Virus record (IMG/VR): IMGVR_UViG_3300013138_000003
Location: 1 to 39,943 of that record
Length of the DNA stretch: 39,943 bases
Reading direction: 5' to 3' (one strand)
From: a virus
Below, piece by piece: positions 1-39,943 of the stretch (its first letter is position 1; the number at the start of each line of letters is the position of its first letter). The notes under the pieces were generated by a model. The model made no database searches and was not told the DNA's origin. It saw only the letters and a list, made by a program, of their open reading frames with translations. Made by a program: the position numbers and the translations under genes.

Positions 1-123
1 ACAAAAGGGAAGTTGCTCTCTAATAAATTTTTATCTATCGTTTTCCCACTCGTATTTATAAATCGCAATTCGACAACATACCGATCTTCAAGCAATATTT
101 TCTTTTCTAATCCATTCAAGAGG
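1..123. repeat. terminal direct repeat, left copy (circular join)
   Basis: This stretch is identical to 39821..39943. An exact 123-bp terminal repeat at the ends of a linear sequence is what an assembler leaves when it closes a circle. A real short terminal repeat of the packaged DNA is the alternative, but one gene reads uninterrupted through the join, which favours a circle of about 39,820 bp. Confidence 0.9.
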
Positions 124-335
124 GAGACAAACCATTGTTGGTTTTCGATATCAGTATCAATTACAAAGACTACTTCAATAGTCTTTGTAACGAATTTATA
201 GAGGTCCGGTCTCGCTTCAATTAGCTTAAAGACTTCTACTCTATATTTCTTGCTAATTTCTTCTTTAACAAAATCAACTATCTTGATGGTAAGAAATGTA
301 TACCGCTCAAGCAATTTAACTATGGTAGCCTCCAT
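1..335 (-). CDS. unknown protein, N-terminal part; runs over the left edge
   Basis: An open minus-strand frame starts with ATG at 335 behind a purine-rich AGAGAG and runs off the left edge without a stop. Through the terminal repeat it continues at the right end and stops with TGA at 39811..39813, giving 114 residues. It begins MEATIVKLLERYTFL and is rich in Ile, Val, Lys and Glu. I recognise no family. It lies between the tape-measure gene and the tail-tip genes, flanked by two plus-strand genes, and is probably part of a moron insertion. Its start overlaps the damaged 5' end of the opposite lipoprotein gene. Confidence 0.7.
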   Translation of the reverse strand, partial: MEATIVKLLERYTFLTIKIVDFVKEEISKKYRVEVFKLIEARPDLYKFVTKTIEVVFVIDTDIENQQWFVSLLNGLEKKILLEDRYVVELRFINTSGKTIDKNLLESNFPF

Positions 336-356
336 CTTCTCTCTTCTATCCTACTG

Positions 357-689
357 TTGACCGGATGCGCTACCGTGCAACAAAGAATGAACCAAGTAGA
401 GCAAGCCGGGATAGAAAGAATTTATAATTATTCATACAACAAAGTATTTTATGCCTGCGAAGATTCAATCCCCCGAATGTTTTGGATAATACGGGAAAGC
501 AATTTTGATGAGGGATATATATTCATACAACCAGAAGAAGCTCCATTAACAAATGCAGGGATTAAAATTAAAAAAATAGATAACAATAAGACGCTCATTA
601 AAATTTTAGAATTTCATTCTTTAGCAAAAAAAGGTTTCTACAGAGACTTCTTCTCCCGATTAGATGCTTTGTTAAACCGGAAACAATAA
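357..689 (+). CDS. putative lipoprotein with disrupted signal peptide
   Basis: The frame encodes a typical small lipoprotein: LLLTGC lipobox followed by ATVQQRMNQVEQAG and about 105 further residues. The first start codon in this frame is the TTG at 357, which lies inside the lipobox and cannot be the true start. The hydrophobic stretch HLLSSILLL is encoded just upstream in the same frame but without ATG, GTG or TTG. An ATG at 322 lies in another frame and reads MVASIFSLLSYCC before stopping at 358. One extra base in the pyrimidine run around 335..350 would join the two into a normal signal peptide. So this is a frameshifted gene, a sequencing error, or a switchable start. It is on the plus strand, opposite to the late operon, as expected for a lysogenic-conversion gene. 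Confidence 0.6.
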   Translation: MTGCATVQQRMNQVEQAGIERIYNYSYNKVFYACEDSIPRMFWIIRESNFDEGYIFIQPEEAPLTNAGIKIKKIDNNKTLIKILEFHSLAKKGFYRDFFSRLDALLNRKQ

Positions 690-697
690 TCACGAAC

Positions 698-2545
698 TCA
701 CCTCACCGTCAACGATTGCTTTAACCCGAAAGAATTTTTAAGCGCCCGATAGGTTTTACTCGATGGACTACTGACCGACCCTGCGACCGCCTCATCAATG
801 ATAATGTTTATCTGCTCCCTGTCGCCGATCTTCTGCCTGTCTGTTTTTACGTTCGACCCTTCCGGCGCATAGACGTTTATCTCAACGCCCCCATTACCGG
901 TTGATTTGACCCCCAAATCTCCGCTTCCGGTGCGGAATAATGGCATGATGGCTTCCGTACCGGCTTCCCCGGCAAGACCCATCCCGCCGTCTGCCATCGG
1001 GAACAATGTCGGGTGGGTAATCAAGCCACCCTCTAAAAAGGGAACAAGCCGATTCCCGGAAAAGACGTTTCCGTGAGCAGACGTTGTTTTGGCTGGACTA
1101 AAAAAATCAGATATCGCACCTCCCAATGGCTCTGTGATTGCCTTTCGTATGATAATCCGCTCGATATCTTTCAGCAAAGAAGACAAGACTTCGCTGAGTT
1201 TTTTGCCCTCGATAATCGCATCCTCGAATGCCGATCGAAAAGTAAACCCCAAATCTTTCGCCGCGTTCTTCATCTTGTTTGTTGATTCGGCGCTTTTATC
1301 AAGAGTGTCCTTCGCTTTCTTCGCGGCACGATCAAACGTTTCCTGATTGATAGCACCAGCAGCCAACAAATCGTTGTATTTCGCCATCTCGTCGTTGTAT
1401 TTTTCCTGCGCCGTACGAAGCGAATCCGTTAAAGTTTTCCCTTCAGCCAATTTTGCAAGTTTTTCTGCCGTTGAATCAGCTCCATTTCCCATCGAAACTG
1501 TTCCCGCAGTAACCGTGTCTGAAATGGCATCCAAAGTCTTTTTTATATTCGCCCCATAATCTCCCCAGATTTTTCCCATATCTTTTATGTAATTCTTCGC
1601 GGCTTCTCCAGCCTCCTTAAACTTTCCCGCAAAAACATCACTTTTGATTTCTTTATATGCCATCACCGTCTTAATCAATGTATTTAATGCCGAAGCTTCC
1701 GTTAACAAAACATCAACCACCCCGACCATTACCATCGCCGTCCATTTTCCGGCTTCTCTGAAACCCTCAAGCGCCGTTGTGGAACTTTTTATATTGTCCG
1801 TAAGATTTGCCATCGTCGGGATGAACCCGGAAGTAAAGCTTGTTATCAATCCCTGGGAGACGCTCGCCATGCGCTTCATGTTGTCATTAAACTTATCTGC
1901 GGCGGCGGCAAGGTCGCTGCTTAAAACCACTCCGAACCCTGCGGCCTCTTCGGCAAGTTTTTTTATCCCGTCTTTCCCGGAATTAAGTATCGGGATCATC
2001 TGGGCGCCGCTTTTGCCGAAAAGAAGTTGCGCGGTTGCCGATTTCTGCACTCCGTCGTGCATCTTCGACAAAGCGTCTGCGGTCTCAAGGAACAGGTCAT
2101 AATTACTTTTTAATCTCCCGTTATTGTCGGTAACGGTGATGCCGAGGGAGTTAAATGCCGCAACATTTTCTTTGACTCCTTTTGCCCCGTTAAAAATGGC
2201 ATTGTTGAATTTCTGGAAGGATGTACTCAGTCCCTCTATTTCAACCCCCGATAATTTCGCCGCGTATTCAAGGCTGGATAATTGTTCGGCGGTCATTCCC
2301 AGGGATTGTGCCATTTCACCTATTTGGTCGGCGTGGTCAATGGTCTTTTTGACGCTGACGGCAATGGCCGTTCCTGCGGCGACAAACGCCGCGATGATCA
2401 TCGTGGAATTGAGTTTTGCTTTGGCGGATATTCTTTGCAGATCGCGCTCCGCTACAAAAGCGGCCTTATCCATCGCGGACGAGAACTGCGCGGTATCTGC
2501 GCTTAGCAGGACGTTAAGGCTGCCCAATGTCCCTAACAATGCCAT
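698..2545 (-). CDS. tail length tape measure protein
   Basis: This 615-residue protein sets the length of the tail tube and forms the internal core of the tail. The evidence is position (directly after the tail assembly chaperone, with a single base between the frameshifted stop at 2547 and this ATG), long helical Ala/Lys-rich segments, hydrophobic patches near residues 48-65 and 268-285, and a C-terminal GLAGEAGTEAIMPL motif common to tape-measure proteins. From the family rule of about 0.15 nm per residue the tail would be roughly 90 nm. Its stop lies 8 bases from the stop of the opposing lipoprotein gene. Confidence 0.93.
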   Translation of the reverse strand: MALLGTLGSLNVLLSADTAQFSSAMDKAAFVAERDLQRISAKAKLNSTMIIAAFVAAGTAIAVSVKKTIDHADQIGEMAQSLGMTAEQLSSLEYAAKLSGVEIEGLSTSFQKFNNAIFNGAKGVKENVAAFNSLGITVTDNNGRLKSNYDLFLETADALSKMHDGVQKSATAQLLFGKSGAQMIPILNSGKDGIKKLAEEAAGFGVVLSSDLAAAADKFNDNMKRMASVSQGLITSFTSGFIPTMANLTDNIKSSTTALEGFREAGKWTAMVMVGVVDVLLTEASALNTLIKTVMAYKEIKSDVFAGKFKEAGEAAKNYIKDMGKIWGDYGANIKKTLDAISDTVTAGTVSMGNGADSTAEKLAKLAEGKTLTDSLRTAQEKYNDEMAKYNDLLAAGAINQETFDRAAKKAKDTLDKSAESTNKMKNAAKDLGFTFRSAFEDAIIEGKKLSEVLSSLLKDIERIIIRKAITEPLGGAISDFFSPAKTTSAHGNVFSGNRLVPFLEGGLITHPTLFPMADGGMGLAGEAGTEAIMPLFRTGSGDLGVKSTGNGGVEINVYAPEGSNVKTDRQKIGDREQINIIIDEAVAGSVSSPSSKTYRALKNSFGLKQSLTVR

Positions 2546-2546
2546 T

Positions 2547-2763
2547 TTATCGTCTCTTCTTTTTTATTCTCGACCCGAACATCTTCGACAATGCTTTCTT
2601 TGTGTCCACCAGCTCGCCTTCCATTTTCAGGCTGAAATAAGCCAGCCATTCGGTGATCTCCTTACTCGTCGTTCGGGCCAACAGTTCTTTGACGGTTGTC
2701 CCCAATTTTTCGGCAAGGAAAAAATAAACCCTTCGTTCAGGGTTGGAAATTAACTTTTTTTTT
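2547..2763 (-). CDS. tail assembly chaperone, -1 frameshift extension (T-like part)
   Basis: This frame has no start of its own. It is reached from the upstream gene by a -1 slip on a run of nine A (2755..2763, minus strand) just before that gene's TAA at 2750. It then reads KKLISNPERRVYFFLAEKLG and TTVKELLARTTSKEITEWLA, which resembles the lambda T / DUF4035-like region of G-T fusions, and ends at 2547. The full frameshifted product would be 182 residues (3094 to 2547). Tape-measure genes are preceded by exactly this arrangement in lambda and HK97 relatives, so I regard it as programmed. Confidence 0.85.
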
Positions 2764-3094
2764 CCTTGCTGAGTTCGTCAACTCCCAGACCGTTCAGGCG
2801 CATAGCAACCAGACAAATCTTCTCTAATGATGCCGAGGACAATTTCCCGATAGCCTCGACATCATCATCCCTGAAAAGCCGGTTCCCTTTTTCGTCAACG
2901 ACGCAGAATTTGACCAGCTTCGCCCGTGGAGAGATGATCTTACCGGAAGCGTCTTTTTCCCGGATTGATTGCTCCCACGCATCCCGGGAAGTTCCGCTCA
3001 TTTCTGAGACCAGTATCTCACCACCCCATTCCTCAATTGTCACGATTTCGGTCTTCAAAGAAGTTTTCGCAAGGATTTCTTCACGCTTCAGCAT
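2750..3094 (-). CDS. tail assembly chaperone (G-like, zero-frame product)
   Basis: A 114-residue protein between tail tube and tape measure, the position of lambda gpG. It ends GVDELSKEKKS at an A9 run that lets a fraction of ribosomes slip into the -1 frame and make the longer G-T form. Both forms are expected to bind the tape measure and recruit tail tube protein during assembly, and are absent from the virion. Similarity to a named family is modest; position, size and slippery site carry the call. Confidence 0.85.
   Translation of the reverse strand: MLKREEILAKTSLKTEIVTIEEWGGEILVSEMSGTSRDAWEQSIREKDASGKIISPRAKLVKFCVVDEKGNRLFRDDDVEAIGKLSSASLEKICLVAMRLNGLGVDELSKEKKS
2755..2763 (-). other. 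programmed -1 ribosomal frameshift site
   Basis: Nine consecutive A on the coding strand, read GAA AAA AAA AGT TAA in the zero frame. A -1 slip gives AAA AAA AAG TTA and enters the open frame to 2547. The run lies 3 bases before the zero-frame stop, as in many tail chaperone genes. Confidence 0.85.
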
Positions 3095-3112
3095 ATTCTT
3101 ATCCGGTTTTGG

Positions 3113-3529
3113 TTAACTCTCAGAAATTTCTCCTGAAATTTCCAGTTGGACTGACGCCTTTACCACCCCGTCAATCGCCCCTGAGATTGCGAAGCCGGTA
3201 ACGATTGCATCAAATGTCCACTCCGTCTCTTCGGCGTCGGTGAATACGATTTTTACGCTGATTGTTGTCCCGTTTTCTTTTGCCGTGCGGAGTGCCGCAT
3301 GTTGCGTGTTGCTCGGAATGAGGTTGCACTCGAAGGAAAGTTGCCCGTTGTCGTTAAGACCTGCGATTTTTTCTTTCGCCGTGCTGGAAAGGTCAGTTAC
3401 GTCAATGACCGATACTGTCCCCCCTGGGCCGCTAAACGAATTGATCTCCGCGATGGTATTGTACGAAAGCGGAGAACCGGAGCCGAGCTGTAACAATGTC
3501 CCCTGTGCCTTGATCGCGCTATCACTCAT
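3113..3529 (-). CDS. major tail tube protein
   Basis: A 138-residue protein rich in beta structure, beginning MSDSAIKAQGTLLQLG and containing SFSGPGGTVSVIDVTDLSS, typical of lambda-type tail tube subunits (tail tube TTP families). It starts at ATG 3529 behind AAGGAGGGATGT. It is the first gene after the duplicated promoter/hairpin element at 3571..3687, so it opens the tail operon, followed by the chaperone and tape measure. Confidence 0.88.
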   Translation of the reverse strand: MSDSAIKAQGTLLQLGSGSPLSYNTIAEINSFSGPGGTVSVIDVTDLSSTAKEKIAGLNDNGQLSFECNLIPSNTQHAALRTAKENGTTISVKIVFTDAEETEWTFDAIVTGFAISGAIDGVVKASVQLEISGEISES

Positions 3530-3570
3530 ACATCCCTCCTTTTTTGAGATGGTTAATAAATGCTGCTCCC

Positions 3571-3687
3571 CTTAAAAAAGAGAGGCCGATCCCGCCGTGC
3601 ACGGAATCGGCCCCCAAGTTGTACGTCTCTATTATCACCCCACCAGCGGGGAAAAAGCAAGAACTATTCCCACAGGATTCACCGAAG
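3571..3687 (-). promoter_or_regulatory. late promoter and leader element, copy A (tail operon)
   Basis: This 117-bp element recurs at 25565..25680. Read on the minus strand it contains a conserved upstream block GAATCCTGTGGGAATA, then TTGCTT (3655..3660), 18 bases, GATAAT (3631..3636), then GACGTACAACTTGGG and a hairpin with a U-tract. The 18-base spacer differs strongly between copies while its length and both hexamers are kept, which is what a promoter under selection looks like. It stands in front of the tail tube gene. The upstream block may be an activator or operator site. Confidence 0.8.
3584..3612 (-). terminator. leader hairpin with U-tract, copy A
   Basis: On the minus strand GGCCGATTCC pairs with GGGATCGGCC across a short loop and is followed by TCTCTTTTTT, the form of an intrinsic terminator. 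It lies only about 12 bases after the predicted transcription start of the tail operon and before the first gene. It must either be read through with help from an antiterminator, or act as a 5' stabilising structure. Confidence 0.65.
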
Positions 3688-3849
3688 ATTACGTCTATCT
3701 GTTTTTCGCAAGTATTTATCAAAATATTCTCGGTTGTATTCTACTGCTCGCTCATGTTGACATCGCGGGTGTCCACAGGTTTTTATATATATCGGCCTAA
3801 TCTGGCAGTATGGGCACAATTTCTGTTTTACGTTTCTGCTAATAATCAC
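3679..3849 (-). CDS. small zinc-ribbon protein, unusual start
   Basis: An open frame of 56 codons reads ...NVKQKLCPYCQIRPIYIK and TCGHPRCQHERAVEYNREY, with CxxC and CxxxxxC pairs that could bind zinc. No ATG is available. A perfect Shine-Dalgarno AAAGGAGGTGAT runs into the frame, so the start is either the GTG at 3849 inside it or, with better spacing, an ATT at 3843. It is the last gene of the early operon, and its stop lies within the first bases of promoter element A. Function unknown. Confidence 0.65.
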   Translation of the reverse strand: MIISRNVKQKLCPYCQIRPIYIKTCGHPRCQHERAVEYNREYFDKYLRKTDRRNLR

Positions 3850-3861
3850 CTCCTTTTGCGC

Positions 3862-4035
3862 TCAAAGTATCGTCAAGGCAACCCCACAGGCTATTCTAAA
3901 CCAACGGAATAAATCCATCTGGAAACCTAATCCGAAATTTTTCTTGAAACCCCAATGTGTGTTCGCCGGAGACCAAAGAGACATCGCTCCGTCCCAAATA
4001 AGATATAAACCAATCAAAATTTTAAACATTGTCAT
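3862..4035 (-). CDS. small membrane protein
   Basis: 57 residues beginning MTMFKILIGLYLIWDGAMSL, chosen because GGAGGAAG lies just upstream; the longer frame to 4104 has no such site. One transmembrane helix near residues 3-20 and a second hydrophobic stretch at the C-terminus (RIACGVALTIL). It overlaps nothing essential and precedes the small zinc-ribbon gene. Function unknown. Confidence 0.65.
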   Translation of the reverse strand: MTMFKILIGLYLIWDGAMSLWSPANTHWGFKKNFGLGFQMDLFRWFRIACGVALTIL

Positions 4036-4060
4036 CTCTTCCTCCCCCCAACCCTCCTTT

Positions 4061-4261
4061 TTAAAACCTCTGCTTTCTACACAAACCATAATTATTCTTG
4101 ACATCCGTTTTCCGCGCGTAAATATCGAAAAGCGTCTGGTCGTCTTCTTTGGTCACACACCCGTCCAGCTCAACCCGGGCAATAAACTCAAACTCCCACG
4201 GTAAACATTTCTTGCCGTTCCTGATTTCGCGGATGAGGAAATCACTTTCTTTCTTGGTCAT
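4061..4261 (-). CDS. hypothetical protein, 66 aa
   Basis: The start at 4261 is fixed by an ATGA overlap with the stop of the RuvC-like gene. It begins MTKKESDFLIREIRNGKKCL. Acidic/basic mix, no clear motif. It is probably translated by coupling to its upstream neighbour. Function unknown. Confidence 0.65.
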   Translation of the reverse strand: MTKKESDFLIREIRNGKKCLPWEFEFIARVELDGCVTKEDDQTLFDIYARKTDVKNNYGLCRKQRF

Positions 4262-4752
4262 ACATTCACCGCGTACACCGCTCTCAACCACTCCGCAATC
4301 AACAGTCCATCAGCGTCTTTAAACCTCCCATAGTCCACTTGTGGATATAATCTCTTTGCGATGCACAAGGAATCTGCTTTCAAATCTTCTTTCTTTAACC
4401 CTTTCGGGAGTAATTTTCTCTGCCATTCTTTCGAGTCGCAGTAGCAGTAAGAGAATTTCATTTGCTCAACGATAATCAACAACGCCTCAAGAGCGCGGAG
4501 AGCTGAAGCTGTCGCCTTAAATCGTTTGGGGTTTACCATCGGGCGCTCGATCGCAACCTTAACCGGCTTGTCTTTATAGGGCGTTAACAGAAGGCTCAAT
4601 TTGTCAAAATCTATGCGAGTTATGTTTTGCTTTTTCTTGGTATAGGACAACTCGCTCTTGACAGGTATCTTCAAAAGCCTGACCTCGTTCGTTTCTGTAT
4701 CAATAATCCCGATCAATCCGGTAACACCATTGTCAACGCCGATGTAAATCAT
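4258..4752 (-). CDS. RuvC-like Holliday junction resolvase
   Basis: 164 residues. The N-terminus MIYIGVDNGVTGLIGIID carries the RNase H-fold first acidic residue (Asp7), VAIERP gives the second (Glu69), and FKDADGLLIAEWL near 144-156 gives the last acidic pair, the order seen in RuvC-type resolvases. The start at 4752 follows AAGGAGAAGA. It would cut branched DNA made by recombination or replication before packaging. It lies in the early operon next to the replication protein. Confidence 0.75.
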   Translation of the reverse strand: MIYIGVDNGVTGLIGIIDTETNEVRLLKIPVKSELSYTKKKQNITRIDFDKLSLLLTPYKDKPVKVAIERPMVNPKRFKATASALRALEALLIIVEQMKFSYCYCDSKEWQRKLLPKGLKKEDLKADSLCIAKRLYPQVDYGRFKDADGLLIAEWLRAVYAVNV

Positions 4753-5513
4753 TTCTTCTCCTTCACGCAATCACAAACAACTTTATATCCTCTACTTGAT
4801 ATATATTCACCTGTCCCTTTACATTTTTGGCACGGCTCAGGCTGATTTAGATAGCTCTCGAATTTGTTGCTATAAAGTGTTTCTGGCCGGAGGTATTTAC
4901 TCATATTGGGGTCGTTTTTCCACTCGGCGACTTTTTTCCGGTGTACTGTTTTGAAGTTTTCTAAAGTAAACCCTTCATTAAACCTTGCACGAATCAAGTC
5001 TTGGGTCTTTTGAGAGGTACTCTTATAAACTGTTTTTAAGTGGCTGTTCAGGTCGTCAATGATTTCTTTGTGTGGGATATGTGTAGAGGATACTCCCTTC
5101 CCTTCCCTTCCTTTCCCTAAGACAGGCGTTTCGTAACCGTTAGATAACGGTGTTTTAACCGTTATTTCACCGTTATCCGGTGGAATTTCGCTTTCTTTTT
5201 CGGTGAAATGTGGATGCTGGTGCTTTAAAAAGTTAATGATTTCAATGTATTTTTTGTCATCAACGGAATATCGTTTTATAAAAGGTTTCTTGTTTAACTC
5301 TGACAGGATTTTTTCGATGTTTACTTTTTTGTTGATTTCAGAAAGGTCAGAGGAAAAAAGCTTTGCTTTGATCTGAACGGGTTTGTCAAACAGCCGGCCT
5401 GCTTTATCGGCTAAACACCATAAACCGGCGAATACAAGGCGGTGTTCGAACGGTAATTGAGCCAAGTCCTCATCTTCAAAAAAATCTGGTTTTAACGAGC
5501 GTATCCGTGCCAC
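4749..5513 (-). CDS. phage replication protein with C-terminal zinc-finger
   Basis: 254 residues beginning MARIRSLKPDFFEDEDLAQL, a well-known start of phage replisome-organiser/helicase-loader-type proteins, with a winged-helix-like N-terminal part (residues 1-100), a linker at about 110-140, a second domain resembling the conserved phage C-terminal region, and a zinc-finger-like tail CQKCKGTGEY...VVCDCVK. Its likely role is to recognise the origin or bring the host helicase. It overlaps the resolvase gene by 4 bases. No phage polymerase is present, so replication should use host enzymes. Confidence 0.7.
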   Translation of the reverse strand: MARIRSLKPDFFEDEDLAQLPFEHRLVFAGLWCLADKAGRLFDKPVQIKAKLFSSDLSEINKKVNIEKILSELNKKPFIKRYSVDDKKYIEIINFLKHQHPHFTEKESEIPPDNGEITVKTPLSNGYETPVLGKGREGKGVSSTHIPHKEIIDDLNSHLKTVYKSTSQKTQDLIRARFNEGFTLENFKTVHRKKVAEWKNDPNMSKYLRPETLYSNKFESYLNQPEPCQKCKGTGEYISSRGYKVVCDCVKEKK

Positions 5514-5530
5514 CTCTCACTTCCTTTCTT

Positions 5531-6289
5531 TTATCTCACCCTCAACTCTTCGCGGTAGAACATCTGGGTCTGAGCGTTTTCGATGCGGCGTTTGGCAGTT
5601 TCAAAATATTTTGGTACTATCTCAATGCCGATGAAGCTGCGGCCCGTGTTTTTGCATGCTACTCCGGTCGTGCCGCTGCCCATCGTGAAGTCTAGCACCG
5701 TGTCGCCGGGGTTTGTGTAGGTCTTTATTAGGTATTCCATGAGGGCGACGGGCTTTTGGGTAGGGTGGACATATTTGCCGTCTGATTGCTTTGAGAAAAC
5801 AAGTATGCTCTGCGGGTTCTTGTACTCATACGTCCTCGTTACTCCGTCACTGTAGCGCAACGGAGAGCTATCGCTTGCGCCGTAAACACGACTGCGTATT
5901 GGCTTCCCCCTTTTTACTTTTTGCGGGTTCCAACTACTGCCGCACTGGAAAACTGAAATAATTTCGTGCCGCCTCATCGGAACGTACTTGGCGATTTGAA
6001 ATCCCGAGGGTCGCACCTTGTCCCAAACCCAGTCATACCTAAACTCTTTTAGGTTGCTCATTCTAAGCATAGAAGAAAACGGTTCAGACCCAAATAAAAC
6101 AGAGGCCGCGTTCTTCTTCGCCACGTGCTTGATCCCGGCCCACATCGGAGCAAACGGGATCACACTGTCCCACTTGCAAGCTGTGGTGCCGTAAGGCGGA
6201 TCAGTCAGAACAAGGTCTATTGACTTATCTGGTATTTTCTTCATCTCCTGCAAGCAATCCCCTAAAATCAACTCAATCTTTACGCCCAT
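5531..6289 (-). CDS. DNA methyltransferase (N6-adenine/N4-cytosine type)
   Basis: 252 residues from the start MGVKIELILGDCLQEM; the upstream extension in this frame is the shadow of a small membrane gene. The catalytic motif DPPYG is at residues 30-34 and the SAM-binding FTMGSGTTGVAC near 212-223. This order (catalytic motif first) marks the beta class. HPTQKPVALMEYLIKTYT before the SAM site is typical of the family. It would methylate phage DNA, most likely to evade host restriction. No partner endonuclease is adjacent. Confidence 0.88.
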   Translation of the reverse strand: MGVKIELILGDCLQEMKKIPDKSIDLVLTDPPYGTTACKWDSVIPFAPMWAGIKHVAKKNAASVLFGSEPFSSMLRMSNLKEFRYDWVWDKVRPSGFQIAKYVPMRRHEIISVFQCGSSWNPQKVKRGKPIRSRVYGASDSSPLRYSDGVTRTYEYKNPQSILVFSKQSDGKYVHPTQKPVALMEYLIKTYTNPGDTVLDFTMGSGTTGVACKNTGRSFIGIEIVPKYFETAKRRIENAQTQMFYREELRVR

Positions 6290-6432
6290 ATCATAAGCAA
6301 TAATCCGAGAATGAGCCTGATATACCGAATATGATTTTGCAAAAACCTTTCTCTGCCCCAATAACAACAAATAGAAAACCAAGCATCGCAGAATATCCAA
6401 GTTCCAATGATGGTTAGTAATTTATGGTTCAT
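6280..6432 (-). CDS. small membrane protein, 50 aa
   Basis: The frame starts ATG at 6432 in an ATGA overlap with the upstream stop and reads MNHKLLTIIGTWIFCDAWFS ... IRLILGLLLMIWA, ending at 6280 inside the start of the methyltransferase gene. Two hydrophobic segments flank a basic central part. Coupled starts on both sides support it as real. Function unknown. Confidence 0.65.
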   Translation of the reverse strand: MNHKLLTIIGTWIFCDAWFSICCYWGRERFLQNHIRYIRLILGLLLMIWA

Positions 6433-6713
6433 TTCGTCAAAAACGAAAACTCGGCGTTCTTGCCTACTTGTACCGGCTTAAACCCATCTACCCATTTGAA
6501 CCATCCTTGTTTAGCATCTAAAGGTAGCCCCAAGATAGTCTTTTCGCTGGGGGTAAGATCCCGGATTAAACCAGCCGCTCTTATTTGTTGTCTATCCCTA
6601 TTGGCGCGGATATGATGATGGTCAAGTCCCCATGCGATAACATCTGCACTCGAAAATATATCCTTCTCTTTCATAAACTGCTTGAGTTCTTCTTTGAGGT
6701 TACGGTCTTTCAT
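6429..6713 (-). CDS. hypothetical protein, 94 aa
   Basis: The start MKDRNLKEELKQFMKEKDIF at 6713 overlaps the stop of the upstream methyltransferase as ATGA. It contains SADVIAWGLDHHHIRANRDR and a QIRAAGLIRDL segment that looks like a small winged-helix or helix-turn-helix fold. It lies between two methyltransferase genes. Function unknown; a DNA-binding role is a guess. Confidence 0.7.
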   Translation of the reverse strand: MKDRNLKEELKQFMKEKDIFSSADVIAWGLDHHHIRANRDRQQIRAAGLIRDLTPSEKTILGLPLDAKQGWFKWVDGFKPVQVGKNAEFSFLTK

Positions 6714-7909
6714 GGGTTGAAAATGGAATCTTCTTTGGAGATTCTTCTCTCTGCCATTTTTATATACGCTGGGTTGAGTTCTATGCCGACATAACTTCTG
6801 CAAAGTCTTTTTGCTACTGCGAGGGTAGTACCAGAGCCACAAAAAGGGTCTAATACAACACCAGCTTTCGGGCAACCAGATCTTATTGGAGTCTCAACTA
6901 AAGATTCAGGAAAAGTTGCAAAATGTGCGTCTTTATATGGTTGAGTAGGTATAGACCAGACAGAACGTTTATTGCGTCCTTTTTGGGTATTCCACGGACT
7001 CACTAAATAATCGCTATTTTCAAATTGATAAGTAGATATCGCACAATTATTTTCCCGTCCTACATTTCCACCACCTTTATATCGGTGGTATCTTGCCCTT
7101 GGGCTTCCAATTTTTTCAGCTATTTCGAGTGGAATTTTTGTATTTCTATTTGGCCTTGGGCTATTCATAGTGTGCCGGGTTTGCCCGTCCGGGCCATCAA
7201 TCCATTTATGCTTATTACTGACCGCTCTCTCTAACCGCTCGATGCTGCATTGTTTGACCGGCTCGTACTGGGTCTCGAACCAATACTTTTTATTTTTTAC
7301 GAAGAAAAATAGGTACTCAAAATCAACGGTGAACCGGTCTTTGACTGACGAGGGCATACAATTTGGTTTATGCCAAATAATGACGTTACGAAGTATCCAA
7401 CCACGGTTTTGCATTTCAATAGAAAATCTGGCAGGGATATTGCATAATGATTTCGGCGGCAGTCCTTTAACCCTGGTTGGTTTTCCGTGCCTGCGGATAT
7501 CGCAGAGCTTCCCAAGCTGAGTATGCCGTCGCGCATACATTCTGTCGGAATCTCCGCCTTTGCCGGAATTACTATAACTATCCCCCAAATTCACCCAGCA
7601 ACTTCCGGTAGGTTTGAGCACGCGCTTCACCTCATCGAAGATGAAGCAGAGATTGGCAATATATTCTTCAAAGGTTTTCTCCATCCCGAGTTGGCCTTCG
7701 ACACCGTAATCCCTCAATAACCAATAAGGTGGAGAAGTAACGACACAATCAATACTTTCCTGAACAAATGTTTTTAATACTTCCAATGCGTCTCCGCAAT
7801 ATATTTTATTCATCTTAAAACAACAGGCTGGCGGCAGTTGGTCTGCAATAAAATCCGACCTATTAAAGCTCTTATGCGGTATATCAGGGTACCACCCCAC
7901 GCCAGCCAT
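6710..7909 (-). CDS. DNA methyltransferase (N4-cytosine type, SPPY motif)
   Basis: 399 residues. TSPPYWLLRDYG at about 58-69 is the catalytic motif of N4-cytosine or related amino-methyltransferases, and VVLDPFCGSGTTLAVAKRL near 363-381 is the SAM-binding loop, again in beta-class order. IWHKPNCMPSSVKDRFTVDF is typical of phage and Type II enzymes of this group. The start is either 7909, directly after the preceding stop, or the internal MNKIYCGDALEVLK at 7813; neither has a strong ribosome site. It is the second methyltransferase of the operon. Confidence 0.88.
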   Translation of the reverse strand: MAGVGWYPDIPHKSFNRSDFIADQLPPACCFKMNKIYCGDALEVLKTFVQESIDCVVTSPPYWLLRDYGVEGQLGMEKTFEEYIANLCFIFDEVKRVLKPTGSCWVNLGDSYSNSGKGGDSDRMYARRHTQLGKLCDIRRHGKPTRVKGLPPKSLCNIPARFSIEMQNRGWILRNVIIWHKPNCMPSSVKDRFTVDFEYLFFFVKNKKYWFETQYEPVKQCSIERLERAVSNKHKWIDGPDGQTRHTMNSPRPNRNTKIPLEIAEKIGSPRARYHRYKGGGNVGRENNCAISTYQFENSDYLVSPWNTQKGRNKRSVWSIPTQPYKDAHFATFPESLVETPIRSGCPKAGVVLDPFCGSGTTLAVAKRLCRSYVGIELNPAYIKMAERRISKEDSIFNP

Positions 7910-8194
7910 TTATCCGTTCTTTATTGTCCAATACTTCTCTTTTGCCCTACGGTACATCAACCCCAAAACAGCACAGGTCTCTTTACTCTTGCTTAATGCC
8001 TCGTCAAGCGGGATTTTCTTCGCTTGCAACTCTTTGATTTTGCCTTGTAAAATGATGATTTCTAACTTGAGTTCGTAGGTGCTTTTCTCAACGGTTGCCC
8101 GGGAATGTATCGCCTCCGTGAGTTGCTTTTGGGTATCGTCCATGAAGCGGAGCAAGGAATCAAAGTCATTGAGTGTCGAAACGATGTCCGTCAT
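7910..8194 (-). CDS. coiled-coil hypothetical protein, 94 aa
   Basis: Begins MTDIVSTLNDFDSLLRFMDD and is almost entirely helical, with a long charged coiled-coil stretch (residues 20-75). Its ATG overlaps the upstream stop as ATGA. Position after a putative single-strand-binding-like gene and before a methyltransferase suggests DNA metabolism. Function unknown. Confidence 0.7.
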   Translation of the reverse strand: MTDIVSTLNDFDSLLRFMDDTQKQLTEAIHSRATVEKSTYELKLEIIILQGKIKELQAKKIPLDEALSKSKETCAVLGLMYRRAKEKYWTIKNG

Positions 8195-8616
8195 ACCTTC
8201 TCGACTTTGTAATTCGACTTCCCCTGGACGATGTTGCCCTTGCCGTCAAGTAATGACTCTCTGGTGATCCGAACGGTACTTCCTTTGGGTATGGCATCAA
8301 ACATCCGCATAATCGGCCCTGCGCCAGTAGTCCAGAACTTGTCCACTCCGCCGATATTGAGCTTGTACTGCACGGTGTCTTTGGTTGGGTCGTAGGATGA
8401 CGGAACTATCCGATAGTCAACAAACAACGCGTCCGTGCTTTCCCCGATGTCAAGAACAAGAAACTTTGACTGCTTCTTTGCGAGGTCTTTCAATTCTCCC
8501 ATTTCTCTCTCCTTTCTGTTTTTTAAACATAATTCGCACAATCCTTTTGGTCGTTTCCCGAATAAATGTATGCAATACTGGCATTCTTTATCCGTATCAA
8601 AGAAAGATTCATCCAT
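8191..8616 (-). CDS. hypothetical protein with N-terminal zinc finger
   Basis: 141 residues. The N-terminus has CQYCIHLFGKRPKGLCELC, a C2-C2 zinc-finger pattern. A second start at residue 39 (MGELKDLAKKQ, position 8502) has a much better ribosome site (AGGAGAG), so a shorter 103-residue form may be the main product. The rest (SKFLVLDIGESTDALFVDYR ... GSTVRITRESL) is beta-rich and could be an OB-fold, by position a single-strand DNA binding helper for the adjacent nuclease. That function is inference. Confidence 0.65.
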   Translation of the reverse strand: MDESFFDTDKECQYCIHLFGKRPKGLCELCLKNRKEREMGELKDLAKKQSKFLVLDIGESTDALFVDYRIVPSSYDPTKDTVQYKLNIGGVDKFWTTGAGPIMRMFDAIPKGSTVRITRESLLDGKGNIVQGKSNYKVEKV

Positions 8617-9383
8617 CAGGTTAACTTGATTTCAAGTGGATAATCCCTCTGTTTTGGTTCAATCCCTTCCGTCTCATTTGCCCAAATAACCCGTGCTGCC
8701 AAGAACTCGGGGAATTTATCTTCAATCTCGGTAAAAAGATGTTTTTTCTTGTTCCGGCGGTATCCGAGTTGAAGAATGGCAAGTTTGTATTGCTCGCCCA
8801 AGGCGTGTTTATAGGCTGATACCTGCAACTTATGTGAGGGCCAGATTGATTGTGAGGTTTTATAATCAATGATATAGGGTATCCCCTCAATTTCAGCCTC
8901 GAGGTCAATCGTTCCAGCATAACTCAAGGTATCCTCAAAAACCACGAATTCATGGCGTAGAACTTTTGGTCTATTCTCCTTAAACCAAGTACTAAAGGAT
9001 ATTATGCATTCATATTCTTCCAAAGTGAGGGCTTCTTCTTTCTTCTGTTCTTCGGTGTCAATTTCTGAATCAACGAATTTACTGTTTATTTTTATGGTCT
9101 GGCCTTCAAGAAGTGCTTTGATCGCTTGATGAACCTTGCTTCCTTTATCCGCGGCTGCTTCTTTTAAAGCTTCGGCCTCATCCCAACCTTTATTCGCCAA
9201 CCACTTGTAAAAACCAATGCCCTTCGGATAATGTTCGCAAATCCACGTAACGCTTGGAACGTATTGATACGAAGGCAACCCAGTCTTTAGGTCTATAGTT
9301 GGTTTGATGTACCAACGCTCATCAACGGTAGTTACCTGCAAAATCTTTTTTTCTCGGTCAACCTCTCTAATCTCCTTTATCAT
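8616..9383 (-). CDS. PD-(D/E)XK nuclease (Cas4/RecB-like exonuclease)
   Basis: 255 residues. The core is visible near residues 140-195: RHEFVVFEDTLSYAGTIDLE, then YIIDYKTSQSIWPSHKLQVS and AYKHAL, i.e. the Glu, Asp (GTIDL), DYK and QxxAY motifs of the RecB/Cas4-type nuclease fold. YVPSVTWICEHYPKG at the N-terminus is also common in phage members. It probably processes DNA ends for recombination. It lies upstream of the zinc-finger protein and overlaps it by one base. Confidence 0.82.
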   Translation of the reverse strand: MIKEIREVDREKKILQVTTVDERWYIKPTIDLKTGLPSYQYVPSVTWICEHYPKGIGFYKWLANKGWDEAEALKEAAADKGSKVHQAIKALLEGQTIKINSKFVDSEIDTEEQKKEEALTLEEYECIISFSTWFKENRPKVLRHEFVVFEDTLSYAGTIDLEAEIEGIPYIIDYKTSQSIWPSHKLQVSAYKHALGEQYKLAILQLGYRRNKKKHLFTEIEDKFPEFLAARVIWANETEGIEPKQRDYPLEIKLT

Positions 9384-9522
9384 TTTTAAAGACCTCCTTC
9401 TTTTGTATCAACCTTTTATTCTCGCAGTCCTCTTTCCATCCTGCTCGGCAACATTTGCAGAAGTACGGTTTCCACTTTCCTCTCTCGATCTCAATTTTGC
9501 AGAGTTTTTTGTTGAAGCTCAT
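9367..9522 (-). CDS. small Cys-rich protein, 51 aa
   Basis: Reads MSFNKKLCKIEIERGKWKPY followed by FCKCCRAGWKEDCENKR and ends within the first codons of the nuclease gene. Cysteines at 8, 22, 24, 25 and 33 suggest a zinc site. The ribosome site is AAGGG. Function unknown. Confidence 0.6.
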   Translation of the reverse strand: MSFNKKLCKIEIERGKWKPYFCKCCRAGWKEDCENKRLIQKKEVFKNDKGD

Positions 9523-9525
9523 TTG

Positions 9526-9678
9526 TTACCCTTTTTGTTCGCTGCGTTCTATGATTTCTTCAGCCTGTTTCAACCCCTGAATTTTTCCATCAGAGAAACC
9601 CTTTTTGTACCCTTCATCGTAAGCCTTCCTATAGATAGACATCGAGGACTTGGCCATTGCTTCTACCAATTTATCCAT
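9526..9678 (-). CDS. small helical protein, 50 aa
   Basis: Reads MDKLVEAMAKSSMSIYRKAY and DEGYKKGFSDGKIQGLKQAEE, then stops at 9526, four bases before the next start. Short charged helices, no motif. Compact spacing with neighbours on both sides supports it. Function unknown. Confidence 0.6.
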   Translation of the reverse strand: MDKLVEAMAKSSMSIYRKAYDEGYKKGFSDGKIQGLKQAEEIIERSEQKG

Positions 9679-9758
9679 ATTTCACCATCCTTTTCCTGCA
9701 TACAAAATTACACTCTTTCCACCTGTTCCAATAGTAAGAATTTAATAATCGTCGAAGT

Positions 9759-9884
9759 TTAAGAAGGTCTTTGTTTGGCTTCATAACACTCCTTGCAAAA
9801 CCGTTCCCCTTCCTCTATCAAACACCTGCACTGTTCACATCTCGGTTCTCTCTTAGGCGGGTTGGGGTATTGGTTGTCAATCAT
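9759..9884 (-). CDS. tiny zinc-ribbon protein, 41 aa
   Basis: Reads MIDNQYPNPPKREPRCEQCR then CLIEEGERFCKECYEAKQRPS: two CxxC pairs separated by about 12 residues, a minimal zinc ribbon. The start overlaps the stop of the upstream gene. The MIDNQ beginning recurs at 10346. Function unknown. Confidence 0.6.
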   Translation of the reverse strand: MIDNQYPNPPKREPRCEQCRCLIEEGERFCKECYEAKQRPS

Positions 9885-10047
9885 CTAAAACCTCAATCAG
9901 TTTAGAATAACATTCTCTGCATAAATGCATTTTATATATAATTTCACGGTATTCTCCCTTAACTACTCTTGTCTTTGGCGGGCTAATAATCAGCCCGCCT
10001 GGTCGTTCAAGGCTTACCTTACATTTATAACATTTCACTTCTATCAT
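9877..10047 (-). CDS. small zinc-ribbon protein, 56 aa
   Basis: Reads MIEVKCYKCKVSLERPGGLI ... YKMHLCRECYSKLIEVLDD. CxxC at the N-terminus and CxxC near the C-terminus bracket a basic middle part. The ribosome site is AAAGAGGTGA. Preceded by one of three copies of an AGCGCAGAG(G/A)AGAAA motif. Function unknown. Confidence 0.62.
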   Translation of the reverse strand: MIEVKCYKCKVSLERPGGLIISPPKTRVVKGEYREIIYKMHLCRECYSKLIEVLDD

Positions 10048-10085
10048 TTTTCACCTCTTTTTCTTCTCTGCGCTAATATGATAAG

Positions 10086-10346
10086 TCAATCTAAGATTCC
10101 ACAACATCTTGGCACTACATTTTCTCCATTAAGCAATCGTTTTATTTGGAGTGGGTGATAACAAACCAAATTGCAATTTTCCCTACTATTTCCATTTTCA
10201 TCAATCTCAACAACTTTTATAACATTTCTTACTTCAAGTTCTCCAACATCATGGGCAGAATAACATCCTTGTAAACTTACTAAATCCTTAACTTTCATTC
10301 CTTTCCTCTCTTTCTCCTCTGCGCTGAGGTGTTGGTTATCAATCAT
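10086..10346 (-). CDS. hypothetical protein, 70-86 aa
   Basis: Two starts are possible. ATG 10346 overlaps the upstream stop as ATGA and gives MIDNQHLSAEEKERKG plus the main body. ATG 10298 (MKVKDLVSLQGCYSAHDVGE) has a strong AGAGGAAAGGA site. The body is beta-rich and ends YHPLQIKRLLNGENVVPRCC. It resembles the short KOW/SH3-like phage proteins that start KVKDLV, but that is tentative. Confidence 0.62.
   Translation of the reverse strand: MIDNQHLSAEEKERKGMKVKDLVSLQGCYSAHDVGELEVRNVIKVVEIDENGNSRENCNLVCYHPLQIKRLLNGENVVPRCCGILD
10311..10328 (-). repeat. short direct repeat with ribosome-site core, copy 1
   Basis: An 18-base sequence (plus strand TTTCTCCTCTGCGCTGAG) is repeated exactly at 10534..10551, with a degenerate copy at about 10054..10074. 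On the coding strand it contains GAGGAGAAA and lies just before a gene start each time. Confidence 0.7.
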
Positions 10347-10516
10347 AACTTATCCTCTTTAATCAATCCCCATTCACAAAACTCAATCTTTTTTATAGTA
10401 CCATCAGGATAGTATTCAATACTTTTTATCAATGGGCATTTGGCGGAATGGAAACCCCCACACCAATGACAACAACGAAATGTTGGTGTGCTTCTTGGAG
10501 CATTAGGGGTACTCAT
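10343..10516 (-). CDS. small zinc-finger protein, 57 aa
   Basis: Reads MSTPNAPRSTPTFRCCHWCG then GFHSAKCPLIKSIEYYPDGT and ends with CEWGLIKEDKL. The CCHWCG...H..KC pattern resembles a CCHC zinc knuckle. The stop overlaps the next start as ATGA. Function unknown. Confidence 0.65.
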   Translation of the reverse strand: MSTPNAPRSTPTFRCCHWCGGFHSAKCPLIKSIEYYPDGTIKKIEFCEWGLIKEDKL

Positions 10517-10517
10517 C

Positions 10518-10817
10518 TTATACGCTTAATTTCTTTCTCCTCTGCGCTGAGAGGATGGCTTGGGCAAGTTGCTGAATCCCCTTTTTGTTAATAAGCCTCG
10601 AAAGTAGCAATGGTTCTTTAACATAACTACCTATATAAGAGAAATCTGACAAAAAAGTTTCAAGTTCATCCTCCGTCAACCTCTCCTCTTCCTCAATTCT
10701 TTGAAGGGCGGAGAGGGCTTGGTCAATGGTAAGTGGTTCATTTTCAAAAAAGTTTTCTACTCTATTTTTGTTCAAAATAAAGTGCTCGAATCGTTCAAAC
10801 ACTTCCCTGCGCGTCAT
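10518..10817 (-). CDS. hypothetical protein, 99 aa
   Basis: Begins MTRREVFERFEHFILNKNRV; acidic and helical (ALQRIEEEERLTEDELETFL), ending AQRRKKLSV. The last codons coincide with the 10534..10551 repeat. Its start overlaps the upstream stop by 4 bases. Function unknown. Confidence 0.68.
   Translation of the reverse strand: MTRREVFERFEHFILNKNRVENFFENEPLTIDQALSALQRIEEEERLTEDELETFLSDFSYIGSYVKEPLLLSRLINKKGIQQLAQAILSAQRRKKLSV
10534..10551 (-). repeat. short direct repeat with ribosome-site core, copy 2
   Basis: Exact second copy of 10311..10328. Here it encodes the C-terminal SAQRRKK of the upstream gene in one frame, whereas copy 1 encodes LSAEEK in another, so the repeat is conserved at DNA level rather than as protein. 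Confidence 0.7.
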
Positions 10818-11044
10818 TCTTTTACCACCCAGACCTTAATACCAGTTTCTGTTGAATAAATCCCGACTGAAACGATTCTCAGTTCCTCTATTGAGAATGG
10901 AACCTCTAAATTTCCATCTTTGTCGGTTCTAACTCTTATAGTGATACTTGGAATATTGATGGAAGAGGAAACGATTTGGGGTGGTTTGCACCCCACTTGT
11001 GTCAATTTAACTATTTCTTTCAGTTCTTCTAATGACAGTCTCAT
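10814..11044 (-). CDS. hypothetical protein, 76 aa
   Basis: Begins MRLSLEELKEIVKLTQVGCK and has a beta-rich second half (ITIRVRTDKDGNLEVPFSIE). The ribosome site is GGAGAAAG. Overlaps the next gene as ATGA. Function unknown. Confidence 0.68.
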   Translation of the reverse strand: MRLSLEELKEIVKLTQVGCKPPQIVSSSINIPSITIRVRTDKDGNLEVPFSIEELRIVSVGIYSTETGIKVWVVKE

Positions 11045-11056
11045 CTTTCTCCTCCC

Positions 11057-11620
11057 CTATTTATTCACCGAGTTGGTGATTGATAAATCAATATCGCTTT
11101 CCACTTCGTTCCCCCATACATCCCAGCCTTCTGTTTTCTGGCGGGCGAATAGTTCTATGCGATTACTTTTAGGAAATAATTGTTCTATTCTTTTACGAAA
11201 CTCATCTGGTTTTTGTGAGTGGCGAATAACTCTTTCTTCATAAAACTGTTTTACACCTTTACCTTTTAATTTGTGTTGTGGTATTCTACCTTTCTTTAAT
11301 ATAATACATAATTCACATCCACTCATAGTATAATTACCAAGTCTTGCACATCTTTTATGCCAAACAAACCCTACAGTAACATACTTAAACCCCCAAGACT
11401 CCCCCACTTCTATACATTCTTTCAAGTGAGGGCTTGTTACCCACAGGAACAAGATACAATTATCATCAGTAATTTTATTTATGGGTAGAAGTTTTAATTC
11501 ATTATCGTGTAGTGTGTTGTATATTTCTTCTATATTTTGTCTTTTAGGGTCATTAAACATTTTAGACCTACCGCCATATCTCCACGGCGGGTCAGCATAG
11601 ATTATCTGATATTTTTTCAT
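11057..11620 (-). CDS. MT-A70 family adenine DNA methyltransferase
   Basis: 187 residues. The catalytic DPPW is at residues 10-13 (MKKYQIIYADPPWRYGG), followed by the family's FLWVTSPHLKECIEVGESWG and the C-terminal HSQKPDEFRKRIEQLFP and ELFARQKTEGWDVWGNE. These are diagnostic of the MT-A70-like phage enzymes that make N6-methyladenine. It is the third methyltransferase of the early operon and of a different class from the other two. Confidence 0.92.
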   Translation of the reverse strand: MKKYQIIYADPPWRYGGRSKMFNDPKRQNIEEIYNTLHDNELKLLPINKITDDNCILFLWVTSPHLKECIEVGESWGFKYVTVGFVWHKRCARLGNYTMSGCELCIILKKGRIPQHKLKGKGVKQFYEERVIRHSQKPDEFRKRIEQLFPKSNRIELFARQKTEGWDVWGNEVESDIDLSITNSVNK

Positions 11621-11934
11621 TCCTTCCCCTCCACCAATGCGAGGATTTCAGAGGTGATTACTTCTATTTCTCCTTGGCAAAGTCTTTCTGGACGAGCAGG
11701 GAAATAGGGCAATTTAACTTGTTCCAATGTCCTCATTACCTTCTCCCTCTCCGGCGATTGGGAATTGGTGGCGTGAGAGATGAGGGTCTGCAATCCTTGA
11801 ATAATTTTATCTCGTTCTTCAATTACAGTTTCGGGATATTTACCTTCTCTAAATTTTACATTCCAGCTTTGTATCAATTCTTTTCCTACCTTAATCGCTT
11901 CCTTCACATCCATTTCATTCTCCTTATCTGTCAT
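11617..11934 (-). CDS. hypothetical helical protein, 105 aa
   Basis: The start at 11934 (MTDKENEMDVKEAIKVGKEL) overlaps the stop of the upstream small gene as ATGA; an internal ATG at 11913 has an equally good AAGGAG. Mainly helical. It overlaps the MT-A70 start by 4 bases. Function unknown. Confidence 0.65.
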   Translation of the reverse strand: MTDKENEMDVKEAIKVGKELIQSWNVKFREGKYPETVIEERDKIIQGLQTLISHATNSQSPEREKVMRTLEQVKLPYFPARPERLCQGEIEVITSEILALVEGKE

Positions 11935-12101
11935 TTTCCTTTCAATAATTTTTGCTCGACGAGGTAACAAAATGCTTTAGCCAATCCGTCTTTATCCCTT
12001 AGCATATCAAGACACGATTGAGCCGAGTTTCTGTGGCATGGTAAATCTCCTTTTTCAATTCCAATAAAATCGTGAAGTTCCGATGTCCTTGAAATATGCA
12101 T
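11931..12101 (-). CDS. small hypothetical protein, 56 aa
   Basis: Reads MHISRTSELHDFIGIEKGDL, PCHRNSAQSCLDMLRDKDGL, AKAFCYLVEQKLLKGK. The ATG at 12101 follows GAAGGATT, and the TGA overlaps the next ATG. Its 5' part overlaps the end of the cell-wall hydrolase-like gene in another frame by 47 bases. Function unknown. Confidence 0.62.
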   Translation of the reverse strand: MHISRTSELHDFIGIEKGDLPCHRNSAQSCLDMLRDKDGLAKAFCYLVEQKLLKGK

Positions 12102-12459
12102 AATCCTTCGCCCACTTCGGAACCCCGAACCGCTTGATGTTTTCGTGTGCTAAGTATGGCAATGAGTTGTCATAACTATCAATCAATTTCTTAATCAACG
12201 CATATACTCGTTTTTCATAGATAGTAAAACTGTTGTCTATGGCTTTTCGGTATTGAGCGGATTTGAATTTGTAGGCGCAGGATTTCAGGAGAGCTTTTTC
12301 GTAACCGTACTTTTTGATGAGGTTGTGATAAACGGCGATCGTGGCAAGTTGTTCAGCTTGAGAACAACCGGCACACTCGGAGTATATCGTGGCATAGAGC
12401 CGATTATCTGCAGAATAAACTTGAGCGATGAGTAAAATAAGAAAAATCCCAACAAGCAC
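12055..12459 (-). CDS. putative exported SleB-like cell-wall hydrolase
   Basis: 134 residues from GTG 12459 (MLVGIFLILLIAQVYSADNR), an N-terminal signal or anchor helix. The body IYSECAGCSQAEQLATIAVY followed by HNLIKKYG resembles the start of SleB / Hydrolase_2 enzymes (IxxEAxG...Vxxxx.NR), with Glu in YSE as the candidate catalytic residue. The rest does not match well, so the endolysin call is tentative. The frame is open much further upstream (to 12870), but that part has no coding character. Confidence 0.5.
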   Translation of the reverse strand: MLVGIFLILLIAQVYSADNRLYATIYSECAGCSQAEQLATIAVYHNLIKKYGYEKALLKSCAYKFKSAQYRKAIDNSFTIYEKRVYALIKKLIDSYDNSLPYLAHENIKRFGVPKWAKDYAYFKDIGTSRFYWN

Positions 12460-12938
12460 CGCAACCCTGAAAAAAGACTCAGGCGGCAGAGATGAACCAC
12501 AATTCCCCCCCAGGAAACCCCTGCCGCCTGATTTTGTTAACTGGAATTTTACGAAATGGTAGGCACGAAATGACGTAAATCGTTGAGACTTATGACCATA
12601 TATATTATGTAAACCAAGAATTGTTAAAAAAAAGCCTCGTAAATGCCTCAAGGACAAGCGTTTTTGAGCATACCCATAGTTGGATATACCCACCTCGGCA
12701 ATCTCTCGGCAGGGCTTAACTGCTAAAGGCAGGCAGGGCTTCAAGGGGTTATTGCCACAGATTTCGGGGTTTTCCCTAAAAATACCCCCACCGGCGACAC
12801 CGAACGCCCCAGGTGGGAACATCCGACCGGCGGGGATTTTTTCTTGCCTAATTTTTGTGGAATTTATCATTTTGCGCCCGGTGTCTTTTTCTTGATTCTG
12901 ATTTTAGGGAATTATTTCTTTTTTGTCAAGAGAAAAAT
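12460..12938 (-). other. non-coding regulatory stretch, 480 bp
   Basis: No convincing gene on either strand. It holds a strong bidirectional terminator (12786..12842), two copies of GGCAGGGCTT (around 12704 and 12736), and short iterated motifs ACGAAATG/ACGTAAAT at 12551, 12565, 12573 and 12638. An AT-rich stretch near 12600 (CATAATATATATGG on the minus strand) could be a promoter for the downstream early genes. Origin or operator functions are possible but unproven. Confidence 0.5.
12786..12842 (-). terminator. intrinsic terminator, probably bidirectional
   Basis: On the minus strand CCCCGCCGG pairs with CCGGTGGGG (one G-U pair), followed by GTATTTTTA; on the plus strand the same arms are followed by ATTTTTT. 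It would separate the repressor transcript from the early operon unless read through. Confidence 0.6.
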
Positions 12939-13385
12939 TCATTTTCTTGATTCCACGGAATAATCTCTCTGCCTCATAATAGCACTCGGTGAGTATGTCC
13001 GGTACGGCATAATCCCTTGGAATTTCAAGAGATTAAACTGGGGATGGTTGGTCTCAATCTCTTTCGTTTTGCTCCGGCTGAACAGATGGCACCAGCACTC
13101 CCCTTCCGGTATGTTGAAAAAATGGGTTATCGCCCACATGAGCCAGTCCGGGCAATGCCGGAGTTGATTGACGATCATGCTTGAAAATTGGCGGGTTATC
13201 TCAAACTCTTCGGCAAAACGTACCTGAGAACCTCTTAGCTTCCATTGTCTTAGGTCTCTCATCATATCGAATGTTTGCGGGGTAAGATAAAATCCCCCAT
13301 ACCTGACAACCCTCCGTTCCTCTGTTAACTCAGTTAAGCCGGTTAACATCGTCTGCTCTTCTTTGTGTCCACTGTGATTTGACAT
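12939..13385 (-). CDS. hypothetical protein, possible regulator, 148 aa
   Basis: Follows the XRE repressor in the same direction. An internal start at 13349 (MLTGLTELTEERRVVRYGGF) has a better upstream AGAAGAG than the first ATG. The segment QVRFAEEFEITRQFSSMIVN resembles a helix-turn-helix, and the protein is followed by a terminator. A role in early control is inferred from position only. Confidence 0.62.
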   Translation of the reverse strand: MSNHSGHKEEQTMLTGLTELTEERRVVRYGGFYLTPQTFDMMRDLRQWKLRGSQVRFAEEFEITRQFSSMIVNQLRHCPDWLMWAITHFFNIPEGECWCHLFSRSKTKEIETNHPQFNLLKFQGIMPYRTYSPSAIMRQRDYSVESRK

Positions 13386-13414
13386 CCTTCATAGTACCCC
13401 TTTCGGACAGGATT

Positions 13415-13591
13415 TTATTTTGCTTTCTCAAATTCCTTGACAATCTGGCTTAACTTCTCCTGGATAATTTTATGGGGTCTTTTCGGCGGCGTTGTTTCCC
13501 ACCTGAAGATGGTCATGTAGCTTACCCCGATTTTGCTGGCTAAATCTTCCCGGCTCAAGCTATATTTTTCTCTAAACTTTTTGATATTCAT
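13415..13591 (-). CDS. XRE-family helix-turn-helix repressor (Cro/CI-like)
   Basis: 58 residues starting MNIKKFREKYSLSREDLASK, with the helix-turn-helix DLASKIGVSYMTIFRWETT at residues 16-34. AAGGAATAAT precedes the ATG at 13591. Small size fits Cro-like repressors. It has a strong promoter directly upstream (13613..13640) with an inverted repeat over the expected transcription start, so it probably represses itself. The start at 13606 seen in a longer frame lies at the transcription start and is unlikely. Confidence 0.8.
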   Translation of the reverse strand: MNIKKFREKYSLSREDLASKIGVSYMTIFRWETTPPKRPHKIIQEKLSQIVKEFEKAK

Positions 13592-13598
13592 ATTATTC

Positions 13599-13640
13599 CT
13601 TATCACAACATAAGTATATCATTTGTTGCTTTCTTGTCAA
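13599..13640 (-). promoter_or_regulatory. repressor promoter and operator
   Basis: On the minus strand TTGACA (13635..13640), 16 bases, TATACT (13613..13618). An inverted repeat CTTAT-GTTGTG-ATAAG covers 13599..13614 at the expected transcription start. The 18-mer at 13607..13624 recurs with one change at 30966..30983. Confidence 0.75.
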
Positions 13641-13718
13641 GGTTTTTTATCATCAAAAAAGCTTTGATTCTATTGTCTTTTTACGATTTTTCGAAGATAG
13701 TCTGGAAATAAAAACAAA

Positions 13719-14054
13719 TCAGGCGGGAATAAGTGCGTTCTCTTTTTCAAGGACTTTTGCTACCGCGTCGGAGCAGGACGTTCCGACAAGTTCTCCTTTT
13801 TTAGACGCTCCTATCAACTTAAATTTATCTTCATAGTATGCGTCGCAAATCTCTCCCCTATTCTGTTCCCGCTCGATAATGTTTATCCCGCCCAAGGAGC
13901 AAACCATCGATGGCGGGCACTTGAGTTTACTGTTCCGGTGTACTACCACATGGGACGGTTTGTTGTCCTTTCCCTGCAATACGCTAACATATAGATTTCC
14001 GCACCCAACCTTGACGCGATAAGTGCGTTGAGGACGTTCTTCAAAATCCTTCAT
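13719..14054 (-). CDS. stand-alone TSCPD-domain protein
   Basis: 111 residues. RTYRVKVGCGNLYVSVLQG at the start, CSLGGINIIEREQNRG in the middle and ELVGTSCSDAVAKVLEKE at the end match the TSCPD domain otherwise found at the C-terminus of B12-dependent ribonucleotide reductases, where the Cys-containing TSC(P)D motif gives the name. Here no reductase is present. Its job as a free protein is unknown. It has its own promoter (14066..14094) that leaves almost no leader. Confidence 0.7.
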   Translation of the reverse strand: MKDFEERPQRTYRVKVGCGNLYVSVLQGKDNKPSHVVVHRNSKLKCPPSMVCSLGGINIIEREQNRGEICDAYYEDKFKLIGASKKGELVGTSCSDAVAKVLEKENALIPA

Positions 14055-14065
14055 ACAGTATGCGG

Positions 14066-14094
14066 TTTATTGACCCCTGTTGCGGTAATGTCAA
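14066..14094 (-). promoter_or_regulatory. promoter for the TSCPD gene
   Basis: Minus-strand TTGACA (14089..14094), 17 bases, AATAAA (14066..14071). The predicted start at about 14059 lies some 5 bases before the ATG at 14054, and no Shine-Dalgarno is visible, so translation would be near-leaderless. Confidence 0.55.
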
Positions 14095-14121
14095 ATAAGT
14101 GAATGGTAAACACACTTTCGC

Positions 14122-14598
14122 TCATATAAAAATATACCCGTAATTGATATACTTTAGCGATAGACACACGAAGACTTCTTCAACCGCAGCCGGCAAGGGA
14201 TTCTTCATCCCAAGGACAATACTCACTATCGAAGCGATCCCCTGGCATATCAAAAGAGTAATCGCTTTTCCGCCGAAGCCTGTCCCCCACGCGAGGATTG
14301 CTCCAGCGGCCAAACTTCCACAGGCAAAAACTGTTCTTTGTATCAACTTCTCCGTTGCTGTATCACCGCCATATCCAAGAGAACGAGACCCAATCTCAGG
14401 CCCAAGCGCAAGGGCAAATTGCCACACCCACGTTCCGGTTATCAAGGCAAGGATATTCACCCCGACTACTTGTATCCCCGCTCCTAAAAATCTGCGTTTC
14501 CATTTTCCTGACCGGCCTCCCCACATCCAGAAGAAACAGTCAACAATGCAAATCAGAAGAGCGATCGCCGCCAATGTACCCAACTTAAACTCACTCAT
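14122..14598 (-). CDS. multi-pass membrane protein (holin candidate)
   Basis: 158 residues from MSEFKLGTLAAIALLICIVD (GGAGAGTGAA upstream). Four or five hydrophobic segments can be seen (about 5-25, 45-68, 95-110, 113-130) and a basic loop GRSGKWKRRF. It lies in a cluster of small membrane proteins and lipoproteins between fibre genes and the repressor, where a lysis cassette would be. Holin function is inference. Confidence 0.6.
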   Translation of the reverse strand: MSEFKLGTLAAIALLICIVDCFFWMWGGRSGKWKRRFLGAGIQVVGVNILALITGTWVWQFALALGPEIGSRSLGYGGDTATEKLIQRTVFACGSLAAGAILAWGTGFGGKAITLLICQGIASIVSIVLGMKNPLPAAVEEVFVCLSLKYINYGYIFI

Positions 14599-14599
14599 T

Positions 14600-14812
14600 T
14601 CACTCTCCAATAGCTTCTACGATCCAACGGTTAGCCCTTGCTTTCTCACTATCTAAGAAGCCCTTCACTTCGTCTTTCGTTCCCCAGAATATCCGTTGTT
14701 CAACGATTCCCTTAACTTGCGTCTGACGCGTTCCGCAGGAAACCATTGAGAACATCAAGCCGCAGGTTAATAGCAACGACACGATCAGCCTCTTTGTTCC
14801 CGCATTTCCCAT
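14600..14812 (-). CDS. small lipoprotein (possible outer spanin)
   Basis: 70 residues from MGNAGTKRLIVSLLLTCGLM with a lipobox-like MVSC followed by GTRQTQVKG. The first 100 bases lie inside the preceding gene in another frame. A short lipoprotein gene nested in its neighbour next to membrane proteins resembles the Rz/Rz1 arrangement, but the neighbour has no transmembrane helix, so the spanin call is weak. Confidence 0.55.
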   Translation of the reverse strand: MGNAGTKRLIVSLLLTCGLMFSMVSCGTRQTQVKGIVEQRIFWGTKDEVKGFLDSEKARANRWIVEAIGE

Positions 14813-14936
14813 TGAGCAACCTCGCTTTCTCTTTTGTGAGTGTATCAATTTCATTCTTCCAGCGTTCTTTCCGTTTCTGGATAGGCAACACTCCCATCAA
14901 TTTATCCAAAAATCCGAAAATGTTTCCTATTGACAT
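14712..14936 (-). CDS. hypothetical protein, 74 aa
   Basis: Begins MSIGNIFGFLDKLMGVLPIQ and continues with a charged helix KRKERWKNEIDTLTKEKARL. The CGNKEADRVVAINLRLDVLN part is helical. Such proteins accompany lysis genes in several phages. It overlaps the lipoprotein gene. Confidence 0.6.
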   Translation of the reverse strand: MSIGNIFGFLDKLMGVLPIQKRKERWKNEIDTLTKEKARLLNGKCGNKEADRVVAINLRLDVLNGFLRNASDAS

Positions 14937-14988
14937 ATTTTCCCACCCTCCAGTCTTTTTTTACAAGATTAAACAAGATAGACCATCC

Positions 14989-15156
14989 TTACTTGTTTCC
15001 GGTAAATCCTGTCAGAATACCGCAAAGGGCCGTAATCCCCGCCGAGAACGAAGCGAAAACAAGAGAATACGCAGACCACAGACTACCGCAGTATGACAAT
15101 CCCCAGACTGCCGCGCCACAACCACAGACGACGAGTATCTTCTGCCAAATCTTCAT
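14989..15156 (-). CDS. small membrane protein, 55 aa
   Basis: Reads MKIWQKILVVCGCGAAVWGL ... YSLVFASFSAGITALCGILT and stops at 14989. Two hydrophobic helices separated by a short loop, coupled by ATGA to the upstream membrane protein and with GGGGAGGG upstream. A holin or antiholin role is possible. Confidence 0.62.
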   Translation of the reverse strand: MKIWQKILVVCGCGAAVWGLSYCGSLWSAYSLVFASFSAGITALCGILTGFTGNK

Positions 15157-15413
15157 TTATTTCCCTCCCCTTTCTGTTCAGGCATTTTTTGTCCAAAATA
15201 AAACCCCATCAGGAAAGAAGTGATTTCTTTTAGTATCTCCGGGATAGGAAATTGCCGGATTAAGAGATAGCAGAGAGTCCCGTAGAACAACGCCGCAAAA
15301 ATTGTTCTCGGTTTTGTCCATTCAACGAGTTTCCCGGAGATGACAAGGCGATAGAAACCATAGAGTACCCCTGCGATCAGAACAAAACGCAGTATTGATA
15401 TAAATATCACCAT
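15153..15413 (-). CDS. small membrane protein (holin candidate), 86 aa
   Basis: Begins MVIFISILRFVLIAGVLYGF; helices near 2-22 and 38-55, with a positively charged linker and a C-terminal QKMPEQKGEGNK tail. Size and charge pattern fit a class II holin, but nothing specific proves it. Confidence 0.6.
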   Translation of the reverse strand: MVIFISILRFVLIAGVLYGFYRLVISGKLVEWTKPRTIFAALFYGTLCYLLIRQFPIPEILKEITSFLMGFYFGQKMPEQKGEGNK

Positions 15414-15613
15414 CCGTCAGCCCCCCTTTCCCCACAAATGCCATCCCTTATATCTACATCACGTACGACAAACCGTTGTCTGCCGGTATCGTCAAAGACC
15501 ACGCATGGGTCGTCATATTGCCGTTTACCAATGACAAACGGACATGACTTTAATGCCATGTAGTAATGGCTACACTCGCCGCAAGTCTTGATCTGAGGAC
15601 TGTCGTAACTCAT
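15407..15613 (-). CDS. Cys-rich zinc-binding protein, 68 aa
   Basis: Reads MSYDSPQIKTCGECSHYYMA ... SCPFVIGKRQYDDPC, with CxxC plus later Cys residues. It sits between small membrane proteins. Function unknown. Confidence 0.62.
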   Translation of the reverse strand: MSYDSPQIKTCGECSHYYMALKSCPFVIGKRQYDDPCVVFDDTGRQRFVVRDVDIRDGICGERGADGW

Positions 15614-15828
15614 TTCTTTGTCGAAATTGCCAACACAATGCTTTCTATCCGCGTGTTGATATTGCGCTCGATATTCAGCAAATTCGTCGTTAACGATTTT
15701 TCCAATGTATCAACTTTCGCATCTATGAATTGTTTGACTTCTGCTTGCGCACGATGACATTCCTCTTTCTTTACATATTTTCCATTCTTGCCAAAATAAA
15801 TGGTGATAGGCAAACCTAAAAGGTTCAT
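15610..15828 (-). CDS. small coiled-coil protein, 72 aa
   Basis: Start MNLLGLPITIYFGKNGKYVK at 15828, with GGAG seven bases upstream. YFGKNGKYVKKEECH is followed by an amphipathic helix to the end (FIDAKVDTLEKSLTTNLLNI). Overlaps the next gene as ATGA. Function unknown. Confidence 0.65.
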   Translation of the reverse strand: MNLLGLPITIYFGKNGKYVKKEECHRAQAEVKQFIDAKVDTLEKSLTTNLLNIERNINTRIESIVLAISTKK

Positions 15829-15832
15829 AATT

Positions 15833-17029
15833 TTACTCCACGATGCCAAAGACATCGTTTACCGTTGAACAAAATAAATCATCTATATATCCCGTATTAT
15901 CTGAGTCGGCATTCGTATTTGTAATGATTATCTGGTCTATGGCGTCTTTATTCGCATTGGAAACTCCTGACAAATCGACGGTAACTGTTTGCCATGTACT
16001 CGAAGAAATAATGTTGGGGGTGACTTCTGTCGTCGTCCCCCCACTGTCGTGGAGCCCAATCTTGATATTGCTTCCAGTCCGGGTTGCCTGGATATTGAAC
16101 TTGCTTAATGTCTGGTCGGAGAGATTGATGGTCGGGGATACTGTGCGAGTTAAAGTCTTATTCAAGCTACTCGTTGCATTAGCTATAACCTTTAGTGAAT
16201 AACTTCCTTGAGTCTTAATGGTAGATTCGGAGTAACACTGCAACGGGGCGTAAGCAGAAGTTGGTGGAGTGAAATTGGAAGTCCAGCGGGCAATGCCTTT
16301 GGAGATACGGATTTCATCTAAATGCCCACTAAATAAATACGAAGCAGTCGCTTGGTATCGCCCATTTATATATAATGGTGATGCAAATGTTGTCTGGTAG
16401 CCTGTCCGCGCTGAACCAACCTGAGTCCCATTTACATATGTTTTTATGGAATTTGACGACGACACTATGGCGATATGATACCATGTATCAGCGGAGAAGG
16501 TATATGGTTCAAGATAAACCTGTCTCCACACCCCACCAGTCTGAATCATAAAACCTATGCTATCATTATTATCTAAATGCATAACGCCAGCAAAATTGTT
16601 ATCATCAACATATTGCCCAAGTAAGCATTGATAGTTACCTAGCAATGGGTTCGTAAAACTTACCCAACAATCAATGGTAAAATCTGTTCCAAAGTCCCAG
16701 TCAGTAGAATCTACTAATGATAAATAATCTCCTGTCCCATCAAACAATCCTGAACCTGTCCCAAATTCCTTTTGTGCTGTGTCTATCTGTGCATTTCCAT
16801 TAGCTGTTACCGTCTTACCAGATTCATCAGTAAAAGTCTGAGAGCCGTCAGTCCCGTCGCAATGAAGGAGTAGTTTGGTGTAAGAATCATCGATCCCGCC
16901 GTTATTTATATACGCCGCTTGCGCCGCCGCATCAGTAGCGTACTCCATGTAATCTATCGGAATATTTGCGGCGAAAAGAGAAGGAACAATTAAAAAATTG
17001 ATAAATAAGCCTAATAGGATTTTTTTCAT
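15833..17029 (-). CDS. exported LamG-domain protein
   Basis: 398 residues starting MKKILLGLFINFLIVPSLFA, a clear Sec signal peptide ending in SLFA-A. A concanavalin/LamG-type domain covers about 50-240 (LLLHCDGTDGSQTFTDESG, GTGSGLFDGTGDYLSLVDST, GHLDEIRISKGIARWTSNFT). A second jelly-roll follows (YSLKVIANATSSLNKTLTRT ... TGYIDDLFCSTV) and ends at the stop. Such domains bind carbohydrate. It is the last of four consecutive exported proteins and may decorate the cell surface or the virion. Confidence 0.78.
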   Translation of the reverse strand: MKKILLGLFINFLIVPSLFAANIPIDYMEYATDAAAQAAYINNGGIDDSYTKLLLHCDGTDGSQTFTDESGKTVTANGNAQIDTAQKEFGTGSGLFDGTGDYLSLVDSTDWDFGTDFTIDCWVSFTNPLLGNYQCLLGQYVDDNNFAGVMHLDNNDSIGFMIQTGGVWRQVYLEPYTFSADTWYHIAIVSSSNSIKTYVNGTQVGSARTGYQTTFASPLYINGRYQATASYLFSGHLDEIRISKGIARWTSNFTPPTSAYAPLQCYSESTIKTQGSYSLKVIANATSSLNKTLTRTVSPTINLSDQTLSKFNIQATRTGSNIKIGLHDSGGTTTEVTPNIISSSTWQTVTVDLSGVSNANKDAIDQIIITNTNADSDNTGYIDDLFCSTVNDVFGIVE

Positions 17030-17033
17030 AATA

Positions 17034-18008
17034 TCAATCAATGGTATAATCGTATGTAATAATTACTTTTGTGACTACCCCGCTTACTGATGTTGTTTTC
17101 CAGCCGAGATAATTCCCTGTAGCAATCCCCGGATTAGATAATGTTCCATCATCATCAACATTGCTCCCTGCTGTACCCGTGATATCCGAAGAATCAACCG
17201 TAGAACCGTTTGCCCCATTTGAATCGTACTCCCACATCTGCCCTATGATGTTTGTCCCGTCCATGCAAAGGACATGAATAGCTTTTATCGTAATCGCTGA
17301 AGGAACTCGCCATAGCGGACTGTCAGACGCGGAAGAGGGATTCGTGATGACAAAACTTTTTGAAAAAACGAGATTGTGTACATAGGCTGTTGTCGCTAAC
17401 TTTGTCGAATTGTCGGCTTGAGATTGGGTGGTGGCGGTTATCCCGTTTGGAAGGGCAGTTCCTTTCGTCCATGCACTGCTTGCCCCATAGATAATGTACC
17501 CATCCGTTTCCGATAGAGACGTTCCCCATGCTGAACCGGTACTGATGGGGATACCTGCTTCTGGGTAGGTCATAGCGCCGGTTGAACTCAGGGTATGGCT
17601 TGCGTGGTCGTAGCTTAATCCTGTACCAATGGTCAAAAGATTGATGGCATTGTCCGTATCATCCCACCCTAAAATGGTATTTGCCCCAGGATCGGAGAGG
17701 CTCGCTCCTGTGCCGCCATCGGCTAAAGAGACATCCGTACCGCCGGAATAATACACCGCCGCGCCGGACACCGTTGGCGCATTGGTGCTTTCTACATCCG
17801 TGAACCAACCTTTAGTTACCCGCGAGCCATCGGAAGCAATAGAGCCGGTCAACGAAATGTTCCCTGAACCAAGAGACAGTCCCGCAAACGTAGGGCTGTC
17901 GGTCGTTCCGGCGGCCTGATTGACCGCCGACTGTTTCGCCCCGAACAAAGGAGAAAAGGAGAAGGAGAAAAGCGCTATTGCTAAAAAGAGACAGATTTTT
18001 TTAAGCAT
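17034..18008 (-). CDS. exported fibre-like protein, 324 aa
   Basis: Begins MLKKICLFLAIALFSFSFSP LFGA, a signal peptide, then repeats typical of tail fibres: SPTFAGLSLGSGNISLTGSI, TGLSYDHASHTLSSTGAM, TATTQSQADNSTKLATTAYV. These beta-repeats form trimeric fibres in other phages. The signal peptide is unusual for a virion fibre, which should fold in the cytoplasm. Confidence 0.72.
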   Translation of the reverse strand: MLKKICLFLAIALFSFSFSPLFGAKQSAVNQAAGTTDSPTFAGLSLGSGNISLTGSIASDGSRVTKGWFTDVESTNAPTVSGAAVYYSGGTDVSLADGGTGASLSDPGANTILGWDDTDNAINLLTIGTGLSYDHASHTLSSTGAMTYPEAGIPISTGSAWGTSLSETDGYIIYGASSAWTKGTALPNGITATTQSQADNSTKLATTAYVHNLVFSKSFVITNPSSASDSPLWRVPSAITIKAIHVLCMDGTNIIGQMWEYDSNGANGSTVDSSDITGTAGSNVDDDGTLSNPGIATGNYLGWKTTSVSGVVTKVIITYDYTID

Positions 18009-18032
18009 GTCCTGTCCTCTTTGAAATTATTG

Positions 18033-19019
18033 TTAATTATACGTTATGTTCCCAATAGACCTCTGCACTGTAAACGTCGTATCCGCAACCGTACACAACA
18101 ACTCTATGGTGTCGTACTGATTCGTACTCGACAGATACCCATCCGTTCCGGTAGTCGTAACGACATTGCCAAAATGGACTAACTGGTCGGCGTTCTGTGC
18201 TATTTTCCAACCGCCCGCTCCTTTGCCGGTAATGCTGATGACTTTGCCCAGCGCACAAGTCGCAGGCAATGTGATCGTAACCAAACTCCCATTGTTGGCG
18301 ATATACCCATTGTCTCCTGCCGCTGTTGTTGATGTGCCCGTAACCTCAGTCCACGGGAGTAATTGAGCTACGGGAGGGGCCCATGTAGCCGTTCCCCCAG
18401 AAACCGTTAATACATCACCGGTATCACCGATGGTTACTGCGGCAACAGCCCCGGCGCCAGTCCCTACCAGTATGTCGCCCTCAGCCGTATACTCAGAAAG
18501 TGCCACCTGAGCGTCATTAGTTACGTTACTCAAACCCACATCGGTCGCCGTTACCGTGTCCCATGCCGGAGCTGCCCCGGCCTCGCCATCACCAGTCATT
18601 CGTAAGAACTTCTTGGTTGCGGTAGTATTCGGAGCTAACCGTGTCAAAACTCCTCCCGATCCGCGGTAATAAGTATCGTATGCCGCATCAGAGCCTAACG
18701 TCATAGTTACACCGCCCAAGACGTTATTTGAGTTGGTGATAGTTTTGTTCTGTAAAGTGTCGGATGATATCCTACCCAGAATAGTGTCAGTTTCCGACGG
18801 CATGGTGAACGTGTTGGCTCCCAAGATAACCTGCGTTGCGTTCAACGTCGCTGCTGCACCCGTGATAGTCAGTTTCCGTTGAGTAGTACCTCCTGCCATA
18901 TCAAATCCGTCCGCGTTATTTGATATGTCCATGTTGATAGACGAGTTATGCGTTGCAGGATACGCATTGACCCCCACGAGCAAGAACATGCCCAGTAGCA
19001 GATACATTAGCTTTCTCAT
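18033..19019 (-). CDS. exported fibre-like protein with duplicated C-terminal domain
   Basis: 328 residues from MRKLMYLLLGMFLLVGVNAY, again a signal peptide (AGGAGGAAAG upstream). Fibre-type repeats follow: TDTILGRISSDTLQNKTITN, TYYRGSGGVLTRLAPNTTA. The last 105 residues (DNGYIANNGSLVTITLPA ... GAGGWKIAQNADQLVHFG ... RSIGNITYN) match the C-terminus of the protein encoded at 19039..19554, so the domain was duplicated. Confidence 0.75.
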   Translation of the reverse strand: MRKLMYLLLGMFLLVGVNAYPATHNSSINMDISNNADGFDMAGGTTQRKLTITGAAATLNATQVILGANTFTMPSETDTILGRISSDTLQNKTITNSNNVLGGVTMTLGSDAAYDTYYRGSGGVLTRLAPNTTATKKFLRMTGDGEAGAAPAWDTVTATDVGLSNVTNDAQVALSEYTAEGDILVGTGAGAVAAVTIGDTGDVLTVSGGTATWAPPVAQLLPWTEVTGTSTTAAGDNGYIANNGSLVTITLPATCALGKVISITGKGAGGWKIAQNADQLVHFGNVVTTTGTDGYLSSTNQYDTIELLCTVADTTFTVQRSIGNITYN

Positions 19020-19038
19020 AGCGCTTTCCTCCTTCTTC

Positions 19039-19554
19039 TTAGTTAACCGTGATGTTCCCAAAACTCCCTATAACCTGAAACTCCGTGTTTGCGGATACGC
19101 ATAAAATTTCGACGGCATCCCTGTTATGCGTCGATGCCAAGTACCCGCCAACACCAAGAGTAGTGTTTTTATTGCCGATATAAATTGTTTGTCCTGAGTT
19201 CTGTGCCACCTTCCAACCTCCTGCCCCGCGCCCGACGATGTAATACCTGTTTCCCACTGCCGCCGTCGCCGGAAGCGTTGCCGTCGTCAATGCGGCGTTG
19301 TTTAATACATACCCGTTTCGATTTGCCAAAGAAACTGTCGTACCGGTAATGCTGTTCCAGCTGTAATATGCGCTCGCTGCCGATCCATCTATTTTTTCAA
19401 GCGCTTTTTGTACCGTGTTATCGCTCCCCGATAACAAACCTGAAAAAGACGAAGTATCAACCCTGACATCATTGCTTTTTATTTGATAATCAGGGAACGC
19501 ATTGCTTGTCGTTGCAAGCAGAAAAAATAATACCGCATAGTTAATTCGCCGCAT
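19039..19554 (-). CDS. exported protein with shared C-terminal domain, 171 aa
   Basis: Start MRRINYAVLFFLLATTSNAF at 19554 overlaps the stop of the DUF3168-like gene. After a signal peptide and the segment DTSSFSGLLSGSDNTVQKAL comes the same domain as in the next protein (NRNGYVLNNAALTTATLP ... GAGGWKVAQNSGQTIYIG ... GSFGNITVN). This is a short version of the downstream fibre-like protein. Confidence 0.7.
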   Translation of the reverse strand: MRRINYAVLFFLLATTSNAFPDYQIKSNDVRVDTSSFSGLLSGSDNTVQKALEKIDGSAASAYYSWNSITGTTVSLANRNGYVLNNAALTTATLPATAAVGNRYYIVGRGAGGWKVAQNSGQTIYIGNKNTTLGVGGYLASTHNRDAVEILCVSANTEFQVIGSFGNITVN

Positions 19555-20179
19555 AATACGCAAGTAATTCATCCGCGTAATCGCCGCCCTGCGGGGCAAC
19601 CCTGAACACAAATCCGGTATGCGTGGCATTTTCCCAATATGCCGCAGTCAAGTCCGACTGCAATCCTTTTTTCGCCAGCCTGCCGTTAAAGAAAATAAGC
19701 AAACTCCCCGCTCTGAATTTCGGCAACGTAAATTCCGTTGTCGTCCCATCGCCGGTAAATACCGCCTGCGACATCGAAGCAATGGGATTCTTCAGGTTTT
19801 GCGGCGACGTTCCGACTGCGGAAATAGACCATGCGCTCATATTGACAACAACCCCATACGCGCGGGTTTCTTCGTCTCTGGTGTCCTGCATATTGCCGGT
19901 AACGATGCCGGTCCCTGCCTCGATAAACGCCGACCGGACGGCAGCCGCCAACACATGGGCAGTCGAATAATCTTTTGCCCAGCAGGTGATCTCGACGACT
20001 CCTATATCAAGGCCGCTTTCTCCATCGAGGCTTTTAACCGGCGTTATGTCGGGTATCACATAGACGATGGCGGGAATATTTACCCCCTGCGGAAGTTCTA
20101 TCGGGTAAATTCTTGACGCAACAATTTCCCTTATGCTTGAGCTTTCGGACAATACTTTGTAAACATCCGCTTGTATCAT
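19541..20179 (-). CDS. tail terminator-like protein (DUF3168) with C-terminal extension
   Basis: 212 residues. The first 130 (MIQADVYKVLSESSSIREIV ... IPAIVYVIPDITP ... VEITCWAKDYSTAHVLAAAV) match the DUF3168 / lambda gpU-like family that caps the tail tube. Residues 135-212 add a separate domain (FTGDGTTTEFTLPKFRAGSL ... FFNGRLAKKG) that looks like a fibre or receptor-binding module. The fusion is unusual. Confidence 0.78.
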   Translation of the reverse strand: MIQADVYKVLSESSSIREIVASRIYPIELPQGVNIPAIVYVIPDITPVKSLDGESGLDIGVVEITCWAKDYSTAHVLAAAVRSAFIEAGTGIVTGNMQDTRDEETRAYGVVVNMSAWSISAVGTSPQNLKNPIASMSQAVFTGDGTTTEFTLPKFRAGSLLIFFNGRLAKKGLQSDLTAAYWENATHTGFVFRVAPQGGDYADELLAYYAAN

Positions 20180-20607
20180 GTCTTCTCTCTGGCAAACTGT
20201 GTTATCTTGGCCGTAAGAACTTCTTTAAATTTTTGTAATGCTCTTTCTTTAGCCCGTTGAAATGCTGTCTGGACAAAAGACATTTTTTTGATGTACTTTG
20301 TCCCAAACTCAAGAAACGTCCAATAATAGGCATCGAGATTTTTTTGCATCATCTTCCGCCCATGCCTGACGCCGAAGATCACGTTTTCCTTAAAGGGATT
20401 AGGTTTAGACATCGTTTTTATGTACATCGCCTTGCGGAGCCTGCCTGTCTTTATCGGCGCCAATGCTTGCGCTTCCTTTTTTATTTCTCTGGCTCCGGCG
20501 ACCAACGCGCCCTTCAATGCCTTGCGCCCGATCTTGGGTCCGAGCGCCACCATCTTTTTTTCAAGCTCTTTTAACCCCGTTATCTGGATAACAATACCAT
20601 CAGGCAT
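20176..20607 (-). CDS. HK97 gp10-like neck/tail protein
   Basis: 143 residues: MPDGIVIQITGLKELEKKMV, KALKGALVAGAREIKKEAQA, LAPIKTGRLRKAMYIKT. The LAPxxTGxLRxA motif and EFGTKYIKKMSFVQTAF are characteristic of the HK97_gp10 family, which acts in head-tail joining. Overlaps both neighbours by 4-8 bases. Confidence 0.9.
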   Translation of the reverse strand: MPDGIVIQITGLKELEKKMVALGPKIGRKALKGALVAGAREIKKEAQALAPIKTGRLRKAMYIKTMSKPNPFKENVIFGVRHGRKMMQKNLDAYYWTFLEFGTKYIKKMSFVQTAFQRAKERALQKFKEVLTAKITQFAREKT

Positions 20608-20938
20608 TTATTACGCCCTCCGAACACATCAACTGCAATTCCCGGTGGCTTTCCTGATAGTCTATGATAGTTTTTATCATGTATGTTTTCCCGTTGTATT
20701 CAGCTTTCATACCTACCGTAACATCATTGCGGTATCGTATTCTAATCCTTACGCTGATTTCGCTCTGGACTTGTTGCTGTGCCCAAAATTCACGCCCGGA
20801 GATAGGCTCTACCGCGGCCCAGACCGTGTCCAATTCTTCCCAACTCGTATTAGGCGCACCGAAATCGTCCACTGCGGGACTTCCGGTAACGAGATGAGAT
20901 ATCTTTACTCTTTTGTCCAATCTTCCGGCTTGCATCAT
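20600..20938 (-). CDS. head closure / head-tail joining protein
   Basis: 112 residues: MMQAGRLDKRVKISHLVTGS, GAPNTSWEELDTVWAAVEPI, SGREFWAQQQVQSEISVRI, RIRYRNDVTVGMKAEYNGKT. This is the SPP1 gp16 / HK97 gp7-type head-tail joining family, which plugs the connector after packaging. Confidence 0.9.
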   Translation of the reverse strand: MMQAGRLDKRVKISHLVTGSPAVDDFGAPNTSWEELDTVWAAVEPISGREFWAQQQVQSEISVRIRIRYRNDVTVGMKAEYNGKTYMIKTIIDYQESHRELQLMCSEGVINA

Positions 20939-21516
20939 ATTCCAAGTTCTAACCTGTATGGCGCGAGCAAATTAACCAATGTTTGATTGGCAACCAACGG
21001 TTTCTCGACCTGTGCTTCTCGATTCTCATACATATCCGCGACCTGCATAAGCATCGCGGTTCTGATCGTGATCGGCAACGCCTCGGATAAAATCGGGCTT
21101 TCTCCAGGAGCGCTATACCCAGCGGTAAACGCGACGCGCAGAGAATCCCCTGCAAGAGACGTATCCGGCCATGAGCTGACCGGAACAATAAGACCGGGAG
21201 CGGAATCGCTCACGATATAATCCTCATCGTCAAGCGTCTGTTCCGCGTTATTGGTGTCGAGATATTTTATCGACTCAACGGAAATAAGCGGGGCAGGAAG
21301 CACGATGGCGGCGTCGTTTACCGGGAAGCCTTTATCCCGCAGCTCTATAGTCTGGACTCCTATCCGGCGGAAAAGGTATTCTTCGCACATGAGCCGGGAC
21401 GCGGTAATGAGCGATTCGATAAGTGCTTCTTCCGACTCCGAAAATTCCGCCCGCATGAACCCGGCGGCTTCTTCTATGGTTATAATTTCAACCGGGGCAG
21501 TTATCAGTTTTAACAT
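20935..21516 (-). CDS. head-tail connector protein (gp6-like)
   Basis: 193 residues. EITIEEAAGFMRAEFSESEE-type N-terminus, LIESLITASRLMCEEYLFRR, then GIQTIELRDKGFPV-like strand and SVESIKYLDTNNAEQTLDDE, and DSLRVAFTAGYSAPGESPIL with a helical C-terminus. These are hallmarks of the DNA-packaging/gp6-like connector family. It lies in the usual position before the head-closure gene. Confidence 0.9.
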   Translation of the reverse strand: MLKLITAPVEIITIEEAAGFMRAEFSESEEALIESLITASRLMCEEYLFRRIGVQTIELRDKGFPVNDAAIVLPAPLISVESIKYLDTNNAEQTLDDEDYIVSDSAPGLIVPVSSWPDTSLAGDSLRVAFTAGYSAPGESPILSEALPITIRTAMLMQVADMYENREAQVEKPLVANQTLVNLLAPYRLELGI

Positions 21517-22130
21517 AATGCCACCTCAAGCTCGGTTTTTTTGAAACATTCGAGGGCCGTGTCACGGGTTGCATTCTCAACCACAATCCCCTCGGCTTTT
21601 AAATCTTCCGCCAACCCTGAAAAGTTTTTGAGCCATTCATGAAACGGCAAACTTTTATTCAATCCACCAGGATGTTCTCCATGCCAATGGCTCTTTTTGT
21701 TTTTCCCCCTCTTCATATCAAACCCAAGCAGGATTATTCTTTTTGCTCCGAACAGATACGCGAGGTTTATTGCCTGATACCCGCCGTTGGACCCAAAATG
21801 AATAACATTCTTTCCCAACCCCTGAGCACGGGTGCCCTCAATCCTGTTCAATCCGTATTTCGATGCTGTGGTCAGGTCTTGCGTCCACAATTCTCCCTTA
21901 AATTTTGACAGGACATCGGCGATATACTCATTCCACCATTCCCCGTCGCAAGCGTAAAGAACATCAGACCATAATGCCAGTTTGTAAGACGTATTAACGA
22001 CGATTACTCGGCGCTTCTCGTCTTTTTCGCGCCACGTCTTGACCTTGCAACAGTCTGTTTTTGCAAGGCTTGGGCCGCTTGCGATGACGACCCATTCCCG
22101 GCATTCGCTCCGACGGGGGAAATAAAAGAT
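21510..22130 (-). CDS. DUF115/MptE-like Rossmann protein, start unresolved and dual-coded
   Basis: The first standard start in this frame is TTG 21890, but the conserved protein clearly begins further up: EWVVIASGPSLAK (about 22097..22062), RRVIVVNTSYKLALWSDVLY, ACDGEWWNEYIADVLSKF, then GLGKNVIHFGSNGGYQAINL and AYLFGAKRIILLGFDMKRGK. This resembles a family common in phage head regions with a nucleotide-binding fold. The frame is open to 22187 without ATG, GTG or TTG before 21890, so the start may be a rare ATC/ATT (e.g. 22130), or the N-terminus may be supplied by a -1 frameshift from the gene at 22004..22297, or a base is wrong. Function unknown. Confidence 0.65.
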   Translation of the reverse strand: MFYFPRRSECREWVVIASGPSLAKTDCCKVKTWREKDEKRRVIVVNTSYKLALWSDVLYACDGEWWNEYIADVLSKFKGELWTQDLTTASKYGLNRIEGTRAQGLGKNVIHFGSNGGYQAINLAYLFGAKRIILLGFDMKRGKNKKSHWHGEHPGGLNKSLPFHEWLKNFSGLAEDLKAEGIVVENATRDTALECFKKTELEVALC

Positions 22131-22297
22131 GGTTGCCCTGGTGCCCGTAAGGCCGGGCCCGCGGAGTATTCCTCCGCAAGCCCGGACTTAATGAGCATTT
22201 TGGCATAACTATCGTCGGTGTCCACTATGCGCCCGGCCGGAACGTTCCCCATCCCGGAACGGGAACTGATAAATGGACGCGTGGCGATAATTCTCAT
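22004..22297 (-). CDS. small head-region protein, 97 aa
   Basis: MRIIATRPFISSRSGMGNVP and DTDDSYAKMLIKSGLAEEYS form a compact conserved part. The C-terminal half (GNGSSSQAAQALQKQTVARS RRGAKKTRSAE) is low-complexity and is encoded by the same DNA as the N-terminus of the DUF115-like protein in the -1 frame. It follows the capsid gene directly. Function unknown. Confidence 0.72.
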   Translation of the reverse strand: MRIIATRPFISSRSGMGNVPAGRIVDTDDSYAKMLIKSGLAEEYSAGPALRAPGQPSFISPVGANAGNGSSSQAAQALQKQTVARSRRGAKKTRSAE

Positions 22298-22313
22298 GCC
22301 GTACCTTTCTGCT

Positions 22314-23510
22314 TTACAGCGTTAAGTTGCCATAAAGAACCGATGCCGGCCTCAAACCGCCGAGGACGCCCCTCTTCTCAGCCCTGATCGTAATCAGGTT
22401 CTGCTGGAAGTTGGTGTCGTCACTCTCCGACATCTCGACCACTGTCTCTTCGCGCGTCAAATACATAAACGCGATGTCAAACGCGCCGACCAGCAACTTG
22501 TCTGCAGTCATGCTTGATGTCAGAGCAACGGGTTTGCCCCATATCGTCGGGACAATGACGCCAAACGGAGAACCGACGATATAATCGAGGTTTTCCGTCT
22601 TCAGCCGTTCGATTGCGCCCCAAGTCGCCGGGTTCAGGATGACCCCGTTCGCCGGATAATCTGCCGCATCCAACGCGCGGATTGCCCGGTTGAACGAATC
22701 AATTGCCGTATCGCCAGAGACCGGAGTGAATGCCGTGTAGTTAGGAGAAACGGTCATCCCCTTCAGGTTCTGCCCGACTCCGTTACCGGCAACGATCTGA
22801 GTCTCTTCGCGCAGTTCAACTCCATACCGAAGCCGGTTCTCGATGTATGCCACCAGAGCCGGAGCATCGTTGAGAATCTGGCGGGAAATCTTGAGCCAGT
22901 GGGCAATGGTCACGACGGGCATTGAATATAGCTCGAACGTCAAGGTGCTTTCTGGTTTCGTCGCCCCTTCCGCTGTTTCCGCGGCGGAATTCGTGAATAG
23001 CAACTCACGGGTGAACTCGACCGCGTTGCTGATGGTGTTGCCTGCTGCGATCAGGCTGCGTACGCGCAGGGCACGAAACGCACCGGGGATAATTCCCGGC
23101 CTGCGGTCCGCGGGGACCAGCGTGTCGGCATTGGCCACGGGACTGCCTTCCTGCCCCGTGATCGTGTTGGCCTGTGGATGGAAACCGTTCTTCAACACGA
23201 TCCGGCACTTGTTGCTATGCCCGGAGGCAAAGGCTTTGTACGCGGGGTCTTCGACAAGAATCTGACCGAACGATTTCGGAGATTCTTTCCCAGCGAGGAT
23301 GTTCGCGGTGAGTTTCTGCTCCATAGCCACCAACTTGTCGGCGCAAATCTGCACGTCTTTGGCCGCTTTCTCGGCGACTGCGACGGCGTTCACCAACCCT
23401 TCTTTTGTCCCCTTTGCCTGCTCGGCGACCATAGCTTTCACGGCCTCATTGGCCGCAAGTTGTGCCGCCTTGAACTCTTCAAACGCTTGCTTTAACTGTT
23501 CTGGATTCAT
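22314..23510 (-). CDS. major capsid protein (HK97 fold)
   Basis: 398 residues from MNPEQLKQAFEEFKAAQLAA; AAGGAGGGAAAGACT precedes this ATG, while the longer frame has no site. Residues 1-90 are helical and serve as the scaffolding delta domain, removed by the upstream protease. The mature part has RVRSLIAAGNTISNAVEFTR, PESTLTFELYSMPVVTIAHW, LKISRQILNDAPALVAYIEN and GNGVGQNLKGMTVSPNYTAF, typical of the HK97 family. Confidence 0.95.
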   Translation of the reverse strand: MNPEQLKQAFEEFKAAQLAANEAVKAMVAEQAKGTKEGLVNAVAVAEKAAKDVQICADKLVAMEQKLTANILAGKESPKSFGQILVEDPAYKAFASGHSNKCRIVLKNGFHPQANTITGQEGSPVANADTLVPADRRPGIIPGAFRALRVRSLIAAGNTISNAVEFTRELLFTNSAAETAEGATKPESTLTFELYSMPVVTIAHWLKISRQILNDAPALVAYIENRLRYGVELREETQIVAGNGVGQNLKGMTVSPNYTAFTPVSGDTAIDSFNRAIRALDAADYPANGVILNPATWGAIERLKTENLDYIVGSPFGVIVPTIWGKPVALTSSMTADKLLVGAFDIAFMYLTREETVVEMSESDDTNFQQNLITIRAEKRGVLGGLRPASVLYGNLTL

Positions 23511-23524
23511 AGTCTTTCCCTCCT

Positions 23525-24349
23525 TCAGTTTTTCATTGTATGAATCAACGCGTCCCAATTTTCCTTGTCCGCATCACGCTGGACAAGCTCGGCGGCATCG
23601 CGCACACCGGCCTTCTGGAAAATTTCTTCGCGTTCCTTACGTGAGAACCCCTCGCGGGCAAGTGCCATCTCCATTTTCCGTCTTGCCTGCGCTTTAGTCT
23701 GTTTCTCAGAATCTTTTGCGGGAGCTTTTTTCGTCTCGATGACTTCATCAGCAAATCCGTATTCAAGAGCGTCATCGGCGCCGATATATGTCTCATCGTC
23801 CATCATCTTAACAATTCTCTTTTCCTCGATGGTTGCCCTGTCCGAATATGCCGCAAGGATTGACTTGTCGAATTGCTCCAGCGCATCGGCTGCGTCTCGC
23901 AGATCGTTCTTGTTCCCCATCACGATAGCCCAGGCATTATGGATCATCAGAAACCCGATTTTTGAAATCTTGATCGTATCCCCAGCCATTGCGATAACGG
24001 AAGCGGCGGACGCGGCAAGTCCCAGAATATTCACGGTGACTGTCCCTTTGTGTTGGGCCAATAAATTATAAATCGTTGCCGCCTCGAAAAAATCGCCTCC
24101 TGGAGAATTGATGTTGATGACCACGTCCTTGTCAGCGCCGATCGAGCGAAGCGCGGCGGACATTCTCTTTGCGGTAAACCCATCGCCGAAGAAATCAGAG
24201 CCGATCACGTCGAATATGTCGATAGATGCGGCATCATTTTCCTTCACCGAGGCAATGGTCTTGTCCCAGCGGGAGAGTATCCCGTCGGAAATCTTGTTCC
24301 GCGTAAAATTAAGCCCGTCAGTTTTTAACAGTAAATGTTTTTGTTTCAT
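23525..24349 (-). CDS. head maturation protease (ClpP-like serine peptidase)
   Basis: 274 residues from MKQKHLLLKTDGLNFTRNKI (GGAGGGAGCAAAA upstream). The ClpP fold is visible: DVVININSPGGDFFEAATIY, catalytic Ser in LGLAASAASVIAMAG, His in GFLMIHNAWAIVMG, Asp in the following helix region. It cuts the capsid scaffold domain during head assembly. Overlaps the portal stop and is followed by the capsid gene, the standard order. Confidence 0.94.
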   Translation of the reverse strand: MKQKHLLLKTDGLNFTRNKISDGILSRWDKTIASVKENDAASIDIFDVIGSDFFGDGFTAKRMSAALRSIGADKDVVININSPGGDFFEAATIYNLLAQHKGTVTVNILGLAASAASVIAMAGDTIKISKIGFLMIHNAWAIVMGNKNDLRDAADALEQFDKSILAAYSDRATIEEKRIVKMMDDETYIGADDALEYGFADEVIETKKAPAKDSEKQTKAQARRKMEMALAREGFSRKEREEIFQKAGVRDAAELVQRDADKENWDALIHTMKN

Positions 24350-25556
24350 TTTTGCTCCCTCCATTCTCAAGGTATATCAACTGCTGATCTATAAATAATT
24401 TATCCCCAGCCGGATCAGGTGGTAACCCCTCCTGATTACGGCATTCGTTCGGCGTCATAACCCCGCTTCTAATGGCGATCTGATACCCTTCATACCGTTC
24501 TTTCTCGCTTCCACGCAACAGTTCATCAATATCAAAATCAGGTTCTATGGTTTCGCGCTCCGAGATATCCAGCAGTTGCACCTGGATACTATCCTTCATC
24601 CGCTCGCGGTATGGGGACAGACCGAGCTTGTACCATCCCCGGACGATCTCGGTAATGCCCGAACCCCAAACCGTAGAAGATGACATGTCGTGAATAAGGA
24701 CAGGCGGCACGTCAAAGAACCGGCAAATGTCCTCAAGCTGGAATTTCCGCGATTCCAGGAGTTGCACGTCTTTGGGAAGCATCGATGTCGGGGTGAATTT
24801 CATGCCAGCCTCAAGAACACGTAATGCTTCTTCTTTCCCACTCGTCACGTCGTTGAAACTCTCTTTTAATTTTTTACGCTGGTCGGGATTGAGTATTTTG
24901 TCTATGGACAAAACGCCTCCCTGTTTAAATCCGCTGTTCGAAAGCCGGTTGACACTTTCCTCAGCACCTAATGAAATCCCCAGACTATTACGGGCTTGAT
25001 CTAATGGCGATAAGCCGATAACGCCGTTGCCGAATAATTTCAGATGCCAGATTTTATCAGCCGAGTATTGGTATATTTTTCCGGAGACATAATACTTGTG
25101 GATTATATTTCCGTTCATGTCGAGTATGGTCTCAACCTGAGAAGTCATCAGGGGAAGCAAAGAGATTATTTCCCCGCTGCTATTGCGCTCGATGAGCGAA
25201 TATGCATTGCCCCTAAAAGCAAGTTGATAATACAAGGTTTCAAAGAACTCACTCCTTGTCTGATACCGGTTCGGCTTCCACCGCAATAAACGATACAATG
25301 GATGCCCTGTAACGATCTGTTTGTCGATTATGCGACCGGAAGGATTACGCTTGATGGAAAAAAACTGGATAGGTAGAGAAGCCATCGTCTCGGCAGTCCG
25401 GCGGATACAAGCAAAGGCGGATGAAATCTGCAAAGCCGTGTCGTCGGTTACCGTCTTCGTAGTCATCCGACCGGATGAAGGGACTAAACTCTGTGTCCCT
25501 ACATCTCTACGGGTCCCGCTACCCGTAAAAAAGCTTATGATTGATCTAAAATTCAA
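24318..25556 (-). CDS. portal protein (HK97/SPP1-type)
   Basis: 412 residues. TALQISSAFACIRRTAETMA, SLPIQFFSIKRNPSGR, GHPLYRLLRWKPNRYQTRSE, FFETLYYQLAFRGNAYSLIE and DICRFFDVPPVLIHDMSSST are signature stretches of the HK97-type portal. The start is TTG 25556 behind a full AAGGAGG; no ATG fits. It forms the dodecameric ring through which DNA enters. It is the first gene after promoter element B. Confidence 0.94.
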   Translation of the reverse strand: MNFRSIISFFTGSGTRRDVGTQSLVPSSGRMTTKTVTDDTALQISSAFACIRRTAETMASLPIQFFSIKRNPSGRIIDKQIVTGHPLYRLLRWKPNRYQTRSEFFETLYYQLAFRGNAYSLIERNSSGEIISLLPLMTSQVETILDMNGNIIHKYYVSGKIYQYSADKIWHLKLFGNGVIGLSPLDQARNSLGISLGAEESVNRLSNSGFKQGGVLSIDKILNPDQRKKLKESFNDVTSGKEEALRVLEAGMKFTPTSMLPKDVQLLESRKFQLEDICRFFDVPPVLIHDMSSSTVWGSGITEIVRGWYKLGLSPYRERMKDSIQVQLLDISERETIEPDFDIDELLRGSEKERYEGYQIAIRSGVMTPNECRNQEGLPPDPAGDKLFIDQQLIYLENGGSKNETKTFTVKN

Positions 25557-25564
25557 GCAACCTC

Positions 25565-25680
25565 CTTAAAAAAGAGAGGCCGATCCCGCCGTGCACGGAA
25601 TCGGCCCCAAGTTGTACGTCTTTATTATCGCACTACGTCTGAGAAAAAAGCAAGAATTATTCCCACAGGATTCGCTGAAG
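25565..25680 (-). promoter_or_regulatory. late promoter and leader element, copy B (head operon)
   Basis: Second copy of the element at 3571..3687. On the minus strand: GAATCCTGTGGGAATA, TTGCTT (25648..25653), 18 bases, GATAAT (25624..25629), then GACGTACAACTTGGG and the hairpin. Only the 18-base spacer and about eight scattered positions differ. It drives portal and the head genes and lies just after the terminator that ends the small-gene unit. Confidence 0.8.
25578..25606 (-). terminator. leader hairpin with U-tract, copy B
   Basis: Identical stem-loop to 3584..3612 (GGCCGATTCC / GGGATCGGCC) followed by TCTCTTTTTT on the minus strand, located between the predicted transcription start and the portal ribosome site. 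Terminator-like; may be controlled by antitermination. Confidence 0.65.
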
Positions 25681-25692
25681 GGTGATATTAAC

Positions 25693-25720
25693 AAAAAACC
25701 CCGCTTTTTAGGGCGGGGCT
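25693..25720 (-). terminator. strong intrinsic terminator
   Basis: On the minus strand GCCCCGC-CCTAAAAA-GCGGGG followed by TTTTTTG. It closes the small-gene unit that starts at the promoter near 26603 and insulates it from the head operon. The plus-strand reading also ends in TTTT. Confidence 0.82.
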
Positions 25721-25739
25721 TTTGGGGACAAATAGATGG

Positions 25740-25910
25740 TTATTTACAAAATACAAACGTTATATTGTCCTCAAAGATGTATTTATACCCTATTCGTTTG
25801 CCGTTTCGGCTGAACCATCCTTCCCAATCGCTTTCCAACTGTAGCCATTTGTGTATTCTTTCGACATTTCTTTCTGTCCAATGCATTTTTATTTTTCTGT
25901 ACGGTTTCAC
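25740..25910 (-). CDS. small hypothetical protein, 56 aa
   Basis: Start GTG 25910 (MKPYRKIKMHWTERNVERIH) behind AAAGGAGG; the longer frame overlaps the upstream gene without reason. It continues KWLQLESDWEGWFSRNGKRI and ends EDNITFVFCK. Basic N-terminal helix followed by a beta hairpin. It is the last gene of a three-gene unit with its own promoter and terminator. Function unknown; an anti-defence role is a guess from context. Confidence 0.68.
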   Translation of the reverse strand: MKPYRKIKMHWTERNVERIHKWLQLESDWEGWFSRNGKRIGYKYIFEDNITFVFCK

Positions 25911-25924
25911 TTGAACCTCCTTTG

Positions 25925-26278
25925 TTATTCTATGTTTTTCTTGCACCCGTCGCAGTGCCATCCGCCTTTCTTCTTTTTTCTGATCCGCCCGAAACAGCCG
26001 CACTCAGGGCACTGACCTGATTGCCCGATTGCCTCATCGAGCAGCTTTTTGATTTTTCCCACGTCACCAGCCTCAACGAGTTTAGCAATCTCTGTTTCCC
26101 ACTCGCCTGCTCTCGGGTCCCGTAGGCAATATGCGATGTCCTCCGCAATAGCTGCGCGGGTTGCGGTCTCGGAAAACCCCTCGATGATGTTTCCGGCGCC
26201 TACCCGCCACAACCGGCGAGTGGCTTGGTATAGCTCGTCATTAAGTTCCAGTTTTTTTAGGATTTTTTCTGTGGTCAT
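25925..26278 (-). CDS. zinc-ribbon hypothetical protein, 117 aa
   Basis: Start MTTEKILKKLELNDELYQAT at 26278 behind AAAGGAGAAAAA. A longer frame to 26338 would translate a CRISPR-repeat-like sequence (FQSTRPRGE) and is rejected. Residues 1-85 are helical; the C-terminus CPECGCFGRIRKKKKGGWHC DGCKK is a four-cysteine zinc ribbon with a basic loop that could bind nucleic acid. Middle gene of the small unit. Function unknown. Confidence 0.72.
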   Translation of the reverse strand: MTTEKILKKLELNDELYQATRRLWRVGAGNIIEGFSETATRAAIAEDIAYCLRDPRAGEWETEIAKLVEAGDVGKIKKLLDEAIGQSGQCPECGCFGRIRKKKKGGWHCDGCKKNIE

Positions 26279-26292
26279 TTTTTCTCCTTTTT

Positions 26293-26321
26293 GTTCCCCA
26301 CGTGGGCGCGTGGATTGAAAC
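26293..26321 (+). CRISPR. solitary CRISPR-repeat-like unit (type I-C-like 3' end)
   Basis: The plus strand reads GTTCCCCACGTGGGCGCGTG then GATTGAAAC. The last 18 bases, GGGCGCGTGGATTGAAAC, are, from memory, identical to the 3' end of type I-C repeats such as that of Pseudomonas aeruginosa, including the invariant GTGGATTGAAAC handle. The 5' half keeps a CCCACGTGGG palindrome where the I-C hairpin lies, but is degenerate. No array and no cas gene are present. It lies in the 53-bp gap between two small genes, just upstream of a ribosome site. Confidence 0.72.
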
Positions 26322-26331
26322 AAATAAACAA

Positions 26332-26535
26332 TTACCACTGATAATTTTTCAAGGTCGCTCCAGGTCGGGACAAGTGAGCGTCTATTGCACGGGTCATTCC
26401 CCGCATCTCCGACAACTCGTGTCCCCTCGTCAGGCGGTACTCTGCGATATGATCTCCGGTCGCCCGCTCACTGATGACCATCGTCTCGTATTCTTCTCCA
26501 ACTCTCCGTGCTTTTCTGATTTTGTATTCTTTCAT
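26332..26535 (-). CDS. small hypothetical protein, 67 aa
   Basis: MKEYKIRKARRVGEEYETMV then ISERATGDHIAEYRLTRGHE, ending PGATLKNYQW. Highly charged, with a beta-then-helix pattern. AAGGAGGAAAAA precedes the ATG. First gene of the small unit behind the promoter at 26603..26630. No family recognised. Confidence 0.7.
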   Translation of the reverse strand: MKEYKIRKARRVGEEYETMVISERATGDHIAEYRLTRGHELSEMRGMTRAIDAHLSRPGATLKNYQW

Positions 26536-26602
26536 TTTTTCCTCCTTTTTTCCCCTGCCCTCCGGGGATCGAGTGATGATGTATTATCTATCATCTACCT
26601 AT

Positions 26603-26630
26603 ACTATACCATATCTGCCGTTTTTGTCAA
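26603..26630 (-). promoter_or_regulatory. strong sigma70-type promoter of the small-gene unit
   Basis: Minus-strand TTGACA (26625..26630), 16 bases, TATAGT (26603..26608). The leader of about 60 bases contains GATGAT...ATCATC (around 26576..26596) and CCCC...GGGG hairpins before AAGGAGG. This is the best consensus promoter on the minus strand of this region. Confidence 0.75.
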
Positions 26631-26835
26631 GTCTTTTTTTTGATTATTGCGGTAGAGTTATACTCCTGTTTTTGTATGTCAATTTATAATTAGTTATAAC
26701 AAATATGGCTAAGTTGACAAAAAGTCAATGAAATCAAGGGGTATCATAATATGCCTTACTCGATAATCGCTCGTTGTAGGGCGTTTGGTGCGGGTTTAGA
26801 GGCGGTTTTTTCTAAAAATTTTTCTTAGAATTGCG
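26631..26835. other. non-coding gap with palindrome
   Basis: About 200 AT-rich bases between the small-gene promoter and the end of the large terminase gene. It contains the palindrome TTGAC-AAAAA-GTCAA (26714..26728), which could be a repressor site, and a weak AT hairpin TCTAA...TTAGA near 26810..26829 followed by A/T runs that may end the terminase transcript. No gene seen. Confidence 0.5.
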
Positions 26836-28497
26836 CTATTTGATGGTTATCGGGTCGTTCAAAAAATCATCGAGGTTTCCCTCATCATCCGCGTTCTGCC
26901 CGATCAGAATCCCGTTTGCCATCAAGAGTGCCGTCATGTCATCTATCTTATCCGCACTCTTTTTCTTATCCGGAGCCATGTTCATATTGGCGTCGGTTCT
27001 TGCCACGATGTTCGAGGCGCACCAGGTCAGAACCGGATCGCCGCCATGCCGGAACTTTCCCGCATAATATGTCTCCTCGAAATTCTTCATCGAGGGATGG
27101 TATGACTTCGGCCCCTGGATGAACTGGGTCATCTCTATCCCTTCGTTTGTCAATTTTTGCGCTATCTGCGCGGCGTTCCATTGGTCGTAAGCAACGGAAG
27201 CAAGGTTAAAATTCTCTTTGACCCATATCACCTTTTTAAAAATCTCGTCATAGTCGGTCACTTCTCCCTGTGTTTCGAGCATGAAACCTGCTCTGACCCA
27301 ACCGGCATACGGCACAAGGTTACGCTCTATCCTTCTCTGGACTGTCGTTTGCGGAACCCAACGCCATCCGTGCGTGTACAACAAACCATTTTTCTTCCAA
27401 ACAAGCCGGAATGAAGCCAAGTCGCGAGTGCTTGCAAGATCAAGAGCGCCATAGCACGGCTCTTGTTTTAATTCATCAAGCGGGACTTCACCGGCGCAAG
27501 CCTTCCATTTCTGCAAATCGATCCAACCGTGTGCCGTCGAACTCTGCCGGTTCATGCGCTTGATCAAAAACTCCGCATGACGGCCAGGCATTGACTTTGC
27601 TTCTGTCGCATCTTTTTTAATCGCGTCATACAAAAGCCGGTTCGTTTCTATCAGGGGGTTTGCTTTGATCCATATTTTTTCGTCAAACTCTTTGTCTTTG
27701 TCGTCGATAGAATATATCAACGCGAAAAAATGATCCGCGTCAACTACTCCTTCAAGCACCTGTTGGGCGAATTTCCGCATCTCAGGCCATGGCCCGGGAG
27801 TTTCATACCCTTCAGTCGTCGTATATAAAAATAAAGGGTTGCGTCTTGCTCCTGCCGCCGATTGTAACACGTTCATCAAATCGTGGGTCTTGTGAGCGTG
27901 TATCTCGTCGATTATTATGCAGGACGGATTAAGCCCATCCTGTGTTGATGCTTTCGCGTTTATCGGACGAAACATCCCGCCGTTTGAATAACACGCGATC
28001 GAACGGGTGAACGGTTCGACTTTAAAAGCATCGCAGAGATCGGGGGTCTTCATCGCCATGCGCCGAGCTATCCCAAAAACTATTGCCGCTTGGTCTCCGG
28101 TAGTTGCGGCGCTGATCACTTGCGGGCCATTTTCTTTCTCCATCGTTAGGCAATACAAACCGATACCGGCGGCGATTGTCGATTTTGCATTTTTGCGGGC
28201 AACGGTAAACAAGGCCGAGGTGAAACGCCTTGATCCATCCGGATTACGAAAACCGAATAAATTACAGAGGAAGAAAATCTGAAAGGGTTCCAACTGAATA
28301 AGCTTAGTCGACCATTTTCCCTCGACGTGCGGGAGCGCGGAGATAAAGTCGCAGATTTTGTTTGCTTCAGTTTCTGAATAGGAAAAATTCCCCGGACTTT
28401 TCAGGTCGTTTAAAAATCTGTCGCAAGCGAGAGTCGCCCACTTACCGAGTGCCGTCTTTTCCTTCGCATACTTTACTGCTATCTGAGTCCACGTCAT
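26836..28497 (-). CDS. terminase large subunit
   Basis: 553 residues of the Terminase_1 / HK97-like family. ATPase: Walker A-like VARKNAKST at 99-107, Walker B CIIIDEIHAH at 193-202, coupling motif LYTTTEG near 229. Nuclease: GALDLASTRDLASFRL and the C-terminal KSADKIDDMTALLMANG supply the acidic residues. It cuts concatemers and pumps DNA into the head. Overlaps the DUF5131 gene by 4 bases. Confidence 0.96.
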   Translation of the reverse strand: MTWTQIAVKYAKEKTALGKWATLACDRFLNDLKSPGNFSYSETEANKICDFISALPHVEGKWSTKLIQLEPFQIFFLCNLFGFRNPDGSRRFTSALFTVARKNAKSTIAAGIGLYCLTMEKENGPQVISAATTGDQAAIVFGIARRMAMKTPDLCDAFKVEPFTRSIACYSNGGMFRPINAKASTQDGLNPSCIIIDEIHAHKTHDLMNVLQSAAGARRNPLFLYTTTEGYETPGPWPEMRKFAQQVLEGVVDADHFFALIYSIDDKDKEFDEKIWIKANPLIETNRLLYDAIKKDATEAKSMPGRHAEFLIKRMNRQSSTAHGWIDLQKWKACAGEVPLDELKQEPCYGALDLASTRDLASFRLVWKKNGLLYTHGWRWVPQTTVQRRIERNLVPYAGWVRAGFMLETQGEVTDYDEIFKKVIWVKENFNLASVAYDQWNAAQIAQKLTNEGIEMTQFIQGPKSYHPSMKNFEETYYAGKFRHGGDPVLTWCASNIVARTDANMNMAPDKKKSADKIDDMTALLMANGILIGQNADDEGNLDDFLNDPITIK

Positions 28498-29258
28498 GAT
28501 TGAGGTTTTATCGTTGGGTATAACCTGATAGTTTTTCCATCAAGCATCGTCCCCATTTCCGTCCATATTGCCGACGACTGTTTGAAGAAAAAAGGGATTT
28601 TCGCTGCATCACACTTCTTTTGCATTTCTCGCGCCCAGTTTATGTCGTGATCGCGATATCCGGGCCCGGATTCGCCCCCGTATATGATCCAGTCAATACC
28701 AGAGATATTAAGATCGTTAAGCGACCCCAAAGCCGGTTCATAGCTTATAAATCTTATGGTGGCGGGAATCTTTCGGAGTTCGTCTGCGCGATAGGCATAC
28801 TTCATATTCTCGATGCTGACGCCGAGCCAGATATTTTTATAACCTTCCCCCCAATCACAGGGGAGATACTTCCTTATGTTTTCAGGACGCTTCGTAAGCA
28901 ACTGATAGATGAGATTCGGATATTTTCGGATCATCTGCCACATGCGGGAACGGTAAGCATTCAACTGTGGATGGTCTTCCGCCCAATCCATGAGCGACCC
29001 GATAAACACGAGCCGCGGATTACCGGAACCCATCACCCCGGGGATACCCTTGACCGTTGAAACAGACTCAATTCGTATCTTTGCCTCAACACTTTTTACT
29101 TCTTGTCTTTTGGATCCAACTCCCCATAACGCAAGTCCCATCCTATTCTTTGTGAGTTTTTCGGCATAACAATTCATGCATCCTTCGCTGACCTTGGAAC
29201 ACCCCATCCAAAAATTCGCCGTTGAATCCGTCCATGCTATAATGGTCGCTTTTTCCAT
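28494..29258 (-). CDS. DUF5131 (phage Gp37/Gp68) family protein
   Basis: 254 residues. The N-terminus IIAWTDSTANFWMGCSKVSE GCMNCYAE is the family signature with three Cys (20, 27, 30) in a CX6CX2C arrangement reminiscent of radical-SAM iron-sulfur sites. FIGSLMDWAEDHPQLNAYRS, LTKRPENIRKYLP, WLGVSIENMKY and IIYGGESGPGYRD follow in standard order. Common in phages, but its reaction is not established. It sits between terminase and a methyltransferase-like gene. Confidence 0.9.
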   Translation of the reverse strand: MEKATIIAWTDSTANFWMGCSKVSEGCMNCYAEKLTKNRMGLALWGVGSKRQEVKSVEAKIRIESVSTVKGIPGVMGSGNPRLVFIGSLMDWAEDHPQLNAYRSRMWQMIRKYPNLIYQLLTKRPENIRKYLPCDWGEGYKNIWLGVSIENMKYAYRADELRKIPATIRFISYEPALGSLNDLNISGIDWIIYGGESGPGYRDHDINWAREMQKKCDAAKIPFFFKQSSAIWTEMGTMLDGKTIRLYPTIKPQS

Positions 29259-29301
29259 TTTATCCCTCCTTTTTATTCACAACTCATTATAGCACAACAA
29301 C

Positions 29302-29847
29302 TTACAGAACACAAGAAAAATAATTCTTCCTCCCATTCTCACGTTGAATAAGCCTTATTTTCGTTACCCCATTAAGCCCTAACCATCTTTTATATTTTTC
29401 AAATGCGTTTCTGTTAAAAAGCGTAGGAATCTTCTTGATCATATTCTTGGTATATCCAAGGTCTTTTTTCACAAAAGCATGATATTCTCCCATCATGCTA
29501 AAAATGGCGGTGCAGACTATAATCCCCTTGTATTTCTGGTCAAATATAACTCGTAACTGATGGCTGGGTGTACCATAGGCATCGAGGTCTATCACATCAA
29601 ACGCATTAAGATTTAACCCTTTCAAGAATTTAATGTTATCCCCTCGGAGATAGACACCGGAGCAATTACCTTTTTCAAGCCGCAATGTTTTTATTTTTTT
29701 GTTTGTTCTTTTTGCGACTTCCCTCCAGAGCAAACCATCTGCTGAAAAGCAATCGAGCACCTTGACCTCGTTCTTATCCGGCAATACTTCAAGCCTTAAT
29801 CGTATTTTCGCTTCCAAGTATGAGTTTCTAATTTGCACTTTGCTCAT
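29302..29847 (-). CDS. Rossmann-fold methyltransferase-like protein
   Basis: 181 residues. EVKVLDCFSADGLLWREVAK resembles the SAM-binding motif I (with DxFSADG for the usual GxGxG), and AFDVIDLDAYGTPSHQLRVI resembles motif IV of Trm1-like tRNA methyltransferases (DLDPFG). GIIVCTAIFSMMGEYHAFVK follows as the next strand-helix. Its position among packaging genes suggests a phage-specific substrate, which I cannot name. Overlaps the ParB-like gene by 20 bases. Confidence 0.6.
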   Translation of the reverse strand: MSKVQIRNSYLEAKIRLRLEVLPDKNEVKVLDCFSADGLLWREVAKRTNKKIKTLRLEKGNCSGVYLRGDNIKFLKGLNLNAFDVIDLDAYGTPSHQLRVIFDQKYKGIIVCTAIFSMMGEYHAFVKKDLGYTKNMIKKIPTLFNRNAFEKYKRWLGLNGVTKIRLIQRENGRKNYFSCVL

Positions 29848-30364
29848 ATTCTACAAACTCATTCTGCTTGATTTTTTGTAATTCGTCCTGAATATCGATA
29901 AACTTGTCCTTTGGGATACTGATCAGGACATGTACCATATCAAAAGCTTTTATATCAACGGTGATTGGGCCGTCGTTAGAATCACCGCCAAACAAATTTT
30001 CAATCTCTTCGTCGGAAAACCCGACATCCTTAAGACTTTCAGCATCGAAATCAATAAGTTTTTCCGGGTCGAACTCTCCGATGTTCTTGTTCAACCTGAG
30101 ATTAAGCTCCTTCTCCTCTGCCTCGGTGAGTTTGCGGGTAGGAACACGGACATCAACCTCGGTGACTCCCTTAGTCTTCAGGATGTCTATCCGCTGGTGT
30201 CCGCCTATAACACGATTGTTCCTGTTGATGATTATCGGAGCGGCCAGATCGAAACGATCCAAACTCACGGATAAATCATGCTTTTGTTTTTCGGTAAGCT
30301 TACGAGGGTTATATGGCGCTGGATTTAATTCGGCTATCTTCCGTCTTTCTGTTTTCCACTTCAT
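29828..30364 (-). CDS. ParB/Srx-like nuclease-domain protein
   Basis: 178 residues. RKIAELNPAPYNPRKLTEKQ, LSVSLDRFDLAAPIIINRNN, RVIGGHQRIDILKTKGVTEV: the GGHQR motif at 54-58 is the core of the ParB N-terminal domain in phage proteins found next to terminase. The C-terminal part (DLDAESLKDVGFSDEEIE-like) is acidic. Probably a nuclease or CTP-binding factor in packaging, not plasmid partition. Confidence 0.88.
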   Translation of the reverse strand: MKWKTERRKIAELNPAPYNPRKLTEKQKHDLSVSLDRFDLAAPIIINRNNRVIGGHQRIDILKTKGVTEVDVRVPTRKLTEAEEKELNLRLNKNIGEFDPEKLIDFDAESLKDVGFSDEEIENLFGGDSNDGPITVDIKAFDMVHVLISIPKDKFIDIQDELQKIKQNEFVEYEQSAN

Positions 30365-30870
30365 TACTTTACCTCCTGGCTTAATTTCTTGAATATGTTC
30401 ACCTTCTTATCTGCATTCTCAAGTTTTCCGCTTTCTATCCTCAACCTTGATGCCGGTGTAAGCCCTAACTGTGCGGCATAAGTAATCGTCTCGGCTTTTA
30501 ATTTTGAGTTTAGAATCATTAGGGGGTTGATAGCTATGGAAGTTCCGGCCCCCCGTGTTAAAATGGACGCAAGGAATGATTTGTCTTTTTCAATCTTCCT
30601 GAGCTCGTCCTGCGTTTTATGCCAGGCGACATAACTTAAACAGAACGCCTCAAGAATTGCCGTATCTATTTTTTCAAAAGGCCGGTAGCATTTCAGTTTA
30701 TCTATCGTCTCAGCCCAAACTTTTTTTTCATCATCGCCAAAACTAACGGGAGCGTCAACATTTGAGAGGTCGCATACCGGCAAAACGCCAAGATTAGCTT
30801 TAGTTATAGACGCTTCGCCGCTTAAAACCTTTAACGATATTTTTTTTGGGATTGATCCGCGTTTTCCCAT
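30364..30870 (-). CDS. terminase small subunit (P27 family)
   Basis: 168 residues: MGKRGSIPKKISLKVLSGEA, DDEKKVWAETIDKLKCYRPF, DTAILEAFCLSYVAWHKTQD, TSIAINPLMILNSKLKAETI, LGLTPASRLRIESG. The conserved NP...LG(L)TPASR pattern identifies the P27 family that recognises the packaging site and recruits the large subunit. Confidence 0.93.
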   Translation of the reverse strand: MGKRGSIPKKISLKVLSGEASITKANLGVLPVCDLSNVDAPVSFGDDEKKVWAETIDKLKCYRPFEKIDTAILEAFCLSYVAWHKTQDELRKIEKDKSFLASILTRGAGTSIAINPLMILNSKLKAETITYAAQLGLTPASRLRIESGKLENADKKVNIFKKLSQEVK

Positions 30871-31113
30871 AAGTCAGAAATTTGCCCTCGCAAAAAAACG
30901 CCTGCCAGACCGGTTTCCAACATCCCCCTCAAACACTTTTTTTATCCCCCCGCCTATCACACTATAAATCATATACTTATGTTATATTGTCAACCATTTA
31001 TAATATATCTATTTACAATAAGTTTTTTAAATCTCTTAATTATAAATACTAATATAATTATAATACCTAAAGGGAGCATATATATAATACAAGATATAAT
31101 ATACTTATATAGT
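30871..31113. promoter_or_regulatory. AT-rich non-coding region upstream of the packaging genes
   Basis: About 240 bases, mostly A and T, between HNH and small terminase; no gene. The minus strand has TTGACA (30987..30992) but no good -10 at normal spacing. The 18-mer AAATCATATACTTATGTT at 30966..30983 repeats the repressor-promoter 18-mer (13607..13624, opposite strand) with one change. A cos or pac site may lie here, next to HNH and small terminase, but none can be seen directly. Confidence 0.5.
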
Positions 31114-31434
31114 TTATATAGTATTACTCTCATCGTCCTCCGGTATCGGGTATCCATCCAATCCTATCTTGTTGGGTGGTGGCTTAATGCCCAAGTCTTT
31201 GGCCGTCTTCTCTTCATGGCATCTCTCACATATCCCTTGCAGGTTATCTCTTGCGTCCGTTCCACCCTTAGAGAGCGGGGTTATGTGGTCTATCTGCATC
31301 GCCGGTTTACGCTTACAGATACTACAGATAGGCTCTTCAACGAGCACGACATGGCGCATGGCAATCCACCGACGACCCCTTGTTCTGTGCTGTTCGTGTT
31401 TGCTTCTATCAAAGCGTTTTCTTTGCCAAGACAT
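31114..31434 (-). CDS. HNH endonuclease
   Basis: 106 residues. ICSICKRKPAMQIDHITPLS, GGTDARDNLQGICERCHEEK: the DH at the heart of the HNH motif with two CxxC zinc pairs. Small HNH proteins beside the small terminase assist cutting at cos in HK97-like phages. Overlaps the upstream gene by 26 bases. Confidence 0.93.
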   Translation of the reverse strand: MSWQRKRFDRSKHEQHRTRGRRWIAMRHVVLVEEPICSICKRKPAMQIDHITPLSKGGTDARDNLQGICERCHEEKTAKDLGIKPPPNKIGLDGYPIPEDDESNTI

Positions 31435-32422
31435 ACTCTCTTTGCTTTTGATTAAGACCGTTCATCAATCTATCGGCAAGCAATGGTTCGGACATGGACA
31501 TAGTATAGATGTTGGTGATATATGATGCTTCCTTCTCTACTGCTTTCATATCAGGATTATAAGACAGTATCTTATTATATATATCATCAAATCCTCCACG
31601 CCTAATCTTATAGGTGTGATTCTGGAGCAGGTGATAACCGACTGAGGCGAACCTCAAGCCCTTTGTCACTCCCTCGAATATGACCGTTGACGAATAGGCC
31701 GTGTGCGCGTCGAATTGGAATAATGTTCTCAATGATTCGTTGACCTTTCTCATGTTCGGATAAAAGTATTTCGCTGAGCTTGAGCCACTCTTAGGGTGTG
31801 CCTTGAATAAAAATATAGTTTGAGGATTATTCCCGCATAAACAACCGAGGTATTCGTCGTATGCCATATCTTCCGGGGATTCGACTAACGACATATCCCA
31901 GGGAACCTGCCCATAGATAACGACGGTCTTCTTGTCTTTGGGAATACTATACTTGATAAGAATTTCTTCTTTCGTCCTGTCGGGTGGTTGCGGCTCGCGG
32001 TCTTTCTTGGGCCAATCGACAGGAAGATCGCACTCCCCGATTGATTGCGTGTCTTTCGTGTATTGCAGGCCGATATCGTCAAAGATGAGCTTATCGTCAA
32101 AGAAATACTCAGTAAACACCGTCCTAATACCTAATTCTTTACAGATTTTCTCCGCGACGTTGGAATAAATAAATAATTTCTGCGTGATGAGGACAAGCTC
32201 TATTTTATGCCGGATAAGGATATCCCTGAACTGGTCTTCGAGCGCTTTCTCAGGAGTTTCCCGGTGCTTCCACAAATGACAACTTTTGAACACGCCGCTT
32301 CGCTTGTATTCATCAAGACATTTATGGTCTATGTTGTGGACTCCATGCCCTTGCGCGACGAGGTTCTTTGCCACCGCTATCCCCATCCACGGCTGTAATC
32401 TGCAAATAAGTATTTCCATCAT
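31409..32422 (-). CDS. capsule-type glycosyltransferase-like protein
   Basis: 337 residues; ATG 32422 overlaps the upstream stop as ATGA. MMEILICRLQPWMGIAVAKN and the segments VFTEYFFDDKLIFDDIGLQY, KKTVVIYGQVPWDMSLVESP and FLFKAHPKSGSSSAKYF resemble capsule polysaccharide enzymes of the KpsC/KpsS (beta-Kdo transferase) type, whose KxHP motif is visible in FKAHPKS. Probably modifies a surface or virion glycan. Specific substrate unknown. Confidence 0.6.
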   Translation of the reverse strand: MMEILICRLQPWMGIAVAKNLVAQGHGVHNIDHKCLDEYKRSGVFKSCHLWKHRETPEKALEDQFRDILIRHKIELVLITQKLFIYSNVAEKICKELGIRTVFTEYFFDDKLIFDDIGLQYTKDTQSIGECDLPVDWPKKDREPQPPDRTKEEILIKYSIPKDKKTVVIYGQVPWDMSLVESPEDMAYDEYLGCLCGNNPQTIFLFKAHPKSGSSSAKYFYPNMRKVNESLRTLFQFDAHTAYSSTVIFEGVTKGLRFASVGYHLLQNHTYKIRRGGFDDIYNKILSYNPDMKAVEKEASYITNIYTMSMSEPLLADRLMNGLNQKQREYVLAKKTL

Positions 32423-33033
32423 TTTCTCCGCAAAAAATGGAAACACCTTTTTTCAAAGGCAAAAGACCAGATGTCCTCACGGCCCGCACGTATCTCGAAA
32501 TTATCCACGTCAAGGCATGAGAACCCAAAGTCAGCCATATACCGGATAAGCCCGTGCGGAGTGAAATACCAGTAATGCTCAGTCAACCGAAAATGTTTTG
32601 AGCGCAGGATATGGCTCATGTCGCGGAATATCGGGATCGAGATGAAAACTTTCGTCTTTGCATCCATAAGCCGGAGCAATTCGGAGTGGTCTTTGATATG
32701 CTCGAAGCTGTCGAAGAATGAATAGGCAAGGAATACGTGGTCGTTTATATCCATGTATTTACCAGCTTCTTTCAACTCGCGAACAGTATAGGGGTTGATG
32801 TCATATCCGAACGTGTCCTCCCGCGCCTTAACAAATTGCCCTGCCCCGGCGCCGACATCAAGCAATCTGCCGGAATGCCATTTCTCGATAAATTTTATTC
32901 TGGACTCCGTTAGCAACACCCCCATCGGAGTACCGGCATAGCCGACGTATTTCTTGAAATACGCCTCGTCATACTCGCGCGGCGTAATATCAACAAACCC
33001 GTATTCTTTAAATATGTCCCACGACAACTTCAT
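32419..33033 (-). CDS. class I SAM-dependent methyltransferase
   Basis: 204 residues. SGRLLDVGAGAGQFVKARED is motif I, TFGYDINPYTVRELKEAG motif II. The family (Methyltransf_23-like) acts on small molecules or sugars. FSFLAYSFFDSFEHIKDHSE-type segment and WYFTPHGLIRYMADFGFSCL support it. Sits between two glycosyltransferase-like genes with 1-4 base overlaps, so it may methylate the same glycan. Confidence 0.8.
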   Translation of the reverse strand: MKLSWDIFKEYGFVDITPREYDEAYFKKYVGYAGTPMGVLLTESRIKFIEKWHSGRLLDVGAGAGQFVKAREDTFGYDINPYTVRELKEAGKYMDINDHVFLAYSFFDSFEHIKDHSELLRLMDAKTKVFISIPIFRDMSHILRSKHFRLTEHYWYFTPHGLIRYMADFGFSCLDVDNFEIRAGREDIWSFAFEKRCFHFLRRK

Positions 33034-33929
33034 TACCCACCTTTTAGGATTTCATTTAACCTCGACAATAACCTGTCCTGTGGGATTTCTTTGTTGCAGG
33101 TATGCCCGACCATCTGTGACTGACGGCACGGACAGAACGGGTCAGGCTCAACATAACCGACTTGATAGAACCGGACGTCATTGAACATCGCGTGAGGAAT
33201 ATGACCACCATAAATAAAAAAAGATTTCTTTCTCAAAATCTGGCACATGGGGAGGATGTTGCAGACCATCGAGACGACAAGATCGGATTTTGCCAATAGG
33301 TCGAAAGTATCCCATATTCCCAAGTGGTTGACATAATGCCGATCTCTTTTTTCATCGATCCCCGATGGCTCATTACCGTAATAATCCTCTCTATTCCCTA
33401 TGTCGCCGACCGTAACGATGTAATAATCCTGCCGGAGATAATCAATGCATAACTGAAAATGCTCCATGAGTGGGGTACGCGCATCACACGGCCATTCTTT
33501 CCTTGAGGATGGCAAGCGCATGACACAGAGGAGCTTCTTTTTCTTACGCGCCCGTTCTTTGATTTCGTCGGCCTCCCTTGACGGCGATGGGGTAAAATCA
33601 AAATAAAAATCGCCTTCAAGCGGGATAATGTTTTCAAAGGCTTGCATCATGGTCAAGCTTTTCCTGAAGCCTTGATGGTAGTCGAATTTCAACCGCTCAC
33701 CATGCGGCCTGTGCTCCGACCTTCTGGCATATAGCCCATTACCGGTCATGTTGCTTGCCTGCAACTTTAAATTGGTCGTCGCCTTGAAACAATAAACATT
33801 GGGGAACTGAAAAAACTCAGGGAACGGCGTGTAGAGAAAGACCTCTCCCCGTTGCGCCAATTTGTGCACAAAAGGGATTTCGTAGATGTTGTCCCCGAAA
33901 CCGAAGTAGCTGTCGACGATGTGGTTCAT
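33033..33929 (-). CDS. glycosyltransferase (family 9-like)
   Basis: 298 residues from MNHIVDSYFGFGDNIYEIPF; an in-frame extension to 34010 lies inside the upstream gene. FGFGDNIYEIPFVHKLAQRG resembles the GIGDxxxxxP motif of ADP-heptose-type GT9 enzymes; HLGIWDTFDLLAKSDLVVSM resembles the acceptor/nucleotide region. CPCRQSQMVGHTCNKEIPQD near the end is Cys-rich. Substrate unknown. Confidence 0.65.
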   Translation of the reverse strand: MNHIVDSYFGFGDNIYEIPFVHKLAQRGEVFLYTPFPEFFQFPNVYCFKATTNLKLQASNMTGNGLYARRSEHRPHGERLKFDYHQGFRKSLTMMQAFENIIPLEGDFYFDFTPSPSREADEIKERARKKKKLLCVMRLPSSRKEWPCDARTPLMEHFQLCIDYLRQDYYIVTVGDIGNREDYYGNEPSGIDEKRDRHYVNHLGIWDTFDLLAKSDLVVSMVCNILPMCQILRKKSFFIYGGHIPHAMFNDVRFYQVGYVEPDPFCPCRQSQMVGHTCNKEIPQDRLLSRLNEILKGG

Positions 33930-33946
33930 GCGCTTCGTAATTTCTA

Positions 33947-34714
33947 TTAACTCCCTAATGGTATCCAATAAACGGATAATCCATCGAACCCTGTTTTTAC
34001 AACTTTCCAATAATTATTCTTCTTAACTGGCATCATAAAAGATTGATAAAGAACAGTACTATCAAACCACCATACTGAACATTGACCCCGAACTGTACTG
34101 GGGTCAGCATTAGCATCCGTGTATCCTTTTGCATTCGACTTGGTCTGATTTCCACTGCCGGTTAGAATAGCACAAACAAATCCATCGGTTGTTGCTTGTT
34201 GAGCCCCATAATCCGCAGTCTTATCTACCCAAGCACCAAAACCTGTGGTGGGAAGATTCGTCAACTGGCTACCGTCAACGGGGGGGAGTTTACTCGAAGT
34301 ATCAAGCTGAACGATATTACTCGCCCCAGTCCCCACGGTCAACCCGTCTTTAAGTTTTTTCGACGTGCTGTCCCATTGGGGGATTTTATTTTCTGTGGTC
34401 GAAGCAGGCGCGATGACTTTAGTGTCCGCATACGTCTTCGTAGCTTTTTGGGTCGCTATCTTGCTGTCTGAATTAGCCGCCAATGTTCCGTCGGTATCAG
34501 CCGCCTCTAACCCTACCGTAATCCATGCGTCATTGGCGTTGTTCCGGCGTTTCAGCAATCCGGCCGAGGTGTCATACCACCACATGTTGGGATATTTCGT
34601 TACCGGCTCGGTCGCTCCGCTGTTGTTGGTGATAATAGCCTGTAAAACACTGTTCAAATCAGCCCTGAGAGCCGCTCCCGGAGCGTTCTCGATAATATAG
34701 TCATGCTGTGCCAT
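33947..34714 (-). CDS. tail fibre-like protein, 255 aa
   Basis: MAQHDYIIENAPGAALRADL, NSVLQAIITNNSGATEPVTK, YPNMWWYDTSAGLLKRRNNA are the standard N-terminus of many phage short fibres. GLTVGTGASNIVQLDTSSKL and PPVDGSQLTNLPTTGFGAWV are fibre repeats. AAAAAAGGAGGACGT precedes the start. It lies after the tip protein, as expected for a receptor-binding or side fibre. Confidence 0.85.
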   Translation of the reverse strand: MAQHDYIIENAPGAALRADLNSVLQAIITNNSGATEPVTKYPNMWWYDTSAGLLKRRNNANDAWITVGLEAADTDGTLAANSDSKIATQKATKTYADTKVIAPASTTENKIPQWDSTSKKLKDGLTVGTGASNIVQLDTSSKLPPVDGSQLTNLPTTGFGAWVDKTADYGAQQATTDGFVCAILTGSGNQTKSNAKGYTDANADPSTVRGQCSVWWFDSTVLYQSFMMPVKKNNYWKVVKTGFDGLSVYWIPLGS

Positions 34715-34727
34715 ACGTCCTCCTTTT

Positions 34728-37700
34728 TTAGGTTATCTCGTCAATATCTATCCCCAACTCGCTAATCAGAATGTTGTAATCAAGGCTGTCCCTCTCCAAA
34801 ACAATATAAAACTGAAACGCCCTCGCGTTAAACTCCGCACTGTCCAGCCTCTCCCATGCACTCCACGCCGGAGAAGAAATAGCCGGGTCGTCGTCGGTAT
34901 GCCTGACGAAGACCCGCGCGTCAGCCCCGCCAACGACTTCCCCGTCGAAATCCTGCCAGTCATCTATGTTTGCAAGCCTTGAATCTATCTCATCGTTGAC
35001 ATTGTAAATACTGACGGATAATCTCGTCGTTACTCTGACGTTTTTAACCGACCCCATATCAATCCCATCCTCGAAATAATACGTGCCGGATAAAACCGGC
35101 GGAGATGAACCGTCAATAAGTTTCAAAGCTCCCTCTAAAATTTCAGTCCCGTTATGCGAACCTAAAAAGACCGGCGCTTCGTCTAAGGTGGTGACTGACG
35201 CAAATTCATTGAGGCTTACTTGTTTTGTGGTTACTGTGGTAATGGTTTCTGCGGGATTGCCGTCGACATCGTACACACGGGCAAGATACGTCCCTTCCTT
35301 GAGCGGCAAGACGGCAAAAAGTGTCCGGGCCATAGCCGATTGCCCTATGCTGACGCTGCTGCCCCACGTGGCGTCTTCCATCAAGGGGGAATGCCGGAAC
35401 TCGACCTCGCCGCCAAAGAGCACGTCAATCTCATCCGGCCTATCCCACCGGATCAACGCCTGGGCCCCGAACGCCGAAATCGTCATATTCGTAAGCGGCG
35501 AAGGAGACGATGACCTGCCGACAACGGTATAGCCGGAGATAGTCGTCCACGGGCCGGGAAGCAGTTTTCCGTTGACTTTCCACCGCAGGCGGATATCAAC
35601 GATCTCATTTGTCCTGACATCGCCGATAAACACATAACCATTCCCCTGTTCTTCGATAACCGCCGCATAAAACGCTTCATCTGTCCCATGTTGCCGTATC
35701 TGGACAATGATCTCGTTTCCCGTTCCGAAGATATTTTTATTCAAAGGGTCGAAGTTTATCCCGATTCTTACTTTGAGCGTCCCGGTCGAACTGATGACCA
35801 TCGCGCTCTCATCGGATACCATAGATGTTACATTCGGCGCGGGGATAATATCTTGGGCGGTAATCTTAGTCACAAACTCAGGGATAGTTTCGGTGTCGCA
35901 ATCGTAAATCGCGGGGCGGTATGGGACGGCTATGATCGTCGCTTGCAGATTATTGTCCGGCGAAATCGAGATGACTGTCGCGTCTTCAGTCTCCTCTCCA
36001 AACTCTCCGAAACAAACGAGGTCTCCGATATTGACGGCTTGCTCCGGCGGAGACCCGATACCGGCAATGGTTTCCGAGAAAACAAGAAGTTTCGTCGTTC
36101 CTTCGGACGTTTCAACCTGGGCGGTAAGACCGGGGTTATCTACCGTACGGATAACGACACCGTAGGTCTTCCCGACTTCCATAGTCACTTCTTCGTCGAG
36201 CTCGATTGAGATGGTCGATTTATCGTCATGGTTTGTAACGACGCTTTTGATCCTGCCCTGCGCCAGTCCTACGACCATCACATCATGCGCTATTTTGATC
36301 CAATCACCTCTCCGGTAAGTCAGAAATTCCATGTCCTGTTTGAACGTCCAGCGCTCCGGTTGATTCAATACCTGCGATATCCTCCATCTACCTAACCGGT
36401 AAATCTGGTCGGGGTCGGTTACTCCGAGCAATTCCAACGACTCGAATTTCGTGGCATTTTCGTCGTTGTATCCGTCGCGGTAAACCCTGCGTTCATCGGT
36501 CTTGTAATCCTGGTCTTCGTTGGAGAATTGTATGCGCCATCCATGCGGCGGGTCCAGAAAGAACTTTTCGGCAGAGAAATCAAAACTGTTGCGCGGAGTA
36601 ATAACGCTGACAGGGGAATCTTGCTCGCGGTCAATGACTACCGACCATTTTCCGTCTATCATCGTAGGGGCGGCTCTACCGGCGGCGCAGATATCTCTTA
36701 AAGTATCCCAGACAGAAGCGGAATAATCGCGGACTTGATTGAATTTGAAGCCTTTCTCCTTGCAGGACTCATGCCAATCCTGCAACGCCTCAAGGTCAAT
36801 TCTATCGTCATCAAGCGGCACGGCCATACCGTTTCCTTGCAAAGTGAATCTATACAATGAGGCCGGATTCTGCGTTGCCTGGGTGATCCATGTTTGCGTA
36901 TCAATATCCCAATCAGGACATACCCTGGTCACGATGCCGGAGAAATCATCAATGACCCCGTTTAACTGATCAGTGGCTTTAATGACCAATGCCGTCATCG
37001 CCAGAGGGACTGGAGAATCAACGGGACTTTCTATTTTTATCGATCTTAACACCGTCCAATACGTCAAATCGGATATGAGGCTTGATTCCGTATCAGCGGT
37101 TGTCCTGCGGACCCGGATGTCGTATTGCGTCCTCTCCGCAACTCCCCAGCGGATGCCATATCGTAATCCTGATGTCCTCTTGGCGGTAAAGGTTATGCTG
37201 TCGAGTAGATCACCGGTCTTATTGAGCCAGGAAGGGTCGCACGTCACCGTGAACTTGTCCCCGGCGGTATCAATGTTTGCCCAGGGATCGCCGCTGTCGG
37301 TCTTGCGGTATTGTATCTCGACCTTGACAGACCTCGATTGTTTATTGCCACCTTCGTCATATTCAACGAGCCCACTGGGGAATGAAATATCAAGGCTTAT
37401 CTCGTCGGCGTTGATGTTCGTCGTCCGGGTGATCCAGCCTGCCGCAGAGGTCAAGGCGATGGTAAAATCTTCCTGGCTTACCGCCTCCGGGAATAACGTC
37501 AACGCCTCGTCAGATACATATCCCTCCCGGTGCTCGATCTGATAATCGCTGAACTCAGTCAATAGCGTATCGCCGATTTTTAGGCTGGTTGTATCTATTG
37601 ACAGCGGGCCGATCCCCCAGATAAAAAGCATACGGATATACTGGTCGTCGCCGATGATCTCCGTGTACGGCTTAGACCCCTGTCGCGGAGTCTGCCTGAA

Positions 37701-38276
37701 TTTTCCCAGAGTTACCGGAACTACTCCAAACGGGTCTATCGAGTTGCTGGACCCCTCGACATATAACGTATTGCTGTCGCTGGAATCTGTTCCCGACAAC
37801 GCGTCGAGTTTCGGGACAGCCGTAGGACAAAGCGCGTTTACGGCAAGCATACCGGCTGCCGAAACTACTGCCGTATACATTGCTCGTGCTAATGTTACCC
37901 AGGCTCCAGCGGCTTTGATTGTAGCGGCACTAAACCCCATCAAACTAAGAGCTGCGCCTGCGGTAGCCATAGCCAACGCGATTGCCGCTATTGTCAATAC
38001 AATCCGCAATACGTCTTTTCCACCGCCTCCCCCGCCATGTGGAACAGGACAAGCCCTTACCTCGACGATCTCCCCGGCTTTCGGCTTGTGCTCAGCCCAT
38101 ATCTTTTTTGGGATGACTTTCCCGTTGATGAAAACAACGGCATAACGGAGCTTCGTTATATCCGGTTGGGCATATAAGACCATGTCCTTGACGGTCGTTC
38201 CCTCGGCAAATTCAAGCCTGCTCCGCGCCGACTTGAACGGATGAACGACTGCCGTCATTTTTATTTTTTCAGGCAT
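34728..38276 (-). CDS. tail tip / host-specificity protein (J-like)
   Basis: 1182 residues. Residues 1-80 form a ubiquitin-like beta-grasp domain as in lambda gpI (VKDMVLYAQPDITKLRYAVV), followed by a Gly-rich linker HGGGGGGKD and two hydrophobic segments (about 90-110 and 125-145). SSNSIDPFGVVPVTLGKFRQ, DDQYIRMLFIWGIGPLSIDT and the WHESCKEKGFKFNQVRDYSA region are typical of gpJ-like tips. A fibronectin-like C-terminal half follows. An I-J fusion of this kind is seen in HK97-like phages. It determines receptor contact. Confidence 0.92.
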   Translation of the reverse strand: MPEKIKMTAVVHPFKSARSRLEFAEGTTVKDMVLYAQPDITKLRYAVVFINGKVIPKKIWAEHKPKAGEIVEVRACPVPHGGGGGGKDVLRIVLTIAAIALAMATAGAALSLMGFSAATIKAAGAWVTLARAMYTAVVSAAGMLAVNALCPTAVPKLDALSGTDSSDSNTLYVEGSSNSIDPFGVVPVTLGKFRQTPRQGSKPYTEIIGDDQYIRMLFIWGIGPLSIDTTSLKIGDTLLTEFSDYQIEHREGYVSDEALTLFPEAVSQEDFTIALTSAAGWITRTTNINADEISLDISFPSGLVEYDEGGNKQSRSVKVEIQYRKTDSGDPWANIDTAGDKFTVTCDPSWLNKTGDLLDSITFTAKRTSGLRYGIRWGVAERTQYDIRVRRTTADTESSLISDLTYWTVLRSIKIESPVDSPVPLAMTALVIKATDQLNGVIDDFSGIVTRVCPDWDIDTQTWITQATQNPASLYRFTLQGNGMAVPLDDDRIDLEALQDWHESCKEKGFKFNQVRDYSASVWDTLRDICAAGRAAPTMIDGKWSVVIDREQDSPVSVITPRNSFDFSAEKFFLDPPHGWRIQFSNEDQDYKTDERRVYRDGYNDENATKFESLELLGVTDPDQIYRLGRWRISQVLNQPERWTFKQDMEFLTYRRGDWIKIAHDVMVVGLAQGRIKSVVTNHDDKSTISIELDEEVTMEVGKTYGVVIRTVDNPGLTAQVETSEGTTKLLVFSETIAGIGSPPEQAVNIGDLVCFGEFGEETEDATVISISPDNNLQATIIAVPYRPAIYDCDTETIPEFVTKITAQDIIPAPNVTSMVSDESAMVISSTGTLKVRIGINFDPLNKNIFGTGNEIIVQIRQHGTDEAFYAAVIEEQGNGYVFIGDVRTNEIVDIRLRWKVNGKLLPGPWTTISGYTVVGRSSSPSPLTNMTISAFGAQALIRWDRPDEIDVLFGGEVEFRHSPLMEDATWGSSVSIGQSAMARTLFAVLPLKEGTYLARVYDVDGNPAETITTVTTKQVSLNEFASVTTLDEAPVFLGSHNGTEILEGALKLIDGSSPPVLSGTYYFEDGIDMGSVKNVRVTTRLSVSIYNVNDEIDSRLANIDDWQDFDGEVVGGADARVFVRHTDDDPAISSPAWSAWERLDSAEFNARAFQFYIVLERDSLDYNILISELGIDIDEIT

Positions 38277-38691
38277 TCCGCACCTTCAATCGGTAAATTC
38301 CCTCAACCCGCTTCTTCCATTTCGCGCTGTTTATCCGCTCGATGACCGTGTTGATTTTTTTCTCGCAATGGATAAATCTGTTTTTATCGAGCATGACCCC
38401 CAGATGTGTCTCGGTATCTCCGAACCGGAAAAGCACGATGTCAAGCGCCTTGAAATCATTGACTTTATCCCAGTATTGTTTTTGCGACAGAATAATATCA
38501 TTGATGACGCGTCTTGACGCCTTCGTGTCCCCGGCATTGACATAATCATCCAGAAAAAGAGGCAATTCAATCCCCAGGACATCACGATAGCAAAGGTAGG
38601 CCACGCCGTAACAGTCCCAGAAAGAATAACTGCGCCCTTTGTCTTTGAACTTTACCCGAAGAGCATTATAAACAAACTCTTTCAGCGTCAT
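38269..38691 (-). CDS. NlpC/P60-type tail tip peptidoglycan hydrolase
   Basis: 140 residues. The catalytic Cys27 is in SYSFWDCYGVAYLCYRD, His96 in GDTETHLGVML and His108 in RFIHCEKK, the Cys-His-His arrangement of the NlpC/P60 fold (lambda gpK-like). It helps DNA pass the cell wall. Overlaps J and the DUF1833 gene by 4-8 bases. Confidence 0.9.
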   Translation of the reverse strand: MTLKEFVYNALRVKFKDKGRSYSFWDCYGVAYLCYRDVLGIELPLFLDDYVNAGDTKASRRVINDIILSQKQYWDKVNDFKALDIVLFRFGDTETHLGVMLDKNRFIHCEKKINTVIERINSAKWKKRVEGIYRLKVRNA

Positions 38692-39155
38692 AAAATCCCC
38701 TTGAAAATTGATGGTGAAAATTTAAGTGAAGGATACTCTTCCCTCGTCAAATCCTCAAATTCCAAATCTGCGGTAACGGTCATTACGTTGTATTTTACGT
38801 TGTTCAACCTCATCCCGACAAATTGCGCCTCAACGATGTCCGGCGTATCCTGCCTGATGACAGCGATCGTTACGCTGGGCGGCGTTGATATTGACCTGAT
38901 GGCAATACCTATCTCGCGCGATACGTTGCTGATGGCGAGCTTTGCCGAAGGCTGGGAATCTTCTTTTGAATCGGGGAGGGTTATCTCAAAGGGGAAAGCG
39001 AGATACTCGATATCGTTTGAGGTAATAGCCTTTTTGTTGTTAACCACACATATATTTTCAGAAAGCGACGGATGGCTTATAGTAAGCAGAATGAGAGGTA
39101 AATCTCCCTCGTTCGAGAAAGCGTCTTGTTTTAATTCATCCGAGATATCGCTCAT
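38688..39155 (-). CDS. minor tail protein (DUF1833)
   Basis: 155 residues: LPLILLTISHPSLSENICVV, NDIEYLAFPFEITLPDSKED, SQPSAKLAISNVSREIGIAI. This pattern marks DUF1833, found between minor tail and NlpC/P60 genes (lambda gpL position). Structural part of the tail tip. Confidence 0.88.
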   Translation of the reverse strand: MSDISDELKQDAFSNEGDLPLILLTISHPSLSENICVVNNKKAITSNDIEYLAFPFEITLPDSKEDSQPSAKLAISNVSREIGIAIRSISTPPSVTIAVIRQDTPDIVEAQFVGMRLNNVKYNVMTVTADLEFEDLTREEYPSLKFSPSIFKGIL

Positions 39156-39517
39156 GGTTGGATTTCAAGCTCAAAAGATGCCTGATATAATCTCTCATCG
39201 GTGTTTGTTGCCGGTTTAATACACTTCCATTCCGGCTTATTCTTAAACCGGATTGTTACCGCTTCCTCGGTGAAAGGATGAATCCAAGTGAACGACAACG
39301 AACCCTGTCTGATCGTCGTCCTGAAAAAAGTATAGAACGTCTCCAGCTGGGCGCCGGTCAGCACCATTGAACCTTTGACGGTCTGGGTGATCGCCGTGAA
39401 CCTGTTACGGACTGACGCGGGGCCAGCGTCCATGTCCGTTATCGCCCGGCTTTCGTCATCCTGAGCGGACGAGTCAGCAGAAAGTCTTTGGGGTAATTCG
39501 GCAGGCCAAGTGTCCAT
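39152..39517 (-). CDS. minor tail protein, 121 aa (gpM-like position)
   Basis: MDTWPAELPQRLSADSSAQD, DMDAGPASVRNRFTAITQTV, GSLSFTWIHPFTEEAVTIRF. The motif order matches a common conserved phage tail protein between tape measure and DUF1833. It is the first gene of the tail-tip cluster, separated from the tape measure by the moron island. Confidence 0.82.
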   Translation of the reverse strand: MDTWPAELPQRLSADSSAQDDESRAITDMDAGPASVRNRFTAITQTVKGSMVLTGAQLETFYTFFRTTIRQGSLSFTWIHPFTEEAVTIRFKNKPEWKCIKPATNTDERLYQASFELEIQP

Positions 39518-39537
39518 TGATTACTCCTTTCTTTTAT

Positions 39538-39566
39538 TTGACAAAATCGGAGAAATATGCTATATT
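39538..39566 (+). promoter_or_regulatory. consensus sigma70 promoter for the immunity gene
   Basis: TTGACA (39538..39543), exactly 17 bases, TATATT (39561..39566). The predicted start at about 39573 lies 3 bases before the ATG at 39576. It points against the late operon and would be active in the prophage state. Confidence 0.85.
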
Positions 39567-39575
39567 CTGCGTGAA

Positions 39576-39794
39576 ATGGCTCCTACAAGTGAAACCTTGT
39601 TCAACGCACTTGTTACAATTGCCATTGTCGTCTGTCTTTATTTTCTCCCCTATTTTGTCGCCAAAAATCGCAAGCATGTTAATACAACAGCCATCGGCGT
39701 ATTAAATCTGTTGCTTGGTTGGACTATCATAGGCTGGGTTATCGCCCTTGTCTGGGCCTCCACAGCAAATATAGAAAAGGATGCCAAACCATGA
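39576..39794 (+). CDS. superinfection immunity protein (Imm-like)
   Basis: 72 residues from MAPTSETLFNALVTIAIVVC. Two helices (about 9-28 and 38-62) flank FVAKNRKHVNTTAIGVLNLL LGWTIIGWVIALVWA. The RKHxN...LNLLLGWTxIGWVxALVWA pattern is the signature of the T4 Imm / superinfection-immunity family, inner-membrane proteins that block DNA entry of related phages. The longer frame to 39510 starts upstream of the promoter and is rejected. Lone plus-strand gene inserted in the tail region. Confidence 0.92.
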   Translation: MAPTSETLFNALVTIAIVVCLYFLPYFVAKNRKHVNTTAIGVLNLLLGWTIIGWVIALVWASTANIEKDAKP

Positions 39795-39810
39795 GAATCA
39801 AACTCTTCTA

Positions 39811-39943
39811 TCATTTCCTTACAAAAGGGAAGTTGCTCTCTAATAAATTTTTATCTATCGTTTTCCCACTCGTATTTATAAATCGCAATTCGACAACATA
39901 CCGATCTTCAAGCAATATTTTCTTTTCTAATCCATTCAAGAGG
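39811..39943 (-). CDS. unknown protein, C-terminal part (continues at window start)
   Basis: Same frame as the partial gene at 1..335. From the right edge it reads ...EKKILLEDRYVVELRFINTS then GKTIDKNLLESNFPFVRK and stops with TGA at 39811..39813. The plus-strand frame starting at ATG 39791 in an ATGA overlap with the immunity stop is a shadow of it. The gene converges with the immunity gene, 16 bases apart. Confidence 0.7.
   Translation of the reverse strand, partial: LLNGLEKKILLEDRYVVELRFINTSGKTIDKNLLESNFPFVRK
39821..39943. repeat. terminal direct repeat, right copy (circular join)
   Basis: Exact copy of 1..123. See the left copy: the two mark the join of a circular genome of about 39,820 bp. 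Confidence 0.9.

Follow-up and report, generated by a model that had tools for sequence, protein, structure and literature searches.

The DNA analysed here, referred to below over its whole length of 39,943 nucleotides as the window, carries an accessory operon inserted between the genes for its terminase and its portal protein. This terminase-portal interval (25557-26835, 1279 bp) holds two minus-strand ORFan genes, P0002 (26332-26535; 67 amino acids), which is the first of the operon, and P0001 (25925-26278; 117 amino acids), whose product has a zinc-ribbon-like C-terminal end (CxxC..CxxC; a weak match to Zn_ribbon_IS1595 lies below the cut-off). They are followed by a probable third gene on the same strand (25740-25910; 56 amino acids, GTG start), which has a AAAGGAGG ribosome-binding site and matches no family. 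A predicted minus-strand promoter with 11 of 12 consensus positions (TTGACA-16-TATAGT with an extended TG; 26603-26630), found in a scan whose total number of sites was no higher than in shuffled sequence, reads into P0002 and on across the intergenic gap that follows it. A terminator-like hairpin (25698-25714, minus strand) comes out of a sequence scan after the operon, and another lies just before the portal gene (25576-25608, minus strand), where a very similar hairpin is found in two relatives, L014 and L015. The stretch before the portal gene (25576-25680) resembles a second intergenic stretch of the window near tail genes (3544-3700), both having a GGCCGATTCCGTGCACGGCGGGATCGGCC hairpin, and the gene immediately upstream of that for the terminase large subunit encodes a DUF5131 (phage Gp37/Gp68-like) protein (28494-29258).

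For both P0001 and P0002, searches of Pfam, PHROGs, NCBIfam and PADLOC gave no family that passed its cut-off, and no relative turned up among 50,697 phage records and 384 Omnitrophota genomes, so that on these searches an identity as known Acr or defence proteins was rejected. The single viral match (L003) spans 20 residues inside another gene and looks spurious. An AlphaFold model of P0001 made without an alignment had a pLDDT of 57 and was left out of any fold search.

Tailed-phage relatives of the window have the same gene order, with 68-86% protein identity in the terminase and 54-88% in the portal. Because the length of the interval varies among them (752 bp in L015, 461 bp in L014, and 68-192 bp in the others), it is best seen as a recurrent insertion site and the operon as an accessory insert. 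The window's whole insert is absent from this interval in close relatives; L015 has a reversed methyltransferase-like gene there (9690-10437) and L014 a shortened version of that same insert (361-820). Among phages with distantly related terminase and portal genes, an I-C array (L095, 9219-9440) lies near the packaging genes, as do a one-spacer mini-array (L115, 12637-12721) and a solitary repeat (L134, 60-91).

Within the operon, the 53 bp that separate P0001 from P0002 (26279-26331) contain a solitary, 5'-truncated type I-C CRISPR repeat, CCCCACGTGGGCGCGTGGATTGAAAC (26296-26321), which is in crRNA sense on the plus strand and on that strand has the ATTGAAAC end. It is identical (26/26) to the last 26 nt of GTCGCGCCCCACGTGGGCGCGTGGATTGAAAC, a repeat unit which comes from a degenerate array of I-C type on an IMG/VR contig (L002). 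Over the full length of this unit identity is 28/32, with all differences within the first six bases, and I-C arrays on plasmids of Nitratidesulfovibrio vulgaris match the window repeat at 26 of 28 positions. On a weight matrix built from 41 I-C repeats the element scores 36.1 bits, whereas the maximum in 50 shuffled windows was 5.4; it thus belongs to the I-C family beyond chance, and a chance origin of the match is ruled out. An earlier note, made from the letters of this DNA, had taken 18 of these bases, GGGCGCGTGGATTGAAAC (26304-26321), to equal the 3' end of type I-C repeats, had considered an accidental match very unlikely, and had proposed a comparison with known CRISPR repeats. The comparison supports both statements and lengthens the match, and the palindrome preceding the 18 bases and the gap between two small genes, both on the minus strand, are as that note described them.

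The absence of an array, claimed by the same note, is also confirmed. The 18-mer is the sole match in the window when up to three mismatches are allowed, and the weight matrix finds no second copy of the repeat on either strand. GTCGCTCC at 26354, 32 nt downstream, was ruled out as a second, degenerate unit (p 0.25 in shuffles), and in gapped alignment the flanks resemble the repeat only weakly (p 0.03 to 0.4 in four tests, uncorrected). The claim that cas genes are missing holds for the proteins scanned, a part of those in the window, among which none was recognised. No known RNA family exceeds its threshold in 25600-27000. In terms of what SRUfinder asks of a solitary repeat unit (SRU; PMC10651486), the element is intergenic and has no further repeat, whole or partial, in the surrounding 100 bp. 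Its match to a known repeat falls short of the 90% identity across 90% of the length that is the lower limit there; against 44 collected repeats, 26 of 32 nt (81%) align exactly and 28 of 32 (87.5%) overall.

The 5' end of the repeat is lost at a sharp boundary. Identity drops abruptly from 26/26 to 2/6 where TTTGTT (26290-26295, plus strand), which is leader sequence of the next gene, replaces the GTCGCG of the missing 5' arm. The 5' half that had been called degenerate is more accurately described as lacking its first six nucleotides. The leader and ribosome-binding site of P0001 (GGGGAACAAAAAGGAGAAAAA; 26279-26299, minus strand) shares its GGGG with the repeat, as the plus-strand CCCC at which repeat identity starts. 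The leaders of the two genes are alike (GGGGAACAAAAAGGAGAAAAA-ATG for P0001 and GGGGAAAAAAGGAGGAAAAA-ATG for P0002), and their motif, GGGGAA(0-4)AAGG, occurs only twice in the window with both strands counted, once before each gene. The simplest reading of this one genome is that the repeat was truncated through a junction at the 4-nt microhomology, which would have removed its outer 5' part.

In type I-C, processing by Cas5d leaves the crRNA with 11 nt of repeat as its 5' handle and 21 nt as a 3' hairpin (PMC5965380), and the enzyme is reported to require no more than a stem of 3 bp capped by a tetraloop (PMC7064716). For the window repeat, the canonical 21-nt hairpin has a predicted energy of -4.5 to -4.6 kcal/mol, compared with a median of -13.7 kcal/mol for viral solitary I-C repeats, of which 1 in 55 has a weaker hairpin. 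Four of its seven stem pairs are Watson-Crick. All seven are present in 33 of the 55 viral repeats and six in another 15, in a comparison where the 3' stem arm was fixed by the 18-mer search and the 5' arm was free; thus, the stem is usually retained in viral solitary I-C repeats, and the window copy is an outlier. When G-U pairs are allowed, six of the seven canonical positions can pair, and at least six pairs were reached by 480 of 4000 random 20-mers. The full 32-mer is predicted to favour an alternative fold (-8.7 kcal/mol) in which GUGG before the handle is paired.

Both the operon and its one strong promoter run antisense to the repeat. In the sense direction a scan with a sigma-70 consensus, which may miss promoters of Omnitrophota or of the phage, predicts no promoter, the best plus-strand site (8/12) being equal to background. 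For comparison, the 18-mer is present in 65 IMG/VR stretches. With arrays left out, these hold 54 solitary-repeat clusters besides the window, 26 in sense, 14 antisense and 14 mixed with respect to the coding strand that a simple ORF caller assigned to their surroundings; the counts are approximate and include at least one near-array (L145, with a degenerate second unit 64 bp away). Ordinary phage genes alone are common to the window and the 65 contigs, with no shared SRU operon, and array spacers from other contigs of the set have no meaningful match to the window or the fetched loci. Some viral contigs have more than one solitary I-C repeat, up to three, with genes filling the 0.6-2 kb from one repeat to the next: L091 (372, 969; its contig also includes L089), L114 (1040, 1618), L125 (6802, 8676) and the contig of L112 (14127, 14922). 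The 32-mers are identical in L091/L089, in L114 and in L125, as if the repeats bordered gene cassettes.

The closest genome matches of the terminase profile are in Candidatus Omnitrophota assemblies (L015, 79%; L017, 76%; L016, 68%), in which a binning error is possible for short contigs, and we infer that the phage infects a member of this phylum. Type I-C immunity exists in Omnitrophota: Cas8c (TIGR01863) is found in 16 of 384 genomes, 15 of them above the cut-off, and GGCGCGTGGATTGAAAC with at most one mismatch occurs in 33 of 384, mostly in arrays, against 2 for a reversed control pattern. Consequently, the search for I-C systems in candidate hosts that had been suggested earlier succeeds at the level of the phylum, but the repeat motif is absent from all three genomes with the nearest phage relatives. 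Isolated full or near-full I-C repeats outside I-C arrays are seen in Omnitrophota genomes as well (L053, L058, L059, L060, L068, L071); the one in L058 has an antirepressor-like and a RelBE-like gene nearby, and that of L060 is beside a different, I-E-like array.

The explanation that we prefer, at about even confidence, is that the window contains a captured, 5'-truncated I-C repeat that is what remains of a solitary repeat or a Racr and has ceased to serve as a sense RNA decoy for Cas5c/Cas7c. In this model, the terminase-portal accessory operon would have gained an I-C repeat in a single capture, either out of an array or from a solitary repeat that was still intact. Recombination would have joined it to the ribosome-binding leader of P0001 at the shared GGGG/CCCC, at the cost of the hairpin's outer 5' arm. 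Any transcription of the repeat would then come mainly from the operon mRNA, which carries its reverse complement, and loss of the sense-decoy function would follow; judged from strand and predicted fold, such a loss is the most likely outcome. Counting against a vestige, the 26 retained bases have not decayed, which fits a recent capture and also selection. In addition, the stem can form six of seven pairs with G-U, and Cas5d is reported to need only the short stem mentioned above.

The earlier note had put the element forward as a candidate Racr. Part of this stands, since the solitary repeat within the accessory operon is truly of type I-C and the phylum to which the host would belong has I-C systems, but an active sense Racr does not emerge from the analysis; such activity is possible, not favoured, and in our estimate unlikely. 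It would require that a plus-strand transcript be made from an unrecognised promoter and that the 3' half of the repeat with its weak hairpin titrate Cascade via Cas5c. In its favour, the solitary repeat adjoins accessory genes, a Racr for type I-C, RacrIC1, is experimentally known (PMC10651486), cas8c and a near-identical repeat 3' end occur in the Omnitrophota genomes counted above, and G-U pairing restores most of the stem. It is not favoured because the operon is read from the other strand, the promoter predictions include none in sense and the stem is weak (-4.6 against the viral median of -13.7 kcal/mol), being outcompeted by the alternative fold. Furthermore, the suggestion that the element may keep only the handle bound by Cas proteins argues against a mechanism like that of RacrIF1, where inhibition was lost once the stem-loop was disrupted and was not produced by the 5' handle on its own (PMC10651486). 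Since the RacrIF1 evidence is from type I-F, and since the reported minimum for Cas5d is a 3-bp stem, weak sense activity is possible.

A slightly less probable proposal is that the repeat works as an antisense anti-CRISPR or sensor. The operon mRNA, with 26 nt perfectly complementary to the repeat portion of host I-C crRNAs, would tie up pre-crRNA and mature handles, or a host crRNA would bind the P0001 leader. The strong promoter and the operon are on the strand that this proposal requires, and 14 of the 54 viral clusters are likewise antisense to local genes. Antisense action of the operon mRNA on I-C crRNA is physically plausible, because the predicted duplex with an intact repeat reaches -57 kcal/mol versus -32 kcal/mol for the two RNAs folded apart. 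However, any array-derived piece in the same orientation gives the same duplex numbers, and intact antisense copies elsewhere retain a stem that pure antisense pairing would not need. In addition, the host is inferred, the three nearest genomes lack the repeat, and a small, partial literature search found no published case of antisense-type solitary repeats. It is very doubtful that the phage inhibits or senses I-C systems by an antisense leader RNA and that the antisense-oriented repeats of other phages form a second class beside sense Racrs. Finally, a role at the DNA level, as a target for homology or integration (recombination with host arrays, a decoy for Cas1-Cas2-Cas4, or a cassette boundary), would suit a repeat at the junction of two ORFan genes with a duplicated leader and the gene-sized spacing of the multiple copies in L091, L114 and L125, but it is improbable for a genome with one truncated copy and no second boundary copy at the insert edges.

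The usual interpretation of solitary repeats in viruses is that they are RNA decoys. Among the viral I-C repeats compared here, orientation and the integrity of the stem vary, and these two properties can separate likely decoys from remnants such as the one we favour for the window. The antisense clusters, about a quarter of the total, can be explained by the sense-decoy model only if they have separate promoters; if they instead pair with crRNA, they would represent a new way of blocking CRISPR.

Compared with known systems, the window locus resembles viral SRUs and Racrs, including RacrIC1 (Camara-Wilpert et al. 2023, PMC10651486), in being a single intergenic repeat in a phage accessory locus, with no array and no cas genes recognised. 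However, RacrIC1 is located downstream of acrIC5 and co-transcribed with it in sense (PMC10651486), whereas the window repeat lacks its 5' 6 nt, has nearly lost the hairpin and is on the strand opposite to the operon. In sequence it belongs to the GTCGC-N-GCGTGGATTGAAAC family of the I-C arrays of Omnitrophota and others, from which it differs in consisting of one truncated unit with neither spacers nor a leader. Viral CRISPR mini-arrays have a second repeat, and intact mini-arrays and arrays are present in other phages of the comparison set (L115, L095); the window has no second repeat and therefore no defined spacer. What it shares with the mini-arrays is a repeat of host type carried by a virus.
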